Shown one piece after another: positions 1 to 64,000 of a stretch of DNA of 64,000 nt; the first letter of the stretch is position 1; every line of letters begins with the position of its first letter. The notes under the pieces were generated by a model, which was given only the letters and a program-made list of their open reading frames with translations, made no database searches and had not been told where the DNA came from. This DNA comes from Polaromonas sp. (GTDB lineage: Bacteria; Pseudomonadota; Gammaproteobacteria; Burkholderiales; Burkholderiaceae_C), in contig NZ_JAAFGZ010000007.1 of assembly GCF_010365105.1 (NCBI RefSeq), positions 1-64,000 of the forward strand, in the 5' to 3' direction. A program made the translations under genes and the position numbers.

Positions 1-489
1 ATTGCCACGCCGCGCGGCATCAATGACATCGAGCGGCTCGTGGACCTGGTCGGCAGCGTCAGCCGGGTCGGTGACAGCGTTTGCGTGAGGGCGTTCCAGT
101 CCAGCATTGGTTGCGTGAACACCACCCGGGGCAATGTGCTCTGGACCCGGCCTGCCAATGGCGTACAGGGTATTCAGGGCGATGACCGGCTGCTGTTCGG
201 CACGGAAGCCGATGGCACCGTGCTGGCCTGGAAACGCAGTGATGGCGAGCGGGTCTGGTCCAGCGAGCGGCTGCGCTACCGGGGACTGACCGCTCCCTTG
301 CTGGCGGGCCGTTCCGTGGTGATCGGCGATGCCACCGGATTCATCCATCTGCTGTCGCGTGAAGACGGCTCACTGCTCAACCGCCTGAGCACCGATGGCT
401 CGCCCATTTCTGCTGCTCCAGTCCTGGCGGGTAACACCCTGGTTGCCGTCACCCGCAACGGCGGCATTTACGGTTTTCAGCCCGAATAA
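1..489 (+). CDS. bamB: BamB, outer-membrane assembly lipoprotein (C-terminal part)
   Basis: This is the 3' end of a gene whose start lies outside the window; the open frame runs from base 1. The visible 162 residues are a run of beta-propeller blades of the PQQ-repeat type, with recurring hydrophobic-strand plus Gly-Asp turns such as [20 protein letters not shown] and a final GGIYGF strand. BamB is the periplasm-facing lipoprotein of the BAM complex, which inserts beta-barrel proteins into the outer membrane. It sits 35 bases before der, the usual bamB-der order of beta- and gamma-proteobacteria, which supports the call. The lipobox cannot be seen because the N terminus is missing. Confidence 0.9.
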
Positions 490-524
490 CGGCACTCTCG
501 CCAGAAACTGATTTACTCATTTTG

Positions 525-1862
525 ATGAAACCTGTCATTGCCCTAGTTGGCCGCCCGAATGTGGGCAAGTCAACCCTTTTTAACCGGCTGACCAAGACGC
601 GGGATGCGATCGTGGCCGACTATGCCGGACTGACGCGTGATCGTCATTACGGCAACGGCAAGCTCGGCCCCCATGAGTACATCGTCATCGACACCGGAGG
701 TTTCGAGCCGGATGCCGTCACCGGCATCTACAAGGAAATGGCCAGGCAGACACGCCAGGCCGTTGCCGAATCCGATGTGGTGATTTTCGTGGTCGATGCG
801 CGTGCCGGCATCAGCGCGCAGGACTACGACATTGCCAAGTATTTGCGCAAGCTCGGAAAACCGACGGTGCTGGCGGCCAACAAGGCCGAGGGCCTGCCCG
901 AAGGCACGCAGGTTTCGGAATTCTTCGAACTCGGGCTGGGTGAAATGCTGGCGGTGTCCGCATCGCACGGGCAGGGCATGAGAATGCTGGTTGACCTGGC
1001 ACTGGCGCCCCTGAACCTGCCCGATCCGTCGGAATCCATCGAGCAGGAAGACCCTGCAGTCATCAAGCTGGCGGTGGCAGGCCGTCCCAACGTTGGCAAA
1101 TCAACACTGATCAATACCTGGCTTGGCGAAGAACGCCTGGTGGCCTTTGACCTGCCGGGGACCACCCGCGATGCCATCTCGGTGCCCTTCGAGCATGCCG
1201 GACAGCGGTTTGAACTCATCGACACTGCCGGACTGCGACGCAAGGGCAAGGTTTTTGAGGCCATCGAGAAATTCTCCGTCGTCAAGACGCTGCAGGCCAT
1301 CGAGAACGCCAATGTGGTGCTGCTGCTGCTCGATGCTACCCAGGGTGTAACGGACCAGGATGCACACATTGCCGGGTATATTCTTGAAAGCGGCCGGGCA
1401 GTGGTGCTGGCCGTGAACAAATGGGATGCGGTTGATGCCTATCAGCGTGAATTGCTGCAGCGTTCGATTGAAACGCGGCTGGGATTTCTGAAGTTTGCAT
1501 CCATCCACCATATTTCGGCCATCAAGCGCCAGGGACTGGGGCCTGTCTGGAAATCCATCATTCAGGCGCACGCTTCGGCCAACCGCAAGATGTCCACACC
1601 TGTGCTGACCCGTTTGCTTATGGAGGCGGTGCAGTTCCAGCAACCGCAGCGCTCGGGCGTTTTCCGGCCCAAGCTGCGCTACGCCCACCAGGGAGGCATG
1701 AATCCGCCCATTGTGATCATTCATGGAAACTCTCTGGACCACGTGACCGAGTCCTACAAGCGCTACCTTGAGGGCCGCATACGCAAGGAGTTTGATCTGG
1801 TCGGAACGCCTTTGCGTATTCAGCTGAAAAGCTCGCACAATCCCTTCACGGACAAGGAATAG
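525..1862 (+). CDS. der: GTPase Der (EngA), ribosome assembly
   Basis: A 445-residue protein with two consecutive Era-like GTPase domains, each with a full G1 motif GRPNVGKS (about residues 9-16 and 186-193), followed by a C-terminal KH-like domain. This double-G-domain layout is unique to Der, which acts in 50S subunit maturation. The length matches the family. A TTG codon immediately precedes the ATG at 525; I chose the ATG because it gives the normal [12 protein letters not shown] start. It lies between bamB and hfq and is probably co-transcribed with them. Confidence 0.97.
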
Positions 1863-1937
1863 ACCTAATATTACAAGGCCATGGAAACTGCTGTGGTATG
1901 GTCAATCCCTTATCAACTTTTGAACACGGAAAATATC

Positions 1938-2189
1938 GTGAGCAATAATAAAGGCCAGCTTTTGCAGGATCCATTTCTCAACACCTTGCGTCGCGAGCAT
2001 GTTCCTGTTTCGATCTATCTGGTCAACGGCATCAAGCTTCAGGGCCAGATTGAATCGTTCGACCAGTATGTGGTCCTGCTTCGCAACACCGTCACCCAGA
2101 TGGTTTATAAGCACGCAATATCAACCATTGTTCCAGGCCGCGCCGTGAATTTTTCGACGGCAGAGTCTGAAGAATCTCCGACTCCCTGA
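1938..2189 (+). CDS. hfq: RNA chaperone Hfq
   Basis: An 83-residue Sm-like protein that forms a hexamer and pairs small RNAs with mRNAs. The Sm1 motif ([20 protein letters not shown]) and Sm2 motif ([10 protein letters not shown], with the conserved KH pair) are intact. The start is GTG at 1938, read as [14 protein letters not shown], with a GGAAAA purine stretch upstream. An in-frame ATG at 1881 would add 19 residues unlike any Hfq, so I rejected it. The C-terminal tail is short and acidic, as in other beta-proteobacteria. hflX follows after 17 bases. Confidence 0.97.
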
Positions 2190-2206
2190 GAAGCCACAAC
2201 GCACCG

Positions 2207-3358
2207 GTGAAAACACAAGCACTCGCCCTTCTGGTAGGGGTTGATCTGGGCCTGCCCAACTTTGATACGGATTTGCTGGAACTGGGCCTGCTGGCGCAAA
2301 CCGCCGGCCTGGAGCCTGTGGCACGCATCACCTGCAAACGCAGGGCACCAGACGCGGCCTTATTCATCGGCTCCGGAAAAGCCGACGAGATCAAGATGCT
2401 TGCACTTGACACCGGCGCCACAGAGGTTCTGTTCGACCAGTCGCTCAGCCCGGCGCAGCAGCGAAATCTTGAGCGACATCTCGAAATGCCGGTCAATGAC
2501 CGAACGCTGCTGATTCTTGAAATCTTCGCACAACGCGCCCGCAGTCACGAAGGCAAGCTTCAGGTGGAGTTGGCCCGCTTGCAGTACGTCTCAACACGGC
2601 TGGTCCGCCGCTGGTCGCATCTTGAGCGCCAGACGGGCGGTGCAGGCGTGCGCGGCGGTCCGGGAGAAAAACAGATTGAACTCGACAAGCGCATGATTGG
2701 CGATGCCATCAAGCGTACCAAGGAACGCCTGACCAAGGTCAAAAAGCAGCGCCAGACGCAGCGAAAGCAGCGCGAGCGGCGCAATTCATTTTCGGTTTCG
2801 TTGGTGGGTTACACCAATGCCGGAAAATCCACGCTGTTCAATGCATTGGTCAAGGCCACGGCTTATACCGCCGATCAGCTTTTTGCAACGCTGGACACCA
2901 CCACGCGCCAGCTTTACCTGGGCGAGACTGGACGTTTCGCATCGCTGTCGGATACCGTCGGCTTCATTCGCGACTTGCCGCATGGGTTGATTGATGCCTT
3001 TGCGGCAACCCTGAAAGAAGCGGTCGATGCGGATCTGCTGCTGCATGTGGTCGATGCCTCCAATCCTGACTACCTTGAGCAGATCGAGCAGGTACAGCGC
3101 GTGCTTTCCGAGATCGGTGCCGAGGATGTTCCGCAAATACTCGTATTCAACAAACTCGACGCTATTGAAAAAAGCAGTTGGCCGCTGCACCTGCAGGATA
3201 GGTTTGAGCTCAGGGATGCATTTGAAGGCGCCAGCCGGAGTGTCGAGCGTGTATTTGTAAGTGCCAAGACCGGCGAAGGCCTGAACCTTCTGCGCGAATT
3301 GCTGGCGATTCAGGGTTCACGCATCCAGTCAGGCCAGAGCCCCCAAACACCCCAATGA
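2207..3358 (+). CDS. hflX: GTPase HflX
   Basis: A 383-residue ribosome-associated GTPase of the TRAFAC/Obg-HflX group, thought to rescue or split stalled ribosomes under stress. It has the N-terminal HflX domain, a basic coiled linker rich in Arg, Lys and Gln (about residues 165-195), then the G domain with GYTNAGKS near residue 201, DTVGFIRDLP as G3 and NKLD as G4. The start codon is GTG. The hfq-hflX-hflK-hflC order is the classic operon of this group of bacteria. Confidence 0.96.
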   Translation: MKTQALALLVGVDLGLPNFDTDLLELGLLAQTAGLEPVARITCKRRAPDAALFIGSGKADEIKMLALDTGATEVLFDQSLSPAQQRNLERHLEMPVNDRTLLILEIFAQRARSHEGKLQVELARLQYVSTRLVRRWSHLERQTGGAGVRGGPGEKQIELDKRMIGDAIKRTKERLTKVKKQRQTQRKQRERRNSFSVSLVGYTNAGKSTLFNALVKATAYTADQLFATLDTTTRQLYLGETGRFASLSDTVGFIRDLPHGLIDAFAATLKEAVDADLLLHVVDASNPDYLEQIEQVQRVLSEIGAEDVPQILVFNKLDAIEKSSWPLHLQDRFELRDAFEGASRSVERVFVSAKTGEGLNLLRELLAIQGSRIQSGQSPQTPQ

Positions 3359-3422
3359 TATTGCCCTCCCGGGTAGTTTCATTAGGCACAATGTCGGTGT
3401 AACAAAAAAGCGAGTTTTTTTC

Positions 3423-4817
3423 ATGAATTTGAATCCCGTGCTGCAAACGCTGACAAACTTTCCGGGTCGGCTTAGACAACGCGCCCAAGGCATATTCAAT
3501 CTGAATGATCCGCGCTGGGGCCGGGATGAAGACAAGTCAGCATCGGATGGCGCCAAGCCCGACACGCCTCGGGATGACCGCCAGCCGCCCAAGCCGCCAA
3601 ATCGTCCACAAGGCTCCAATCAGGGTCCGCCCGACCTGGACGAGTTGTGGCGCGACTTCAACCGAAAACTGGGCAACTTGTTTGGCGGCGCAAAGAACGG
3701 CGGCAACCGCGATGGTTTTGGCGGTGGAGGCAACAAAGGCGGCGGCAGCTTTCAGCCTGACATGAAAAATGCGGGTATCGGCGTGGGCCTGATTGCCGCC
3801 GTGGTGGCGTTGATCTGGCTCGGCACCGGCTTTTTCATCGTTCAGGAAGGTCAGCAAGCGGTCATCACCCAGTTTGGCAAATACCGCTCCACTGTCGGCG
3901 CCGGCTTCAACTGGCGTTTGCCCTACCCGATACAACGTCACGAGATCGTCGTGGTCACCCAGATCCGTTCGGTCGATGTGGGGCGTGACACGGTTCTCAA
4001 GGCGACCGGCCTGCGCGATTCGGCCATGTTGACCGAAGACGAAAATATCGTCGAGATCAAGTTTGCAGTGCAATACCGCCTGAACGATGCCCGCGCCTAT
4101 CTGTTTGAAAGCAAGGATCCTGCCGCCGCAGTGGTCCAGGCTGCAGAAACTGCCGTGCGCGAAGTTGTCGGCAAGATGAAAATGGACATGGCGCTTGCTG
4201 AAGAGCGTGACCAGATTGGCCCGCGTGTCCGGGTGCTCATGCAGACGATCCTGGACCGTTACAAGGTTGGTGTCGAAGTGGTCGCCATCAATTTGCAGCA
4301 AAGCGGTGTGCGTCCCCCCGAACAGGTCCAGGCGGCTTTCGATGATGTGCTGAAGGCTGGTCAGGAGCGTGAACGCGCCAAGAATGAAGCCCAGGCCTAC
4401 GCCAATGACGTGGTTCCCCGCGCCGTTGGTTCGGCGTCGCGCCTGAAGGAAGAGGCCGATGCCTACAAGGCCCGTATCGTTGCGCAGGCGCAGGGTGACG
4501 CGCAGCGTTTCTCCTCGGTCCTGACCGAATACCAGAAAGCCCCGCAGGTTACCCGCGACCGCATGTATACCGATGCCATGCAGCAGGTTTATACCAACGT
4601 GACCAAGGTGCTGGTTGAATCCCGTCAGGGATCCAACCTGCTGTACCTGCCACTCGACAAGATCATGCAGATGACCGGAACGGGCGGCACGGCGGCAGGC
4701 AGCGATGCGACGTTGCCGCTGTCGACGGTGCCTGCAGCACAAGCCCCGCCTAATGGAGTTCCTTTGGACTCCCGGGCCCGGGATACTTCCCGCACCCGCG
4801 AACGTGAAACCCGCTAA
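3423..4817 (+). CDS. hflK: HflK, SPFH-domain regulator of FtsH
   Basis: A 464-residue inner-membrane protein that forms the HflKC complex with HflC and modulates FtsH proteolysis. The first 115 residues are cytoplasmic, rich in Gly, Asp and Pro, with a GGG-repeat stretch. One membrane segment follows (about residues 119-140, GLIAAVVALIWLGTGFFIV), then the SPFH/band-7 domain beginning VQEGQQAVITQFGKY. The C-terminal tail is low in complexity and rich in Arg. hflC starts 9 bases downstream. Confidence 0.96.
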   Translation: MNLNPVLQTLTNFPGRLRQRAQGIFNLNDPRWGRDEDKSASDGAKPDTPRDDRQPPKPPNRPQGSNQGPPDLDELWRDFNRKLGNLFGGAKNGGNRDGFGGGGNKGGGSFQPDMKNAGIGVGLIAAVVALIWLGTGFFIVQEGQQAVITQFGKYRSTVGAGFNWRLPYPIQRHEIVVVTQIRSVDVGRDTVLKATGLRDSAMLTEDENIVEIKFAVQYRLNDARAYLFESKDPAAAVVQAAETAVREVVGKMKMDMALAEERDQIGPRVRVLMQTILDRYKVGVEVVAINLQQSGVRPPEQVQAAFDDVLKAGQERERAKNEAQAYANDVVPRAVGSASRLKEEADAYKARIVAQAQGDAQRFSSVLTEYQKAPQVTRDRMYTDAMQQVYTNVTKVLVESRQGSNLLYLPLDKIMQMTGTGGTAAGSDATLPLSTVPAAQAPPNGVPLDSRARDTSRTRERETR

Positions 4818-4826
4818 GGAAAAAAA

Positions 4827-5732
4827 GTGAATAGAGTTGGACTCGTCGTTTCTTCATTGCTGGTGCTTCTGGCATTGCTCAGTTCCACGCTGTTCGTGGT
4901 GGACCAGCGCCAGTTTGGCGTGGTATATGCCCTTGGACAAATCAAGGAGGTGGTTCTTGAGCCGGGTCTGAATTTCAAGCTTCCGCCTCCGTTTCAGAAC
5001 GTTTCCTACATCGACAGGCGTTTGCTGACGCTGGACAGCACTGATTCCGAGCCGATGCTGACAGCTGAAAAGCAGCGCGTCGTGATCGACTGGTACGTTC
5101 GCTGGCGCATCATCAATCCTTCAGAATACATCCGCAACGTCGGGCTTGATGAAAAGGCCGGTGCCAACCAGTTGAATCGCGTGGTTCGCAATGCGTTCCA
5201 GGAAGAAATCAACCGGCGCACCGTAAAGGATCTGCTCTCGCTCAAACGCGAGGCACTGATGGCTGATGTCAAGAAAGAAGTTCTTAGCGTAGTGCGGGGC
5301 GCCAAGCCCTGGGGCATTGATGTGATCGACGTTCGGATTACGCGCGTCGACTACGTAGAAGCTATTACCGAGTCGGTCTATCGCCGCATGGAGGCCGAGC
5401 GCAAGCGGGTGGCCAACGAATTGCGCTCGACCGGTGCGGCAGAAGGTGAAAAAATTCGCGCTGACGCCGATCGGCAACGCGAGATCACTGTCGCCAACGC
5501 CTACCGTGATGCCCAGAAGATCAAGGGCGAGGGTGATGCCGAGGCGGCCAGCACCTTTGCCCAGTCTTTTGGACGGGACCCGCAGTTTGCACAGTTCTAT
5601 CGCAGCCTGGAAGCCTACAAGGCCAGTTTCAGCAAGAAAAGCGACGTGATGGTGGTCGATCCCTCGTCGGACTTTTTCAAGGCCATGCGCGGAGCCAACA
5701 GCGGCAGCGCATCAGGTACTGCTGCCCGTTAA
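4827..5732 (+). CDS. hflC: HflC, SPFH-domain regulator of FtsH
   Basis: A 301-residue partner of HflK with an N-terminal membrane anchor (residues 5-22, GLVVSSLLVLLALLSSTLF) and an SPFH domain. A charged helical stretch with EAERKRVANELRS and GEKIRADADRQRE follows, typical of band-7 proteins. The start is GTG at 4827, preceded by GGAAAAAAA. The family's usual next gene, a small DUF2065 membrane protein seen in many Burkholderiales before hisZ, is absent; two hairpins lie there instead. Confidence 0.96.
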   Translation: MNRVGLVVSSLLVLLALLSSTLFVVDQRQFGVVYALGQIKEVVLEPGLNFKLPPPFQNVSYIDRRLLTLDSTDSEPMLTAEKQRVVIDWYVRWRIINPSEYIRNVGLDEKAGANQLNRVVRNAFQEEINRRTVKDLLSLKREALMADVKKEVLSVVRGAKPWGIDVIDVRITRVDYVEAITESVYRRMEAERKRVANELRSTGAAEGEKIRADADRQREITVANAYRDAQKIKGEGDAEAASTFAQSFGRDPQFAQFYRSLEAYKASFSKKSDVMVVDPSSDFFKAMRGANSGSASGTAAR

Positions 5733-5747
5733 AAACGGTTAGCTTCG

Positions 5748-5772
5748 GGGCATCCAGGCGATCTGGATGCCC
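5748..5772. other. Perfect 10-bp hairpin after hflC
   Basis: GGGCATCCAG and CTGGATGCCC form a perfect 10-bp stem around the loop GCGAT, 15 bases after the hflC stop codon. No T-run follows, so it is not by itself an intrinsic terminator. It could protect the 3' end of the hfq-hfl transcript. Its role is inferred. Confidence 0.5.
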
Positions 5773-5797
5773 TTCGCCCACAGGCGGTGTTCATCAG

Positions 5798-5830
5798 AAA
5801 AAGGGCGGTCGGCCCTTTTTCTGTTTTTTT
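5798..5830 (+). terminator. Intrinsic terminator of the hfq-hflC operon
   Basis: AAAAAGGGC pairs with GCCCTTTTT around a five-base loop, followed by CTG and seven Ts. This is a standard rho-independent structure, placed between hflC and hisZ. Confidence 0.85.
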
Positions 5831-5882
5831 GATCCATCCTGTGCCGGTAAAATCCTGTTTTTAACAGCCTACGAAATCCACA

Positions 5883-7052
5883 ATGCCCGCCTGGTCGTCA
5901 TCTTGGCAATTGCCTGATCAAATTGCCGATGTCCTGCCTTCCGAGGCGCGTCACATCGAAGAACTGCGCCGCCTGTTTCTGGACGCCGCCCGCAGCTACG
6001 GCTACGAACTGGTCATGCCGCCGCTGCTGGAACACCTGGAATCGCTGCTGACCGGAACCGGCGAAGCCCTGGGCCTGCAGACCTTCAAGCTGGTCGATCA
6101 GCTGTCGGGCCGCACCCTGGGATTGCGCGCCGACACCACGCCCCAGGTCGCGCGCATCGACGCGCACCTGCTCAACCGCAGTGGCGTGGCCCGCCTTTGC
6201 TATTGCGGTCCCGTGCTGCATACGCGTGCCGACCGGCCGCATGCCACCCGTGAACCACTGCAATTCGGCGCCGAAATTTATGGCCATGCAGGCCTGGAAG
6301 CCGATCTGGAAGCCCAGCGGCTGGCCCTGGACTGCCTGAAGGCCTCCGGCGTCACCGACCTGATGGTGGACATGGCCGACGTGCGCATTGTTTCCAGCCT
6401 GCTCGCGGGTTCCAGCCTGGGTGCATCGACGCTTGAGCGCATCCATGCCGCGCTGGCAGCCAAGGACGCAGGCGAACTGGACGCGCTGCTGGCCGGACTC
6501 CAGGGCAGCCTGTCGCCAGAGGCCCGTGAAGGCATGAAGGCTCTGCTTCAGCTCTACGGCGACGAGCAAGTCTTGCTCGAGGCTGAAAAAGCCCTCCCGC
6601 GCATGCCGGGCGTGCATGAGGCGCTACAAAATTTGAAGTGGCTTGCATCCCATGCACCGGATGTCCGGGTCAGTTTTGACCTGGCCGACCTGCGCGGCTA
6701 TGCGTACTACACGGGCACGCGGTTTGCCATTTACGGCCAGGGCGCCGAACTTGCGCGCGGTGGCCGTTACGACGAGGTAGGCGCTGTCTTCGGCCGTAAC
6801 CGGCCGGCTGCGGGTTTCAGCCTTGACCTGAAGGAGCTGGTCAGCGTGCTGCCGCCTCGTCCCTTGAGGGCGGCGATTTGTGCGCCCTGGGGCGACGATG
6901 CCACGCTCAATGCCGCCATTGCCCGGCTGCGGGCCGGCGGCGAAACCGTGACGTGCATGCTGCCCGGCCATGAAAATGAAGTCAATGAATTTGACTGTGA
7001 CCGGGAATTGACGTTGACCGCCGGCCACTGGGTGGTGCAGGCCCGCGCCTGA
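5883..7052 (+). CDS. hisZ: ATP phosphoribosyltransferase regulatory subunit HisZ
   Basis: A 389-residue class II histidyl-tRNA-synthetase paralogue. Motif 2-like [15 protein letters not shown] and the motif 3-like stretch [12 protein letters not shown] are present, but the C-terminal anticodon-binding domain of HisRS is missing; this distinguishes HisZ. It is the regulatory partner of the short form of HisG in the first step of histidine synthesis. The hflC-hisZ-purA order is widespread in beta-proteobacteria. purA starts 85 bases later. Confidence 0.94.
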
Positions 7053-7125
7053 GACGCATTGATCATCAACAAGCAATGCTGCGCAGGGACTGGCCCGGCG
7101 ACGGCTTTATCCATTTGATCCTTAA

Positions 7126-8478
<1,353 letters not shown>

Positions 8479-8487
8479 AGCCTGTAA

Positions 8488-8546
8488 ATTTTAGCCAAAC
8501 ATGCTGCTTGCGCCATGAATACGGGTGCTGGCAGCTATTAAATCAG
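8488..8546 (-). repeat. Dispersed AGCTGCT/AAAGGCC-type repeat, copy 1
   Basis: Read on the minus strand, the unit runs from TTTAATAGCTGC to GGCTAAAATT, with a GGCGCAAGC block between. It lies in the gap between purA and the phosphoribosyltransferase and matches the family described in the findings. Confidence 0.45.
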
Positions 8547-8556
8547 GAGCAATTTC

Positions 8557-9081
8557 ATGTTGACCGAAGACGGCAAGCATCTCTACGTCAGCTATGACGA
8601 ATACCACAACCTGATTGAAAAACTGGCCATCAAGATTCATCAGTCCGGGTGGCAGTTCGACACCATCCTGTGCCTGGCGCGGGGCGGCATGCGTCCCGGC
8701 GACATCCTGTCGCGCATCTTTGACAAGCCGCTGGCCATCATGTCCACCAGTTCCTACCGCGCCGACGCAGGCACGGTGCAGGGCAAGCTGGACATTGCCC
8801 ACTACATCACCACGCCCAAGGGCGAAATCGCCGGCAAGGTGCTGCTGGTCGATGACCTGGCCGATTCGGGCCATACCCTGAATGCGGTGATTCAGCAGCT
8901 TCGCAACAACTACCAGCCGATTACCGAACTGCGCAGCGCCGTGATCTGGACCAAGGGCGTTTCGACCTTCCAGGCCGACTACTCGGTTGACACGCTGCGC
9001 ACCAACCCATGGATTCACCAGCCCTTCGAAAGCTACGATGCACTTTCGCCGGAGCAGCTGATGAACAAGTGGAAGGTGTAG
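8557..9081 (+). CDS. Phosphoribosyltransferase (purine type)
   Basis: A 174-residue type I PRTase. The PRPP-binding loop is VLLVDDLADSGHT (about residues 103-115), and CLARGGMRPGDILSR near residue 46 is the PPi loop region. The family covers hypoxanthine/xanthine salvage enzymes, and the position directly after purA favours purine salvage, but substrate specificity cannot be read from the sequence. The start is ATG 8557 with AGGAGC seven bases upstream. Confidence 0.85.
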   Translation: MLTEDGKHLYVSYDEYHNLIEKLAIKIHQSGWQFDTILCLARGGMRPGDILSRIFDKPLAIMSTSSYRADAGTVQGKLDIAHYITTPKGEIAGKVLLVDDLADSGHTLNAVIQQLRNNYQPITELRSAVIWTKGVSTFQADYSVDTLRTNPWIHQPFESYDALSPEQLMNKWKV

Positions 9082-9145
9082 TTGCCCCCACGGTCGCTCA
9101 CAACGCGCAGCTCCCTGCCCTCCGAGGGGGCCACTGCCCTTGCAG
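9079..9145 (+). repeat. Comamonadaceae-type long repeat, copy 1
   Basis: The stretch beginning GCCCCCACGGTCGCTCAC, containing AGCTCCCTGCCC and a GAGGGGGCC block, recurs in reverse orientation at about 58258-58326. It immediately follows the stop codon of the phosphoribosyltransferase gene. The next 200 bases, to the cystathionine beta-lyase, contain further inverted repeats but no gene that I can support. Confidence 0.75.
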
Positions 9146-9353
9146 GGCGCCACGCCGCCAGAGGCGGCGCATCTGAAGGCTGTCCAAGCACGCGCAGGCG
9201 TGCTCGGAGCCGCAGCCTTCAGCCTGCAGCCCGGCAAAGCCAGATCCGCGGCCGCTGCTGAAATGAAGCCGGAGGCCCTGCTCCCACTGCATTACTCTGC
9301 GTGGTTGTCGGGAGGGCACTTCGGCTACTTGGGCTTGTCGCTATTATTGGAGC

Positions 9354-10574
9354 ATGAGCGAACTCTCCACCACACTGATTCACCATCCTTACGCGCCGCC
9401 AGCAGGCTTCGAGTCGGTTGCCCCTCCGGTACACAAGGCCTCGACGATCCTTTTCCCCTCTGTGGCTGCCCTGCGCAGCCGCGACTGGAAGCACAAGACC
9501 GGCTACACCTACGGCCTGCATGGCACGCCGACCACTTTCACGCTGGAAGAACGCATTGCGACGCTGGAAGGCGGCAGGTTCTGCACGCTGGTTCCGAGCG
9601 GCCTGGCCGCTGTGGTGCTGGTGGACATGGCCCTGCTGAAGGCCGGTGACGAAGTCCTGATTCCGGACAATGCCTACGGCCCGAACAAGGCCTTCGCGCA
9701 GGCCGAACTGGCGTCCTGGGGCATCAGCTGCCAGTTCTACGACGCGATGAACCCGGCCGACCTGGCCGCGCGGCTGAACGGCCGGACGCGCCTGGTCTGG
9801 CTGGAGGCGCCCGGATCGATCACGCTGGAGTTTCCCGATATTCCGGCGCTGGTGGCCGCCGTCAAGGCGCACAACGCAACGGGCAATGCGCATCCCCAGG
9901 CCGCCATCACGGCACTCGACAACACCTGGGGCGCGGGCCTGGCATTCAATGCCTTCACGCTGGGCGCAGACATCTCGGTGCAGGCACTGACGAAATACCC
10001 GAGCGGCGGGGCTGATGTGCTGATGGGCTCGGTGGTGACGAACAGCGAAGCGTTGCACCACCTGGTGCATTTCTGCCATATGCGCGTCGGCTACGGTGTC
10101 AGCGGCAATGACGCCGAACTCGTGCTGCGCGGCCTGAACAGCATGACCCTGCGCTATGCCGCGCAGGATGCCGCCACGCGCCAGCTCGCCAGCTGGCTCC
10201 AGGGCCAGCCGCCGATTGCCGCCGTGCTGCACCCGGCCTTGACCGATTCGCCAGGCCATGCCGAATGGAAGCGCGATTGCCAGGGCGCGGCCTGCCTGTT
10301 CAGCGCTGTCTTCAAGCCAGAATTCACGTCTGCGCAAATCGACCGGTTTTGCGACAGCCTGCAGCTTTTCAGGCTGGGCTACAGCTGGGCCGGCCCGATG
10401 AGCCTGTGCGTGCCCTATGACATGCCGGCCCTGCGAGTCGTACGCCCCTGGCCCTACCCAGGCGGTATGGTGCGCTTTTCCGTGGGCCTGGAAGCTGTTG
10501 CCGACCTGCAGTCCGACCTGGCCCAGGCGCTGGCCGGCTTGTCCGCATTGCCCGATGGCAATGCATTACAGTAA
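9354..10574 (+). CDS. metC: Cystathionine beta-lyase (Cys/Met-metabolism PLP enzyme)
   Basis: A 406-residue fold-type I PLP enzyme of the trans-sulfuration family. The Schiff-base lysine is K214 in ALTKYPSGGAD, and GYTYGLHGTPT near residue 55 is the phosphate-binding and active-site region. MetC cleaves cystathionine to homocysteine for methionine synthesis. Related enzymes (gamma-lyases, gamma-synthase) share these motifs, so beta-lyase is the most likely but not the only assignment. The start is ATG 9354, after TTGGAGC. Confidence 0.85.
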   Translation: MSELSTTLIHHPYAPPAGFESVAPPVHKASTILFPSVAALRSRDWKHKTGYTYGLHGTPTTFTLEERIATLEGGRFCTLVPSGLAAVVLVDMALLKAGDEVLIPDNAYGPNKAFAQAELASWGISCQFYDAMNPADLAARLNGRTRLVWLEAPGSITLEFPDIPALVAAVKAHNATGNAHPQAAITALDNTWGAGLAFNAFTLGADISVQALTKYPSGGADVLMGSVVTNSEALHHLVHFCHMRVGYGVSGNDAELVLRGLNSMTLRYAAQDAATRQLASWLQGQPPIAAVLHPALTDSPGHAEWKRDCQGAACLFSAVFKPEFTSAQIDRFCDSLQLFRLGYSWAGPMSLCVPYDMPALRVVRPWPYPGGMVRFSVGLEAVADLQSDLAQALAGLSALPDGNALQ

Positions 10575-10600
10575 GGGTTACCTATTCACGAAAGCAAGCT

Positions 10601-10792
10601 GTGGCAACTCCCAATTACTCCTATGAAAAGCGTCAGAAGGAGCTGGCGAAAAAACGCAAGAAAGAAGACAAGCTCAAGCGCAAGGGCGAAGGCAAGCCGG
10701 ACGATGGCGATGCATCCAATGACGGGGTGCCGGATCAGGACAACATCAGTGAAGCCCAGATTGGCATACCGCCCGCCGGCTCCCCACCCTGA
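10601..10792 (+). CDS. Small Lys/Glu-rich hypothetical protein
   Basis: A 63-residue protein starting at GTG 10601. The N-terminal half is a highly charged helix (KRQKELAKKRKKEDKLKRK) and the C-terminal half is acidic and Pro/Gly-rich, probably disordered. It resembles small conserved proteins found in related beta-proteobacteria, but no function is known to me. The strong terminator at 10875-10911 marks the end of its transcript. Confidence 0.65.
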   Translation: MATPNYSYEKRQKELAKKRKKEDKLKRKGEGKPDDGDASNDGVPDQDNISEAQIGIPPAGSPP

Positions 10793-10802
10793 GCGGTGAA
10801 TT

Positions 10803-10860
10803 CAAGAAAATAGCCTTTTGGCGCAACAGGGATGTGCGCAGGACGCTATTGATTTAACAG
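10803..10860 (-). repeat. Dispersed AGCTGCT/AAAGGCC-type repeat, copy 2
   Basis: On the minus strand the unit reads from AAATCAATAGC through a GCGC-rich middle to GCGCCAAAAGGC. It lies between the small Lys-rich gene and its terminator. Confidence 0.45.
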
Positions 10861-10874
10861 CGAATTGACAACTG

Positions 10875-10911
10875 ACCCGGCATCACCGCCACTGGTGATG
10901 CCGGGTTTTTT
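10875..10911 (+). terminator. Strong intrinsic terminator
   Basis: CCCGGCATCACC and GGTGATGCCGGG form a perfect 12-bp stem with loop GCCACT, followed by six Ts. It stops rightward transcription before the convergent selU gene. Confidence 0.9.
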
Positions 10912-10914
10912 GCG

Positions 10915-11973
10915 TCAAGCCTTGGCCAGCATCGAACCGGCGAGTTCGGTCATGGCCTGCACGCTGTGGTCGCGCGGCGACAATGATTGCGCCGATTCGT
11001 ACTGGGTGAAATTGCGCTTCATCGACTGCAGGTAGCCTGGATCGTAATGATTGAGCAGCAGTTCGAGCACCACCGAAGCCACGTCGCCGCTGCGCGCGCG
11101 TGCCTGCCAGTCCAGCACCGTGGCCTTGCCGCGCGCCTCGGTCAGGGCGCCTAGCCGGTCGCAGAAAAATTCGATGTCGCGGACAAAAAAATCATAGTCT
11201 TCCAGCAACAGCGCCACCCGCTCGCGCTCAGGCAGGTCCAGCTGCAGGCAGGGGCTGGTGCGCATAGCAGTAATCAGCCCTTCGGGCACGGCCACATTGC
11301 CGACTTTCTTGCTCTCGCTTTCAATATAGACCGGCCGCGCTGCATCAAAGCTGCTCAGTGCCGTCCAGATGCGGCTGTCATAGGCTTTCTGGCTGGGCTG
11401 GGCCACGCCCGGGATCAAGCCAAGCACTGAACTGCGGTGGTTCGCCAGCGCTTCCAGGTCAAGCACCTGCGCGCCCTGTGCAGCCAGCGCCTGCAGCAGC
11501 CGCGTCTTGCCCGAGCCCGTAGGGCCGCACACCACGCGATAGTGGTGTTGCGCGGCGAGTTGCGGCAGGTCCGCGACCAGCGCCGCCCGGAAGGCCTTGT
11601 AGCCGCCGTCAACCAGTGTCACCTTGAAGCCGATCTGGTCCAGAATGAGCGCCAGCGAACCGCTGCGCTTGCCGCCGCGCCAGCAGTAAACCAGCGGCTG
11701 CCATTCCCGGGGCTTGTCGAGCACTTCTCGCTGGATGTGCTCGGCGATGTTTTTGGCGACCAGCGCCGCGCCCAGCTTTTTGGCTTCAAACTGGCTGATC
11801 TGCTTGTAGCGCGTGCCAACGATCTTTCGCTCATCGTCATGCAGGCTGGGCCAGTTGACAGCGCCGGGAAGGTGGTCTTCGGCGTATTCGCCCTCGGAGC
11901 GGGCGTCGATCACGGTGGAAAACTGGCCCAGTCTGGCCAGGGCGTCTTCGGCGGAAATGCGGTCAAGGCTCAC
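10915..11973 (-). CDS. selU: tRNA 2-selenouridine synthase SelU/MnmH
   Basis: A 352-residue enzyme that converts 2-thiouridine to 2-selenouridine at the wobble position of certain tRNAs, through a geranylated intermediate. The N-terminal rhodanese domain carries the catalytic cysteine C97 in YCWRGGKRS, and a P-loop GPTGSGKT lies at residues 150-157 of the C-terminal domain. Its start overlaps the stop of the upstream esterase gene by four bases, suggesting coupled translation. It needs selenophosphate from SelD, which is not in the window. Confidence 0.95.
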   Translation of the reverse strand: MSLDRISAEDALARLGQFSTVIDARSEGEYAEDHLPGAVNWPSLHDDERKIVGTRYKQISQFEAKKLGAALVAKNIAEHIQREVLDKPREWQPLVYCWRGGKRSGSLALILDQIGFKVTLVDGGYKAFRAALVADLPQLAAQHHYRVVCGPTGSGKTRLLQALAAQGAQVLDLEALANHRSSVLGLIPGVAQPSQKAYDSRIWTALSSFDAARPVYIESESKKVGNVAVPEGLITAMRTSPCLQLDLPERERVALLLEDYDFFVRDIEFFCDRLGALTEARGKATVLDWQARARSGDVASVVLELLLNHYDPGYLQSMKRNFTQYESAQSLSPRDHSVQAMTELAGSMLAKA

Positions 11974-12684
11974 GGGATGATTTTCTTCAGTTCTGGCCAG
12001 ACATTGGCCAGCATTCTGGCTTGCGAAGACTCGTTGGGGTGGATGCGGTCGGCCTGGAAATTGGCAGCGGCATTGTCGCCATCGGCAATACCCTTGAGGA
12101 AAAAGGGCACCAGCGCGACTTTTTCTTCCTTGGCAACTTTTGAGAACAGGCCTGAAAAGGTGGCGGCGTAGGCGCTGCCATAGTTGGGCGGCACCTCCAT
12201 GCCCAACAGCAGCACGCGGGCGCCGGCTTTCTTGGACGCCTGCGTCATGGCGGTCAGGTTCTTCGCGGTCATGTCCAGCGGCAGGCCGCGCAGCGCATCG
12301 TTGCCGCCCAGCTCGATCACCACGGTGGCGGGTCGATGCTGCGCCAGCAAGGCCGGCAGGCGCGACCGCCCGCCCGAGGTGGTGTCGCCGCTGATGCTGG
12401 CATTGACCACCCGGACGTTCTTGTTGTCGCTGGCCAGCTGCTTTTCAAGCAGTGGGACCCAACCCGTGCCGCGCTTGAGGCCGTATTCGGCGCTCAGCGA
12501 GTCGCCGACGATCAGCACGGTCGGCTGCGACCTGGCCTCGGCCGGCGTCTGGGCAAAGGCGGGTACCGCCAGCACGGCGCTCATCAACAGGCTTCCCAAG
12601 GACTTGGCGCAGCGGTTTCTCGCTGCCAGGCCAGGCTTGCTACAGTCGGCAGCAATCGATTTAACGTTTTCAAAGAGGGTTGTC

Positions 12685-12686
<2 letters not shown>
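11970..12686 (-). CDS. tesA: Arylesterase/lysophospholipase TesA-type (SGNH hydrolase)
   Basis: A 238-residue secreted hydrolase. The N terminus is basic and then hydrophobic (LGSLLMSAVLAVPAFA), a signal peptide probably cleaved near residue 45. Block I GDSLSAEYGL holds the nucleophile S63; GGNDALRG is block III and DRIHP gives the Asp-His pair. It resembles TesA multifunctional thioesterase/arylesterases. The chosen start ATG at 12686 overlaps the ATG of the divergent ABC gene; a later internal Met would cut into the signal peptide. Confidence 0.88.
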
Positions 12687-13425
<739 letters not shown>

Positions 13426-13427
13426 GC

Positions 13428-13488
13428 CAAAAAGGCCCTGGCGCTTGTCTGGCGTACGCTAGGCGCTACGAATAAAATAGCAAGCAGG
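13428..13488 (-). repeat. Dispersed AGCTGCT/AAAGGCC-type repeat, copy 3
   Basis: On the minus strand it runs from TTGCTATTTTATTCGTAGCG to GACAAGCGCCAGGGCC. It sits in the 130-base gap between the ABC gene and rlmB. Confidence 0.5.
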
Positions 13489-13555
13489 GCAGCGGAAATT
13501 TGGCCCCGGCTGGCCTGCGCGCATCCTTCAAAATCCGAGCAGCGATAATTGCCGG

Positions 13556-14308
13556 ATGTCTTCTTCTCCCCAAAAAGTTCTTTTCGGCTTCCATGCCGTC
13601 GGTGTCCGCCTCAAGACTGCTCCCAAGTCGGTTCTTGAAGTTTTTTATGATGTCTCGCGCCGTGATGCCCGCATGCGGCAGTTCACCGACCGCGTTCGCG
13701 AAGCCGGCGTTCGCATGGTCGAGTGCGACGGCCTGCGCTTGGCCAAGATGTGCGGTAGCCACGGCCACCAGGGCGTCGTCGCCCGGGTTGATGCGGTCGC
13801 CCAGGTCACCTCGCTCGACGAGTTGCTGGAGCAACTGGAAGCTGCAGGCACCGCCCAGCCGCTGCTGCTGGTGCTTGACGGCGTGACCGATCCGCACAAC
13901 CTGGGCGCCTGTCTGCGGGTGGCTGACGGCGCCGGAGCGCAGGCGGTGATTGCGCCCAAGGACCATGCCGCCGGCATCAATGCTACGGTGTCCAAGGTCG
14001 CCAGCGGCGCGGCCGAAACCGTGCCGTATTTCATGGTGACCAACTTGGCGCGTACCCTGGGTGAGTTGAAGGAACGCAACATCTGGTGCATCGGCACCAG
14101 CGACGACGCTGAAAAGACGATCTACGACGTGGACCTGACCGGCCCCGTGGCCTTGGTCCTGGGCGCGGAAGGCGAAGGCATGCGCCAGCTGACCCGCAAG
14201 ACCTGCGACGAGCTGGTTCGCATTCCGATGAATGGCGCGGTGGAAAGCCTGAACGTGTCGGTTGCCAGCGGTGTTTGCCTGTACGAAGCGCTGCGCCAGC
14301 GCCTCTGA
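13556..14308 (+). CDS. rlmB: 23S rRNA (guanosine-2251-2'-O)-methyltransferase RlmB
   Basis: A 250-residue SPOUT/TrmH-family methyltransferase with an N-terminal L30e-like substrate-binding domain (FGFHAVGVRLK) and the three SPOUT motifs: VLDGVTDPHNLGACLR, VLGAEGEGM and NVSVASGVCLYEA at the C-terminal knot. RlmB modifies G2251 of 23S rRNA. The length is normal. The usual upstream neighbour rnr is not present here. Confidence 0.93.
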   Translation: MSSSPQKVLFGFHAVGVRLKTAPKSVLEVFYDVSRRDARMRQFTDRVREAGVRMVECDGLRLAKMCGSHGHQGVVARVDAVAQVTSLDELLEQLEAAGTAQPLLLVLDGVTDPHNLGACLRVADGAGAQAVIAPKDHAAGINATVSKVASGAAETVPYFMVTNLARTLGELKERNIWCIGTSDDAEKTIYDVDLTGPVALVLGAEGEGMRQLTRKTCDELVRIPMNGAVESLNVSVASGVCLYEALRQRL

Positions 14309-14335
14309 AAGCCAGCGGTACGGCCAGGCAAGCAG

Positions 14336-15223
14336 TTAGCCTGAAGTGCTGGACAGCAGCTTTTTCAGCACTGCCGACTGAAATTGCCTCTCGACACTGA
14401 TGGCATAGAAATTTTCATAAACTTTCGGCACGACGCAGTACTGCTGCAATACACCGCTGCGCAACTCGTCCTGCACCACCACGGCCGGCAGAAGTGCCAC
14501 GCCGCCCGAATCGCGGGCGAGCAAACGCAGCATCGCCATGTCATCGACTTCCGCAAACACCTTGATCTTGATCTGAAGATGCTCGCAGAGCATGTCGAAC
14601 TCGGTGCGGATGTCGCTGCTGTGGCCTGGAAGCAGGAGTTTCACATCCGGTAAATCTTCCGGAAAGCGAAACGCACGCGAAGCCGGTCGCGGCTTGCCCA
14701 CCAGGCAAACCGGCTGGCGCGCGATACGGCGGCAATGCCAGGGCTGTTCGGCATCTGCGCTGACCGGGCGATTGGACAACACGAGGTCGAGCTTGTGTAC
14801 CGCCAGGCGCGGCAACAATTCGTCCAGGCTGCCCGACTCCAGCACCAGTTGCACATCTTCCATGCCCATGATGGGACGCAGAAAGTTTTCCTGGAAATTG
14901 CGCGATACGTTGGCCACGCCACCCACCTTGAGCCGCTGCATTTTCTGTCCCCCGCCAGCGGCCACCGCCGCCACCAGTTCCGTGCCCAGCGCAAAGATGC
15001 CGTCGGCATAGCCCAACACCACACGGCCCACTTCTGTCAGCTGCAGGGTCCGGCCCTGGCGCAGGAACAGCGCATGGTCCATCTGCTCTTCGAGCTGGCG
15101 GATCTGGGAGGAAAGCGCTGACTGCGACACATGCAACTGCTCGGCGGCATGTGTCAGGTGACCTTCCTTCGCAACCATCCAGAAGTAGTAAAGATGACGG
15201 TAATTGAGTCGGGAAAATGGCAT
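14336..15223 (-). CDS. LysR-family regulator (NhaR-like), probable regulator of dabBA
   Basis: A 295-residue LTTR with an N-terminal winged HTH (LNYRHLYYFWMVAKEGHLTH then QLHVSQSALSSQIRQLE) and a C-terminal effector domain. It is transcribed divergently from dabB with a 98-base gap, the usual arrangement for a LysR protein and its target. It resembles NhaR-type activators by its N-terminal sequence. Control of the inorganic-carbon transporter is an inference from position. The gap contains A/T-rich sequence but no clear T-N11-A dyad that I would defend. Confidence 0.85.
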   Translation of the reverse strand: MPFSRLNYRHLYYFWMVAKEGHLTHAAEQLHVSQSALSSQIRQLEEQMDHALFLRQGRTLQLTEVGRVVLGYADGIFALGTELVAAVAAGGGQKMQRLKVGGVANVSRNFQENFLRPIMGMEDVQLVLESGSLDELLPRLAVHKLDLVLSNRPVSADAEQPWHCRRIARQPVCLVGKPRPASRAFRFPEDLPDVKLLLPGHSSDIRTEFDMLCEHLQIKIKVFAEVDDMAMLRLLARDSGGVALLPAVVVQDELRSGVLQQYCVVPKVYENFYAISVERQFQSAVLKKLLSSTSG

Positions 15224-15321
15224 GGTTCTGTTTTAAAGAATGATTTGTAGGAATTTATCTATTTTACTTATTGTTGAACTGCGGGCAAAGTCGTGTCATC
15301 TCAATCAACAGAGGGGTCTGG

Positions 15322-16884
15322 ATGACCGAATTCAACAATGGCGCACTGCTTTGGTGTGTGCCGCTGGCTTATGTGCTGGCCTGCTTGCCGGTCGCGCTCG
15401 GCGCCGGTATTTCACGTTCATGGGCGGTTGCCGAAGGCGCCGCACTTGCTGCGCTCGTGATGGCGCTGGCGGCCATTGCACAGCAGGCATTCAGCAGCGC
15501 ACTCACCGACAAGCTGGGGCTTGCCATGCTGATGCTGGTCAGCCTGCTGGGCTGGGTGGTGCTCCGCTACTCCCGGCGCTATCTGAACGGCGAAGCAGGG
15601 CAAAAGCGCTATCTGCTCGCCATGCTGCTGACTCTGGCATCCATTGGCGTGGTGGTGGTGACCCACAACCTCGGAGTGCTGGTGCTTGCCTGGATCGCCA
15701 GCAGTGTTGCGCTGCACTATTTGCTGACCTTTTACCGCGACCGTCCTGCCGCGCTGGTCGTCGCGCATAAAAAATTCATTGCCAGCCGCCTTGCCGAGGT
15801 GTGCCTGCTGGCCGCGTTGACGCTGATTTATCTGGAAACCGGCACGCTGGCGTTTCAAGGAATTGCCGACCACGTTCAGTCGGCCAATGCCCTGTCTGCG
15901 GCACTCAACACCGCCATGGCGCTGGTGGTGCTGGCGGTGATTCTCAAGTCAGCCCAGTTGCCTGTCCATGGCTGGCTGATTCAGGTGATGGAAGCGCCCA
16001 CGCCGGTGTCGGCCCTGCTGCATGCGGGCATCGTCAATCTAGGCGGTTTTTTGCTGATTCGCCTGGCCTTGATGCTTTCGGCTTCGCCCACGGCGCAAAC
16101 CCTGCTGGTCGTCGTTGGCAGCCTGAGTGCGGTGCTGGCCGGCCTGGTGATGATGACGCGCATCAGCATCAAGGTGCGTCTGGCCTGGTCAACCTGCGCG
16201 CAAATGGGCTTCATGCTGCTGGAGTGCGGCCTCGGCCTTTATGAACTCGCTTTCCTGCATCTGGTGGCGCATTCGCTCTACAAGGCCTACGCCTTTCTGG
16301 CTGCGGGCGAAGCGGTGCTGGACAGCCGCCGCCGTGCGTTTTTTCCGCCAGAAACCCGGCGTTCGTCTGCTGCCAGCGTGGTGATGCGTCTTCTTTGCGT
16401 CCCGTTGGCCATTGGGCTACTGGCTGGCAGTGTTGCGGTTTGGCAAATGGGCCTGCCTGGCCTGACGATTTCACCTGTGGCCGTCTTGATCGTCGGGCTG
16501 GGACTGGCTCCCTTGTTGTGGCGCGCCGATGGGTGGGGTATCGGCACCGTGCGCGGCGTCATCGCCATCCTGGTGCTGGGGCAGTTCTACATCGCCGGGC
16601 ATCTTGTTTTTGGCGCTCTGGTAGAGACGCCTGCTGCTACTGCATCGTTGCCATTGACCCTCTGGGCCGGCGGCTGCCTTGCATTGCTTTATCTGCTGCA
16701 AGTGTGGTTGCTCGCCTTCCCGCGCGGTCAGTTTGCCAAGGCCTTTTATCCATGGGCTTATGCCGGTTTTTACCTTGACGAGCGTTTCACGCGGCTGACG
16801 TTCCGTATCTGGCCGATATCGCTGCCCGCAGTCTCGCTGCGGTCCCCTCATCCAATTGCTGCCCTGCTGAGCGAAAAATCATGA
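15322..16884 (+). CDS. dabB: DabB, membrane subunit of the DAB inorganic-carbon accumulation complex
   Basis: A 520-residue polytopic protein related to proton-translocating antiporter-like subunits (NuoL/MrpA family), with about 13 hydrophobic segments. Conserved family features include the KSAQLPVHGWLIQVMEAPTP region and the SAQMGFMLLECGLG-type helix. With DabA it is thought to couple cation flow to conversion of CO2 to bicarbonate in the cytoplasm. The start is ATG 15322 with GAGGGG upstream; an upstream TTG frame has no support. Its stop overlaps the dabA start by four bases. Confidence 0.9.
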   Translation: MTEFNNGALLWCVPLAYVLACLPVALGAGISRSWAVAEGAALAALVMALAAIAQQAFSSALTDKLGLAMLMLVSLLGWVVLRYSRRYLNGEAGQKRYLLAMLLTLASIGVVVVTHNLGVLVLAWIASSVALHYLLTFYRDRPAALVVAHKKFIASRLAEVCLLAALTLIYLETGTLAFQGIADHVQSANALSAALNTAMALVVLAVILKSAQLPVHGWLIQVMEAPTPVSALLHAGIVNLGGFLLIRLALMLSASPTAQTLLVVVGSLSAVLAGLVMMTRISIKVRLAWSTCAQMGFMLLECGLGLYELAFLHLVAHSLYKAYAFLAAGEAVLDSRRRAFFPPETRRSSAASVVMRLLCVPLAIGLLAGSVAVWQMGLPGLTISPVAVLIVGLGLAPLLWRADGWGIGTVRGVIAILVLGQFYIAGHLVFGALVETPAATASLPLTLWAGGCLALLYLLQVWLLAFPRGQFAKAFYPWAYAGFYLDERFTRLTFRIWPISLPAVSLRSPHPIAALLSEKS

Positions 16885-19385
16885 ACGCTGTTTCCTCCTT
16901 GCTCCCTCCGGTCAAGTCCTCCATTGATTTGGCTGTCAATTTGGCCATCGATGCGGCCTGCCGCCTGATCGCGCCCACCTGGCCTTTGGACCGTTTCATT
17001 GCGGTCAATCCCTACTGGGGATGGGTCGACCGTCCGATTGAAAAGGCGGCCGCGCAGCTGGAACAGCTCGGCGGCAGCCGCATGTACATGCCACAGGCGT
17101 TTTATCGCAATGCGTGGAATACGCAGGCTTTCCAGTCCGGGCACCTGGCGCAGGCAATGGCAGAGGCGGGGGTGCCGGTGAACCCAACGGAAGTGATCGC
17201 CACGCTGGATGGTGCGCAGGCGACGTCCATTGCGCTGCCCTTGCTGTCCGACCTGCTCGACGCACAACGCCAATTGGCACGCGAGCCTGCCTGGCGTTCA
17301 ACCATCACGCACCAGATCAGCCAGTTCTGTGCCGCCTACTTTGATGCCGAGCAGGCCGACTGGCATCCTGCGCAGAGCCGTGGGCTGTATGACGGGTGGC
17401 GCCATTCGATAGCGCATGACCATGGCATCACGTTGCTGATGAAGGCGCCTGACGTGCTGCAACGTTCACAAGCGCTGCCTGCTGATGCGCAGCAGGCGAT
17501 CACGTTTGTACTCGACAAACTGGGCGTTTCTGCTGATGGCCTGAGCGACTTCCTGTGCGCTGTTTTGCATCGAATCAACGGATGGGCGTCCTGGTGCGCC
17601 TACCTGCGCTGGCAAGCGCGCCTTGAAGGCGGCGACGACACCCAAATCGTCGAGCTGCTGGCGATTCGGCTTTCATGGGAATATTTGCTGGACGATGGCC
17701 TGCGCGGTGAAAAATCTCTCTGGATGCGCTGGCAGCGCGCTTTGAACAGGCCGGGCATTGCCAGCAAAAACAACAGCACTGACAGCGCACCAGACCACAG
17801 CGCGTTGCTGCATCGCGCGCTGGAAATTGCGTACCAAAAGCCGCTGGCCGCCGCGTTGGCGCAGCCTTGCGCCGCGTCAACCGGGCGCACTTGGGCAGTT
17901 CAGGCGGTGTTTTGCATCGATGTGCGTTCCGAAGTTTTCCGGCGTGCGCTGGAAAGCGTATCACCCGACTTGCAGACCATGGGTTTTGCCGGCTTTTTTG
18001 GCCTGCCCATTTCTTATACGCCGCTGGGAACGACGGCTACGCGCCCTCAGCTGCCAGGGTTGCTGGCTCCCACGCTGTGCGTGACCGAAACGTGCGGCAG
18101 CGACGGCCAGGACGCAGCGATGGTCAAGGCCAGGCAGACAGGTTTTGCCGCCAAACAAGGGTGGCAGCCTTTTCAGCGCCTGCCGGGCTCGGCCTTCACG
18201 CTGGTGGAGTCGATAGGGCTGGGCTACCTGGGCAAGCTGCTCAAGCGCAGCCTGCCCTCCAGCCGCGCAGCGCCGGCTGCCGATCATGATGGCCTGGGCT
18301 CGCGCTACGAGGCGCGACCAGCGTTGGTGGCGCGCGCTGATGACACGCTCGCGCAGCGTGTTTCTCTGGCCGAAGGGGTGCTGAAAGCGATGGGCCTTCG
18401 CTCCGGCTTTGCGCGCATCGTGCTGCTCGCAGGCCATGGCAGCCAAAGCGCCAACAACCCGCATGCAGCTGGCCTGGACTGCGGCGCCTGCTGCGGCCAG
18501 ACGGGTGAAGTCAATGCCCGCGCTTTGGCGGCGCTGCTGAACGATGCGGCGCTGCGGCAGGCCCTGGCCGAACGCCATCTGGTGGTTCCCGACACCACGC
18601 ATTTTCTGGCCGGGCTGCACAACACCACCACCGATGAGATGCAGCTTTTTGATGTCGATCTCGTTCCTGCAAGCCATGCGCAAGACCTGACGCGCCTGCG
18701 CCAGACCTTGCAGGCGGCTGGAGCAAAAACACGTGCCGAGCGCGCGCCTTTGCTCGGTCTGGGGGGGCTTTGCGCCAGGCCTGAAGCCTTGCTGCAGAGC
18801 GTGAAAAAAAGGGCCAATGACTGGGCGCAAACGCGCCCCGAATGGGGGCTGGCCAACAATGCCGCCTTCATCGTCGCGCCACGATCGCGCACCCAGGCCC
18901 TCAACCTGGCCGGCCGGTCCTTCCTGCACGACTACGACTGGCAGGGCGATGCCGACGGCAGCATTCTTGAACTCATCATGACCGCACCCATGGTGGTGAC
19001 GCACTGGATCAACATGCAGTACTTTGCCTCCACGGTGGACAACGCGCGTTATGGCAGCGGCAACAAGGTGCTGCACAACGTGGTCGGCGGCCGTATTGGC
19101 GTGTTTGAAGGCAATGGGGGCGACTTGCGCATTGGCCTGCCTCTGCAATCGCTGCATGACGGCGAGAAATGGATGCACACGCCATTGCGCCTGTCGGTCT
19201 TTATTGAAGCACCGCGAGCCGGCATTGAAGTGGTCATGAACAAGCATGAAACGGTACGCCAGCTGGTGGACAACCGCTGGCTTTATCTTTTTCGCATTGA
19301 CCCGGAATCGAGTGCCGTTGAGGCCTGGCTTGACAGCCGCTGGCAAACCTGGGTGGCGGCTCCGGATGCTGCACCCGCCTCTTGA
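16881..19385 (+). CDS. dabA: DabA, zinc-binding carbonic-anhydrase-like subunit (DUF2309/UPF0753)
   Basis: An 834-residue cytoplasmic protein of the UPF0753 family. Candidate zinc and active-site residues, by similarity to the published C-D-H-C set of Halothiobacillus DabA, are C345 and D347 in FCIDVRSE, H519 in AGHGSQSANNPH and C534 in DCGACCG. All are intact, so the protein is probably active. DabA with DabB makes an energy-coupled, vectorial carbonic anhydrase that supplies bicarbonate. Overlap with dabB (four bases) and with the downstream frame suggests one tightly coupled operon. Confidence 0.93.
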   Translation: MNAVSSLLPPVKSSIDLAVNLAIDAACRLIAPTWPLDRFIAVNPYWGWVDRPIEKAAAQLEQLGGSRMYMPQAFYRNAWNTQAFQSGHLAQAMAEAGVPVNPTEVIATLDGAQATSIALPLLSDLLDAQRQLAREPAWRSTITHQISQFCAAYFDAEQADWHPAQSRGLYDGWRHSIAHDHGITLLMKAPDVLQRSQALPADAQQAITFVLDKLGVSADGLSDFLCAVLHRINGWASWCAYLRWQARLEGGDDTQIVELLAIRLSWEYLLDDGLRGEKSLWMRWQRALNRPGIASKNNSTDSAPDHSALLHRALEIAYQKPLAAALAQPCAASTGRTWAVQAVFCIDVRSEVFRRALESVSPDLQTMGFAGFFGLPISYTPLGTTATRPQLPGLLAPTLCVTETCGSDGQDAAMVKARQTGFAAKQGWQPFQRLPGSAFTLVESIGLGYLGKLLKRSLPSSRAAPAADHDGLGSRYEARPALVARADDTLAQRVSLAEGVLKAMGLRSGFARIVLLAGHGSQSANNPHAAGLDCGACCGQTGEVNARALAALLNDAALRQALAERHLVVPDTTHFLAGLHNTTTDEMQLFDVDLVPASHAQDLTRLRQTLQAAGAKTRAERAPLLGLGGLCARPEALLQSVKKRANDWAQTRPEWGLANNAAFIVAPRSRTQALNLAGRSFLHDYDWQGDADGSILELIMTAPMVVTHWINMQYFASTVDNARYGSGNKVLHNVVGGRIGVFEGNGGDLRIGLPLQSLHDGEKWMHTPLRLSVFIEAPRAGIEVVMNKHETVRQLVDNRWLYLFRIDPESSAVEAWLDSRWQTWVAAPDAAPAS

Positions 19386-19396
19386 AGGGGCAGGCA

Positions 19397-20260
19397 ATGC
19401 ATGAATTTACAGATGCTCGCAGCATGTACCAGGGCCGACATGCTGTTTTGCTGACCCAGCACGGCAAGGAAGCCATCATCGGGCCTGTCTTACAGGCGGC
19501 AATCGGCTGCCATGTCAACCTTGTCGGGGGTTTTGATACCGATCAACTTGGCACTTTCACACGCGATATTCCCCGCACCGGCTCGCAACGGGAGACTGCC
19601 ATAAAAAAAGCGCGGATCGGCATGCGTCTGGCCGATTCGCGCCTCGGTTTGGCAAGCGAAGGCGCTTTTGTTGCCGACCCTTACACCGGTCTGATGCCCT
19701 GGAATGTCGAGCTGGTCGTTTTCATCGACGATGACAAGGGACTGGAACTGACGGGTATGGCACAGGGGCCAGCAAAAAGTGGACATCGCGCGGTGAACAA
19801 CTGGAAAGAAGTGGTGACTTTTGCCGAAGAGGCTGAATTTCCGTCCCATCACCTCGTTCTCATGCCAAACGACGAACACGATTCGCGTAGTTGCAAAGGC
19901 ATCAGCGACTGGACTGCGCTGCAAAAAGCCTACGACCATGCCGTCAGCCTGTCGAGCAAAGGCGTTGTCGTTGTTGAAAACGACCTGCGCGCGTATTGCA
20001 ATCCGACGCGCCAGAAGATCATTGCTTCCGCAACAGACAATCTGGCGCAAAAGCTCGGTTCATCCTGCCCGGTTTGCGCAGCGCCAGGTTACTGGATGAC
20101 CCGGACGGTCACCGGTCTGCCATGCGCCATCTGTGCGCGCGCCACCCGACAGCCTTTGGCCGATACCTGGTCTTGTTGGCATTGCGGCCATGGTGAAGAA
20201 AAACGCCGGCCCAATGTACGGTATGCCGATCCTTCCCAATGCGACAGGTGCAATCCCTGA
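19397..20260 (+). CDS. DUF6671-family zinc-ribbon protein coupled to dabA
   Basis: A 287-residue protein of unknown function that I recognise as DUF6671-like. The N-terminal two thirds carry conserved KKARIGMRLAD and PYTGLMPWNVELVVFIDD blocks. The last 65 residues are a Cys-rich ribbon with CPVC, CAIC, CWHC and CDRC pairs, likely binding two zinc ions. ATG 19397 has AGGGG eight bases upstream; an in-frame TTG at 19382 would overlap dabA. It lies 11 bases after dabA, so it is very probably co-expressed, suggesting a part in carbon accumulation. That role is inference. Confidence 0.75.
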   Translation: MHEFTDARSMYQGRHAVLLTQHGKEAIIGPVLQAAIGCHVNLVGGFDTDQLGTFTRDIPRTGSQRETAIKKARIGMRLADSRLGLASEGAFVADPYTGLMPWNVELVVFIDDDKGLELTGMAQGPAKSGHRAVNNWKEVVTFAEEAEFPSHHLVLMPNDEHDSRSCKGISDWTALQKAYDHAVSLSSKGVVVVENDLRAYCNPTRQKIIASATDNLAQKLGSSCPVCAAPGYWMTRTVTGLPCAICARATRQPLADTWSCWHCGHGEEKRRPNVRYADPSQCDRCNP

Positions 20261-20285
20261 CCAGGACGGCTGCTGGGTTTTGACA

Positions 20286-20870
20286 TTAAATCCAGCCGTA
20301 CCAGCCCAGCAGGGCGCCCGCACCCAGCAGCCAGAGCAGGTGCGTCCTGGTGCGCCAGACAATCACGGCGGTGACGACCGTCACCAGCCACACCGGCCAG
20401 TCTGTCAGTGAACTGCCATTGGCGCTCGCCAGAATCCATCCGGTGGCAATGAGCAGTGCCACGACGATGGGCGCCATGCCCTGCTTGAAGGCGCGCACAG
20501 CCGGCAAATCGCGGTTTCGCTGTCCCCATTGGGCGGCTGCGTAGGTGAGTACCGTGCTGGGAATCAGGATGCCTGCCAGCGCCAGCACAACGCCGAGCAG
20601 GCCCGTCAACATGCCGCCGGCATTCAGGCCGACATTCCAGCCGAGCAGGGCGACAAACAGCACGTTCGGGCCGGGTGCGGCCTGGGCGATGGCAATCGAG
20701 GCATTGAACTGTGCGTCGGTGAGCCAGTGCTGCTGGTCAACCAGAAAGCGGTGCATGTCGGGTGCGGTGGTGATGGCGCCACCCACCGACAGCAAGGACA
20801 GCGTCAGGTAATGCAAAAAAAGGTTGATCCAGTCGTGCAGACCGAACACCAGGGTGAGCGGTTCAGTCAT
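20286..20870 (-). CDS. Chromate transporter, short-chain subunit (second)
   Basis: A 194-residue membrane protein with one CHR domain: HYLTLSLLSVGGAI at the start and the hallmark AIAQAAPGPNVLF, followed by several hydrophobic helices. Short-chain CHR proteins work as a pair of homologous halves. Its ATG at 20870 overlaps the stop of the upstream partner (ATGA), so the two are translated together. The family exports chromate or transports sulfate-like anions; the actual substrate is not established here. Confidence 0.88.
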   Translation of the reverse strand: MTEPLTLVFGLHDWINLFLHYLTLSLLSVGGAITTAPDMHRFLVDQQHWLTDAQFNASIAIAQAAPGPNVLFVALLGWNVGLNAGGMLTGLLGVVLALAGILIPSTVLTYAAAQWGQRNRDLPAVRAFKQGMAPIVVALLIATGWILASANGSSLTDWPVWLVTVVTAVIVWRTRTHLLWLLGAGALLGWYGWI

Positions 20871-21442
20871 CGCTTGAGCTTTTGATAGGCCAGGGTGCAG
20901 GCCACGCTGCCCAGGCCGAACAGCACATAAAACAAGGGCCAGCGCAGCAGCGCGATGGCCACAAAGCACATCACGCCAAAAGCGATGCACAGACGCAGGC
21001 CAAGCACATTTTTCAGCAGTGCGCCAAACAGTTTCAGGCCGGTCGCCGCAATCAGCCCGGCCGCCACGGCGCCCATGCCGCGCAGCGCGCCAGCCACGCC
21101 GGGATGGTCGGCAAACTGGGCATAGGCCAGGGCCAGCAGCAACACCAAAATCAGCGGCACGGTCAGCATGCCGGCCAGCGCCGCCATGGCGCCCTTCAGG
21201 CCAAAGTATCGCCCGCCAATCATCAAGGAAAGGTTCACCACATTGGGCCCCGGCATGATTTGCGCCACCGCCCAGTCTTCGATGAATTCCTCGCGCGTCA
21301 TCCAGCGCTTTTTCTCGACCAGTTCGCGTTGCACCACGGCCAGCACGCCGCCGAAACCCTGCAGCGCCAGCAAGGTGAAGGAAACGAACAGGTCGCTCAA
21401 GGATCGGGGTTGCGGATGGTCTTGTACCGGCAGGGAAGGCAT
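20867..21442 (-). CDS. Chromate transporter, short-chain subunit (first)
   Basis: A 191-residue membrane protein with the CHR-domain signatures TLLALQGFGGVLAVVQRELV and VAQIMPGPNVVNLS. It is the first member of a two-gene short-chain ChrA pair. I start it at ATG 21442 (MPSLPVQDHPQPRSLSDLF); a longer frame upstream adds residues with no family support. Expression is leftward, away from the SDR gene's region. Confidence 0.87.
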   Translation of the reverse strand: MPSLPVQDHPQPRSLSDLFVSFTLLALQGFGGVLAVVQRELVEKKRWMTREEFIEDWAVAQIMPGPNVVNLSLMIGGRYFGLKGAMAALAGMLTVPLILVLLLALAYAQFADHPGVAGALRGMGAVAAGLIAATGLKLFGALLKNVLGLRLCIAFGVMCFVAIALLRWPLFYVLFGLGSVACTLAYQKLKR

Positions 21443-21512
21443 GCAGGAATTATCGCTGCTGGCCTGGAAAACCAGGGCGGGGTGGCGTGAGCTGAAGGGG
21501 TACTGCAAAAAT

Positions 21513-21562
21513 CAAAAATGATAGCTGCTTATGCCCGTCCAGCAAGCGCAAAAGGCCTAAAA
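21513..21562 (+). repeat. Dispersed AGCTGCT/AAAGGCC-type repeat, copy 4
   Basis: One of the best copies. TGATAGCTGCTTATGCCC is followed by CCAGCAAGCGCAAAAGGCC and TAAAAT. It lies in the 231-base gap between the chromate transporter and SDR genes, which otherwise holds nothing that I can support. Confidence 0.7.
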
Positions 21563-21673
21563 TAACAGAAAAAATTGGCTGGACGAGCCATACGGGGCTT
21601 GCCGACCACGCCATTCACGACATCACCCATCGCGCCTTGTGGCAGGCAGCCAATCAGTTTGTCCGGGCTGGCG

Positions 21674-22417
21674 TCAAACCGTCATGCCGCCCGACACTTC
21701 AATCACCGCACCATTGACATAGCTGGCCTCGTCGCTGGCCAGGAAGGCATACACGTTGGCGATTTCTTCCGGCTGGCCCAGCCGCTTGAGCGGTACGCGG
21801 GTTTCCATTTCCTTCAGCACGTTGTCGGGAATGGTGGCAAGAATCGGCGTGGCAATGAAGCCGGGTGCCACGGCGTTCACGCGAATCCCCTTGGGGCCAA
21901 GTTCGCGGCTCCAGGTTTTGGTGAAGCCGATGACGCCAAACTTGGTGGCCGCGTAGTTGGTCTGGCCAAAGTTGCCGTAGATGCCGACCACCGAACTGGC
22001 ATTGAGAATCACACCCTGGCCCTGCGCAACCATGGTGTCCGCGACCGCTTGCGCGCAATGAAACACACCGCGCAGGTTGACGTCGATGACGCGGTCGAAC
22101 TGCTCCAGCGTCATCTTGACCAGCCGCGCGTCCTGCGTGATGCCGGCGTTGTTGACCAGTACGTCGATGCGGCCGAACTGCGCCTTGACCTTGGCAACGA
22201 CTGCATCGACCACGTCGCGCTGGGTCACGTCCATGACATGGCCCACGGCCTGTGCGCCCAGCGCCTTGCACTGGCTGACCGCCTCGTCAATCGCGGCCGG
22301 GTGAATGTCGCAGAGGATGACAATGGCGCCTTCGCTGGCAAACTTGAGCGCGGTGGCCAGGCCGATACCCTGCGCTGCGCCGGTGATGAGGCTGACCTTG
22401 TTCTGGAGTCTTGGCAT
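21674..22417 (-). CDS. SDR-family 3-oxoacyl-ACP / acetoacetyl-CoA reductase-like
   Basis: A 247-residue classical short-chain dehydrogenase. TGAAQGIG binds the cofactor, NNAG is intact, the catalytic Ser lies in [10 protein letters not shown] and the YAATK motif gives Tyr and Lys. The C-terminal [14 protein letters not shown] is typical of FabG/PhaB. It is not next to fatty-acid genes but next to stress proteins, so a role in polyhydroxyalkanoate or redox metabolism is as likely as fatty-acid synthesis. The substrate is not readable. Confidence 0.85.
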
Positions 22418-22574
22418 GAAGATTTTTTCTGGGTTACTGATGGGAAGGTGGAGGGCGCCAGCCGATGGGCCGGTGCGGGCGGATTCATTCGTCTATCGTA
22501 GCCGCGCGCCAGTGGCCTGGTCTGTCCGCCAGGTGGCTGTTTTCCTGTCGCAAGCTGTGGGGCCGCCGTTCGCC

Positions 22575-23015
22575 TCAGCGAACCACCAGCACGGGCAGGG
22601 GCGACAGCCGCAGGATCTGCTCGGCGCCGCTGCCCAGCAGCATCCGCCCCAAGCCGCGCCGTCCGTGGGTGCCGACCACCACCAGGTCGGCATTCCATTC
22701 CCCTGCGGCTTCGGCGACCACTTCGGCCAGCCGTTCGCCTGGCTTGTCGTACAGCCGGCTGTCGGCTTCGCTGCCGGCCGACCGTGCAATCGCCATGGCA
22801 TCGTCGAGCACCTTGGTGCCGGCTTCCCGCATCGCCAAAGCCAGCTCACCCGAATAGCTGCCGAATTGCTCGTAGCCGGTCACGAATTCAAGTTGTTCCA
22901 TCACGTGGATAAGCCGCACCCGGCCGCCCGATTCCCTGGCTATCTGCAGCGCGGTGACCAGCGCCTTGTTGGAACTCTCACTTCCATCGACCGGGACAAG
23001 TATTCGCTGGTACAT
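22575..23015 (-). CDS. Universal stress protein (UspA family)
   Basis: A 146-residue single-domain UspA protein. It begins ILVPVDGSESSNKAL and ends with the ATP-binding pattern VVGTHGRRGLGRMLLGSGAEQIL, the G-x2-G-x9-G-S/T type motif. The start is ATG 23015 with AAGGAG six bases upstream. It is divergent from a double-domain Usp, and its upstream region carries an FNR/Dnr-type box (23073-23086) at the right distance for oxygen- or NO-responsive activation. Confidence 0.92.
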   Translation of the reverse strand: MYQRILVPVDGSESSNKALVTALQIARESGGRVRLIHVMEQLEFVTGYEQFGSYSGELALAMREAGTKVLDDAMAIARSAGSEADSRLYDKPGERLAEVVAEAAGEWNADLVVVGTHGRRGLGRMLLGSGAEQILRLSPLPVLVVR

Positions 23016-23072
23016 GGGCTGCTCCTTGTTCAAACTGGGAAGGTCATTGTGGCCCGTCTGAGCCCTGCCGGG

Positions 23073-23086
23073 TTGACGTGCATCAA
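23073..23086 (-). promoter_or_regulatory. FNR/Dnr-type box for the leftward usp gene
   Basis: TTGACGTGCATCAA fits the FNR/Anr/Dnr pattern TTGAY-N4-RTCAA. Its centre lies 64.5 bases from the ATG at 23015. A class II start point 41.5 bases downstream would give a leader of about 23 bases. Confidence 0.65.
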
Positions 23087-23157
23087 GCGGCCGGCAGCAA
23101 AGGCCGGTTGCCAAAAGACTTGCCGGCAGTTGCCAGGCGCCAGCAATAGTCGCCGCT

Positions 23158-23171
23158 TGATCTGGGTCAAG
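23158..23171 (+). promoter_or_regulatory. FNR/Dnr-type box for the rightward usp gene
   Basis: TTGATCTGGGTCAA fits TTGAY-N4-RTCAA. Its centre is 66.5 bases before the ATG at 23231, so a start 41.5 bases downstream gives a leader of about 25 bases. This mirrors the site of the divergent usp gene. Confidence 0.65.
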
Positions 23172-23230
23172 CCGCAGTGGCTTGCCAGCCTGTAGGGTTG
23201 CAGCATCACCACTTCCTGAAGGAGCCCGCC

Positions 23231-24073
23231 ATGAACGGATCACTTGCACAACTGCTGGTACACATGGACGCCTTGCCGCGGGCGCAGCAGCGCGTGGAGG
23301 CCGCCAGGCAACTCGGACAGGCGCAAGGCGCTGCAGTGACGGCGCTGTACGCGGTGATGTCAAGTTTCGTGGAGTTGCCTTTCGCGCCGGAAATTGGCCC
23401 CGGCATCGCTGCCTCCCTGCACGACATAGACGACCAGCAGCGGCGGCTGGCGCGCAGCGCCTTCGACCAGACGCTGGCAACGCCCGGAATGGCCGTTGAC
23501 TGGGCCGAGGTCCACAACGATCCGATGATGGCGGCGTTTGCGCAGCAGGCTTTGTATGCCGATCTGATGGTGCTGGGCCAGCATGACCCGTCCTCCGCTT
23601 CATCGTCCGGCGTGCCGTCCGATTTTGCCGAGTACGTGATGGTCATGAGCGGCAAGCCGGCCCTGATCCTGCCGTACGCCGGCAGGTTGCCCGCCGTGAT
23701 TGGCGACACTGTGGTGATTGCCTGGAAACCGTCGCGAGAAGCGGCCCGCGCCGTGAGCGCGGCCATGCCATTGCTCAAGCGCGCGCGGCGCGTCGTCATC
23801 CTGTCGTGGTCCGGCGACGATGAAAAGGTGGCGGGCAAGCGGCTCGACCTGCGTGGCTACCTCCGGTTGAACGGCGTCCAGGCAGATTGGCAGGAACAGG
23901 GAAGCGAGCCGTCGGCGCTGGGCGAGTTGCTGCTTTCGCGTTCCTTCGACATCGGTGCCGACCTGCTGGTGATGGGCTGCTACGGCCACAGCCGGGCGCG
24001 CGAGTGGGTGCTGGGCGGCACCTCGCGCACCGTGCTGGAATCGATGACGCTGCCGGTCCTGATGGCGCACTGA
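23231..24073 (+). CDS. Double-domain universal stress protein
   Basis: A 280-residue protein made of two Usp-like halves. The first half is degenerate (GSLAQLLVHMDALPRAQQRV). The second ends with LLVMGCYGHSRAREWVLGGTSRTVL, the recognisable nucleotide-loop region. Tandem-domain Usp proteins are common in stress and anaerobic regulons. The start is ATG 23231 with GAAGGAG upstream. An FNR/Dnr-type site lies 60 bases before it. Confidence 0.88.
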   Translation: MNGSLAQLLVHMDALPRAQQRVEAARQLGQAQGAAVTALYAVMSSFVELPFAPEIGPGIAASLHDIDDQQRRLARSAFDQTLATPGMAVDWAEVHNDPMMAAFAQQALYADLMVLGQHDPSSASSSGVPSDFAEYVMVMSGKPALILPYAGRLPAVIGDTVVIAWKPSREAARAVSAAMPLLKRARRVVILSWSGDDEKVAGKRLDLRGYLRLNGVQADWQEQGSEPSALGELLLSRSFDIGADLLVMGCYGHSRAREWVLGGTSRTVLESMTLPVLMAH

Positions 24074-24127
24074 TTTCAGGGCCTGGCCCTTTTCACCGCA
24101 CAGTGGGCAGGTGCGTTGGTCCCGTGT

Positions 24128-25132
24128 TCAGGGAACCAGCACCGCCGCCCCGTTGACCCGGCTGTCGCGCAAGGCCTGCACGGCCGTGTTGGCATCCTGC
24201 AGCGCAAAGGCCTGTACGTGAGTTTGCACCGGATGCTCATCGATCAGGGCGAAAAAGGCATCGCCGTCCTCGCGCGTGAGGTTGGCCACCGACTTCAGGA
24301 CACGCTCGCCCCAGAGCAGCCGGTATTCAAAGGACGGGATCGGGCTCATGTGAATGCCGGCGCAGACCACCGTTGCGCCCTTTCGGGTCGCCGCCAGGGC
24401 TGCCGGCACCAGGGCGCCGACCGGCGCGAAGATCAGTGCCGCGTCCAGCGGCGCGGGCGGCATTTCGTCCGAGCCGCCGACCCAGGCCGCGCCCAGGCTG
24501 CGGGCAAAACGCTGCCCGGTCGCGTCGCCTGGCTGGGTGAAGGCATGGACCTGCTGCTGCTGGCTGACGGCGATCTGGCAGACGATGTGCGCGGCGGCAC
24601 CGAAGCCGTACAGGCCGAGCCGGCGCGGCACAGCTTCGCCCGCGAGGCGCCAGGCGCGAAAGCCGATCAGGCCGGCGCACAGCAGGGGCGCCGCATGGCA
24701 GTCGTCATAGCGCTCGGGCAGGGCGAAGCAGAAGCGCTCGTCGGCGGCGGCGTATTCGGCAAAGCCGCCGTCGCGGTCATAGCCGGTGAACACCGGAAAG
24801 TCGCAGAGGTTTTCGCGCTGCATGGCGCAAAACGCGCAGCCGCCGCAGGTGCCGCCCAGCCACGGAATGCCCACGCGCTGGCCGACGGCAAAGCGTCTGG
24901 CCTGCGCGCCCCGGGCGATGATTTGCCCGACCACCTCATGGCCGGGCACCACGCCGGGGCGGTGCGGCGGCAGGTCGCCGTCGATGATGTGCAGGTCGGT
25001 GCGGCACACACCGCAGGCCAGAACGCGCACCACCACGTCATGTTTCCCCGCCTGCGGCGCCGGTTTGAAACCGCCCAGCAGCCTGCGCCCTGAAGGGTCT
25101 GCGGTCATCGCGAACATGGTGGTCGGCAACAT
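24128..25132 (-). CDS. Zinc-dependent alcohol dehydrogenase (AdhA/propanol-preferring type)
   Basis: A 334-residue MDR-family dehydrogenase. CGVCRTDLHIIDGDLP holds the first catalytic zinc ligand, GHEVVGQI the GHE motif, and CGGCAFCAMQRENLC the four cysteines of the structural zinc. A Rossmann-type GLYGFGAAAH region binds NAD(P). It probably reduces or oxidises primary alcohols or aldehydes. The start at ATG 25132 is one of several close Mets (25117 is an alternative). It is divergent from a usp gene. Confidence 0.88.
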   Translation of the reverse strand: MLPTTMFAMTADPSGRRLLGGFKPAPQAGKHDVVVRVLACGVCRTDLHIIDGDLPPHRPGVVPGHEVVGQIIARGAQARRFAVGQRVGIPWLGGTCGGCAFCAMQRENLCDFPVFTGYDRDGGFAEYAAADERFCFALPERYDDCHAAPLLCAGLIGFRAWRLAGEAVPRRLGLYGFGAAAHIVCQIAVSQQQQVHAFTQPGDATGQRFARSLGAAWVGGSDEMPPAPLDAALIFAPVGALVPAALAATRKGATVVCAGIHMSPIPSFEYRLLWGERVLKSVANLTREDGDAFFALIDEHPVQTHVQAFALQDANTAVQALRDSRVNGAAVLVP

Positions 25133-25183
25133 GGACTCATGGTACGCAAGGGGCCGCCGGCGCGTGAAGATTTCAGCTTTCTT

Positions 25184-25197
25184 CTTGACCTTGCGCA
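25184..25197. promoter_or_regulatory. Degenerate FNR-like site between adh and usp
   Basis: TTGACCTTGCGCAA keeps the left half TTGAC but has CGCAA instead of RTCAA. Its centre is about 58 bases from the adh start and 62 from the usp start, so the placement is reasonable but the sequence match is weak. Confidence 0.25.
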
Positions 25198-25252
25198 AAT
25201 GCCATCGGGCAAAAAGCCGAAAAGATGGATTTTTCAATGCAGGAGCCACCTC

Positions 25253-25723
25253 ATGCCCAGTTTTCACCAGATCCTTGTAGCGGTCGATGGCAGTTCCACG
25301 TCGGAAAAGGCGCTCGATGAAGCGATTCGCCTGGCCCGGCTGAACGGCGCCCGCCTGCGGCTGCTGCATGTGGTCGATGAACTTGGCTATGTCAATGGGT
25401 TCGAATCGGCGGCTAACTACCTGAACGAAATCATCCCGCTGATGCGCGTGGCCGGGGAAAAGTTGCTGGCGCACTACCTGAAGAAAGCCACGGACCAGGG
25501 CGTCGAGGCGGACAGCGTGCTGATCGACGAAGGCCCGGGGCGCATTTGCGACCATGTGGCCGCGCAGGCCATGCGGGCCAAGGCTGACCTGATCGTCGTC
25601 GGTTCCCATGGCCGGCATGGCGTCGGCCGTATTTTGCTGGGCAGCGATGCCGAGCAGATCGTGCGGCACGCGCCGGTCCCCGTGCTGGTGGTTCGCGCGC
25701 CTGAGCAAGGCGTCACGCCTTAG
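25253..25723 (+). CDS. Universal stress protein (UspA family)
   Basis: A 156-residue single-domain UspA protein, similar to the one at 22575-23015. It starts FHQILVAVDGSSTSEKALDE and carries the ATP-binding motif VVGSHGRHGVGRILLGSDAEQIV. The ATG 25253 follows AGGAGCC. It converges on the MBL nuclease gene with only 12 bases between the stop codons. Confidence 0.92.
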   Translation: MPSFHQILVAVDGSSTSEKALDEAIRLARLNGARLRLLHVVDELGYVNGFESAANYLNEIIPLMRVAGEKLLAHYLKKATDQGVEADSVLIDEGPGRICDHVAAQAMRAKADLIVVGSHGRHGVGRILLGSDAEQIVRHAPVPVLVVRAPEQGVTP

Positions 25724-25735
25724 GGCCGCCCGGCT

Positions 25736-27094
25736 TCAGTCCAGTGTGATGGATTCAAGGTAGGCGGGCATGTGGCAATTCCAGTGGAGTTCGCGCTCGA
25801 TGCGCTGGCGCATCGCGTCGGCCGCAGCCGGCTCGCCGTGGGTGATGAAGGTCTGGCGCGGCGCCGACTTGAAGTTTCGCAGCCAGTCGACGATTTCCGC
25901 GCCGTCTGCATGGGCCGACAGGCTGCCCAGCATGGCCACTTCGGCGCGAATCGGCACGTCCTTGCCAAAGATGCGCACCGTCTGTGCGCCGCCGGCGATG
26001 GTGGCGCCGCGCGTGCCGCCGGCCTGGTAACCGGCGAACAGGATGGTGTTGCGCTTGTCCGGGCCAAACGCCTTGATATGGTGAAGCACCCGCCCGCCGG
26101 TGGCCATGCCGCTGGCCGAAATGATGACCATCGGCCCGTGCCGCGCATTGAGCAGGCGCGACTCCTCGGCCGTTTGCACGATCTGCGCGGTGTGCGCCAT
26201 GGCCCTGCATTGGGCTGGCGTCAGCCGCAGCTCGGCGCGGTACCGCTCATAGACATGCGTGGCGTTGGCGGCCATCGGGCTGTTCAGGTAGACCGGCAGG
26301 TCAGGGATGACGCCTTGCGCCTTGAGCAGGTGGATGCAGTAGAGCAGGCTTTGCGCACGCCCGACGGCAAACGCCGGGATCACCACCACGCCGCCGCGCG
26401 CCGCCGTGCGCTGGATCACATGGGCCAGCTCCAGCAGCACGTCGGTCTGCTTGTGCAGGCGGTCGCCGTAGGTGGACTCCACCACCAGGTAGTCGGCGCC
26501 GTCCATGGGCGACGGCCCGGCCAGCACCAGGTCGTTGGGCCGGCCGATGTCGCCGGAAAACAGGATCGATCGCGTGCCGTTGTCCAGCCGGACAAAGGAC
26601 GAGCCGGGCATGTGGCCCGACGGCGCCAGCGTCGCTGTCAAGCCTGCGGCAGGCTGCCATTCGGTGCGGTAGCCGACGGGCTCGAACAGCTTGAGGCAGC
26701 GCTGGGCATCGTCCCGGGTGTAAAGCGGCAGCGCCGGCGCGTGTTTTGACAGTTTGTGCCGGTTCAGGTACTCGGCTTCCTCTTCGAGCAGGTAGCCGCA
26801 GTCGGGCAGCAGGATGCCGCACAGGTCTGCGGTGGCGGGGCTGCAATACACTTTTCCCCTGAAACCCTGCCGGGCGAGCAGTGGCAGGTAGCCGCTGTGG
26901 TCGATGTGCGCATGGGTGAGGATGACGGCGTCGATGCTGGCCGGATCGACCGGCATCGGCGCCCAGTTCCGCAGGCGCAACTGCTTGTAGCCCTGGAACA
27001 GCCCGCAATCGACCAGCACGCTGGACGGGCCCTGCCGAAGCAGGTACTTGGAACCGGTGACGGTGTCGGTCGCACCAAGGAACTGGAGTTGCAT
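25736..27094 (-). CDS. MBL-fold/beta-CASP RNase (CPSF73-like)
   Basis: A 452-residue metallo-beta-lactamase-fold nuclease. The metal site HAHIDH is at residues 61-66, with further ligands in PSGHMPGS and SGDIGRP. The beta-CASP motifs include VVESTYGDR, the PAFAVGRAQ block, SASGMATGGR and the final HGEP. Proteins of this type process RNA and often lie with usp genes. I start it at MQLQFLGATDTVTGS; the longer frame adds eight unsupported residues. A perfect FNR-type palindrome lies 34 bases upstream. Confidence 0.88.
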   Translation of the reverse strand: MQLQFLGATDTVTGSKYLLRQGPSSVLVDCGLFQGYKQLRLRNWAPMPVDPASIDAVILTHAHIDHSGYLPLLARQGFRGKVYCSPATADLCGILLPDCGYLLEEEAEYLNRHKLSKHAPALPLYTRDDAQRCLKLFEPVGYRTEWQPAAGLTATLAPSGHMPGSSFVRLDNGTRSILFSGDIGRPNDLVLAGPSPMDGADYLVVESTYGDRLHKQTDVLLELAHVIQRTAARGGVVVIPAFAVGRAQSLLYCIHLLKAQGVIPDLPVYLNSPMAANATHVYERYRAELRLTPAQCRAMAHTAQIVQTAEESRLLNARHGPMVIISASGMATGGRVLHHIKAFGPDKRNTILFAGYQAGGTRGATIAGGAQTVRIFGKDVPIRAEVAMLGSLSAHADGAEIVDWLRNFKSAPRQTFITHGEPAAADAMRQRIERELHWNCHMPAYLESITLD

Positions 27095-27127
27095 GCCCGA
27101 GTTTAGGAAGCCCGGCAAAGCTCCGGC

Positions 27128-27141
27128 TTGATATGCATCAA
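27128..27141. promoter_or_regulatory. Perfect FNR-type palindrome
   Basis: TTGATATGCATCAA matches the consensus TTGAT-N4-ATCAA exactly, with a self-complementary ATGC core. It lies between the MBL nuclease (leftward start 27094) and the DsbA-like gene (rightward start 27243). A class II start to the right would leave a 67-base leader; one to the left would fall at the ATG of the nuclease. Confidence 0.7.
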
Positions 27142-27242
27142 CTCCATCGGCCGGTGGACAATGCTTGAATATTCATATCCGCACAAAAACCAGCAAACTG
27201 GCCGTTCCCTGGCTGGCCAGACCTGAATGACGGCAAAAACCC

Positions 27243-27911
27243 ATGACCACCTTCCTCAAGATCGACTTTGTTTCCGACGTTTCATGCCCCTGGTGCGCCA
27301 TCGGCCTGAAGGCGCTGGACCAGGCGCTGGCGCGCGTGGCCGGCGACATCACAGCCGAACTGCACTTCCAGCCCTTCGAGCTCAATCCGAAGATGCCGCC
27401 CGAAGGCCAGGAAATCACTGAACACATCACCGAAAAGTACGGCATCACGCCCGAACAGGCCGATGTCAACCGGGAAAACATTCGCCAGCGCGGTGAAAAG
27501 GTCGGCTTTGTCTTCAGCCGGGCAGACCAGCCCGGAGGAGGGCGCAGCCGCATCTACAACACGTTTGACGCCCACCGCCTGCTTCACTGGGCCGGGCTTC
27601 AGGGCAGCGGCGTGCAAAAGGCCTTGAAGGAAGGCCTGCTGAAGGCCTATTTCACCGACGGCCAGAGCCCTGCTTCTCATGCGGTGCTGGTCCGGGTTGC
27701 CGGCGAGAGTGGCCTTGACCCGGTGCAGGCCGCCGAAGTGCTGGCAAGTCACGCCTATGCCAAGGAAGTGCGTGAGCGCGAGTCTTTTTACCTGACCCAG
27801 GGCGTCCATTCAGTACCGGCGGTCATCATCAACGACCGCCACCTGATTTCCGGCGGCCAGCCGGTCGAGGTGTTCGAGCAGGCGCTGCGCCAGATCGCTG
27901 CGGCGAGCTGA
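27243..27911 (+). CDS. DsbA-family oxidoreductase, FrnE type
   Basis: A 222-residue thioredoxin-fold protein with the redox pair CPWC at residues 15-18 and the family signature VHSVPAVIINDRHLISGGQP near the C terminus. No signal peptide is present, so it acts in the cytoplasm, as FrnE-like proteins do. The exact substrate is unknown. It is followed by a weak hairpin and then a glutathione S-transferase in the same direction. Confidence 0.9.
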   Translation: MTTFLKIDFVSDVSCPWCAIGLKALDQALARVAGDITAELHFQPFELNPKMPPEGQEITEHITEKYGITPEQADVNRENIRQRGEKVGFVFSRADQPGGGRSRIYNTFDAHRLLHWAGLQGSGVQKALKEGLLKAYFTDGQSPASHAVLVRVAGESGLDPVQAAEVLASHAYAKEVRERESFYLTQGVHSVPAVIINDRHLISGGQPVEVFEQALRQIAAAS

Positions 27912-27912
27912 C

Positions 27913-27938
27913 TCCCGGGCAAGCCGTCCGGGTTTTTG
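27913..27938 (+). terminator. Possible weak terminator after the DsbA-like gene
   Basis: CCCGG and CCGGG form a short stem followed by five Ts. The stem is short, so read-through into the GST gene is likely. Confidence 0.35.
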
Positions 27939-27940
27939 CT

Positions 27941-27993
27941 TGCTATCGAATAAATAGCTGTGTGCGCAGGCAGCTTATGCGCTAAAGTGGCAT
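27941..27993 (+). repeat. Dispersed AGCTGCT/AAAGGCC-type repeat, copy 5
   Basis: TTGCTATCGAATAAATAGCT is followed by GTGTGCGCAGG and ATGCGCTAAAGTGGC. It lies between the DsbA-like and GST genes, close to the GST start. Confidence 0.5.
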
Positions 27994-28021
27994 TTTGCAC
28001 AAAACCATTGAAAGGCAGCAC

Positions 28022-28750
28022 ATGGCTTACCAGTTGTATTACTGGCCCGGCATTCAGGGGCGCGGCGAATTCGTGCGGCTGGCGCTGGAAGCGGCTGGCG
28101 CCTCGTATGTCGATGTGGCGCGCGGGGACGAACAGAACGGGCAGGGCGTTGCCGCCCTGCTGGAGTTCATGCAGAAGCCGGGCCTGGCGCAGCCGCCTTT
28201 CGCGCCGCCCTTCCTGGTCGATGGCAAGGTGGTGGTGGCCCAGACCGCTGCCATCCTGCTCTACCTTGGCCCCCGGCTGGGGCTGGTCAGCCGCAAGGAA
28301 ACCCGGCGCCTGTGGACGCATCAGTTGCAGCTCACCATTGCCGACGTGGTGGCCGAGGTGCATGACAGCCACCATCCGGTCGCCACCAGCCTGTATTACG
28401 CCGACCAGAAGCCCGAGGCCGCCCGGCGCGCGAAGGATTTTTGCCAGAACCGCCTGCCCAAATACCTGGCCTGGTTTGAAAACGTGCTGCTGCGCAACCC
28501 CAAGGGCAGCACGCACCTGGTGGGCCGGCGGCTGAGCTATGCCGACCTGTCGCTGTTTCAGCTGGTGGACGGGCTGCTGTACGCCTTTCCGAAAAACATG
28601 CGCCGTGCGCTGAAAAAAGCACCGCATGTGGCCACGCTGCACGACGCCGTGGCGCAGCAAAAACGCATCGCGCCTTATCTGCAGAGCGAGCGGCGCATCG
28701 CGTTCAACGAAGACGGCATCTTCCGGCATTACCCGGAACTTGACACCTGA
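28022..28750 (+). CDS. Glutathione S-transferase family protein
   Basis: A 242-residue GST. The N-terminal thioredoxin-like domain starts YQLYYWPGIQGRGEFVRLAL, resembling the sigma/alpha class, and the SNAIL/TRAIL-equivalent position reads VVAQTAAILLYL. The C-terminal helical domain has the conserved LSYADLSLFQL (N-capping Asp). Its target is unknown; detoxification is the default guess. The start is ATG 28022 with AAAGGCAGC upstream. Confidence 0.85.
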   Translation: MAYQLYYWPGIQGRGEFVRLALEAAGASYVDVARGDEQNGQGVAALLEFMQKPGLAQPPFAPPFLVDGKVVVAQTAAILLYLGPRLGLVSRKETRRLWTHQLQLTIADVVAEVHDSHHPVATSLYYADQKPEAARRAKDFCQNRLPKYLAWFENVLLRNPKGSTHLVGRRLSYADLSLFQLVDGLLYAFPKNMRRALKKAPHVATLHDAVAQQKRIAPYLQSERRIAFNEDGIFRHYPELDT

Positions 28751-28756
28751 ACCCTG

Positions 28757-28820
28757 ACTGCTACGGGTTTGATAGCTGCGCGCGCATGCTGATTGTGCGT
28801 AAACCGTCAATTTGACATCA
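28757..28820 (+). repeat. Dispersed AGCTGCT/AAAGGCC-type repeat, copy 6
   Basis: TGCTACGGGTTTGATAGCTGC then GCATGCTGATTGTGCGTAAACC. It occupies part of the 355-base gap at 28751-29105. The rest of that gap holds a perfect palindrome GCCAAATTTGGC at 29056-29067 but no gene that I can support. Confidence 0.45.
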
Positions 28821-29105
28821 AAACGGTGGGTTTTATCCGGTGTGCGCGATGCCATGGCTTGGGTGTTGTCCGCAACGCCAGAACGGTTTTCGCCTACAGC
28901 CCTGACTGTGCTTGCCTGACCGTGGCTGTCTTTCATCCGGGCGAACATGAGCCTTGAGCTGAAAAGACCTGCTGAAAATTTGCCTTCCTGTATTCAGTCA
29001 TTGCATGCATGGCTGTGGTCATCGGACTGATTGGTTTTGCAGGTCTTCAGCCAGGGCCAAATTTGGCAAACTTTTTTCAACCCCTTATTTGATGGAGCCA
29101 ACCTC

Positions 29106-29564
29106 ATGACAGACAGCAACGAAGACGTGATCAGCACACTGAACGACCTGCTCGAATCCTGCCGCGACGGTGAATATGGATTCACCATCTCTGCCGAACA
29201 CACCGAGACGGCTGACCTGAAAAGCCTGCTGATGCGCCACGCCAACGAATGCCAGACCGCAGGCCAGGAACTGCAGGCGTTGATACGCCAACTTGGCGGC
29301 GAGCCTGACGAGGGTGGTTCGATGTCCGGCGCGCTGCACCGTGGATGGGTGTCGGTGCGCGGCGTGCTGAGCGGCCACAGCGACCAGGCCATGCTCGATG
29401 AATGCGAGCGCGGCGAGGATGCCGCTGTGGCAAGTTATCGCAAGGCGCTCAAGCAGGACCTGCCGCCAGCCATTCGCAACGTTGTCGAAAAGCAGGCCCA
29501 GGGCGCACAGAAAAACCATGACGAGATCAAGGCCCTGCGCGATTCGTACAAAGCCAGGCATTGA
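29106..29564 (+). CDS. Ferritin-like four-helix protein (PA2169/DUF2383 family)
   Basis: A 152-residue all-helical protein. It begins EDVISTLNDLLESCRDGEYGF, and later has the HANECQTAGQELQALI helix and CERGEDAAVASYRKAL, features of the PA2169 family with a ferritin-like fold. Proteins of this family are linked to stress. I start it at ATG 29106, not at an upstream in-frame codon at 29031 that adds unrelated residues. Confidence 0.82.
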   Translation: MTDSNEDVISTLNDLLESCRDGEYGFTISAEHTETADLKSLLMRHANECQTAGQELQALIRQLGGEPDEGGSMSGALHRGWVSVRGVLSGHSDQAMLDECERGEDAAVASYRKALKQDLPPAIRNVVEKQAQGAQKNHDEIKALRDSYKARH

Positions 29565-29616
29565 GCAAGCCGGTGTTTTTCAGTTGCCTAGCCGTCATCT
29601 TTTGATGCGGCGAGGC

Positions 29617-29657
29617 AGGGGCTGCAGCGGGATTTCCTGTTGCGGCCCCTTTGCTTT
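29617..29657 (+). terminator. Terminator-like hairpin after the ferritin-like gene
   Basis: GGGGC near 29618 pairs with GCCCC at 29645-29649, extended by GCA/TGC pairs across a bulge, and is followed by TTTGCTTTT. It separates the convergent ferritin-like and lipoprotein genes. Confidence 0.45.
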
Positions 29658-29667
29658 TGACGGGCGT

Positions 29668-29991
29668 TTAGTTGCCCAGATCTCCTGCGCAGCTGACCTG
29701 CGCATCAAATTGCGTTCCCTGGCGTGAGTAATCGCTGTCGGTCACGCGGCAGCCGGAAACGCTCTCCACCGCTTGCCGAAGGGATGCGGTGGTGACGGGT
29801 GTTTTTGCCACGATTTTTTGGCTTGCGGCAGCGCTGGCGGTCCAGGTGCTTTCGGTGATCTGTCTGACGAGATAGGCTTCGCCGCTCACGGTCACCTTGC
29901 GTGCCGAGGGTTCGGCATTCGCTGCAAGCATGGCGCAGCCGCTCATTCCAAGGCTGCTCACTGCCAGCAGCCACAGGACGCAGTGTTTCAT
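29668..29991 (-). CDS. Small lipoprotein of unknown function
   Basis: A 107-residue protein with a lipoprotein signal: MKHCVLWLLAVSSLGMSGCA, with a candidate lipid-bearing Cys near residue 19. The mature part is a small alpha/beta-looking domain with two further Cys in GCRVTDSD and VSCAGD that could form a disulfide. I do not recognise the family. Its ATG overlaps the stop of the upstream lipoprotein gene (ATGA), so the two form one translational unit. Confidence 0.7.
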   Translation of the reverse strand: MKHCVLWLLAVSSLGMSGCAMLAANAEPSARKVTVSGEAYLVRQITESTWTASAAASQKIVAKTPVTTASLRQAVESVSGCRVTDSDYSRQGTQFDAQVSCAGDLGN

Positions 29992-30185
29992 GAATGGCGT
30001 GCCGTGACCCGCAGGGTCCCTGAAGGCTGATGCAATGCAAAGACTTCCGGCAAGCCGTGACGTGCCGCCTCCTGCGCTTTTGGCGTAGGCACTTTCGGCG
30101 GCGGAGTCGGCAGCTTTGCATCGGGACATCCTGAAAGCAGCAGGACTGAGCAGGCCAGTGGCAGCACTAAAAAAAGGGGCTTCAT
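29988..30185 (-). CDS. Very small Pro-rich lipoprotein
   Basis: A 65-residue protein with a clear lipobox (signal MKPLFLVLPLACSVLLLSGC) and a Pro/Lys-rich remainder (PTPPPKVPTPKAQ), similar to small outer-membrane lipoproteins with a periplasm-spanning linker. The function is unknown. It overlaps the next lipoprotein gene by four bases. The 310 bases between it and the Ku gene hold a coding-like stretch without a start, described in the findings. Confidence 0.65.
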   Translation of the reverse strand: MKPLFLVLPLACSVLLLSGCPDAKLPTPPPKVPTPKAQEAARHGLPEVFALHQPSGTLRVTARHS

Positions 30186-30495
30186 CGGGTTCTCCAGGCG
30201 CAGACCTTCTGCAGTGGCAAATCATAGGCGGTCATTTGCGGGCCGGCCAGATGCCAAAGCAATGTTGCGGCCAAGGCCTACAAGCCAGTCGACCTGACTG
30301 GCGTCACCCCGAAAGGCTGCCACATCGCCTGGCTGATGCTGAATCAGCCCGCCTACGCTCGCCTTGCCGGTCAACGCGCGATGCGCCTCACGCGCTTCGA
30401 CGCCGGTGGTTCATCGGGCGTTGTTGGCGAACGCAGCGGCTGGAAAGTCAGCGCTCTGGGGGTGACCATGGCTGGCGCTGTCGGGCCTGGTGTGT

Positions 30496-31443
30496 TTACG
30501 CGGTCTTGCGGCGTCCGGGCGAGTGCGGAGACGTGTCATCGTTCACGTCAGGCGAGGGCGTTTTTTTCTTGCCGGGCAAGCCCCTCGCCCTGGATTTTTC
30601 CTTGGGGCCGTCGCCGTCGGGCGAGGTGTCGGACGTTCCATCCTTGCGCAGGCTGCGCTGCAGCAGGTCGCTCAGGTCCAGGATTTGCGCGCCGAAAGGA
30701 ATCGCTTCTTCTGCTGCAGCTTCGGACTGCGCCACGGGTTGCAACTGTCCGGCCTTGACCTTGCGTTCGACCAGCGCCAGGATTTCGTCCTTGAAGGAAT
30801 CCCTGAACTGGTGTGGGTCCCACTTGCCGCGCATGTCCTCGATCAGCGCCTTGGCCAGGGCCAGTTCATTCTCATTGACCCCGGCTGCCTGCGGGCCTTC
30901 GGGCGGCAGGTCCAGGTCTTCCCAGGAGCGGATTTCATCGCCCCAGCGCAGCAGGTTCAGCACCAAGCCCTGGCCCGAGGCCACCAGCGCTGCCAGGTGC
31001 TGCTTGTTTTGCAGCACCATCCGCGCCACGCCCACCCGCCGGGTCTGCAGCAAGGCGTCACGCAGCAGCGCATAGACCTTCTCGCCCTTGTTGATCGGCT
31101 CCAGGTAGTACGGCTTTTCCAGGTAAACGAAGGGAATCCGGGTATTCGGCACGAAGCAGTCAATGGCGATGGTCTGCGTCGTCTTCGGGTAGGCGGCGCG
31201 GATTTCCTCGTCCGTCAGCACCACGTAACGGCCTTTTTCGTATTCGATGCCCTTGATGATGTTCTCGGCCTCTATCTCCTCACCTGTGACCTTGTTGATG
31301 CGCCGGTAGCCCACCGGGTCCAGGGTGCGCTTGTCCAGCCAGTCAAAGTCCAGTCCGGTGTTGACCGTGGCCGAATGCAAGGCCACCGGGACATGCACCA
31401 GCCCGAAGCTGATGGCACCTTTCCAGACAGCGCGTGTTGCCAT
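30496..31443 (-). CDS. ku: Bacterial Ku protein (non-homologous end joining)
   Basis: A 315-residue Ku core protein. It begins RAVWKGAISFGLVHVPVALH, and the central GYRRINKVTGEE block, the VYLEKPYYLEP strand and the DEIRSWEDLDLP region are typical. A basic, Lys/Arg/Ser-rich tail follows residue 265 (KEKSRARGLPGKKK) and probably binds DNA. Ku binds broken DNA ends and recruits ligase D. No ligD is found in this window, so the partner must lie elsewhere if the pathway works. Confidence 0.95.
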   Translation of the reverse strand: MATRAVWKGAISFGLVHVPVALHSATVNTGLDFDWLDKRTLDPVGYRRINKVTGEEIEAENIIKGIEYEKGRYVVLTDEEIRAAYPKTTQTIAIDCFVPNTRIPFVYLEKPYYLEPINKGEKVYALLRDALLQTRRVGVARMVLQNKQHLAALVASGQGLVLNLLRWGDEIRSWEDLDLPPEGPQAAGVNENELALAKALIEDMRGKWDPHQFRDSFKDEILALVERKVKAGQLQPVAQSEAAAEEAIPFGAQILDLSDLLQRSLRKDGTSDTSPDGDGPKEKSRARGLPGKKKTPSPDVNDDTSPHSPGRRKTA

Positions 31444-31485
31444 GGGGTTTCCTTTTGGCTTGTTCCGGGACGCTGCAAGAGTGGC

Positions 31486-32100
31486 TCAGCCGCCTTCGCC
31501 GGCAGACGCTGGCATGTCGTCGGCCGTGCCCCGGGTGTGCTGGCGCGTGCGCTGCGCCAGGATGCCCTTGAACGCTGCGTTAAAGGCGGGTATGTCCTCT
31601 GGCGTGCGGCTGCTGACCCAGTTGCGGTCCACCACGACCTTTTCATCAACCCAGTGCGCGCCGGCTTTTTCAAGGTCCTGCTGCACATCGGGCGAACTGG
31701 TCATCTTGCGGCCCTGCACCAGGCCCGCTGAAATCAGCAGCCACGGCGCATGGCAGATCACGGCAATCGGTTTGCCCTGCGCGTCGATCTGCCGGACCAG
31801 CGCCTGCGCGTCGGCATTGCTACGCAGACTGTTGGCATTGACTTTGCCGCCGGGCAGCAGAAGAGCATCGAATTCGTCGGCCGTGACCTGGTTGAAGGTA
31901 GTGTCCACGTCGAAAAGATCCCCCGGCTGGTCGTGGTGAACGCCACGGACTCGGCCCTTTTTATCCGACAGCATGCGAATCAGCACGCCGGATTCTTCAA
32001 GTGCCGCGCGTGGCTCGGTCATCTCTGCCTGCTCGAAACCGTCGGTCAGCACAATACCAATGCAAAGGCCGCCCAGCCGGTGCTGTGGTGGATTGGACAT
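31486..32100 (-). CDS. PfpI/DJ-1 family protein (type 1 glutamine-amidotransferase fold)
   Basis: A 204-residue protein with the nucleophile-elbow cysteine C116 in AVICHAPW and a candidate acidic partner E23 in GFEQAE. These match PfpI-type proteases/glyoxalases such as YhbO. It probably protects against glycation or protein damage. The start is ATG 32100 with AGAGGA upstream; a longer open frame to 32316 adds unrelated residues. Confidence 0.88.
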   Translation of the reverse strand: MSNPPQHRLGGLCIGIVLTDGFEQAEMTEPRAALEESGVLIRMLSDKKGRVRGVHHDQPGDLFDVDTTFNQVTADEFDALLLPGGKVNANSLRSNADAQALVRQIDAQGKPIAVICHAPWLLISAGLVQGRKMTSSPDVQQDLEKAGAHWVDEKVVVDRNWVSSRTPEDIPAFNAAFKGILAQRTRQHTRGTADDMPASAGEGG

Positions 32101-32306
32101 GAATTCCTCTCTTGCTGAACATGGCCTGACTTTGATCCGCACCGCCAGGACTGTTTGTCGGCGCGCCGGGGTCCATGGCGTAGGAGAAAAGCGCAAAAGC
32201 AGCCCGTGCAGGCCCAGAAGCTGCAACCTGGCAATAATCGGGTTTATCCTAGCGCGACAACCTGTGCGCAGGACCACAATCGTTTTTTTATCCATCGAGA
32301 GACACC

Positions 32307-32786
32307 ATGATTCCACGCCGTCAAGCCCTCCGCCTTTCCCTTGCCACGCTGACCGTGTCTGCCCTTGCCGTCATCAGCGGCTGCGGCATGATGAAACCGT
32401 CATCGACCTCCATGTCGGGCGCCAATCTGGTGGCCTTGAGCACCCAGCTGCGCGCTGCCAACGAGGTGCCGCCCAATGCCAGTCAGGGAAGCGGGAGCGT
32501 TGATGCCGTGTTGAACAAGGACACCAACCTGCTGCGCTGGAAGGTCAGCTACACCGGCCTGAGCGGTCCTGCCACAGCGGCGCATTTCCATGGACCGGCC
32601 GCTGCCGGTGCCAATGCCGGCGTGGTGCTGCCGTGGCCCAGTCCCGTCGCCAGCCCGATGGAAGGCAGCGCCACCCTGACCCCTGCGCAGGCAGCCGAAC
32701 TGATGGCTGGCCGCTGGTATGCCAACATCCACACCGCCGCCAACCCGGGCGGTGAAATTCGCGGCCAGATGATGGTACGGAACTGA
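32307..32786 (+). CDS. CHRD-domain lipoprotein
   Basis: A 159-residue protein with an N-terminal Tat/Sec-like basic start (MIPRRQALRLSLATL) and a lipobox ending VISGC near residue 26. The CHRD domain follows, with AHFHGPAAAGANAGVVLP and the C-terminal WYANIHTAANPGGEIRGQ. CHRD domains bind metal or ligand in an Ig-like fold; the role here is unknown. It is divergent from the PfpI gene. Confidence 0.85.
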   Translation: MIPRRQALRLSLATLTVSALAVISGCGMMKPSSTSMSGANLVALSTQLRAANEVPPNASQGSGSVDAVLNKDTNLLRWKVSYTGLSGPATAAHFHGPAAAGANAGVVLPWPSPVASPMEGSATLTPAQAAELMAGRWYANIHTAANPGGEIRGQMMVRN

Positions 32787-32802
32787 TCCGGAATATTCCA
32801 TT

Positions 32803-32860
32803 CTGCTATTTTTTACATAGCTGACAATACCTGCGGAGCGTGCGCTGGGGGCCTGTTTTA
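32803..32860 (+). repeat. Dispersed AGCTGCT/AAAGGCC-type repeat, copy 7
   Basis: CTGCTATTTTTTACATAGCTG followed by GCGTGCGCTGGGGGCC and TTTTA. It lies in the 312-base gap at 32787-33098. The rest of this gap holds an 8-bp inverted repeat (GCCAGGGC at 32981, GCCCTGGC at 33019) and nothing else that I can support. Confidence 0.45.
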
Positions 32861-33098
32861 CTACAAAATAGGGTTGCATCAGCGTTCATGAATGCCTCCT
32901 GTCCGGACGCTGAAGGACGGATTGCTGACAGGGACTGCACAACGCCGACCGTGCGAACCCGCGCGTCTGATTTGGTGACTGCCAGGGCCGGGGTCTTTCC
33001 GCAATGGCTTGAAAATCAGCCCTGGCCTGGTATATCCAAGCGCGCATGCAGGATTTCGCCGTCAAGCCCGCATTTCTCAACCGTACCGGAGTCCCGAC

Positions 33099-33569
33099 AT
33101 GGCATTGCAGGAACATCAGCAAGAACTCGACCAGCAACTCGCACAGTTTCATCGGGCTTTCGAGTGCGGCGGCCTGCACGGTGCGCTCCACTACCTCAAC
33201 GCCCGCACCTCGTTTCGCTACACCGCCATCTACCGGCTGGATGGGCAGATGATGCGCAATATTTTTTTATACGACCGCCAGGGTGAAAACCCGACCAGCC
33301 TGTCAGAAGTGCCACTGGGCGACAGTTTTTGCCAGTTCGTGCTCCGGGACAACGGTTTCAATACGGCCAATTCAGCAAACGATGTGCGGCTGCTCGGCAA
33401 TCCATACCAGGGTGTTCTCAATTCCTATTACGGCCTTCCGCTGTCGCGCAAGGCCGGTACGATCTACGGCACGTTTTGCCATTTCGACGTCCTGCCCATG
33501 GAGATTCCCGACAGCGAAATTGCCTTGCTTGAAGCAGTCAGCCCGATGCTGATGGACCAGCTCGACTGA
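33099..33569 (+). CDS. GAF-domain protein
   Basis: A 156-residue protein made mostly of one GAF domain. TSFRYTAIYRLDGQMMRNIF is an early strand, then FCQFVLRDNGFNTANSANDVR, and SYYGLPLSRKAGTIYGTFCHFD is the typical late GAF core. It has no output domain, so it may be a stand-alone sensor or a partner of another protein. The ATG at 33099 gives MALQEHQQELDQQLAQFHR, an amphipathic helix. Confidence 0.78.
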   Translation: MALQEHQQELDQQLAQFHRAFECGGLHGALHYLNARTSFRYTAIYRLDGQMMRNIFLYDRQGENPTSLSEVPLGDSFCQFVLRDNGFNTANSANDVRLLGNPYQGVLNSYYGLPLSRKAGTIYGTFCHFDVLPMEIPDSEIALLEAVSPMLMDQLD

Positions 33570-33607
33570 AGGCTGGCGATACCCGGCTCATGACAATCCG
33601 GCAGGCT

Positions 33608-33663
33608 GCTCCTGCTTTGATAGCTGCCTTCGACCGCCGGTATTGCGCAAAGGCCGGTTTTTA
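33608..33663 (+). repeat. Dispersed AGCTGCT/AAAGGCC-type repeat, copy 8
   Basis: CTGCTTTGATAGCTGCC followed by TATTGCGCAAAGGCCGG. It lies in the 301-base gap at 33570-33870 between the GAF and ygiQ genes. I see no gene in the rest of the gap. Confidence 0.55.
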
Positions 33664-33870
33664 CCCATAAACGACTGCCATGCAACGCTTCCAGCGCTCC
33701 ATCGGCGCCTGTAATCGCTCCGGGCGGGACGCCATGGGCTTTCATTTTCAGGGCGTATGTCATCGCGGGCTGACCCTGATGCCGTTAAAACCTTAAAATC
33801 GCGGGTTAAGCAAAAATCGCAGGCGTTGTCATTCGGCAGTCCGCGCGATTTCAACCAAGAATCGCCCGCC

Positions 33871-36258
<2,388 letters not shown>

Positions 36259-36280
36259 GATACTTTCATTGTTTTGGATG

Positions 36281-36316
36281 GCCCTGTGTGTCTGCGGATG
36301 CGCAGGGCTTTTTTTT
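36281..36316 (+). terminator. Intrinsic terminator after ygiQ
   Basis: GCCCTG at 36281 pairs with CAGGGC at 36303-36308, followed by eight Ts. The loop is 16 bases and can fold further. Confidence 0.7.
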
Positions 36317-36360
36317 GAAGCCGAATCGACCTGTGATGCACAGCCAGCGAGTTCAGATGG

Positions 36361-37050
36361 CTATCTATTGGTGAGCAGGTTTTGCAGTTGCGGGCTGAAG
36401 ACAAAGCCAGCCAGCACGATGCAATGCAGCGCCACGGTCGCCCAATAGACGGCAAGAAACGAGGCTTTGCTCGATTTGTGCCGCAGCAGCACTTGCGCCC
36501 ACCAGGCACCGGGCCAGCCCCCCAGCAAGCCGAGCACCAGCAATGTGCTTTCAGCGGTGCGCCACCGGCCGGTTTGCGCCGCATGCTTGTCCACCCAGTA
36601 GATGAAAAATGTCACCAGGTTCAGCAGCAGTGCGACAGGCAGCAGCATGACCGGCAAACGACCCGTCAGGCTTTCCCGGCCCAGCAGCACGACCCAGCCA
36701 AGCATCAACAGCAGCGCGGGACCCGCCGGCCTGGACGGCACTGTGCGATTCGACGGCTGGTCGCTTCTGGTCGTGCGGCTGCGCGCTTGAGTTGACGGCA
36801 TGGCTGCACGTTCAATGGGGCGTTTGCCTGGCGCATCCTGCAAAGACATCGCATCCAGAACCGTCACGGCACGCGGTCTCTTTCCGCCCACGTGGATTTC
36901 CTCGAAAGTCACCGGCATGCCCTGGTAAGGAGCGGCCAAACCCCGAAAGTCCCTGATATGGAAAAAAATGTCGGCCGGTGTTTGGGGGCTGCGGATAAAT
37001 CCAAAGGCGCGAGCGCTGTCCCAGCGAACGACTTTTCCTTGTTTTTTCAT
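36361..37050 (-). CDS. Cold-shock-domain plus DUF1294 membrane protein
   Basis: A 229-residue fusion. The first 70 residues form a cold-shock/OB domain (GKVVRWDSARAFGFIRSP then DIFFHIRDF). A basic Ser/Arg linker follows, then a DUF1294 domain with about four membrane segments and the typical YWVDKHAAQTGRWRTAE and GGWPGAWWAQ motifs. This domain combination is common in proteobacteria; the function is unknown. The nucleic-acid-binding domain would face the cytoplasm. Confidence 0.85.
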   Translation of the reverse strand: MKKQGKVVRWDSARAFGFIRSPQTPADIFFHIRDFRGLAAPYQGMPVTFEEIHVGGKRPRAVTVLDAMSLQDAPGKRPIERAAMPSTQARSRTTRSDQPSNRTVPSRPAGPALLLMLGWVVLLGRESLTGRLPVMLLPVALLLNLVTFFIYWVDKHAAQTGRWRTAESTLLVLGLLGGWPGAWWAQVLLRHKSSKASFLAVYWATVALHCIVLAGFVFSPQLQNLLTNR

Positions 37051-37169
37051 GTGTCTTGCGATCTATTTACAGGTAGCGCCAAGCGCTGCCTGCGCCTGCA
37101 TTCAAGGAGCTTAACCGGCCATCCTGAACCGGCTCCAGCCGTTGCCACACTGCCTGTGGCTTCACCCCA

Positions 37170-38927
37170 TCACACAATTCCGGCTTTTTTCAGCCGATAC
37201 GCCAGTTGGGGCCGCGTCAGGCCCAGACTTCGCGCTGCTTCGGCCACGTTGTAGCGCGCATTGGCCAGCGCCTTGCGGTAGTCACTGGCTTCACGTCCGC
37301 CGCTGACACCGGTAGCAATTAATGATTCAGGCGGTGTGACATGGTGTGACGCGCCTGCCAGTTTGCCGCCCTGGTTCAAGACCAGCGATTCGCCCACCGG
37401 CAATTCACCACTGCGAAACAGGTGGTGTACATCAATGGGCTCATCGTCTTCGACCATGATGACGCCGCGCTCCACCAGGTTCTGCAGTTCCCGGATATTG
37501 CCGGGGAAGTCGTATTGCAGCAGCGTGCGCACGGCCCGGGGGGTGAAACCGGCGACCTCACGACCATGCAGTTCGCAGTAGCGGCGCAAAAAGCTTTCCA
37601 TCAGCAGCGGAATGTCGTCGCGCCGCTCCTTGAGCGGGGGCAGTTTGATGGGGAACACGTTGAGGCGAAAAAACAGGTCTTCCCGAAAACGCCCGGCACG
37701 AACTTCTTCGCGCAAATCGACATTGCTGGCGGCCACCACCCGCACATTGACGGCGATGGTCCTGATGCCGCCCACGCGCTCTATCACCCGCTCCTGAAGC
37801 GCCCGGAGCAGTTTGCCTTGCGCAACAAAACTCAGCGACGCAATTTCATCGAGAAACAGCGTGCCGCCGTCGGCGCGCTCAAAACGCCCCGGGCGGGACG
37901 TGGTGGCGCCGGTGTAGGCGCCACGCTCCACGCCGAACAGCTCGGACTCGATCAGCGTTTCGGGAATGGCTGCGCAATTGAGTGCAATGAAAGGCGCATC
38001 CCTGCGCGGGCTGATTTTGTGCAGCGTTTGGGAAAACAGTTCCTTGCCAACGCCCGATGCGCCGGTGAACAGCACCGTTGCCTGCGTTGGCGCGACGCGC
38101 TCAATCAAATGGCGTGCCGTGCTGAAGGCCGCTGAAATGCCAATCAGCTCTTTGGTGTCAACCGGTTTGGCGGCCTCAAGCGAGGCGGATATCCGGCTGA
38201 CTTCCGAGAAGGCCGGAGCAATGCTGCGGCGTGTGCGCTGCGCCGACAGCGCTGGTGCAAAGTAGCGCAGGTCGTCCTCGGCATCGTTCCACTGGTCCGC
38301 TGGACGGCCGGTGATCTGGCAGGCTTCGGCACCCATTGACTGGCAGGCGAGTTCGCGAAAAATGATCATCTTGCCCATGAAGGCGCTGGCGTAACCGCTG
38401 GCATAACCAATCTGCATCCAGCAGGCGGCTTCGGTGCCAATGCCGAAGGTTGCAATGTGTTCTTCGTCTTCGACTGAGTCGTTCCAGGTGTATTCGGCCA
38501 GAAAGTCGCCACGCTCAATGTCAAATTCAAGGCGAATCGTCTCGGGTCGCACAAACCCGGCAATCTTGTGCATGCGCGGCCCGGCGTGGTAGGTGTTGGC
38601 AGGGTCGCTGTCTGGCCACATCCGCCGCACCAGTTCGGCATCACGGGCGCCGGCCGAGTAACCCACGCGCGTCAGCAGTGACCGGGCCTGATCCTGACCC
38701 ATGCTGGCGATCAGCTCGCTGCGCATGGCGCCGTAAGTTGACGAACGCAGCAAGACCATGCGCTGGTCGTTGAGCCAGATTCGCCCGTCGCCGGGTGAAA
38801 ACATCAGGGTCTCGGTCAGGTCGCGCAGTGTCGGCGTGGCGCCTTCATCAATGTCGGCGCTGGTGCGAATCAAACCGGCGGTGCGTTGCAACTCAGCCAG
38901 CGACAGGCGGCGGGGCTGGGTTTTCAT
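37170..38927 (-). CDS. Sigma-54-dependent activator, XylR/DmpR type (aromatic sensing)
   Basis: A 585-residue regulator. Residues 1-115 form the XylR_N effector domain ([21 protein letters not shown]), residues 140-205 a V4R domain with two Cys near its end. The AAA+ domain has GASGVGKE as Walker A, the sigma-54-contacting [15 protein letters not shown] (GAFTGA variant, Phe to Tyr) and [10 protein letters not shown] as Walker B. A Fis-type HTH ends the protein ([16 protein letters not shown]). It is divergent from the p-cresol operon, which has a perfect -24/-12 promoter, so it very likely activates it in response to an aromatic compound. Confidence 0.92.
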
Positions 38928-38953
38928 AAGGCGTGTCTCCAGAGGCTGTATTG

Positions 38954-38972
38954 TTGATCAAGTATTTATCAA
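38954..38972. promoter_or_regulatory. Candidate upstream activator sequence
   Basis: TTGATCAAGTATTTATCAA is an interrupted inverted repeat resembling the TTGANCAA half-sites bound by XylR/DmpR proteins. It lies about 120 bases upstream of the sigma-54 promoter and just outside the activator's own start codon. Confidence 0.5.
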
Positions 38973-39074
38973 ATGTTAATCATAAGTTCATCAGAAGATT
39001 GTGTTTGAACTCAGGGTTTTCCAGTGTTGGCAGCGCCAAGTGCTTGTCAGCAATGAAGAAAAAAAGCCGGCAGG

Positions 39075-39090
39075 CTGGCACTGCACTTGC
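39075..39090 (+). promoter_or_regulatory. Sigma-54 (-24/-12) promoter of the p-cresol operon
   Basis: TGGCAC, a five-base spacer and TTGCA match the sigma-54 consensus exactly, including the C before and AA after. Transcription should start near 39101, leaving a leader of about 43 bases before the cytochrome gene. Confidence 0.85.
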
Positions 39091-39144
39091 AAACCAGCTT
39101 GTCTGCAAGTCAATCATCAAGACCAGACCTGGAAAGGTACAACC

Positions 39145-39528
39145 ATGCTTCGAGACAAATCCGCCGCGCCTCGCGAGGCGCGCTTTCATCCATCGCCTCT
39201 GCACGCGTTCAAGCGTCTTTTATTGGCCAGCGCCCTCGGCGCGGGTTTGATACTGTCCGCCGGTGGGGCCGCCGCCCAAGCCCAGCCCAGCCCGACAAGC
39301 CCCAGCGTAGAGGGGCAGGGACAACGCTTCTTCAACAAGGTGTGTGCCAAGTGCCATGAGGCGGGCATTGGCCCGGTCATCACGGGGCGCGGCCTGGACC
39401 CGGTTGTCTTCACCACGATCGTGCGCCATGGCAACCGTGCCATGCCGGCCTTTCGCGTGACGGATATTGACGACGCCACCTTGCAGGACCTGGCCGCTTA
39501 CCTGTCCAAGTCACCCGCCAAACCCTGA
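39145..39528 (+). CDS. pchC: p-Cresol methylhydroxylase cytochrome c subunit
   Basis: A 127-residue c-type cytochrome. A basic N terminus and hydrophobic stretch (RLLLASALGAGLILSAGGAAA) form a signal peptide, probably cleaved near residue 45. CAKCH at residues 67-71 binds haem and the Met near residue 99 in NRAMPAF is the likely sixth ligand. It accepts electrons from the flavoprotein subunit and passes them to the respiratory chain. The start is ATG 39145 with GGAAAGG upstream; a longer frame to 39001 runs over the sigma-54 promoter and is not used. Confidence 0.9.
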   Translation: MLRDKSAAPREARFHPSPLHAFKRLLLASALGAGLILSAGGAAAQAQPSPTSPSVEGQGQRFFNKVCAKCHEAGIGPVITGRGLDPVVFTTIVRHGNRAMPAFRVTDIDDATLQDLAAYLSKSPAKP

Positions 39529-39543
39529 ACCCGAGGAGACGCC

Positions 39544-40080
39544 ATGAGTATCGATAGACGCCTGGTATTAAAAGGTCTGGCGGCCGTTGGCTTTGCCATG
39601 ACGAGCCTGCGCTTTGCCCATGCTGACAGCGGCAGCAGCGCCGGCATTCCTCTGACGGCAAGCCAGACGCTGGCAGCCGTGACGCCGCTCGTGACGGGCA
39701 GCGCACATGACAGTGAATTTCTGGCGGGTGTGCAAGCCGCCGCCAAAGCGCAGGGTTTGGCGCAAAACGAGGTGATTCACCTGCGCGGGCTGGATGCGGC
39801 GGTGTTCAGCCGTCTGCGCCGCATGCTGCAAGCGGGCGAGCCCGCCACGCTGGTGGGCCTGGCGGACGACGCCTCCGCCACGCTGATTCTGGACCTGGTG
39901 CGCTCGGCCGGGGGACGCGTGATCTCGACCGGGCACCATCGCCTCGCCAGCGACCTGAGCGCAGGCCCGGCCGTCCAGGCACTGGGCAGCACCCTGGTGC
40001 TACAGCCCGGCACGGCCACGGCCGTCAGCGACAAGCAGACCGCCGGCACTGCCCACGTTTCATTTTGCTGCATCATTTAA
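39544..40080 (+). CDS. PchX-like protein of unknown function
   Basis: A 178-residue protein between the cytochrome and flavoprotein genes, the place of the uncharacterised pchX in Pseudomonas p-cresol operons. The N terminus MSIDRRLVLKGLAAVGFAMT looks like a Tat signal (RR pair then a hydrophobic stretch). The mature part is an alpha/beta-looking domain with LAAVTPLVTGSAHDSEF and LVGLADDASATLILD. It ends in FCCII. A role in assembly or export of the enzyme is a guess based on position. Confidence 0.7.
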   Translation: MSIDRRLVLKGLAAVGFAMTSLRFAHADSGSSAGIPLTASQTLAAVTPLVTGSAHDSEFLAGVQAAAKAQGLAQNEVIHLRGLDAAVFSRLRRMLQAGEPATLVGLADDASATLILDLVRSAGGRVISTGHHRLASDLSAGPAVQALGSTLVLQPGTATAVSDKQTAGTAHVSFCCII

Positions 40081-40091
40081 AGGAGCCATGA

Positions 40092-41645
40092 ATGGCCAAT
40101 CCCAAATATTCTGTGTTGCCCAAGGGCGTGTCCGAGCGCAATTTTGACGCTGCCCTGCAAAAATTCCGCGAGATCGTCGGCGCCGAGCAGGTGCTGACCA
40201 GCGCCGAACGGCTGGTCTCCTACAACAAGATCATGATGCCGGTCGATGACGCCAAGCACGCGCCTTCCGCTGTGCTGCTGGCCACGACGGTCGAGCAGAT
40301 CCAGGCCATTGTCAAGGTGTGCAACACCTACAAGGTGCCGATCTGGACCATCTCGACCGGCCGAAATTTTGGCTACGGCTCGGCGGCTCCCGGCGAGCGC
40401 GGCCAGGTGGTGCTCGATTTGCGCAAGATGAACAAGATCCTGCACATCGATGCGGACCTGTGCACGGCGCTGGTCGAGCCCGGCGTGACCTATCAGCAGC
40501 TCTACGACTACATCGAGGAGCACAAGCTGCCGCTGATGCTGTCGATGCCTGCGCCATCAAGCATTGCCGGCCCGGTCGGCAACACCATGGACCGCGGCGT
40601 GGGCTACACGCCTTACGGCGAACATTTTTTGATGCAGTGCGGCATGGAAGTGGTGCTGGCCAACGGCGATGTGCTGCGCACCGGCATGGGGAGCGTCAAG
40701 GGCGACAAGGCCTGGCAGGTGTTCAAGTGGGGCTATGGCCCGACGCTGGACGGCATCTTCACCCAGTCCAACTACGGCATCTGTACCAAGATGGGTTTCT
40801 GGCTGATGCCCAAGCCGCCGGTGTTCAAGCCGTTTTCGATCAAGTACGAAAACGAAGCCGACATCAACGAAATCGTGGAAATCCTGCGCCCGCTGCGCAT
40901 TGCCCAGATCATTCCCAACGCGGTGGTGATTGCCGGCGCGCTGTGGGAAGCCGGCGGAGCCAATGTCAAGCGCACCGATTACTACAAAGGCACAGGCGCC
41001 ACGCCCGACAGCGTGGTCGAGCAAATCAAGAAAGACAAGGGCCTGGGTGCCTGGAACGTCTACGCCGCGCTGTATGGCACGCAAGAGCAGGTGGACGTGA
41101 ACTGGAACATCATCACCAGCGTGGTCAAGGCCTCCGGCAAGGGCACCATCATCACGCAGGAGCAGGCCGGCAACACCCAGCCGTTCAAGTACCGCGCCCA
41201 ATTAATGTCGGGCGTGCCCAACCTGCAGGAGTTTGGCCTCTACAACTGGCGTGGCGGCGGCGGCTCGATGTGGTTTGCCCCGGTCAGCCAGGCGCGCGGC
41301 AGCGAGTGCGACAAGCAGGCCAAGCTTGCCAAGACCATCCTGAACAAGCATGGCCTGGACTACGTGGGCGAATTCATCGTCGGATGGCGCGACATGCACC
41401 ACGTCATCGACGTGCTGTACGACCGCACCAACCCTGAAGAAACCAAGGCCGCCCATGCCTGCTTCAGTGAGCTGCTGGACGAGTTTGAAAAAGAGGGTTA
41501 TGCGGTGTACCGCGTCAACACCGCCTTCCAGGACCGAGTGGCCGACAGCTACGGCCCGGTGAAGCGCAAGGTCGAGCAAACGCTCAAGCGGGCGCTGGAC
41601 CCGAACGGCATTCTGGCACCCGGAAAATCCGGCATCCGCATCTGA
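40092..41645 (+). CDS. pchF: p-Cresol methylhydroxylase flavoprotein subunit
   Basis: A 517-residue VAO/PCMH-family flavoprotein. It matches the known Pseudomonas putida residues at identical numbering: Y384 in LYNWRGG for covalent FAD attachment, Y95 in NFGYGS, and Y473/R474 in VYRVN of the active site. It dehydrogenates p-cresol to a quinone methide, hydrates it and oxidises the product to 4-hydroxybenzaldehyde, using water rather than O2. Vanillyl- or eugenol-type substrates are less likely given the exact catalytic-residue match. No signal peptide is evident, so export would need a partner. Confidence 0.92.
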   Translation: MANPKYSVLPKGVSERNFDAALQKFREIVGAEQVLTSAERLVSYNKIMMPVDDAKHAPSAVLLATTVEQIQAIVKVCNTYKVPIWTISTGRNFGYGSAAPGERGQVVLDLRKMNKILHIDADLCTALVEPGVTYQQLYDYIEEHKLPLMLSMPAPSSIAGPVGNTMDRGVGYTPYGEHFLMQCGMEVVLANGDVLRTGMGSVKGDKAWQVFKWGYGPTLDGIFTQSNYGICTKMGFWLMPKPPVFKPFSIKYENEADINEIVEILRPLRIAQIIPNAVVIAGALWEAGGANVKRTDYYKGTGATPDSVVEQIKKDKGLGAWNVYAALYGTQEQVDVNWNIITSVVKASGKGTIITQEQAGNTQPFKYRAQLMSGVPNLQEFGLYNWRGGGGSMWFAPVSQARGSECDKQAKLAKTILNKHGLDYVGEFIVGWRDMHHVIDVLYDRTNPEETKAAHACFSELLDEFEKEGYAVYRVNTAFQDRVADSYGPVKRKVEQTLKRALDPNGILAPGKSGIRI

Positions 41646-41753
41646 GTCCTGCCACGCGTCTGCCCTTTGATCGCCTTTTGCGGCATCAACGGGCCGTTTT
41701 GACGTACGGTAGGGCTGGCTGACCCGACAACCCTTTTTTTGAGAAAGACCCTC

Positions 41754-43205
41754 ATGAACGATATTCAAATGCTGATGGGCGGCGCCCCGCGTGGCGCCTC
41801 CAATGGCGCGACCTTCGAGCGCCGCAACCCGCTGGACCAGAGCGTCGCCACGCGCGCGCCGGCCGCCACGCCAGACGACGCCAGGGCCGCCGTGGACGCC
41901 GCCGCCAAAGCCTTTCCTGCCTGGGCCGCCATGGGTCCGGGCGAGCGGCGTGCGCTGCTGATGAAAGCTGCGCAGGCGCTGGAAGCCAAAGGCGACGCCT
42001 TTGCCGCCACCATGGCCGCCGAAACCGGTGCCTCCGGCCTCTGGGCCGGCTTCAACGTGCATCTGGCCGCCGGCATGCTGCTGGAGGCCGCCTCCATCAC
42101 GACGCAGATCAGTGGCGAGGTGATCCCGTCGAATGTGCCCGGCAACCTGGCCCTGGCGGTGCGCCAGCCCGCCGGCGTGGTGCTGGGCATTGCGCCCTGG
42201 AACGCGCCCATCATTCTGGCGGTGCGCGCCATTGCCACGCCGCTGGCCTGCGGCAACACGGTAGTTCTCAAAGGCTCGGAAATCAGCCCCGCCACGCACG
42301 GCCTGATCATCGAAGCGTTGCAGGAAGCCGGTTTTCCGGCCGGCGTGGTCAACTTTGTCACCAACGCCCCGGCCGATGCCGGCGCTGTGGTCGAGGCCAT
42401 GGTGGCGCATCCGGCGGTGCGCCGCGTCAACTTCACCGGCTCCACCCGCGTCGGCAAGATCATCGCGCAGACCTGCGCCAAACACCTCAAGCAGGCGGTG
42501 CTGGAACTGGGCGGCAAAGCGCCGTTTCTGGTGCTGGACGACGCCGACATCGATGCAGCTGTCGCCGCTGCCGCGTTTGGCGCTTTTGCCAATTCGGGGC
42601 AAATCTGCATGTCCACCGAGCGCATCGTGGTCGATGTGGCCGTGGCTGACGAGTTTGTCGCCAAACTGTCCGCCAAGGCACAAAGCCTGCCGCTGGGCGA
42701 CCCGCGCCAGGGTCCGGTTGTGCTGGGTTCCGTGGTGGACATGACGACCGTGGCGCATTGCAACGCACTGATCGATGACGCGCTGGCCAAGGGCGCCACG
42801 CTGGTGTGCGGCGGCAAGGCGACCAACACGCTGATGCCGGCCACGCTGCTGGACCATGTCACGTCCGAGATGCTCATTTACCGCGAAGAGTCGTTTGCCC
42901 CGGTGAAGGCCATCGTGCGCGTGAAGGGGGTCGAGCAAGCCATTGCTGTTGCCAACGACAACGAATTTGGCCTGGCTTCTGCGGTTTTTGGCCGCGATAC
43001 GGCACGCGCCTGGCAGGTTGCCTCGCGCATTGAGGCCGGCATCTGCCACATCAACGGCCCGACCGTGCATGACGAGGCGCAAATGCCTTTCGGCGGCATG
43101 AAGGGTTCCGGTTATGGCCGGTTCGGCGGCAAGGCGGGCATCGAGGCCTTCACCGAACTACGCTGGATCACGATGCAGACGGCTCCGCGCCACTATCCGT
43201 TCTGA
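41754..43205 (+). CDS. Aldehyde dehydrogenase, probably 4-hydroxybenzaldehyde/vanillin type
   Basis: A 483-residue NAD(P)-dependent aldehyde dehydrogenase. The catalytic Cys is in NSGQICMSTER, the general-base Glu in LELGGKAPF, and the NAD site in FTGSTRVGK. Its place after pchF and its family relation to vanillin/salicylaldehyde dehydrogenases point to oxidation of 4-hydroxybenzaldehyde to 4-hydroxybenzoate. The start is ATG 41754 with GAGAAAGA upstream; the frame is open further upstream but lacks family residues. Confidence 0.88.
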   Translation: MNDIQMLMGGAPRGASNGATFERRNPLDQSVATRAPAATPDDARAAVDAAAKAFPAWAAMGPGERRALLMKAAQALEAKGDAFAATMAAETGASGLWAGFNVHLAAGMLLEAASITTQISGEVIPSNVPGNLALAVRQPAGVVLGIAPWNAPIILAVRAIATPLACGNTVVLKGSEISPATHGLIIEALQEAGFPAGVVNFVTNAPADAGAVVEAMVAHPAVRRVNFTGSTRVGKIIAQTCAKHLKQAVLELGGKAPFLVLDDADIDAAVAAAAFGAFANSGQICMSTERIVVDVAVADEFVAKLSAKAQSLPLGDPRQGPVVLGSVVDMTTVAHCNALIDDALAKGATLVCGGKATNTLMPATLLDHVTSEMLIYREESFAPVKAIVRVKGVEQAIAVANDNEFGLASAVFGRDTARAWQVASRIEAGICHINGPTVHDEAQMPFGGMKGSGYGRFGGKAGIEAFTELRWITMQTAPRHYPF

Positions 43206-43340
43206 GGCTTGAAACCTGCCTTTCCCAAAGTCGGGGGAGCCTTGAAACAGCAAGTGACGTAGCGATGGCCGTCTGAAAACACCGAGTCGCTACCATTTAA
43301 TGGTGAAAAAAGCCTTCTGCGCAAGATGGATGGGCGTGTC

Positions 43341-43420
43341 CAGCTATATGTTTGATAGCAAACTTGTCGCCGGTGAAAAAAGCGCTGCAGCGCATTGCAC
43401 AAGCCAGCTTTTGCGCTTAT
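43341..43420 (+). repeat. Divergent copy of the dispersed repeat, copy 10
   Basis: GCTATATGTTTGATAGC and a later ACAAGCCAGCTTTTGCGC resemble parts of the family in both orientations. The match is weaker than other copies. The rest of the 211-base gap between the aldehyde dehydrogenase and norD holds nothing that I can support. Confidence 0.3.
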
Positions 43421-45495
43421 GCCGCCACCAGCCGCCGCAGCCAGTCGAGCAATACGCTCGGCAGCAATTCGGGACGGGGCAACAACGCGTAATGGTTGGG
43501 GCCGAACACGGCGGGCAGGTAATTGGCCGCCTGGCGGTCGATGGTCAGGCAAAACGGTGAAATGCCCTGCAGCTTGGCTTCAATCACGGCCTGGCGCAGG
43601 TCTTCAACCCCATAGCGGCCTTCGTAGTCGTCAATGTCGTTGGGCTTGCCGTCTGACAGCAGCAGCAACAATCGGTGCCCGGCGGGCTCTTTCATCAGTA
43701 GGGTAGCGGCATGACGCAGGGCGGCACCGGCGCGGGTGTAGTGTTCTGGCTCCAGGCCGGCGATGCGCTGCGCCACGGCGTTGTCGTATCGCTCGTCAAA
43801 GCGCTTGACGCTGCGCACCACGACCGCTTGCGGGCCTTCGCCTGAAAACGCCAGCACGCTGTAGGGCTCTGCCATGCCGTCCAGCGCAATGCACACCAGC
43901 AGCAGCGCTTCGCGCTCGACGTCGATGATGCGGCGGTCGGCGGCAATCCAGCCGTCGGTCGAGCCGCTGACATCGACCAGCAGCATGATGGCCATGTCGC
44001 GCCGGCTGCGCCGTTCGGTCTGGTAGAGGCGCTGCGCCATGGGCAGGCCGGCACGAAAATCGGCATAGCTTTCGGTATAGGCCTGCAGGTCAATGTCTTC
44101 GCCGTCGAGCTGCTTGCGCACGCGAACGCGCTGGGCGCGCAGCAATTCGAAGCGGCGGCGGATTTCATGCAGCATGCCGCGCCGTGCATCCAGCGTGTCA
44201 TCGACCCATTTTTGCGGTCCGTTGGGCGCGGGCAGCAGCAGCACGGTCGCGCCGGGATCACGGTAAGCGCCTGCGCGCCAGTCCCATTCGGGGTAATGCC
44301 GCCGGTCCGGTGCATCGCCCGGTTGGCCCGTCAGTTCACGCTTGGCGCGCTTCGTCTGGGAATCGGGTGGGTCATCGGAGATCAGCACCTCCTTGGGCTT
44401 GCCGGGGGCGGACACCAGCCGCGCCTCGGGCAACTCGGACAAGGCGTCGGCAAAATCTTCGGCGGCGGTGGTTTGGTCGCGGTCAGTGGGGCGCTGCAGG
44501 CCCATCGGGTCTTCAGCCTGTTCATGCGGCTGGGCGGTTTGAATCATCCAGGCGCCGGGTTTTTCGTCGTCCTCATCGTCGTCGCTTTCGCGCACCTCGG
44601 GCCTTCGCAGCAGGCGGGCGCTGCGGGGCTTGCTGGCGTCCGTGCTGTCGTCTTCATCTTCAGACGTTTGGCCGGACGCGCGCACGCTGGCGGGCGGCAC
44701 GCGCAGGTCGCCGGTCCAGCCGTCGCGCCATAACAGCCGCGTGCCCTTGAGCGCCCCGGCGGCTGTGCCGCCCAGCGCCGTTGACAGCGCCCGGGCGTGC
44801 TGTCGGACTTGCTCTGGCGTGGCGGGCAGCGCAAATAAGGCGGAGGCCAGGCCGCCCGGCAGTCTGGCGATGAATGCGGCATCACCGTCAACGCCCAGCA
44901 GCGCACGCACCAATTCTTCCATTGGCTGCAAGGACGCGGTAAAGACGCCCAGCTTGGGCCGCCGTTGCAGAGCCTCACGCCGCAGCGTCGCCAGCGGGGT
45001 GGCCATGCCGGGCAAAAGCCGGGCCAGCGCATCCTCGGCGGCACGCGCTTCCAGCAATAAATACAGCTCGCGTTCCAATGGCGGTGCTTCGGCAGGCAGA
45101 TGCGCGGCGCTGCCGCGTTGGGCGCGCATGGCCTGCTGCAGCGCCATGGTGCGAAAACGCGCGGTGGCCATGGCGGGGTCTTCGCCTGCTGCAAAGCGGG
45201 CGGGCAGCCAGATGCTGCGCCCGTCGGTGGCCGGAACAGCGTCGCGCACCGGTGGCAGTTGATGGCGCAGCAGCATGCGGCCAATCCAGGAGGGCGCCGC
45301 CGGCAGTTGGGCCACACGCAAGGCAAAGCTGCGGCCAAATACAGCGGCAATCAGCAGGTCAAGCCGTTGGGCCACATCGGCCAGTTGCAGCGGCGCTGGG
45401 CCGGTCGGCAGGGGACGGTGGCGCCGCCACAGCGCCTGCGCAAAAATCGTCGCGTGTCGCGCCGCGTCGGTGATGACGTCTTCTGCCTCGGCCAT
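43417..45495 (-). CDS. norD: NorD, VWA-domain nitric oxide reductase activation protein
   Basis: A 692-residue accessory protein. A long acidic and charged middle region (DEDDSTDASK and SDDDEDDE) leads into a C-terminal VWA domain with the MIDAS motif DVSGSTDG. With the MoxR ATPase NorQ it activates the NorBC reductase, probably by helping insert the non-haem iron. It is the last gene of the nor operon. The gap to norQ is 18 bases. Confidence 0.92.
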   Translation of the reverse strand: MAEAEDVITDAARHATIFAQALWRRHRPLPTGPAPLQLADVAQRLDLLIAAVFGRSFALRVAQLPAAPSWIGRMLLRHQLPPVRDAVPATDGRSIWLPARFAAGEDPAMATARFRTMALQQAMRAQRGSAAHLPAEAPPLERELYLLLEARAAEDALARLLPGMATPLATLRREALQRRPKLGVFTASLQPMEELVRALLGVDGDAAFIARLPGGLASALFALPATPEQVRQHARALSTALGGTAAGALKGTRLLWRDGWTGDLRVPPASVRASGQTSEDEDDSTDASKPRSARLLRRPEVRESDDDEDDEKPGAWMIQTAQPHEQAEDPMGLQRPTDRDQTTAAEDFADALSELPEARLVSAPGKPKEVLISDDPPDSQTKRAKRELTGQPGDAPDRRHYPEWDWRAGAYRDPGATVLLLPAPNGPQKWVDDTLDARRGMLHEIRRRFELLRAQRVRVRKQLDGEDIDLQAYTESYADFRAGLPMAQRLYQTERRSRRDMAIMLLVDVSGSTDGWIAADRRIIDVEREALLLVCIALDGMAEPYSVLAFSGEGPQAVVVRSVKRFDERYDNAVAQRIAGLEPEHYTRAGAALRHAATLLMKEPAGHRLLLLLSDGKPNDIDDYEGRYGVEDLRQAVIEAKLQGISPFCLTIDRQAANYLPAVFGPNHYALLPRPELLPSVLLDWLRRLVAA

Positions 45496-45513
45496 GCCGG
45501 TCTTGCGCCGGGT

Positions 45514-46335
45514 TCAGACGAACGTGGCGTCCACCAGATCGCGCATGGCGCCGATCAGTGACGGCTCGTCAGACAAAGGCGACACGATGGCGACGTAGCA
45601 GGCCAGCGGCACCGGTATGCCTGACGTGATGAGCCGTGCTGCTGCAATCAGCAGGCGCGTGCTCGGCACTTCGGCCAGGCCACGGTCCTGCAGACCACGC
45701 AGGCGCTGGCCCAGCCCGACCAGGCCGCGTGCAATCGTGGGGTCCACCCCGCCTTCGTGCGCAACGATGTCGGCTTCGCGCCCGGGCGGCGGAAAGCTGA
45801 AGTCGAGCGCGACAAAGCGCTGGCGGGTGCTGGGTTTCATGTCTTTGAGCATGCGCTGGTAGCCGGGGTTGTACGACACCACGAGCTGAAAACCTTCGGC
45901 CGCGTGGATCGTTTCACCGGTCTTGTCGATGGGCAAAATCCGCCGGTAATCGGTCAGGGGATGCAGCACCACCACAGTGTCCTGGCGCGCCTCGACCACT
46001 TCGTCGAGGTAACAGATGGCGCCTTCACGCACTGCGCGGGTCAGCGGGCCGTCCTGCCAGGCGGTGCCGTCATGGCGAATCAGGAAGCGGCCAACCAGAT
46101 CGCTGGCGGTGAGGTCGTCATGGCAGGAAATGGTGATCAGCGGTCGACCCAGCCGCCAGGCCATGAACTCGATGAATCGGGTCTTGCCGCAGCCGGTCGG
46201 GCCTTTGAGCATGACCGCCAGGTTGCGCGCATGGCATTGCTCGAACACCGCCACCTCGTCGCTGGTGGGCAGGTAGTAGGGCGCGTCGGCCGGTACCGCT
46301 TGCGCCGTCGTGTGTGGTGCCACCTCGCGGCTCAA
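45514..46335 (-). CDS. norQ: NorQ, MoxR-type AAA+ ATPase
   Basis: A 273-residue ATPase. Walker A is GPTGCGKTRF, Walker B region AICYLDEVVEA, and sensor 1 VVSYNPGYQ. NorQ proteins work with NorD in maturation of cNOR. Its start overlaps the norB stop by four bases, showing translational coupling. Confidence 0.92.
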   Translation of the reverse strand: MSREVAPHTTAQAVPADAPYYLPTSDEVAVFEQCHARNLAVMLKGPTGCGKTRFIEFMAWRLGRPLITISCHDDLTASDLVGRFLIRHDGTAWQDGPLTRAVREGAICYLDEVVEARQDTVVVLHPLTDYRRILPIDKTGETIHAAEGFQLVVSYNPGYQRMLKDMKPSTRQRFVALDFSFPPPGREADIVAHEGGVDPTIARGLVGLGQRLRGLQDRGLAEVPSTRLLIAAARLITSGIPVPLACYVAIVSPLSDEPSLIGAMRDLVDATFV

Positions 46336-47708
46336 GCCATCGCGGGACGCACCCGGCGGACAGGTTGCAGCCCCGGCTCCGGCTCACTCGAAACTTCGAA
46401 GCGCGGTGCGTGCCGGAAAAAATCGATGATGAACAAGGCGACGCCAATGGCAAAAATGGAAGCCGTGATGATCAGCATCACAAAGTGGATCTGGATTTTC
46501 AGCTGTGCGTCAAGGTAGCCCATGCCCATGATGCGTTCCAGGTACACCTGGCCGATACCGGCGGTGGCAAACGACAAGGTCATGCCGAACATGCCGGTAA
46601 TCTGCATCCAGAACGACACGTAGCCCATCGCAGTCCCTTCCTCGGGCCGGCGGGTGATCGACGGCAGGGCATAGGTGATCATGGCCAGCACGATCATCGC
46701 GTAGGCGCCATAGAACGCGGCATGGCCGTGCATCGCGGTGATCAGGGTGCCGTGCGTCCATTTGTTGACGCTGGGGAAGGTGTGTGCCAGGCCGAGCAGG
46801 CCGGCGCCAAACAGTGTGAACACCGCGCTGCCGACCGTCCAGTGCAACGCCAGCTTGTTGGGGTGCGCCAGGCCCGAACGCCGAATGGCCGAATAGGCAT
46901 AAATCGCCATGCCGATCAGCGCCAGTGGTTCCAGCGCGCTGAACAAGCCGCCGATGGGCAGCCAGTAGCTTGGCACGCCAACCCAGTAGTAATGGTGCGC
47001 AGTGCCAATGATGCCTGCGATGAACACCAGTCCGACGATGACATACAGCCACTTTTCCATCACTTCCCGGTCAGCGCCCGACAGGCGGATCAGCAGGTAG
47101 GCCAGAAAACCGCCCTGGATCATTTCCCACACACCCTCGACCCACAGGTGAATCGTCCACCAGCGGTAAAAAATCGCCACGGTGTAATTTTCAAACTCCA
47201 GCAGCGCCGGAAGGTACAGCAGCGCGGCCAGTCCCAGGCCACCCATCAGCACGCCTTCGGTGGTGGTGAAGCGACCCGATTTCTTGATGGTCATGGCAAT
47301 GTTGTAGAGAAACATCAGCATCACGATGACGATCACGATCTTGGAGGGCAGGGGCTGCTCGAGCAGCTTGTTGCCGGTGCCGTAGCGAAACAGATAGCCG
47401 GTGACGGTCGCAACGCCCATGACGGTCCACAACACAAGCTGGAAATAGGCCAGCTTCGTGCTGTAAAGCTCGGTGCGGGATTCGTCGGGCACCATCCAGT
47501 AGGTCGCGCCCATGAAGCCGGTCAGCACCCACACAATCAGCAAATTGGTATGGATGACCTTGGTGACGTCAAACGGCAGGATGTAGAGCAGCGGGTCGGG
47601 GCCCAGGTACTTGGCGGCCGACAGCAGGCCGAACACCAGTTGCAGGCCGAACAGGGCAACGGCCACGGCAAAGTACCAGTAGGCGACGGATTGGGATTTG
47701 TATCTCAT
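46332..47708 (-). CDS. norB: NorB, nitric oxide reductase catalytic subunit
   Basis: A 458-residue membrane protein with 12 hydrophobic segments, of the cNOR branch of haem-copper oxidases. Conserved histidines are seen in HLWVEGVWEMIQGG, AHHYYWVG and MHGHAAFYGAY, along with the conserved Glu residues of the family. It reduces two NO to N2O, taking electrons from NorC. The length is normal for cNOR and shorter than quinol-type qNOR, which fits the presence of a NorC. Confidence 0.95.
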   Translation of the reverse strand: MRYKSQSVAYWYFAVAVALFGLQLVFGLLSAAKYLGPDPLLYILPFDVTKVIHTNLLIVWVLTGFMGATYWMVPDESRTELYSTKLAYFQLVLWTVMGVATVTGYLFRYGTGNKLLEQPLPSKIVIVIVMLMFLYNIAMTIKKSGRFTTTEGVLMGGLGLAALLYLPALLEFENYTVAIFYRWWTIHLWVEGVWEMIQGGFLAYLLIRLSGADREVMEKWLYVIVGLVFIAGIIGTAHHYYWVGVPSYWLPIGGLFSALEPLALIGMAIYAYSAIRRSGLAHPNKLALHWTVGSAVFTLFGAGLLGLAHTFPSVNKWTHGTLITAMHGHAAFYGAYAMIVLAMITYALPSITRRPEEGTAMGYVSFWMQITGMFGMTLSFATAGIGQVYLERIMGMGYLDAQLKIQIHFVMLIITASIFAIGVALFIIDFFRHAPRFEVSSEPEPGLQPVRRVRPAMA

Positions 47709-47781
47709 GGCGATCTCCGGCGGGAGGGTGTTTGTCTGGATGAATGTGCGCCAAGAGCGCTTGGCAACAAGGCGAAGCCCA

Positions 47782-48648
47782 CTATTTGAGCGACGACAGA
47801 TAGGCAGCGAGCTGGTCGATCTGCGCGGGCGTCAGGTCCTTGGCATAGGTCGTCGGCATGAACGACACGCCGTTGGCCGAGTACATCGGCCCTGGCACGG
47901 TATGCGCACTGGGCTCAACGATCGACTCATGGATATAGCCCGCCAGATCTTTGGCCTTGCCCTTGTATTCACTCGAGGCCAGCAGCTTTTCCGTGCGCGC
48001 CGACAAGCCCGAAAGCGAAGGCCCCGCCATGTTCACGCCTGGCGCAATCGAGTGGCAGGCGGTACAGGCCGGCGCGGCGCTGCGAAACACTTTTTCACCC
48101 AGGGCAATCGGATTTTCGTCGCCTGCAACCGGTCGCGCCCCCGGCGGCGTTGTGCTTGCAGCGCCGCCTGCTCCAGTGCCTTGCTGGCCGACAGCCATGT
48201 CGGAGCCCGCCAGCGTCGCGCCCGTCACCAGGATAGGCCGCGGCGGCCAGCCCTGGTTGTCGACATTGCTGATCCAGTCGAGAAATGCAATCAGGTCGGC
48301 GATGTCGGTGTCGCTGAGGTCCTGCTTGGGCATCAGCCGGCGATGGCGGGTTTCGTCGTAGAACTTCGACGGGTCCTTCATGTAGGCCGTCAGGTAGGCT
48401 TCGCCGCGATGCTTGGTGATCTTGGTCAGGTCGGGCGCATAGTAGGCGCCTTCGCCAAAAACCGTATGGCAGTTGATGCAGTTGTTCTTGTGCCAGACGT
48501 CCTTGCCGCGCGTGACAGAGGTGGTGATCTTGTCGGCGTTGGTGAGCTTGCCGAATTGACGGTGGCTGTCAATGGTCATGCCGATGAATGCCACGGCAGC
48601 AATCACCGAAGAACCGATGGCGAACAGCCGGGTTTGTTTTTTGTTCAT
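47782..48648 (-). CDS. norC: NorC with an extra cytochrome c domain (di-haem)
   Basis: A 288-residue protein. A membrane anchor (residues 8-26, LFAIGSSVIAAVAFIGM) and a normal NorC domain with CINCH at 57-61 and Met106 are followed by a low-complexity Gly/Ala/Thr/Pro linker (about 145-178) and a second cytochrome domain with CTACH at 195-199. Typical NorC is a single-haem protein of about 150 residues, so this one carries an added electron-transfer domain. The norB gene follows after 73 bases. Confidence 0.9.
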   Translation of the reverse strand: MNKKQTRLFAIGSSVIAAVAFIGMTIDSHRQFGKLTNADKITTSVTRGKDVWHKNNCINCHTVFGEGAYYAPDLTKITKHRGEAYLTAYMKDPSKFYDETRHRRLMPKQDLSDTDIADLIAFLDWISNVDNQGWPPRPILVTGATLAGSDMAVGQQGTGAGGAASTTPPGARPVAGDENPIALGEKVFRSAAPACTACHSIAPGVNMAGPSLSGLSARTEKLLASSEYKGKAKDLAGYIHESIVEPSAHTVPGPMYSANGVSFMPTTYAKDLTPAQIDQLAAYLSSLK

Positions 48649-48660
48649 GGTGCGGTGTTC

Positions 48661-48780
48661 CTAGACACTGATGCCGGACCAGTATTTGATCGAAATGAAG
48701 GCCGCATAGCAGATGGCGAGCAAGATCAGCAGCACCACGACATGGCTGAATATTTTCAGCGGACCGATCCATTTTTCCAT
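48661..48780 (-). CDS. 39-residue single-span membrane protein upstream of norC
   Basis: A short frame that begins MEKWIGPLKIFSHVVVLLIL and continues as one hydrophobic span before ending KYWSGISV. ATG 48780 is preceded by AAGAAAGAG. Its stop codon overlaps the Shine-Dalgarno AGGA of norC 12 bases ahead of that start, so it is probably translated and coupled to norC. I do not recognise a family; a small subunit or assembly factor of the NO reductase is an inference from position. Confidence 0.65.
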   Translation of the reverse strand: MEKWIGPLKIFSHVVVLLILLAICYAAFISIKYWSGISV

Positions 48781-48883
48781 GAGCGTCTCTTTCTTGGTTG
48801 TGCCTCAATATAAAGTCAATAATGTATATTCTTAACGTATGTTTACAAAAGTACACACGCGCGAATCAAAGAATCAACGCACC

Positions 48884-48897
48884 TTGACATTAGTCAA
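48884..48897 (-). promoter_or_regulatory. Dnr/FNR-type box of the nor operon
   Basis: TTGACATTAGTCAA is a perfect inverted repeat TTGAC-N4-GTCAA. Its centre is about 110 bases from the first start codon (48780); a class II start point would be near 48849. An A/T-rich stretch with ATGTATATT near 48822 could hold an additional NsrR-like element, but this is weak. Confidence 0.7.
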
Positions 48898-48988
48898 CCT
48901 TGGAAGAAAAACCTGCCGATTGAGCCTGCCATCCATGTTATGAGGCACGGCTGCTGAACAAAAGATGGCTGTCGGCAAATGGAGTGCT

Positions 48989-49885
48989 TCAACGCATGGT
49001 GTGCAGTGGAATGTCTTTTGCCACCGCCAGTGCGTCAAGTTCCCGACGCGTTTGCGTGAGCAGGAAATCGGCGATGTGCTGACGCGAGGCCGGTGTCAGC
49101 AGGGTCCTGATGTCGCAAGAAGCCATGCCGGCTGCCGTGCACAGCGCTGCTGCAAAATGCGGCTCCAGCGCGGCCATCGCCACGCGACCATCCTTACACG
49201 CATAGACCCGATAACCGGCATGGGCGCCGCCAATCCAGCCCTCCGGTTGCGTCAGTCCCCATTGCCGGGGCAGCGCCAGGTAACCGGCGGCGACTGACAG
49301 TGCGACTTCGATGAACATGCCATGAGCCGCATTGACCGCGCCATCTGCGCTGTGCCGTAGCAGGCAGGCCTGCAGCACGGCTTCGGTGGCCATCAGGGAG
49401 CCGCCCATGTCCGCATACAGCGTGGCGGGCAGTTCCAGGCCGGGAACCAGGCCTTTTTCAGCCAGATACGTCAGGTCGTGACCCGGTTCTTCAGCGCGCC
49501 CGCCGGGGCTGCCCACGATGGCGACTTGCGACAGGGTGGGGTAGCGCGCATGCAGTGTTTCCCACGCAATGCCCAGCTTCTTGAAGGCCGAGGGACGAAA
49601 TGAGGTCAGCAGCACATCGGTTTGAGCCAGTTCATGGTGCAAAACTTCCTGGCCTTCTGCCGTTTTCAGGTCCGCCTTGCGCACCGCGATGCCCTCGTGC
49701 AACTGGTCATAGGCGGCCTGGTTGTAGCTGCCCATCGGGTCGCCGCCGGGCGGTTCAAGCTTCAGGCAGTCCGCGCCCATCCGGCGCAGTCGCATCAGCG
49801 CGGCCGGGCCGGGAAGGTTGAGCGCGAGGCTCAGGATGCGAACGCCGCGAAGGGGCAGGAAAGCGGGGATGGCGGTAGGTGTCAT
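48989..49885 (-). CDS. CoA transferase, CaiB/BaiF (family III) type, short
   Basis: A 298-residue protein with the N-terminal family signature GVRILSLALNLPGPAALMRLRRMGAD and LEPPGGDP; the catalytic Asp region is LYADMGGSLMATEAVL. Family III CoA transferases usually have 380-400 residues, so the C-terminal portion is shortened. It may be a 2-methylacyl-CoA racemase-like or aromatic-acid CoA transferase. The substrate is unknown. The 211-base gap towards nor carries the nor regulatory region. Confidence 0.82.
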   Translation of the reverse strand: MTPTAIPAFLPLRGVRILSLALNLPGPAALMRLRRMGADCLKLEPPGGDPMGSYNQAAYDQLHEGIAVRKADLKTAEGQEVLHHELAQTDVLLTSFRPSAFKKLGIAWETLHARYPTLSQVAIVGSPGGRAEEPGHDLTYLAEKGLVPGLELPATLYADMGGSLMATEAVLQACLLRHSADGAVNAAHGMFIEVALSVAAGYLALPRQWGLTQPEGWIGGAHAGYRVYACKDGRVAMAALEPHFAAALCTAAGMASCDIRTLLTPASRQHIADFLLTQTRRELDALAVAKDIPLHTMR

Positions 49886-49886
49886 G

Positions 49887-49941
49887 TGCTATAAAAATAG
49901 TAGCTGCTTGTGCAGGATGGATAAGCGCAAGAGGCCTAAAC
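49887..49941 (+). repeat. Dispersed AGCTGCT/AAAGGCC-type repeat, copy 11
   Basis: One of the best copies. TGCTATAAAAATAGTAGCTG is followed by TGCAGGATGGATAAGCGC and AAGAGGCCTAAA. It lies between the CoA transferase start and the 3' end of pobA. Confidence 0.7.
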
Positions 49942-50033
49942 GACATCCAATTTACCGCAAAAGCGCATCCACCATGAAAAACGGGCGACAACGCCGCCCG
50001 TGAACAGCCGGCAGACGCCGGTCCGGCGCTGCC

Positions 50034-51281
<1,248 letters not shown>

Positions 51282-51356
51282 TCAGCCTTCGAGATTAAAT
51301 CGGCATGGTGCGTGCCGCAAGCCCATGGGACCAGCTTTGTGCGATGTGCGTTATTG

Positions 51357-51375
51357 TTGTGCGATGATCGCGCAA
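51357..51375. promoter_or_regulatory. Candidate IclR-type operator overlapping the regulator start
   Basis: TTGTGCGATGATCGCGCAA is a 19-base near-perfect palindrome (one mismatch) that ends at the first base of the regulator ATG. A second TTGTGCGATG half lies about 20 bases upstream. This placement suits autoregulation and control of pobA. Confidence 0.5.
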
Positions 51376-52220
51376 TGCCTGTGAAAACGACACGATTGAC
51401 ATCTCCTGGCGCCTTGCCGATTGCCAAGGCCGACATGATCGAGGGCATGGCCAAGGGCATGGCCGTGCTGGAGAGTTTTGACACACAGCGCCAGCGTCTC
51501 AATGCCACGCTGGCCGCCGAACGGGCGGGCATCACGCGCGCTGCGGCGCGCCGCCATCTGCTGACGCTGGCGCACCTGGGCTATCTGGAAACCGATGGCA
51601 GTTACTTCTGGCTGGCGGCCAAGGTGCTGCGGTTTTCAGGCAGCTACCTGGCCACTTCACGCTTGCCGCGCGCGGTGCAGCCGACGCTCAACCGGCTGGC
51701 CGTGCAGACCCGGGCTTCTTTTTCAGTGGTGGTGCTTGATGGCGACGAGGTGGTCATCGTGGCCCGAAGCGATGTTGAATGGCGGCGTTCACCGGATGAA
51801 AAAACGGTCTCTGCCAAACTGCTCGCCTACGGCCTGCACCTGGGTGCCCGCCTGCCGACGCATGCCACCTCGACCGGGCGCGTGTTGCTGGCCGCCAAGC
51901 CTGAAGGCGAGGCGAGCGCCTGGCTCAAAAACAGGTCTGAAAACGGCGGACTGGCCCGGTTGACGCTGCACACGGTGACCGACCCGTCCCAGCTCAGCCA
52001 GCTGATTGACCGTGTACGCATTGATGATTTCAGCGTGATCAGCGAAGAGCATGAGCTCGATGTACTTGCCCTGGCCGTGCCGCTGCGCGACATGCAGGGG
52101 CGCACGGTGGCGGCGCTCAATGTCGTGAGTTCTCCGCAGCGGCTGACGGCCGAAACGCTAAGGCGTGAGCTGCTGCCGTTGCTGCTGGACGCCGCACGCG
52201 AATTGCGGCCGCTGCTTTGA
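51375..52220 (+). CDS. pobR: IclR-family regulator (PobR/PcaR-like)
   Basis: A 281-residue regulator. The N-terminal winged HTH holds MIEGMAKGMAVLESF and GITRAAARRHLLTLAHLGYLE. The C-terminal effector domain has TSTGRVLLA and EEHELDVLALAVPLRD, typical of PcaR/PobR/PcaU-type proteins that sense aromatic acids. It is divergent from pobA and very likely its regulator. The start at ATG 51375 (MPVKTTRLTSPG) fits; a longer frame upstream crosses the palindrome and has no family support. Confidence 0.85.
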   Translation: MPVKTTRLTSPGALPIAKADMIEGMAKGMAVLESFDTQRQRLNATLAAERAGITRAAARRHLLTLAHLGYLETDGSYFWLAAKVLRFSGSYLATSRLPRAVQPTLNRLAVQTRASFSVVVLDGDEVVIVARSDVEWRRSPDEKTVSAKLLAYGLHLGARLPTHATSTGRVLLAAKPEGEASAWLKNRSENGGLARLTLHTVTDPSQLSQLIDRVRIDDFSVISEEHELDVLALAVPLRDMQGRTVAALNVVSSPQRLTAETLRRELLPLLLDAARELRPLL

Positions 52221-52310
52221 GCCAAGCCTGCGCCCTGGATGCGGGGCTGAAAAACAGGCGGGGTAAACTCATCGGTCAGGCAGTTTTCGCTGCTTTCAAC
52301 CTCCTTTTTC

Positions 52311-54497
52311 ATGCCCCCTGACGACATTGCCCGGCTGGCGCTTGCTGCCTTTGACCACGCCGTGGACGCCTCCGGCTCCTTTCGCGACCGTCCAGGCCAG
52401 CGGCTGATGGCCGAAAAAGTGGCCCACACCTTCAGCGTTGCCACCCTGGGCAAGACCGAAGACGACAGCGATGAACCCATTCGCGCGATTGCCGTGGTCC
52501 AGGCCGGCACCGGCGTGGGCAAGTCGCTGGCCTACTGCGCGCCGGCCATTGCTGCTGCCCTGACGCGCAATACCCGCGTGATGATTTCGACCGCCACCGT
52601 GGCTCTGCAGGAGCAGCTGGTCAACAAGGACTTGCCTGCGCTGGCGGCTATCCTGCCGCAGGACTTTCGCTTCGGCCTGGCCAAGGGACGCGGGCGCTAT
52701 GTCTGCAAGCTCAAGTTGTCGCGCCATGCAGGCGATGCCGACGATACGGTAGAGGCTGATGATGACCTGTTTGCCGACGAACTCGCCGCCGCTGCACCGC
52801 TGCATGTGATGGAGGCACGCGCGGTGTTCTATGCCGCGCTGGTGCGCGATTTGGCAAGTGGCGCCTGGGACGGCGACCGCGACAACCTGGTGCAGCCGCC
52901 CGATTCGGAGTTGTGGTCGCCCGTGGCGGCTGAAGCCAGTTCCTGCACCGGCAAGCATTGCCCGGTCTTCAACCAGTGCACCTATTACGAAAAGCGCAAG
53001 GAGCTGGTCGGCGCGCAGGTGATCGTGGTGAACCATGACTTGCTGATGTCCTCGCTCGGTTCGCGCATGCTGCCGGAACTGGACAACTGCCTGCTGGTGC
53101 TGGATGAAGGTCATCACCTGCCGGCCGTGGCGCTGGACCATTTCGCTGCGTCCATGGACCTGAGCCGCACGCTGTGGATTGAAACGCTGGCCAACCGCGC
53201 ACGCCGCATCGGTGGGCTGATGACGGTGTCTGAATCCGCCGACGTGCCGCGCCTCGCTGCGCAACTGCGCCAGGGCATGGTCGACCTGAGCCGCCTGCTG
53301 ATGGATCTGCACGGCCAGGCGTTTCAGGAAGCGCGAAGCCAGCAGGGGCCGGTGCGCTTTCGCCTGCCGCGCGGCGTGCTGCCCGAAGCATTGGACGAGC
53401 CGCTACGGCTGCTGCATGTGCTGGCCGAAAGCTTTTTGGCCATCCTGAGTACGATTGCCAAGGCCTTGCGCACGGCGATGCGCGACCAGCCCGACGAGGC
53501 GCGTCGGCTGTCCATCCTGTATGCGCAGCTGGGCATGCTCTCGCCCCGGTTGGAAAAAGTCCAGGCGACGACCGAGTTGCTGCTGAAAGCCGCTGCGAAT
53601 GATGAAGACAGCGTGCCGGTGGCCAAATGGTTCACCTTTGAAACCTGCCAGGGCGGGCTCGACAGCGGCCTGGTGGTCATCAAGGCGCATGCCAGCCCGA
53701 TCCTGCCGGGCAGCACGCTGCGCCAGCATTTCTGGTCACGCGTGCGTGCGGCCGTGGTCACTTCGGCCACGCTGACCAGTTGCGGGAAGTTCGACTTTTA
53801 CCTGCGTGAATCCGGTCTGGACCAGGACCCGGCAGCCAGCGTGCTGGAAGTCGCCAGTCCATTCGACTACGCCAGCCAGGGGCGCTTCGTGACAGTGGAA
53901 ACCGTGGCCGATCCCCGGCAGGCGGAAGCCTTCACCGCTGAAATGGTCCAGTCGCTGCTGGTCGATCTGGCGCTGGTCGCGCACGGCGCGCTGTGCCTGT
54001 TTACCTCGCGCGAGCAGATGCGCGTCGCGGTGGCGGCGCTCTCAAGCGTGCTGAAGGGCACGGTGCTGGTGCAGGGCGAACTGCCGCGCGCGCTGCTGCT
54101 CAGCCGTCATCGCGCGCGTGTCGAGGCCGGCGCAGCATCAATCATCTTTGGCATGCAGTCCTTCGGTGAGGGCCTGGACCTGCCCGGGCAGTTGTGCGAG
54201 TCGGTGTTCATCGCCAAGCTGCCGTTCGCGTCGCCGGACGATCCGGTGGGCGAGGCGCGTGCCGAGTGGCTGCGCTCGGTGGGCCGCGATCCGTTCAGCG
54301 AACTGGTGGTGCCGGCCACGGCGATCCGTCTGGCGCAGTGGGCCGGGCGCGCCATTCGCCTGGAGACCGACCGCGCCTTCGTCTATTGCTACGACCGCCG
54401 GCTGGTGAACACGTCGTATGGCCGGCGCTTGCTGGAGGGGTTGCCGGCATTCTTGCAGCAGCGCCGCAGCGCAACGGGAAGGGTGACTCCTGACTGA
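52311..54497 (+). CDS. ATP-dependent DNA helicase, DinG/YoaA family
   Basis: A 728-residue superfamily 2 helicase of the XPD-like Fe-S group. Walker A is QAGTGVGKS (near residues 64-72) and the DEGH box lies at residue 265. Four Cys that could bind a 4Fe-4S cluster occur in RYVCKLK and SSCTGKHCPVFNQCTYY. C-terminal motifs include SATLTSCG and GRAIR. DinG unwinds DNA and RNA-DNA hybrids in repair. The length is normal. Confidence 0.92.
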   Translation: MPPDDIARLALAAFDHAVDASGSFRDRPGQRLMAEKVAHTFSVATLGKTEDDSDEPIRAIAVVQAGTGVGKSLAYCAPAIAAALTRNTRVMISTATVALQEQLVNKDLPALAAILPQDFRFGLAKGRGRYVCKLKLSRHAGDADDTVEADDDLFADELAAAAPLHVMEARAVFYAALVRDLASGAWDGDRDNLVQPPDSELWSPVAAEASSCTGKHCPVFNQCTYYEKRKELVGAQVIVVNHDLLMSSLGSRMLPELDNCLLVLDEGHHLPAVALDHFAASMDLSRTLWIETLANRARRIGGLMTVSESADVPRLAAQLRQGMVDLSRLLMDLHGQAFQEARSQQGPVRFRLPRGVLPEALDEPLRLLHVLAESFLAILSTIAKALRTAMRDQPDEARRLSILYAQLGMLSPRLEKVQATTELLLKAAANDEDSVPVAKWFTFETCQGGLDSGLVVIKAHASPILPGSTLRQHFWSRVRAAVVTSATLTSCGKFDFYLRESGLDQDPAASVLEVASPFDYASQGRFVTVETVADPRQAEAFTAEMVQSLLVDLALVAHGALCLFTSREQMRVAVAALSSVLKGTVLVQGELPRALLLSRHRARVEAGAASIIFGMQSFGEGLDLPGQLCESVFIAKLPFASPDDPVGEARAEWLRSVGRDPFSELVVPATAIRLAQWAGRAIRLETDRAFVYCYDRRLVNTSYGRRLLEGLPAFLQQRRSATGRVTPD

Positions 54498-54529
54498 AAG
54501 GCTTGGCTGCTGCAGCGATATTAATCGTT

Positions 54530-54598
54530 TCAGCATCAAAAAAGGCCTTTTGCGCAAGCCCAGCATGCACAATACGCTATAAATTAAATAGCAATAAC
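54530..54598 (-). repeat. Dispersed AGCTGCT/AAAGGCC-type repeat, copy 12
   Basis: On the minus strand it reads TTGCTATTTAATTTATAGCG, then GGGCTTGCGCAAAAGGCC and TTTTTTGA. It is one of the clearest copies and lies just upstream of the REP/MITE-like element. Confidence 0.65.
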
Positions 54599-54612
54599 AT
54601 GTTTTGCGCTAC

Positions 54613-54698
54613 CGTCATTCCCGCGAAGGCGGGAATCCAGGCGCCATAAGCCATCGCCACTCTTGAACCTCTGGATTCCCGCTTTCGCGGGAATGACG
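54613..54698. mobile_element. REP/MITE-like inverted-repeat element
   Basis: Two 28-base arms, at 54613-54640 and 54671-54698, are inverted copies differing at one base. Each arm is itself a small hairpin (TTCCCGC and GCGGGAA). The spacer is 30 bases. This CGTCATTCCCGC motif is known from REP-type elements in many proteobacteria. There is no transposase gene, so any movement would depend on an enzyme elsewhere. Confidence 0.8.
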
Positions 54699-54760
54699 AG
54701 CAGGGCAGCCTGCCCTTGATGAGCTTGGCACCTGTTTTTGCAACTCAGGACGAATGCGCG

Positions 54761-55495
54761 CTAGACGCCGAGGTACTGCTGCAGCAACTCCGGCCGGTCA
54801 TGCAGTTCCTGCGAGCGGCCCTGAAACACCACTTCGCCCTTGACCAAAATCACGTTGCGGTCAGTGATCTGGCTGACATGCTTCCAGTTCTTGTCAACGA
54901 TGACGCTGCTGATGCCGGTTTCCCGCACCAGCTGGCAGATGCGCCAGATTTCACGGGCGATCAGCGGCGCCAGGCCTTCGGTGGCTTCGTCCAGGATCAG
55001 CACATCCGGGTTGGTCATGAGCGCGCGGCCAATGGTCAGCATCTGCTGCTCGCCGCCGCTGAGCTGCTGGCCGCCGTGGCTCAGCCGTTCCTTGAGGCGG
55101 GGAAAAGTGTCCAGCACCCGCTCATAGGTCCAGTCGCGCTGGCCCCGGGTGCCGGCGCGCGCGGCCATCTTCAGGTTTTCCACCACGCTCAGGTTGCCGA
55201 AGATGCCCCGGCCTTCAGGCACATAGGCAATACCAAGGCGGGCAATTTCATAAGGAGAACGCCCGGTCATGACCCGGCCTGCAATCTCGACCGAGCCGGA
55301 GCGCGGCTTGACCAGCCCCATGATGCTTTTGAGCAGCGTGCTCTTGCCCATGCCGTTGCGGCCCATCAGGCCGATGGTCTCGCCGCGCGCAACGCAAAAG
55401 CTGAGGTCGCGCAGGATGTGGCTGGCGCCGTAATAGGTGTTGATATTTTGGGCATTGACCAGCAGCTCCGGCAAATGGGTGCGATGCGTCGTCAT
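54761..55495 (-). CDS. livF: Branched-chain amino-acid-type ABC ATPase LivF
   Basis: A 244-residue ATPase. Walker A is GRNGMGKST, signature LSGGEQQM, Walker B VLILDEA, and TEGLAPLI is the LivF-type segment after Walker B. It is the last of a leftward livH-livM-livG-livF run. Its start codon overlaps the livG stop by four bases. The substrate may be an aromatic acid or amide rather than an amino acid. Confidence 0.92.
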   Translation of the reverse strand: MTTHRTHLPELLVNAQNINTYYGASHILRDLSFCVARGETIGLMGRNGMGKSTLLKSIMGLVKPRSGSVEIAGRVMTGRSPYEIARLGIAYVPEGRGIFGNLSVVENLKMAARAGTRGQRDWTYERVLDTFPRLKERLSHGGQQLSGGEQQMLTIGRALMTNPDVLILDEATEGLAPLIAREIWRICQLVRETGISSVIVDKNWKHVSQITDRNVILVKGEVVFQGRSQELHDRPELLQQYLGV

Positions 55496-56256
55496 GCGCT
55501 TTCTTCCCCGATATCTTCGCCCAGATAGGCGGCCTGCACGCCTGCGTCCAGCCGGATTTGCGCAGGCGTTCCGCTGGCGATGACCTGGCCGTTGACCATC
55601 ACGGTCAGCTGGTCGGCCAGGCTGAACACCGCATCCATGTCGTGTTCCACCAGCAGCATGGCGTGGTCTTTTTTCAGCAGCTGCAGCAGGCCGATCATCC
55701 GTTCGGCTTCCTGTGCGCCCATGCCGGCCAGCGGCTCGTCGAGCAGCAGCACCAGTGGCCGGGTTGCCAGCGTCATGGCGATTTCCAGCTGGCGCTGTTC
55801 GCCGTGGCTGATCGTGCCGGCAATGCTCCGGGCCCTGTTTTGCAAGCCGGAAAGCTCAATGGCGCTCTCTGCGCGGGCATTGATAGCTACAAAATCAGAA
55901 GCGCGCTGCATCCACCTGAAGGCATTCGGCTGGCGCGATTGCGACGCCAGCCGCACGTTTTCCCAGACAGTGAAGGGCAAAAAAATGTTGGTTTTCTGGT
56001 AGCTGCGTCCGAGTCCCTGAGCAGAAATCCGTTCCGGGCTCCAGCCGGTAATGTCGTGCCCGCCAAGTTCGACGGTGCCCGATGTTGGCGGCAGGTCGCC
56101 CGAGAGCAAATTGGTCAGCGTGGACTTGCCGGCGCCGTTGGGACCTATCACCGCATGGATACGGCCGCGCCAGAGATCGATGGACACGTCATTGACCGCC
56201 GCGAGCCCGCCAAATCGCTTGGTGAGGCCCCTGGCGCTGAGAAGCACTTCGCTCAT
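55492..56256 (-). CDS. livG: Branched-chain amino-acid-type ABC ATPase LivG
   Basis: A 254-residue ATPase with Walker A GPNGAGKST, signature variant ISHGEQRQ and Walker B LVLLLDEP followed by LAGMG, which is typical of LivG. The start at ATG 56256 gives MSEVLLSARGLTKRFGG; a longer open frame adds basic residues without support. Overlaps with both livM and livF show a single operon. Confidence 0.92.
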   Translation of the reverse strand: MSEVLLSARGLTKRFGGLAAVNDVSIDLWRGRIHAVIGPNGAGKSTLTNLLSGDLPPTSGTVELGGHDITGWSPERISAQGLGRSYQKTNIFLPFTVWENVRLASQSRQPNAFRWMQRASDFVAINARAESAIELSGLQNRARSIAGTISHGEQRQLEIAMTLATRPLVLLLDEPLAGMGAQEAERMIGLLQLLKKDHAMLLVEHDMDAVFSLADQLTVMVNGQVIASGTPAQIRLDAGVQAAYLGEDIGEESA

Positions 56257-57287
56257 GCCGCTTCCTTTTGCTCGTCGGGAATGGCTGACTTGCGCGGGCC
56301 GGCCTTGCCCAGGCGCTCGACAAGCCCCAGCAGGCCGCGCGGCGCAAAAGTGATCAGCAGCACGATGAACAGGCCCATCCACAATTGCCAGTGCTTGCCC
56401 AGGTTGACACTGCCGACCTGCGGCAGGTCCTTGAAGACATGCAGCAGGTACTCGAAGGCGAAGGCGCCGACGATGGCGCCGGCAATGTTGCCCATGCCGC
56501 CGAGGACGACCATCATGATGGTGTGCGCGCTCATCTGGAAACCCATGAGTTCGGGGTTGATGTAGCCGGTCTGCGTGCCCCAGAGGTAGCCCGCCAGCCC
56601 GGCCAGACTGCCGGCCAGTGTGAAGGCCGTGAGCTTGTAGCCAAAGGTGGGAAAGCCCATCGCCCGCATCCGGTGCTCGTTGACGCGTATGCCCGCCAGC
56701 GCCCGGCCGAACGGACTCCAGAGCAGGCGCCGCAAGAACACATAGACGCCCAGCATGGCGGCCAGCGTGAAATAGTAGAGCGTGCGCTTGCTGTCCAGTT
56801 CAAACGGCACCCAGCCGAACAGCGACGCGTCAGGCCTGAAATTGATGTAGAGCCCGTCCGAGCCGCCCAGCGCCTTGTTGTCGAAAAACAGGAAAAACAC
56901 CATCTGCGCAAACGCCATGGTGACCATGATGAAATAGATGCCGTGTGTGCGCACGACAAAAAAGCCGATGATCAGCGCTGCCAGCCCCGAGGCCAGCACG
57001 GCCACCGGCAAGGTCCACCACAGGCTGACCGGCTCGCCGGGGGGCGTCAGGAAAGCCAGTGCATAGCCGGCCAGTCCGAAATAGGCGGCATGGCCCAGCG
57101 ACACCAGGCCGGTCACGCCCTGCAGCAGGTCCAGGCTCATGGCAAAGATCGCCATGATCATCATGCGCGTGATCATCTCGGTGTAGTAGTCGGTGCCGGC
57201 AAAAGGAAACGCGCACAGGGCCACCAGGCCAAGCGCCAGCGCGACCTGCACGCCGCGCGGCAAAATTTCAAGGTTGGACCGGATCAT
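56253..57287 (-). CDS. livM: Branched-chain amino-acid-type permease LivM
   Basis: A 344-residue permease with about nine membrane segments. The signature region GRALAGIRVNEHRMRAMGF is the cytoplasmic loop that contacts the ATPases, and GLAGYLWGTQTGYINPE follows it. It pairs with LivH. The start overlaps the livH stop by four bases. Confidence 0.92.
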   Translation of the reverse strand: MIRSNLEILPRGVQVALALGLVALCAFPFAGTDYYTEMITRMMIMAIFAMSLDLLQGVTGLVSLGHAAYFGLAGYALAFLTPPGEPVSLWWTLPVAVLASGLAALIIGFFVVRTHGIYFIMVTMAFAQMVFFLFFDNKALGGSDGLYINFRPDASLFGWVPFELDSKRTLYYFTLAAMLGVYVFLRRLLWSPFGRALAGIRVNEHRMRAMGFPTFGYKLTAFTLAGSLAGLAGYLWGTQTGYINPELMGFQMSAHTIMMVVLGGMGNIAGAIVGAFAFEYLLHVFKDLPQVGSVNLGKHWQLWMGLFIVLLITFAPRGLLGLVERLGKAGPRKSAIPDEQKEAA

Positions 57288-58147
57288 TGCTTGAACAGAC
57301 CTTCAGGTTTGTACAGAAGCACGACCGCCATCAGGACATAGACCAGCATGCCGGCCACCTGCGGCAGCAGCACCTTGCCAAAGGTATCGACCAGGCCGAC
57401 CAGCAGCGCGGCGATAAGCGCGCCACGCACCGAACCGATGCCGCCGATGACAACCACCACGAAGCACATGATCAACACCTGCGAGCCCATGTTCGGATAG
57501 ACGCTGGCGACCGGCGCGGCAATCATTCCGGCCACCGCTGCCAGTCCGACGCCCAGCGCAAACACCACCGCATGAATTAGCTTGATGTTCACACCCAGCG
57601 ATTCGGCCATGTCGCGGTTGAAGGCACCTGCGCGAATCTTCATGCCCAGTCGGGTCTTTGAAATCAGGAAATAAAGGCCGGCGGCCAGGGCCAGGCAGAT
57701 GCCCGACATGAACAGGCGGTACACCGGGTACGACAGGTTGTCGGTCAGCGGAATCGAGGCGCCCAGCAGTTCGGGGATCGGCACGCCGTGAACGTCGTCG
57801 CCCCACAGGATGGAGCGCAATTCCTCAAAGATATAGATCAGCCCGAAGGTCAGCAGCACCTGGTCCAGGTGGTCGCGCTCGTAGAAATGGCGGAACAGCA
57901 GCCATTCCAGCGCCAGGCCAAACAGCACCGACAGCGCCGCGCCGACGACAATGGCCAGGCTCAGGCTGCCAAATTGCGCACTGAGCGACCAGGCCAGGTA
58001 GGCGCCCAGCATGTAGAAACTCCCGTGTGCCAGATTGACCACGCCCATGATGCCGAAGATCAGCGTCAGGCCGGCAGCCAGCATGAACAGCAGCAGCCCG
58101 TACTGCACGCTGTTCAGCAGCTGGATAAGAAAATTGGCGAGATCCAT
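57284..58147 (-). CDS. livH: Branched-chain amino-acid-type permease LivH
   Basis: A 287-residue permease with about eight membrane segments. The typical start is ANFLIQLLNSVQYGLLLFML, and GIMGVVNLAHGSFYMLGAY is a family block. The loop KIRAGAFNRDMAESLGVN is the ATPase-contact region. I chose ATG 58147; the open frame continues upstream through the dispersed long repeat and is not used. Confidence 0.92.
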   Translation of the reverse strand: MDLANFLIQLLNSVQYGLLLFMLAAGLTLIFGIMGVVNLAHGSFYMLGAYLAWSLSAQFGSLSLAIVVGAALSVLFGLALEWLLFRHFYERDHLDQVLLTFGLIYIFEELRSILWGDDVHGVPIPELLGASIPLTDNLSYPVYRLFMSGICLALAAGLYFLISKTRLGMKIRAGAFNRDMAESLGVNIKLIHAVVFALGVGLAAVAGMIAAPVASVYPNMGSQVLIMCFVVVVIGGIGSVRGALIAALLVGLVDTFGKVLLPQVAGMLVYVLMAVVLLYKPEGLFKQ

Positions 58148-58257
58148 CGGCAGGCTTTGGGTCGAAAAGTGGAGGACAGAATGGGGTTGACAGAAGTCCC
58201 GTGCAGCCTTGGGTAAAAGGCGTTCTTCTACAAGCATGGGCCGCGGGACTGGCTTCG

Positions 58258-58326
58258 CCAGACCGCAGGCGCAGTGGCCCCCTCGGGGGGCAGGGAGTTA
58301 CACGCAGTGAACGACCGTGGGGGCTA
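58258..58326 (-). repeat. Comamonadaceae-type long repeat, copy 2 (inverted)
   Basis: On the minus strand it reads GCCCCCACGGTCGTTCAC, then AACTCCCTGCCC and GAGGGGGCCACTGC, matching the copy at 9079-9145 closely. It lies between the binding-protein gene and livH, overlapping the end of the former, and might form a processing point in the operon. Confidence 0.75.
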
Positions 58327-59508
58327 CATCCTGCAGCCAACGCCCGAGTCGGCCAAGGCCTTGGCTGCAATGCCGATCACCTTGTTTTCCTTGTTCTCCA
58401 CGACGCGCAGGTAAATGTCCTGCACCGGGTTGTGCGCCTTGCTCATGGTCCATTTGCCGCGCGGGCTGTCAATGGTGGCGCCTTCCATGGCCTTGTACAG
58501 CGCGGGTTTGGCGCTCAGGTCGCCCTTGACGGCGTTGGCACCTTGTATGAGCAGCAGGCCGGTGTCGTAGCCCTGCACCGCGTACACGTCGGGCTGGCTG
58601 CGAAAAGCCTTGACATAGTCGAGCCTGAATTTCTTGTTGCGCGGCGTGTCAAGCGAGTCGCTGTAATGCATGGTGGTGACAATGCCCTCGGCTGCCGGGC
58701 CGGCCGCGTCGAGCACGCCTTCGGTCAGGAAGCCTGAGCCGTAAAGCGGGATTTTTCCCTTCAGGCCTGCGGCGGCATAGTCGCGGATGAATTTGGCAGC
58801 GCCGCCGCCGGCAAAAAAGCAGGCCACGGCGTCGGGTTTGAGCGCCGCGATTTCGGTCAGCAATGCCTGGAATTCGACATTGGGGAAAGGCAGGCCGAGT
58901 TCCTTGATGATGGTGCCGCCGGCCGCCGTATAGCTTTCCTTGAAGCCTTCAAAGGCCTCGTCGCCGGCAGCATACTTCCAGGTGATCCAGACGGCTTTTT
59001 TATGGCCCCTGTCCATCATCACCTTGCCCAGCGCGCGGGTCGGCTGGGAATTGCTGAAGGAGGTGCGAAACACATTGGGCGCGCACAAGGCACGGGTGGC
59101 GGCATGCACGCCGGCATTCGGAATCAGGCACAGCACGCCGCTGTCGCGGGCGACTTTCTGGATGCCCATCTGCACGCCCGAATGCACGGTGCCGACCAGC
59201 ACATCGACCTTGTCGCGCTGCACCAGCTTGCTGGCGTTTTCAATGCCCTTGGACGGCTCCGATTCGTCATCGACCTTGAAGTATTCGATCTCGCGGCCTC
59301 CCAGCTTGCCGCCTTGCTCATTGATCGCCATGCGAAAGCCGTTTTCAATCGCCACGCCGAGCTGGCTGAAGGTTCCGGTGTAAGGCAGCATGAAGCCCAC
59401 GCGAACCTTGGCCGACTGGGCCCGAACGATTCCGGGCAGCAGCAGGCCGGTTGAGGCGGCACCAATCACGGCAGCACTGCGGGTGAGGACCAGACGACGA
59501 GAGGACAT
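58324..59508 (-). CDS. livK: ABC transporter substrate-binding protein, LivK type
   Basis: A 394-residue periplasmic type I binding protein. The N terminus MSSRRLVLTRSAAVIGAAST holds an RR pair and a hydrophobic stretch, a probable Tat or Sec signal, with mature sequence from about residue 32 (KVRVGFMLPYTGTFSQLG). The family binds branched-chain amino acids but also amides and aromatic acids; closeness to aromatic genes makes an aromatic ligand plausible. It is the first gene of the liv operon. Confidence 0.92.
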   Translation of the reverse strand: MSSRRLVLTRSAAVIGAASTGLLLPGIVRAQSAKVRVGFMLPYTGTFSQLGVAIENGFRMAINEQGGKLGGREIEYFKVDDESEPSKGIENASKLVQRDKVDVLVGTVHSGVQMGIQKVARDSGVLCLIPNAGVHAATRALCAPNVFRTSFSNSQPTRALGKVMMDRGHKKAVWITWKYAAGDEAFEGFKESYTAAGGTIIKELGLPFPNVEFQALLTEIAALKPDAVACFFAGGGAAKFIRDYAAAGLKGKIPLYGSGFLTEGVLDAAGPAAEGIVTTMHYSDSLDTPRNKKFRLDYVKAFRSQPDVYAVQGYDTGLLLIQGANAVKGDLSAKPALYKAMEGATIDSPRGKWTMSKAHNPVQDIYLRVVENKENKVIGIAAKALADSGVGCRM

Positions 59509-59698
59509 GGAATTCCTTGGTGGATGACAGGATGCATCGAATATAAGGCGAGTGGCGGACGTCTGGCCTAGTGTAAAACCCGAGCTTTAGAAGTGAATTG
59601 TTTAGCTATGAAGTATTTTTGGCTGCTTTTCCTTTCGCGAGGAGATGCATATGATGGCCAGGACCAATTCACATCGGCCTCTGCATTGAAAGAGATTT

Positions 59699-60526
59699 AT
59701 GGACAACGAATCGTTTTATGCGCAATACAAGGCCTTGAGCCTTAAGCGCCATCCGCACGGCATTCTTGAAATTGTGATGGGTGCGGCGCAAAGCGCCAAT
59801 GGCAAACTGTCCACTGCCGACCACCACCTCCACCGCGAGTTGTCCACCATCTGGCTTGACATCGACAAGGATCCGGACACCCGTGTCGCCATCATCCGGG
59901 GCGAGGGCCGGGGCTTTTCCGCCGGCGGCGACCTGGGACTGGTGCAAGACATGGCCGACGACTTCAACATACGTGCGCGTGTCTGGCGCGAAGCGCGCGA
60001 CCTGGTCTATAACGTCATCAACTGTTCCAAGCCGATTGTCTCGGCCATGCATGGGCCGGCTGTTGGCGCTGGTCTGGTGGCCGGGTTGCTGGCCGATATT
60101 TCGATTGCAGCCAAAACTGCCCGGATCATCGATGGCCACACCCGCCTGGGCGTTGCCGCTGGCGACCATGCCGCCATCGTATGGCCGCTGCTGTGCGGCA
60201 TGGCCAAGGCCAAGTATTACCTGTTGCTGTGCGAGGCCGTGTCCGGCGAGGAGGCCGAGCGCATCGGACTGGTGTCGCTGGCCGTCGATGAGGCCGACCT
60301 GCTGCCCAGGGCTTTCGAGGTGGCCTAACGCCTGGCCAAAGGATCGCCGTCGGCCATTCGCTGGACCAAGTACGCGCTGAACAACTGGTTGCGGCTGGCA
60401 GGACCGACCTTCGACGCGTCGCTGGCGCTCGAATTCATGGGCTTTTCCGGTCCTGATGTGCATGAAGGCATCGCTTCCCTGCGGGGGCGGCGTGAGCCAC
60501 GTTTCGACGCGTCAAGTCCTTTTTAG
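59699..60526 (+). pseudogene. Enoyl-CoA hydratase/isomerase gene with an internal stop codon
   Basis: The frame reads as a crotonase-family protein with the oxyanion-hole motifs [10 protein letters not shown] (about residue 75) and [10 protein letters not shown] (about residue 118). At codon 210 (60326-60328) there is a TAA in VA[18 protein letters not shown]. After it the same frame continues for 65 codons of crotonase-like sequence to TAG at 60524-60526. A single G-to-T change from GAA would explain it. The truncated 209-residue product lacks the C-terminal helices needed for trimerisation, so it is probably inactive unless the stop is read through. Confidence 0.85.
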
Positions 60527-60577
60527 CCCTTGGCGCGCCGGCAGTTGCGAAGCTGGCATCCAGCCTCCTGTTCTTTT

Positions 60578-61081
60578 TCAGGAAAGAGAGCCTGTGGCGC
60601 CAGGCTGGATGGCTTGCGTCAATGCGGCTTTGATCCAGGCGCTGCACCATTCGGCGCCCCTTGATTCGGGCAGCGTGCCATCGCTTGAATCCAGAAAACA
60701 TATGTCGCCAAGACGCTGGGCACCCAGGTCCTGCAGGCGCTCATCAAAACGCTTTCCGCCAAAGCCATAGGTCTGTTCATGCGCCATGCTGTCGCCCAGT
60801 GCAATGACGCCATAGCGGATATGGCCCAGATACCGGGCTTGCGCCTCCAGCGATTGGAAAAGCATCTGTGCATTGTCCGGAACATCACCCGCACCATAAG
60901 TGGAAATGCACACCAGAAAGAGCGAATCCACGGATTTTTCGGCATCAAAGACGTGGATATCCAGCCCGTCCATCCACTCAATTTCGACTGAACTGACCAG
61001 GTCGGCGCATTCCATCTGAATGGCCTGCGCGACATGGCCGGCCGTGTGGGTCATGCTGCCGACCAGGATTTTCAGTTTCAT
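60578..61081 (-). CDS. Flavodoxin-like protein (MioC type)
   Basis: A 167-residue flavodoxin fold. The N-terminal FMN phosphate loop VGSMTHTAGHVAQAIQ and the CISTYGAGDVPDNAQ loop are in place, and YGVIALGDSMAHEQTYGFG is the second FMN loop. It resembles MioC and the flavodoxin domains of CysJ-type reductases. The electron partner is unknown. I start it at MKLKILVGSM; a longer frame adds unrelated residues. Confidence 0.82.
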   Translation of the reverse strand: MKLKILVGSMTHTAGHVAQAIQMECADLVSSVEIEWMDGLDIHVFDAEKSVDSLFLVCISTYGAGDVPDNAQMLFQSLEAQARYLGHIRYGVIALGDSMAHEQTYGFGGKRFDERLQDLGAQRLGDICFLDSSDGTLPESRGAEWCSAWIKAALTQAIQPGATGSLS

Positions 61082-61251
61082 TTGAGCGTGTCCGGAAAGT
61101 GGGAAATACAGGGCGTTTGAAGAGTCTGGACGGGAAGTATATTTCCGCTGCCCCGATGCTTTCATCGGGGTGCCTGCCGTGCCATGGTGAAAAAGCCAGG
61201 CAGCGTATTAAAAAGTTTGGCCATACCCCGAGGCAACGCATTTTTACGGAC

Positions 61252-61257
61252 TATAAT
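61252..61257 (+). promoter_or_regulatory. -10 element of the tRNA genes
   Basis: TATAAT lies 11 bases before the tRNA-Pro gene. A convincing -35 at the right spacing is not seen, so only the -10 is proposed. Confidence 0.4.
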
Positions 61258-61268
61258 AAACAGCTTGT

Positions 61269-61345
61269 CGGAGTGTGGCGCAGTCTGGTAGCGCACCTGG
61301 TTTGGGACCAGGGGGTCCAAGGTTCGAATCCTTGTACTCCGACCA
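61269..61345 (+). tRNA. tRNA-Pro (anticodon TGG)
   Basis: A 77-base gene including an encoded CCA. The acceptor arm CGGAGTG pairs with TACTCCG (one G-U), the anticodon stem CCTGG/CCAGG encloses loop TTTGGGA with anticodon TGG, and the T arm holds GGTTCGAATCC. Confidence 0.95.
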
Positions 61346-61355
61346 AAAAATCAAT

Positions 61356-61384
61356 AAAAAAGCTCACATTGTGGGCTTTTTTTA
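61356..61384 (+). terminator. Intrinsic terminator between the two tRNA genes
   Basis: AGCTCAC pairs with GTGGGCT (one G-U) around a 3-base loop, flanked by an A-run and a run of Ts. The T-run ends four bases before the next tRNA gene, so part of the transcript may end here and tRNA-Arg may need read-through. Confidence 0.65.
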
Positions 61385-61387
61385 TAT

Positions 61388-61464
<77 letters not shown>

Positions 61465-61533
61465 AATCAGCATGTATACGTTTGCCCAACCCTCACGCAA
61501 GCGGCTTGGGTCCTGTTAGCGCGCATGGCCGGC

Positions 61534-62442
61534 TCACCAGAATTTCCACCACGACTTTTGATTTCCACTTCCGTTCATCAGGTTGACCGGCGAATACTGG
61601 TCGGTCAGGATTCTGGTGCCCTCGGGCCAGTCAATTTTTGTTGAAAACAGTGGCAGCAACCAGTCCTTGCCCGTTCCAAAAAGATTGAGCTTGGGCTCCA
61701 GCTGGCGTGCATTGGCCTGGATTTGCGCCATCGGTGGCAAGCCGCCATTTTTGGCCAGGATCACACGGTTTTCTGTCTTCAGGTTGAAGAACCCGCCAAA
61801 CACGCTTGCATAGGTGGCGGACTCGGCGTCGTAAAGCCTGGACGATGAAAACGTGTTGGCTGCCAGCACGCCGTCCTTTTCGAGTAAAGACTTCACCTCC
61901 AGCAGGTACTCCCGGGTCAGCATGTGTTCGGGCACATAGACCTGGTCAAACGCATCAAGAATGATCAGGTCGTACTTTTTTCCCTGCTTTTGCGCACGCT
62001 TGACAAAGACCCGCCCATCCTCGATGGTGACGATGTTGTTGCTGGCGGGCATGAAGCCAAAAAAACGTTCTGCCACCTTGGCCACCGACGGGTCAAGCTC
62101 GACCGTTTCGATCCTTGCCTGAGGAATCATTTTTTTCAGTGTGGACGGCAGGCTGCCCCCGCCCAGGCCGATGATCAAAATGTTTTGCGGCTGGGGATTC
62201 AGGTAAAGCGCGCCCAGCAGCATCCTGGTGTAGCTCAACACCAGCGCGTCAGGGTGTTGAAGGGAAATGCAGGTTTGCCGCCCCGTGCCCTGCCGGCCGA
62301 ACTTCATGCAGCGAAGGCCTTGTTCCTCGTACACCAGAATGTTGCGGTAGAGGGATTTTTCCTGATAGATGTCTTGTGCGCCTGCCACGCCGGCCGTCAG
62401 TGCAAGGACCGCGCCCATTAGCCATTCAGGCCGTCGCCACAT
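61534..62442 (-). CDS. Spermidine-synthase-like methyltransferase-fold protein
   Basis: A 302-residue protein with a signal-like N terminus (LMGAVLALTAGVAGA) and a spermidine-synthase-type Rossmann fold: IIGLGGGSLPSTL, ETVELDPSV, and LIILDAFDQVYVPEHM. The active-site Asp of true spermidine synthases is replaced by another pattern, as in membrane-linked members of this family. It overlaps the upstream membrane-protein gene by 17 bases. True polyamine synthesis is unlikely. Confidence 0.8.
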   Translation of the reverse strand: MWRRPEWLMGAVLALTAGVAGAQDIYQEKSLYRNILVYEEQGLRCMKFGRQGTGRQTCISLQHPDALVLSYTRMLLGALYLNPQPQNILIIGLGGGSLPSTLKKMIPQARIETVELDPSVAKVAERFFGFMPASNNIVTIEDGRVFVKRAQKQGKKYDLIILDAFDQVYVPEHMLTREYLLEVKSLLEKDGVLAANTFSSSRLYDAESATYASVFGGFFNLKTENRVILAKNGGLPPMAQIQANARQLEPKLNLFGTGKDWLLPLFSTKIDWPEGTRILTDQYSPVNLMNGSGNQKSWWKFW

Positions 62443-63043
62443 GTGGGGTCCTTCCCCGGTGAAATACCAGGCCAGCCGCGCCGATCAAAAAAGAGATGGT
62501 CATCATTCCCCACAAAATCTGGTCCAGTTCGAAAAGCAAGACCAGGTAAAAGGACGTCAGCAGCGTGCCCAGCATACTGCCGAAAGTCGATACAAAAAAG
62601 ACGTTGCCAGCTACCTTGCCGCTGGTTCCCAGGCCTTCCACCAGCAGCCTTACGGCATACGGAGACACCGCGCCCGACACTGTGATCGGCAGAAAGAAAA
62701 GCGCCACCGAGGCGCTCAGCGCGCCATAGCGGGGATCGGGCACCCGGTCAAAAATGAATTCCAGAATCGGGTTGGAAGCCAGCACGCACGGAAGGGATGT
62801 CAGGACTGCCAGCAGCAGGATGGCGCTCAGCTTTTCCAGGCTTGGCCGTCTGGCGGACAGCGCACCGCCGATCAGGTAGCCGATGGACAGCGACAGCATG
62901 AACAGCGTGATGATGGCGCCCCAGACATAAATGCCTGTCCCGAAGAACGGCCCCAGCGCCCGGCCCCCCAGCAGTTCGAGCGCCATGACGAAAAATCCTG
63001 ACCATCCGGCCAGCACATAAACAAAAAATTTATACGCTGTCAT
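62426..63043 (-). CDS. Membrane half of an MFS/spermidine-synthase-type system
   Basis: A 205-residue protein with about five to six hydrophobic segments, starting VYVLAGWSGFFVMALELLGG and with TVSGAVSPYAVRLL. In many bacteria this membrane region is fused to the spermidine-synthase-like domain in one polypeptide. Here the two are separate frames that overlap by 17 bases. The function is unknown. Confidence 0.78.
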   Translation of the reverse strand: MTAYKFFVYVLAGWSGFFVMALELLGGRALGPFFGTGIYVWGAIITLFMLSLSIGYLIGGALSARRPSLEKLSAILLLAVLTSLPCVLASNPILEFIFDRVPDPRYGALSASVALFFLPITVSGAVSPYAVRLLVEGLGTSGKVAGNVFFVSTFGSMLGTLLTSFYLVLLFELDQILWGMMTISFLIGAAGLVFHRGRTPHVATA

Positions 63044-63076
63044 GCAACGGGATTTTCCAATCGATTTTTCCGGTCA

Positions 63077-63781
63077 TCAGCGCCTTTGGTATTGCGTGCT
63101 GCCAAACAGATTTTCGTACTGTTTTTCATCCCGGAAAGGCTTGCGCAATTCGGCCAGCACCTCGACACCGCGCCTGACGGCCGGCCTGGCGCTAATCAAG
63201 TCGAACCATGCTTTCAGGTGCGGATAGTCGGCCCAGTCGATGCCCTGGTCTTCCCAACTGCGCACCCACGGATAAATGGCGATGTCTGCGACCGTGTACT
63301 GGTTGCAGGCCATGAACCTGCTTTTGGCCAGCTGCCTGTCCATGACGCCGTACAAACGTTTGGTTTCGTTGGTGTAGCGATTGACGGCGTAGTCGATTTT
63401 CTCGGGTGCGTATTTGCGGAAGTGATGGGTTTGTCCGAGCATCGGCCCGACGCTGCCCATCTGGAACATCAGCCATTGCAGCACCTGAAACTTTAGCCGG
63501 TCACTTTTCGGCAGGAACTTGCCGGTTTTCGACGCCAGGTAGAGCAGGATGGCGCCCGATTCGAACAGTGACATCGGCTTGCCATCGGGGCCTTCCGGAT
63601 CGACCAGCGCCGGAATCTTGTTGTTCGGGCTGATGGCGAGAAACTCAGGCTTGAACTGGTCTCCGGTCCCGATGTTGACTGGAAAAACCTGCCAGTCGCG
63701 TCCCAGGCGAAGGCCGCATTCCTCCAGCATGATGTGAACCTTGTGGCCATTGGGCGTGGGCCAGGAATAGACGTCGATCAC
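63077..63781 (-). CDS. Glutathione S-transferase, YfcG/YghU-like
   Basis: A 234-residue GST with the Ura2/Nu-class start IDVYSWPTPNGHKVHIMLEE, in which Thr and Asn replace the usual Ser/Tyr/Cys at the glutathione site. NNKIPALVDPEGPDG and MSLFESGAILLYLA complete the glutathione site. YfcG-like enzymes reduce disulfides with glutathione. The start is GTG at 63781, since no ATG is present at the natural N terminus. Confidence 0.88.
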   Translation of the reverse strand: MIDVYSWPTPNGHKVHIMLEECGLRLGRDWQVFPVNIGTGDQFKPEFLAISPNNKIPALVDPEGPDGKPMSLFESGAILLYLASKTGKFLPKSDRLKFQVLQWLMFQMGSVGPMLGQTHHFRKYAPEKIDYAVNRYTNETKRLYGVMDRQLAKSRFMACNQYTVADIAIYPWVRSWEDQGIDWADYPHLKAWFDLISARPAVRRGVEVLAELRKPFRDEKQYENLFGSTQYQRR

Positions 63782-63919
63782 AGCGGCTTTCTTGTGTTGA
63801 TGTCACGCGACTTTACGTGAAATGAAAAAAGCTGTCTTGCTGTTGGAGGCCGGGTGGGTTGGCTGCTGTAAATAAAAAATTAGGTGATTTATGCCTTCTT
63901 CGCATGTGGAGCGGGCATA

Positions 63920-63960
63920 TGCTGCTATTTATTGGATAGCATCATATGCCCGTCAAAGCT
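63920..63960 (+). repeat. Dispersed repeat family, partial copy 13
   Basis: TGCTGCTATTTATTGGATAGC followed by ATGCCCGTCAAAGC resembles the left part of the family. The surrounding gap 63782-63970 contains nothing else that I can support. Confidence 0.35.
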
Positions 63961-63970
63961 CTCAAGGAAA

Positions 63971-64000
63971 TCAGCAGCCGCGCGTCACCGGCATCTCGAC
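63971..64000 (-). CDS. Possible C-terminal end of a leftward gene
   Basis: On the minus strand the last codons read VEMPVTRGC and a TGA stop. Only ten codons are visible, so the reading frame rests on its position after a repeat and the end of the window. An alternative is the start of a rightward frame at ATG 63946. Confidence 0.25.
   Translation of the reverse strand, partial: VEMPVTRGC

Follow-up and report, generated by a model that had tools for sequence, protein, structure and literature searches.

A Small Membrane Protein Gene Directly Ahead of norC in Two-Haem NO Reductase Operons: Probably an Overlooked Part of a Denitrification Enzyme

Introduction

The cNORs are a main maker of N2O in denitrification. 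cNOR is usually described as an assembly of NorB and NorC (PMC13036017), and the Thermus enzyme as a heterotrimer, NorCBH, in which NorH is the third subunit (PMC5748679). Regarding other respiratory enzymes, PMC6134056 presents TorE and NapE as small single-span proteins, encoded in anaerobic respiration operons, that stabilise a membrane-anchored c-type cytochrome, and PMC10433244 presents CcoM as a 36 aa subunit of the cbb3 oxidase of Pseudomonas stutzeri. CydX of cytochrome bd oxidase is described as a 37 aa single-helix accessory subunit that is easily missed by annotation.

A small gene encoding a product of 39 residues can be found at the head of a nor operon of Polaromonas sp., within the 64,000 nt stretch of DNA analyzed here as a whole (the window). 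This product is probably an overlooked small part of a two-haem denitrification enzyme. Neither the small protein nor a two-haem NorC is described among the matches listed by a literature search, which covered mostly open papers and is not proof of absence; looking specifically for a two-haem NorC likewise yielded no paper. Neither "norC" nor "nitric oxide" occurs in the text of PMC10903887, which surveys small membrane proteins, and passages of PMC13086519 dealing with the norCBQD cluster located after nirK clade II in Stutzerimonas do not mention the small gene.

Organization of the nor Locus

The small gene, norC, norB, norQ, and norD form, in this order, a five-gene unit on the minus strand (Table 1). 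The first-pass annotation had proposed an unannotated 39-residue membrane protein at the head of this operon, and re-reading of the sequence confirmed its frame, coordinates, and peptide (MEKWIGPLKIF...YWSGISV). The purine-rich site noted 5' of the ORF is indeed present ahead of the ATG, as AAGAAAGAGA, and the stop codon (TAG, 48663-48661) overlaps, as claimed, the AGGA of the norC Shine-Dalgarno, located 10 nt 5' of the norC ATG at 48648. That the ORF heads the operon before norC also stands, with the qualification that norC is here of the two-haem type and not of the usual one-haem form. Its description as the first frame after the Dnr/FNR box holds only if conserved frames are considered; by position alone, a GTG frame of 95 codons comes before it, with its start at 48856.

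Table 1. Features of the nor locus in the window.
Feature	Position	Strand	Basis
Dnr/NnrR/FNR-type palindrome, exact, TTGACTAATGTCAA	48884..48897	.	TTGAC-N4-GTCAA, 103 nt before small-gene ATG
Probable ribosome-binding site of the small gene, purine-rich AAGAAAGAGA	48786..48795	-	Sequence; GGAG-type sites nearby in many relatives
Small membrane protein gene	48661..48780	-	39 codons + TAG; open frame, conservation, selection, helix model, motif, conserved face
Probable norC Shine-Dalgarno, AGGA, overlapping the small-gene stop codon	48659..48662	-	Sequence
norC, two-haem type	47782..48648	-	N-terminal anchor, NorC domain (CINCH), linker, second c domain (CTACH)
norB, catalytic subunit	46332..47708	-	P. 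aeruginosa NorB match; HLWVEGVWE, HHYYW, FSALEP, HGHAAFYGAY conserved
norQ, MoxR-type AAA+ ATPase	45514..46335	-	AAA_5, CbbQ_C profiles
norD, VWA-domain protein	43417..45495	-	VWA profile

The partner genes are those of a cNOR operon, namely a NorB of the cNOR family together with NorC, NorQ, and NorD. The conserved motifs of NorB (Table 1) are those of its active site. NorB matches that of P. aeruginosa (PDB 3o0r) at E 2.1e-106, with the catalytic motifs kept, and NorC residues 5-137 match NorC of the same structure at E 1.1e-24. The single haem c expected of NorC in a cNOR is not what the window shows: this NorC has 288 aa and two CXXCH motifs, compared with 146-150 aa for the one-haem NorC of solved cNORs. 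Two CXXCH motifs can be found in NorC of all 104 loci in which norC is complete and accompanied by the small gene (genome repeats included). The predicted structure of the two-haem NorC was only fair (pLDDT 71.7) and was left unused.

The genome to which the window belongs has one cNorB at E <= 1e-40. On another of its contigs, the cd1 haem domain profile is strongly matched three times in succession (G000 C37:20838-28708), marking a nir-type cluster away from the nor operon, and for nirK the copper nitrite reductase profile gave nothing above the family cut-off in this genome.

Distribution of the Small Gene

A NorC search of GTDB genomes yielded 77 loci of the two-haem norC type, 75 of them with upstream sequence; in the other two (L073 and L083) this sequence is absent and they stay outside the count. 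Conservation of the reading frame upstream of norC in relatives, which the first-pass annotation had put forward as a check, was found throughout: in 75/75 loci the small gene lies directly before norC (profile-confirmed), as a small hydrophobic frame ending W-x-x-I-x-V, 8-60 nt before norC. It is also present in 22 of 22 further genomes with the two-haem norC type, the window's own included (6 + 14 + 2), and in both plasmids with this type, the three sets overlapping in part. Hosts belong to the Comamonadaceae, Oxalobacteraceae, Pseudomonadaceae, Marinobacteraceae, and Nitrosomonadaceae, and the two-haem class has been seen in Polaromonas, Massilia, Acidovorax, Stutzerimonas, Marinobacter, Accumulibacter, and Nitrosospira, among others. 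Members from Polyangiaceae and Gemmatimonadota are metagenome-assembled genomes, possibly with misbinned contigs.

The two-haem NorC is uncommon, being encountered in 6/150 genomes of the family, in 14/148 of the family of genome G310, and in 3/398 genomes sampled evenly across the phylum. G310 itself harbors two cNorBs (contigs C16 and C1): one, at 85% identity, belongs to the small-gene clade, and the other, at 45%, is of the ordinary type. Among 242 plasmid records with a NorB match, two are of the small-gene clade (80-90% identity) and the other 240 remain below 60%, two Thermus records being the ones examined among these; the small frame is left unannotated in both plasmid records, the PLSDB gene table being incomplete. 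Upstream neighbors differ from locus to locus, the largest family of upstream frames being common to only 8/75 loci (six contigs have less than 4 kb upstream). Since the upstream frames vary and the small gene stays, it travels with norC and not with its upstream neighbors.

In the window, the small gene and norC share one frame, with TAG and 12 nt between them, and the small frame might be taken for an N-terminal extension of NorC, attained by stop read-through or hidden by a mis-called start. We give this reading next to no credence. The norC gaps of relatives (such as 8, 10, 13, 16, 17, 20, 22, and 40 nt) put the two genes in different frames, which refutes the extension as a general mechanism; norC starts with Met in 42/42 aligned rows; and the topologies would clash, a C-out helix being followed by an N-in anchor.

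Regarding the NO reductases that carry the gene, the class set comprised 369 genomes, 78 of which have a NorB match at E <= 1e-40, in 81 places. The NorC type was read for the best 30 of these 81 places: 26 have a one-haem NorC, three a two-haem NorC with the small gene, and one (G361) a two-haem NorC without it. The small gene was found before none of the 26 one-haem norC genes among these best 30 of 81 places, the upstream sequence being shorter than 400 nt in two of these loci (197 and 389 nt), nor was it found before norC in the outlying two-haem locus of G361 (L089/L143), where identity is 52% for NorB and 31% for NorC. G361 may be an outgroup that split off before the small gene arose, or may have lost it; its lack of the gene indicates that a two-haem NorC alone does not require the small protein. 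Because it is absent from 26/26 one-haem loci and from one outlying two-haem locus, the small protein is, going by the sequences compared, not a general cNOR component. Other hydrophobic short frames occur within 250 nt upstream in 8/26 one-haem loci (L090, L091, L098, L105, L109, L111, L113, and L115), none of them ending W-x-x-I-x-V.

When the 369 class genomes were searched with the small-protein profile, strong matches were obtained only in the three genomes with a NorB of the small-gene clade (E 2.3e-20, 8.8e-17, and 6.6e-5). As for unlinked copies, the same genomes gave only seven weak matches (E 0.002-0.01, over 17-27 columns), which lie inside frames of 60-1495 codons and were taken as chance, G361 being absent from the matches; a search for a second copy in the window's own genome gave only a weak match (E 0.01) within a 441-codon frame. 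A quickly built NorB tree with 108 rows places all 82 small-gene rows on one side of a branch with an SH-aLRT of 100 (L073 and L083, without upstream sequence, being labelled small-gene-positive by default), and a single change accounts for the distribution of the gene; the tree program warns of long branches, above all L089 (G361). The small gene has one origin on this tree.

Selection on the Protein

A frame of 39 codons is by itself uninformative, because 110 frames of at least 30 aa overlap the surrounding 9 kb (43000-52000). It is comparison that lifts the small frame above chance: the relatives with upstream DNA all carry the frame, and four close loci show a codon-position pattern; conservation and codon pattern together rule out a chance frame. 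Between the window and three Polaromonas-type loci (L009, L010, and L011), synonymous sites differ by 0.35-0.61 and non-synonymous sites by 0.05-0.07. In four close loci of the Polaromonas type, the first codon position is identical in 35 of the 40 codons (counting the stop), the second in 38, and the third in 15. Identity among them falls from 73% within the frame to 26% in the sequence immediately upstream, and to 8% over the 170 nt that precede the Dnr box. Read in frame, the 921 pairs with pS 0.05-0.65 have a median dN/dS of 0.46, compared with 1.03 and 1.46 in the shifted frames (1983 and 2005 pairs, respectively), rough figures, as the all-pairs comparison includes diverged pairs.

The alignment holds 64 sequences out of 76, after removal of 12 that were identical or similar, and includes L024 with a longer N-terminus (57 aa). 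Stops occur in 59/64 and 17/64 rows in the shifted frames. The test for synonymous-site excess called for in the first-pass annotation shows selection on the protein in the small-gene frame only, and a search for frame-disrupting substitutions, as a sign against the gene, revealed none, with no internal stop in any of the 64 aligned rows. It is nearly certain from these patterns that the small ORF encodes a selected protein tied to the two-haem cNOR.

These data bear on whether translation itself, and not its product, matters, the ORF being a regulatory leader that couples ribosomes to norC. The overlap of its stop with the norC Shine-Dalgarno and the gap of 8-60 nt would suit such a leader. 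However, protein-level selection is found in one frame only, the gap length and the start codon of the small gene differ among relatives, and the invariant C-terminal residues and helical conservation period described below are unexpected of a leader, so that this explanation seems very improbable.

Upstream Control

The Dnr/FNR box that had been noticed upstream is exact in the window but is not general: of 76 regions, window included, just 4 have an exact box in the 500 nt ahead of norC. Allowing one mismatch, a box can be found in 15/76 regions, in 9 of which the sole match is within the small gene itself; among random 500 nt stretches of the loci, 3.75% have a box. General Dnr control of the operon is ruled out by the presence of the box in few upstream regions and, since the exact box is limited to these four, predicted control is different between hosts. 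One plasmid copy adjoins norR. The window as a whole has five exact TTGAY-N4-RTCAA boxes in its 64 kb (19533, 23073, 23157, 27128, and 48884), and 11 with one mismatch compared with a mean of 4.1 in shuffles.

Protein Anatomy and Possible Docking

The members of the family are 36-45 residues long, depending on the starts chosen. For the window peptide, the predicted structure is one helix spanning residues 5-33 (pLDDT 88.9), followed by the C-terminal motif W34-S-G-I37-S-V39. Counting from the C-terminus, W at -6, I/V at -3, and a terminal V are present in 82/82 distinct sequences, Y at -15 in 80/82, and K/R at -31 in 76/82. The fixed distance from W to the C-terminus suggests a tail fitting a pocket. 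Taking the last 36 residues, K+R averages 1.33 in the first nine and 0.30 in the last nine; with basic residues on the N side, the positive-inside rule predicts an N-in/C-out topology. The helix conservation period peaks at 100 degrees per residue, a value matched in 29, 50, or 72 of 5000 shuffles according to the stretch considered, and the conserved face (-28, -25, -21, -18, -14, and -11/-10) comprises many small residues. Such a face is the look of a helix that may be packed on a protein partner. The traits of an accessory subunit that can be recognized are one predicted helix, a length under about 60 aa, and a constant operon partner.

Mutual information between the small protein and NorB or NorC was calculated over 80 joint rows, with an effective number of 33. 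The top small protein-NorB pairs, -17/421 and -36/428 (z 7.1), are both in the last NorB helix, and the weaker pairs -24/428 and -4/398 point in the same direction; the remaining pairs above z 4 lead to different positions (NorB 160, 355, 444, and 446). When 60 uncoupled simulations on the same tree were used as a null, the best small protein-NorB pair was matched in 4/60 and the second in 0/60, the number of pairs in NorB residues 390-435, a region chosen after seeing the data, in 3/60, and the total of pairs over z 4 in 42/60, which is not significant overall. No small protein-NorC covariation rose above this null, the best NorC pair being matched in 50/60 simulations. Covariation is therefore only a hint that the small protein may lie near the last helix of NorB.

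Proposed Role in the Two-Haem Enzyme

With regards to function, the small protein is likely to be a constitutive single-span third subunit of the cNOR of the two-haem-NorC class, and it would stay in the finished enzyme instead of acting in assembly alone. It can be hypothesized that one helix face, with its small residues, packs on NorB and/or on the NorC anchor, and that the tail, whose invariant terminal Val stands five residues after the invariant Trp, occupies a fixed pocket on the periplasmic surface, at the meeting point of NorB and the haem domains of NorC. The small protein would thereby keep NorB and its two-haem partner correctly positioned relative to each other, for stability and electron transfer, a role analogous to those of CydX, CcoM, and TorE/NapE in their own enzymes. 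Translation first, directly ahead of norC, would suit co-translational assembly. A more elaborate picture, which is possible and offered tentatively, is that of a distinct class of three-subunit NO reductase, in which a small subunit of 36-45 residues would run along the last helix of NorB, its buried W-x-x-I-x-V tail would clamp the haem domains of NorC, and the second haem would accept and hand on electrons from a variety of donors; the class would then be recognized by its small subunit.

Against the reading as a third subunit, accessory proteins with a single span can also serve as factors for assembly. The small protein might bind nascent NorC or NorB, help NorQ/NorD to insert FeB, or assist haem c attachment in the second domain, and then be absent from the finished enzyme, as could be envisaged from the operon it shares with norQ and norD. 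This reading is weakened by the one-haem norC loci, all 26 of which are without the small gene, indicating that the small protein is not needed for the FeB step common to all cNORs. In addition, the invariance of the tail and the conservation of one helix face are in keeping with a lasting interface, although a transient one is also possible, and a role restricted to assembly or maturation is accordingly considered unlikely, if still a serious competitor of the third-subunit reading.

In practical terms, a conserved component omitted by automatic annotation would be missing from clones built from the annotated norC start, with a possible loss of yield or activity. The small gene also provides a short sequence by which the two-haem cNOR class can be specifically recognized, and the number of subunits of the two-haem NO reductase is now a directly testable question.

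Comparison with Known Systems

Comparison of the window peptide with Pfam, NCBIfam, and PHROGs gave no match at E <= 1, and when 64 members were compared with Pfam and NCBIfam at E <= 0.1, no family was matched by more than two of them; the best values, E 0.0056 (DUF4044) and 0.0048 (FpoJ), were taken as chance among hydrophobic helices. The small-protein profile found no PDB sequence at E <= 10, nor did Foldseek find any structure at E <= 10 with the helix model, a lone helix holding little fold information.

The small protein could nevertheless be a divergent member of a known small-subunit family, such as CcoQ, CydX, CcoS, NapE/TorE, Thermus NorH, or NorF, these being the same kind of protein in a similar operon setting; moreover TorE and NapE bind the anchor of a c-type cytochrome, according to PMC6134056. 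Such membership looks most improbable, as CcoQ/FixQ, CydX, CcoS, and NapE/TorE are not among the Pfam/NCBIfam matches listed for the 64 members at E <= 0.1. Of the likeness to CcoQ and CydX subunits drawn in the first-pass annotation, the kind of protein holds, although neither family scored.

Thermus NorH resembles the small protein in being a small membrane protein of a norCB operon and a third cNOR component. Unlike the small protein, it has 98 aa and more than one hydrophobic span and is encoded directly after norB; with a hhalign probability of 5%, homology was not supported, and identity with NorH is ruled out by length, spans, downstream position, and this probability. By eye, Thermus NorC (L147:1795-2460) appears to have two N-terminal hydrophobic spans, the first of which would be opposite in topology to the small protein.

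CcoQ/FixQ of cbb3 oxidase is a single-span small subunit beside c-type cytochrome subunits, as the small protein would be. CcoQ/FixQ is N-out/C-in with a charged cytoplasmic tail, whereas the small protein carries its basic residues on the N side and ends in a short tail with few charges. CydX, encoded after cydAB, belongs to an unrelated enzyme. CcoM, a single helix that is not known to be encoded with the operon of its enzyme, belongs to a different enzyme and is not reached in the PDB by the small-protein profile, but that enzyme is one of the haem-copper oxidase superfamily, and the lengths are similar. TorE and NapE (PMC6134056) share with the small protein a small size, a single span, and an anaerobic respiration operon; TorE differs in its 56 aa and its NapC/NirT-type cytochrome partners, and the family is not among the Pfam matches of the members. 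NorF, a protein of about 80 aa in nor/nir clusters for which PMC6152468 quotes 61-82 residues, differs in length from the family of 36-45 aa. Finally, NorBC from P. aeruginosa (PDB 3o0r), the canonical one-haem cNOR, has a NorB and a NorC homologous to those of the two-haem operon, its NorC carrying one haem.
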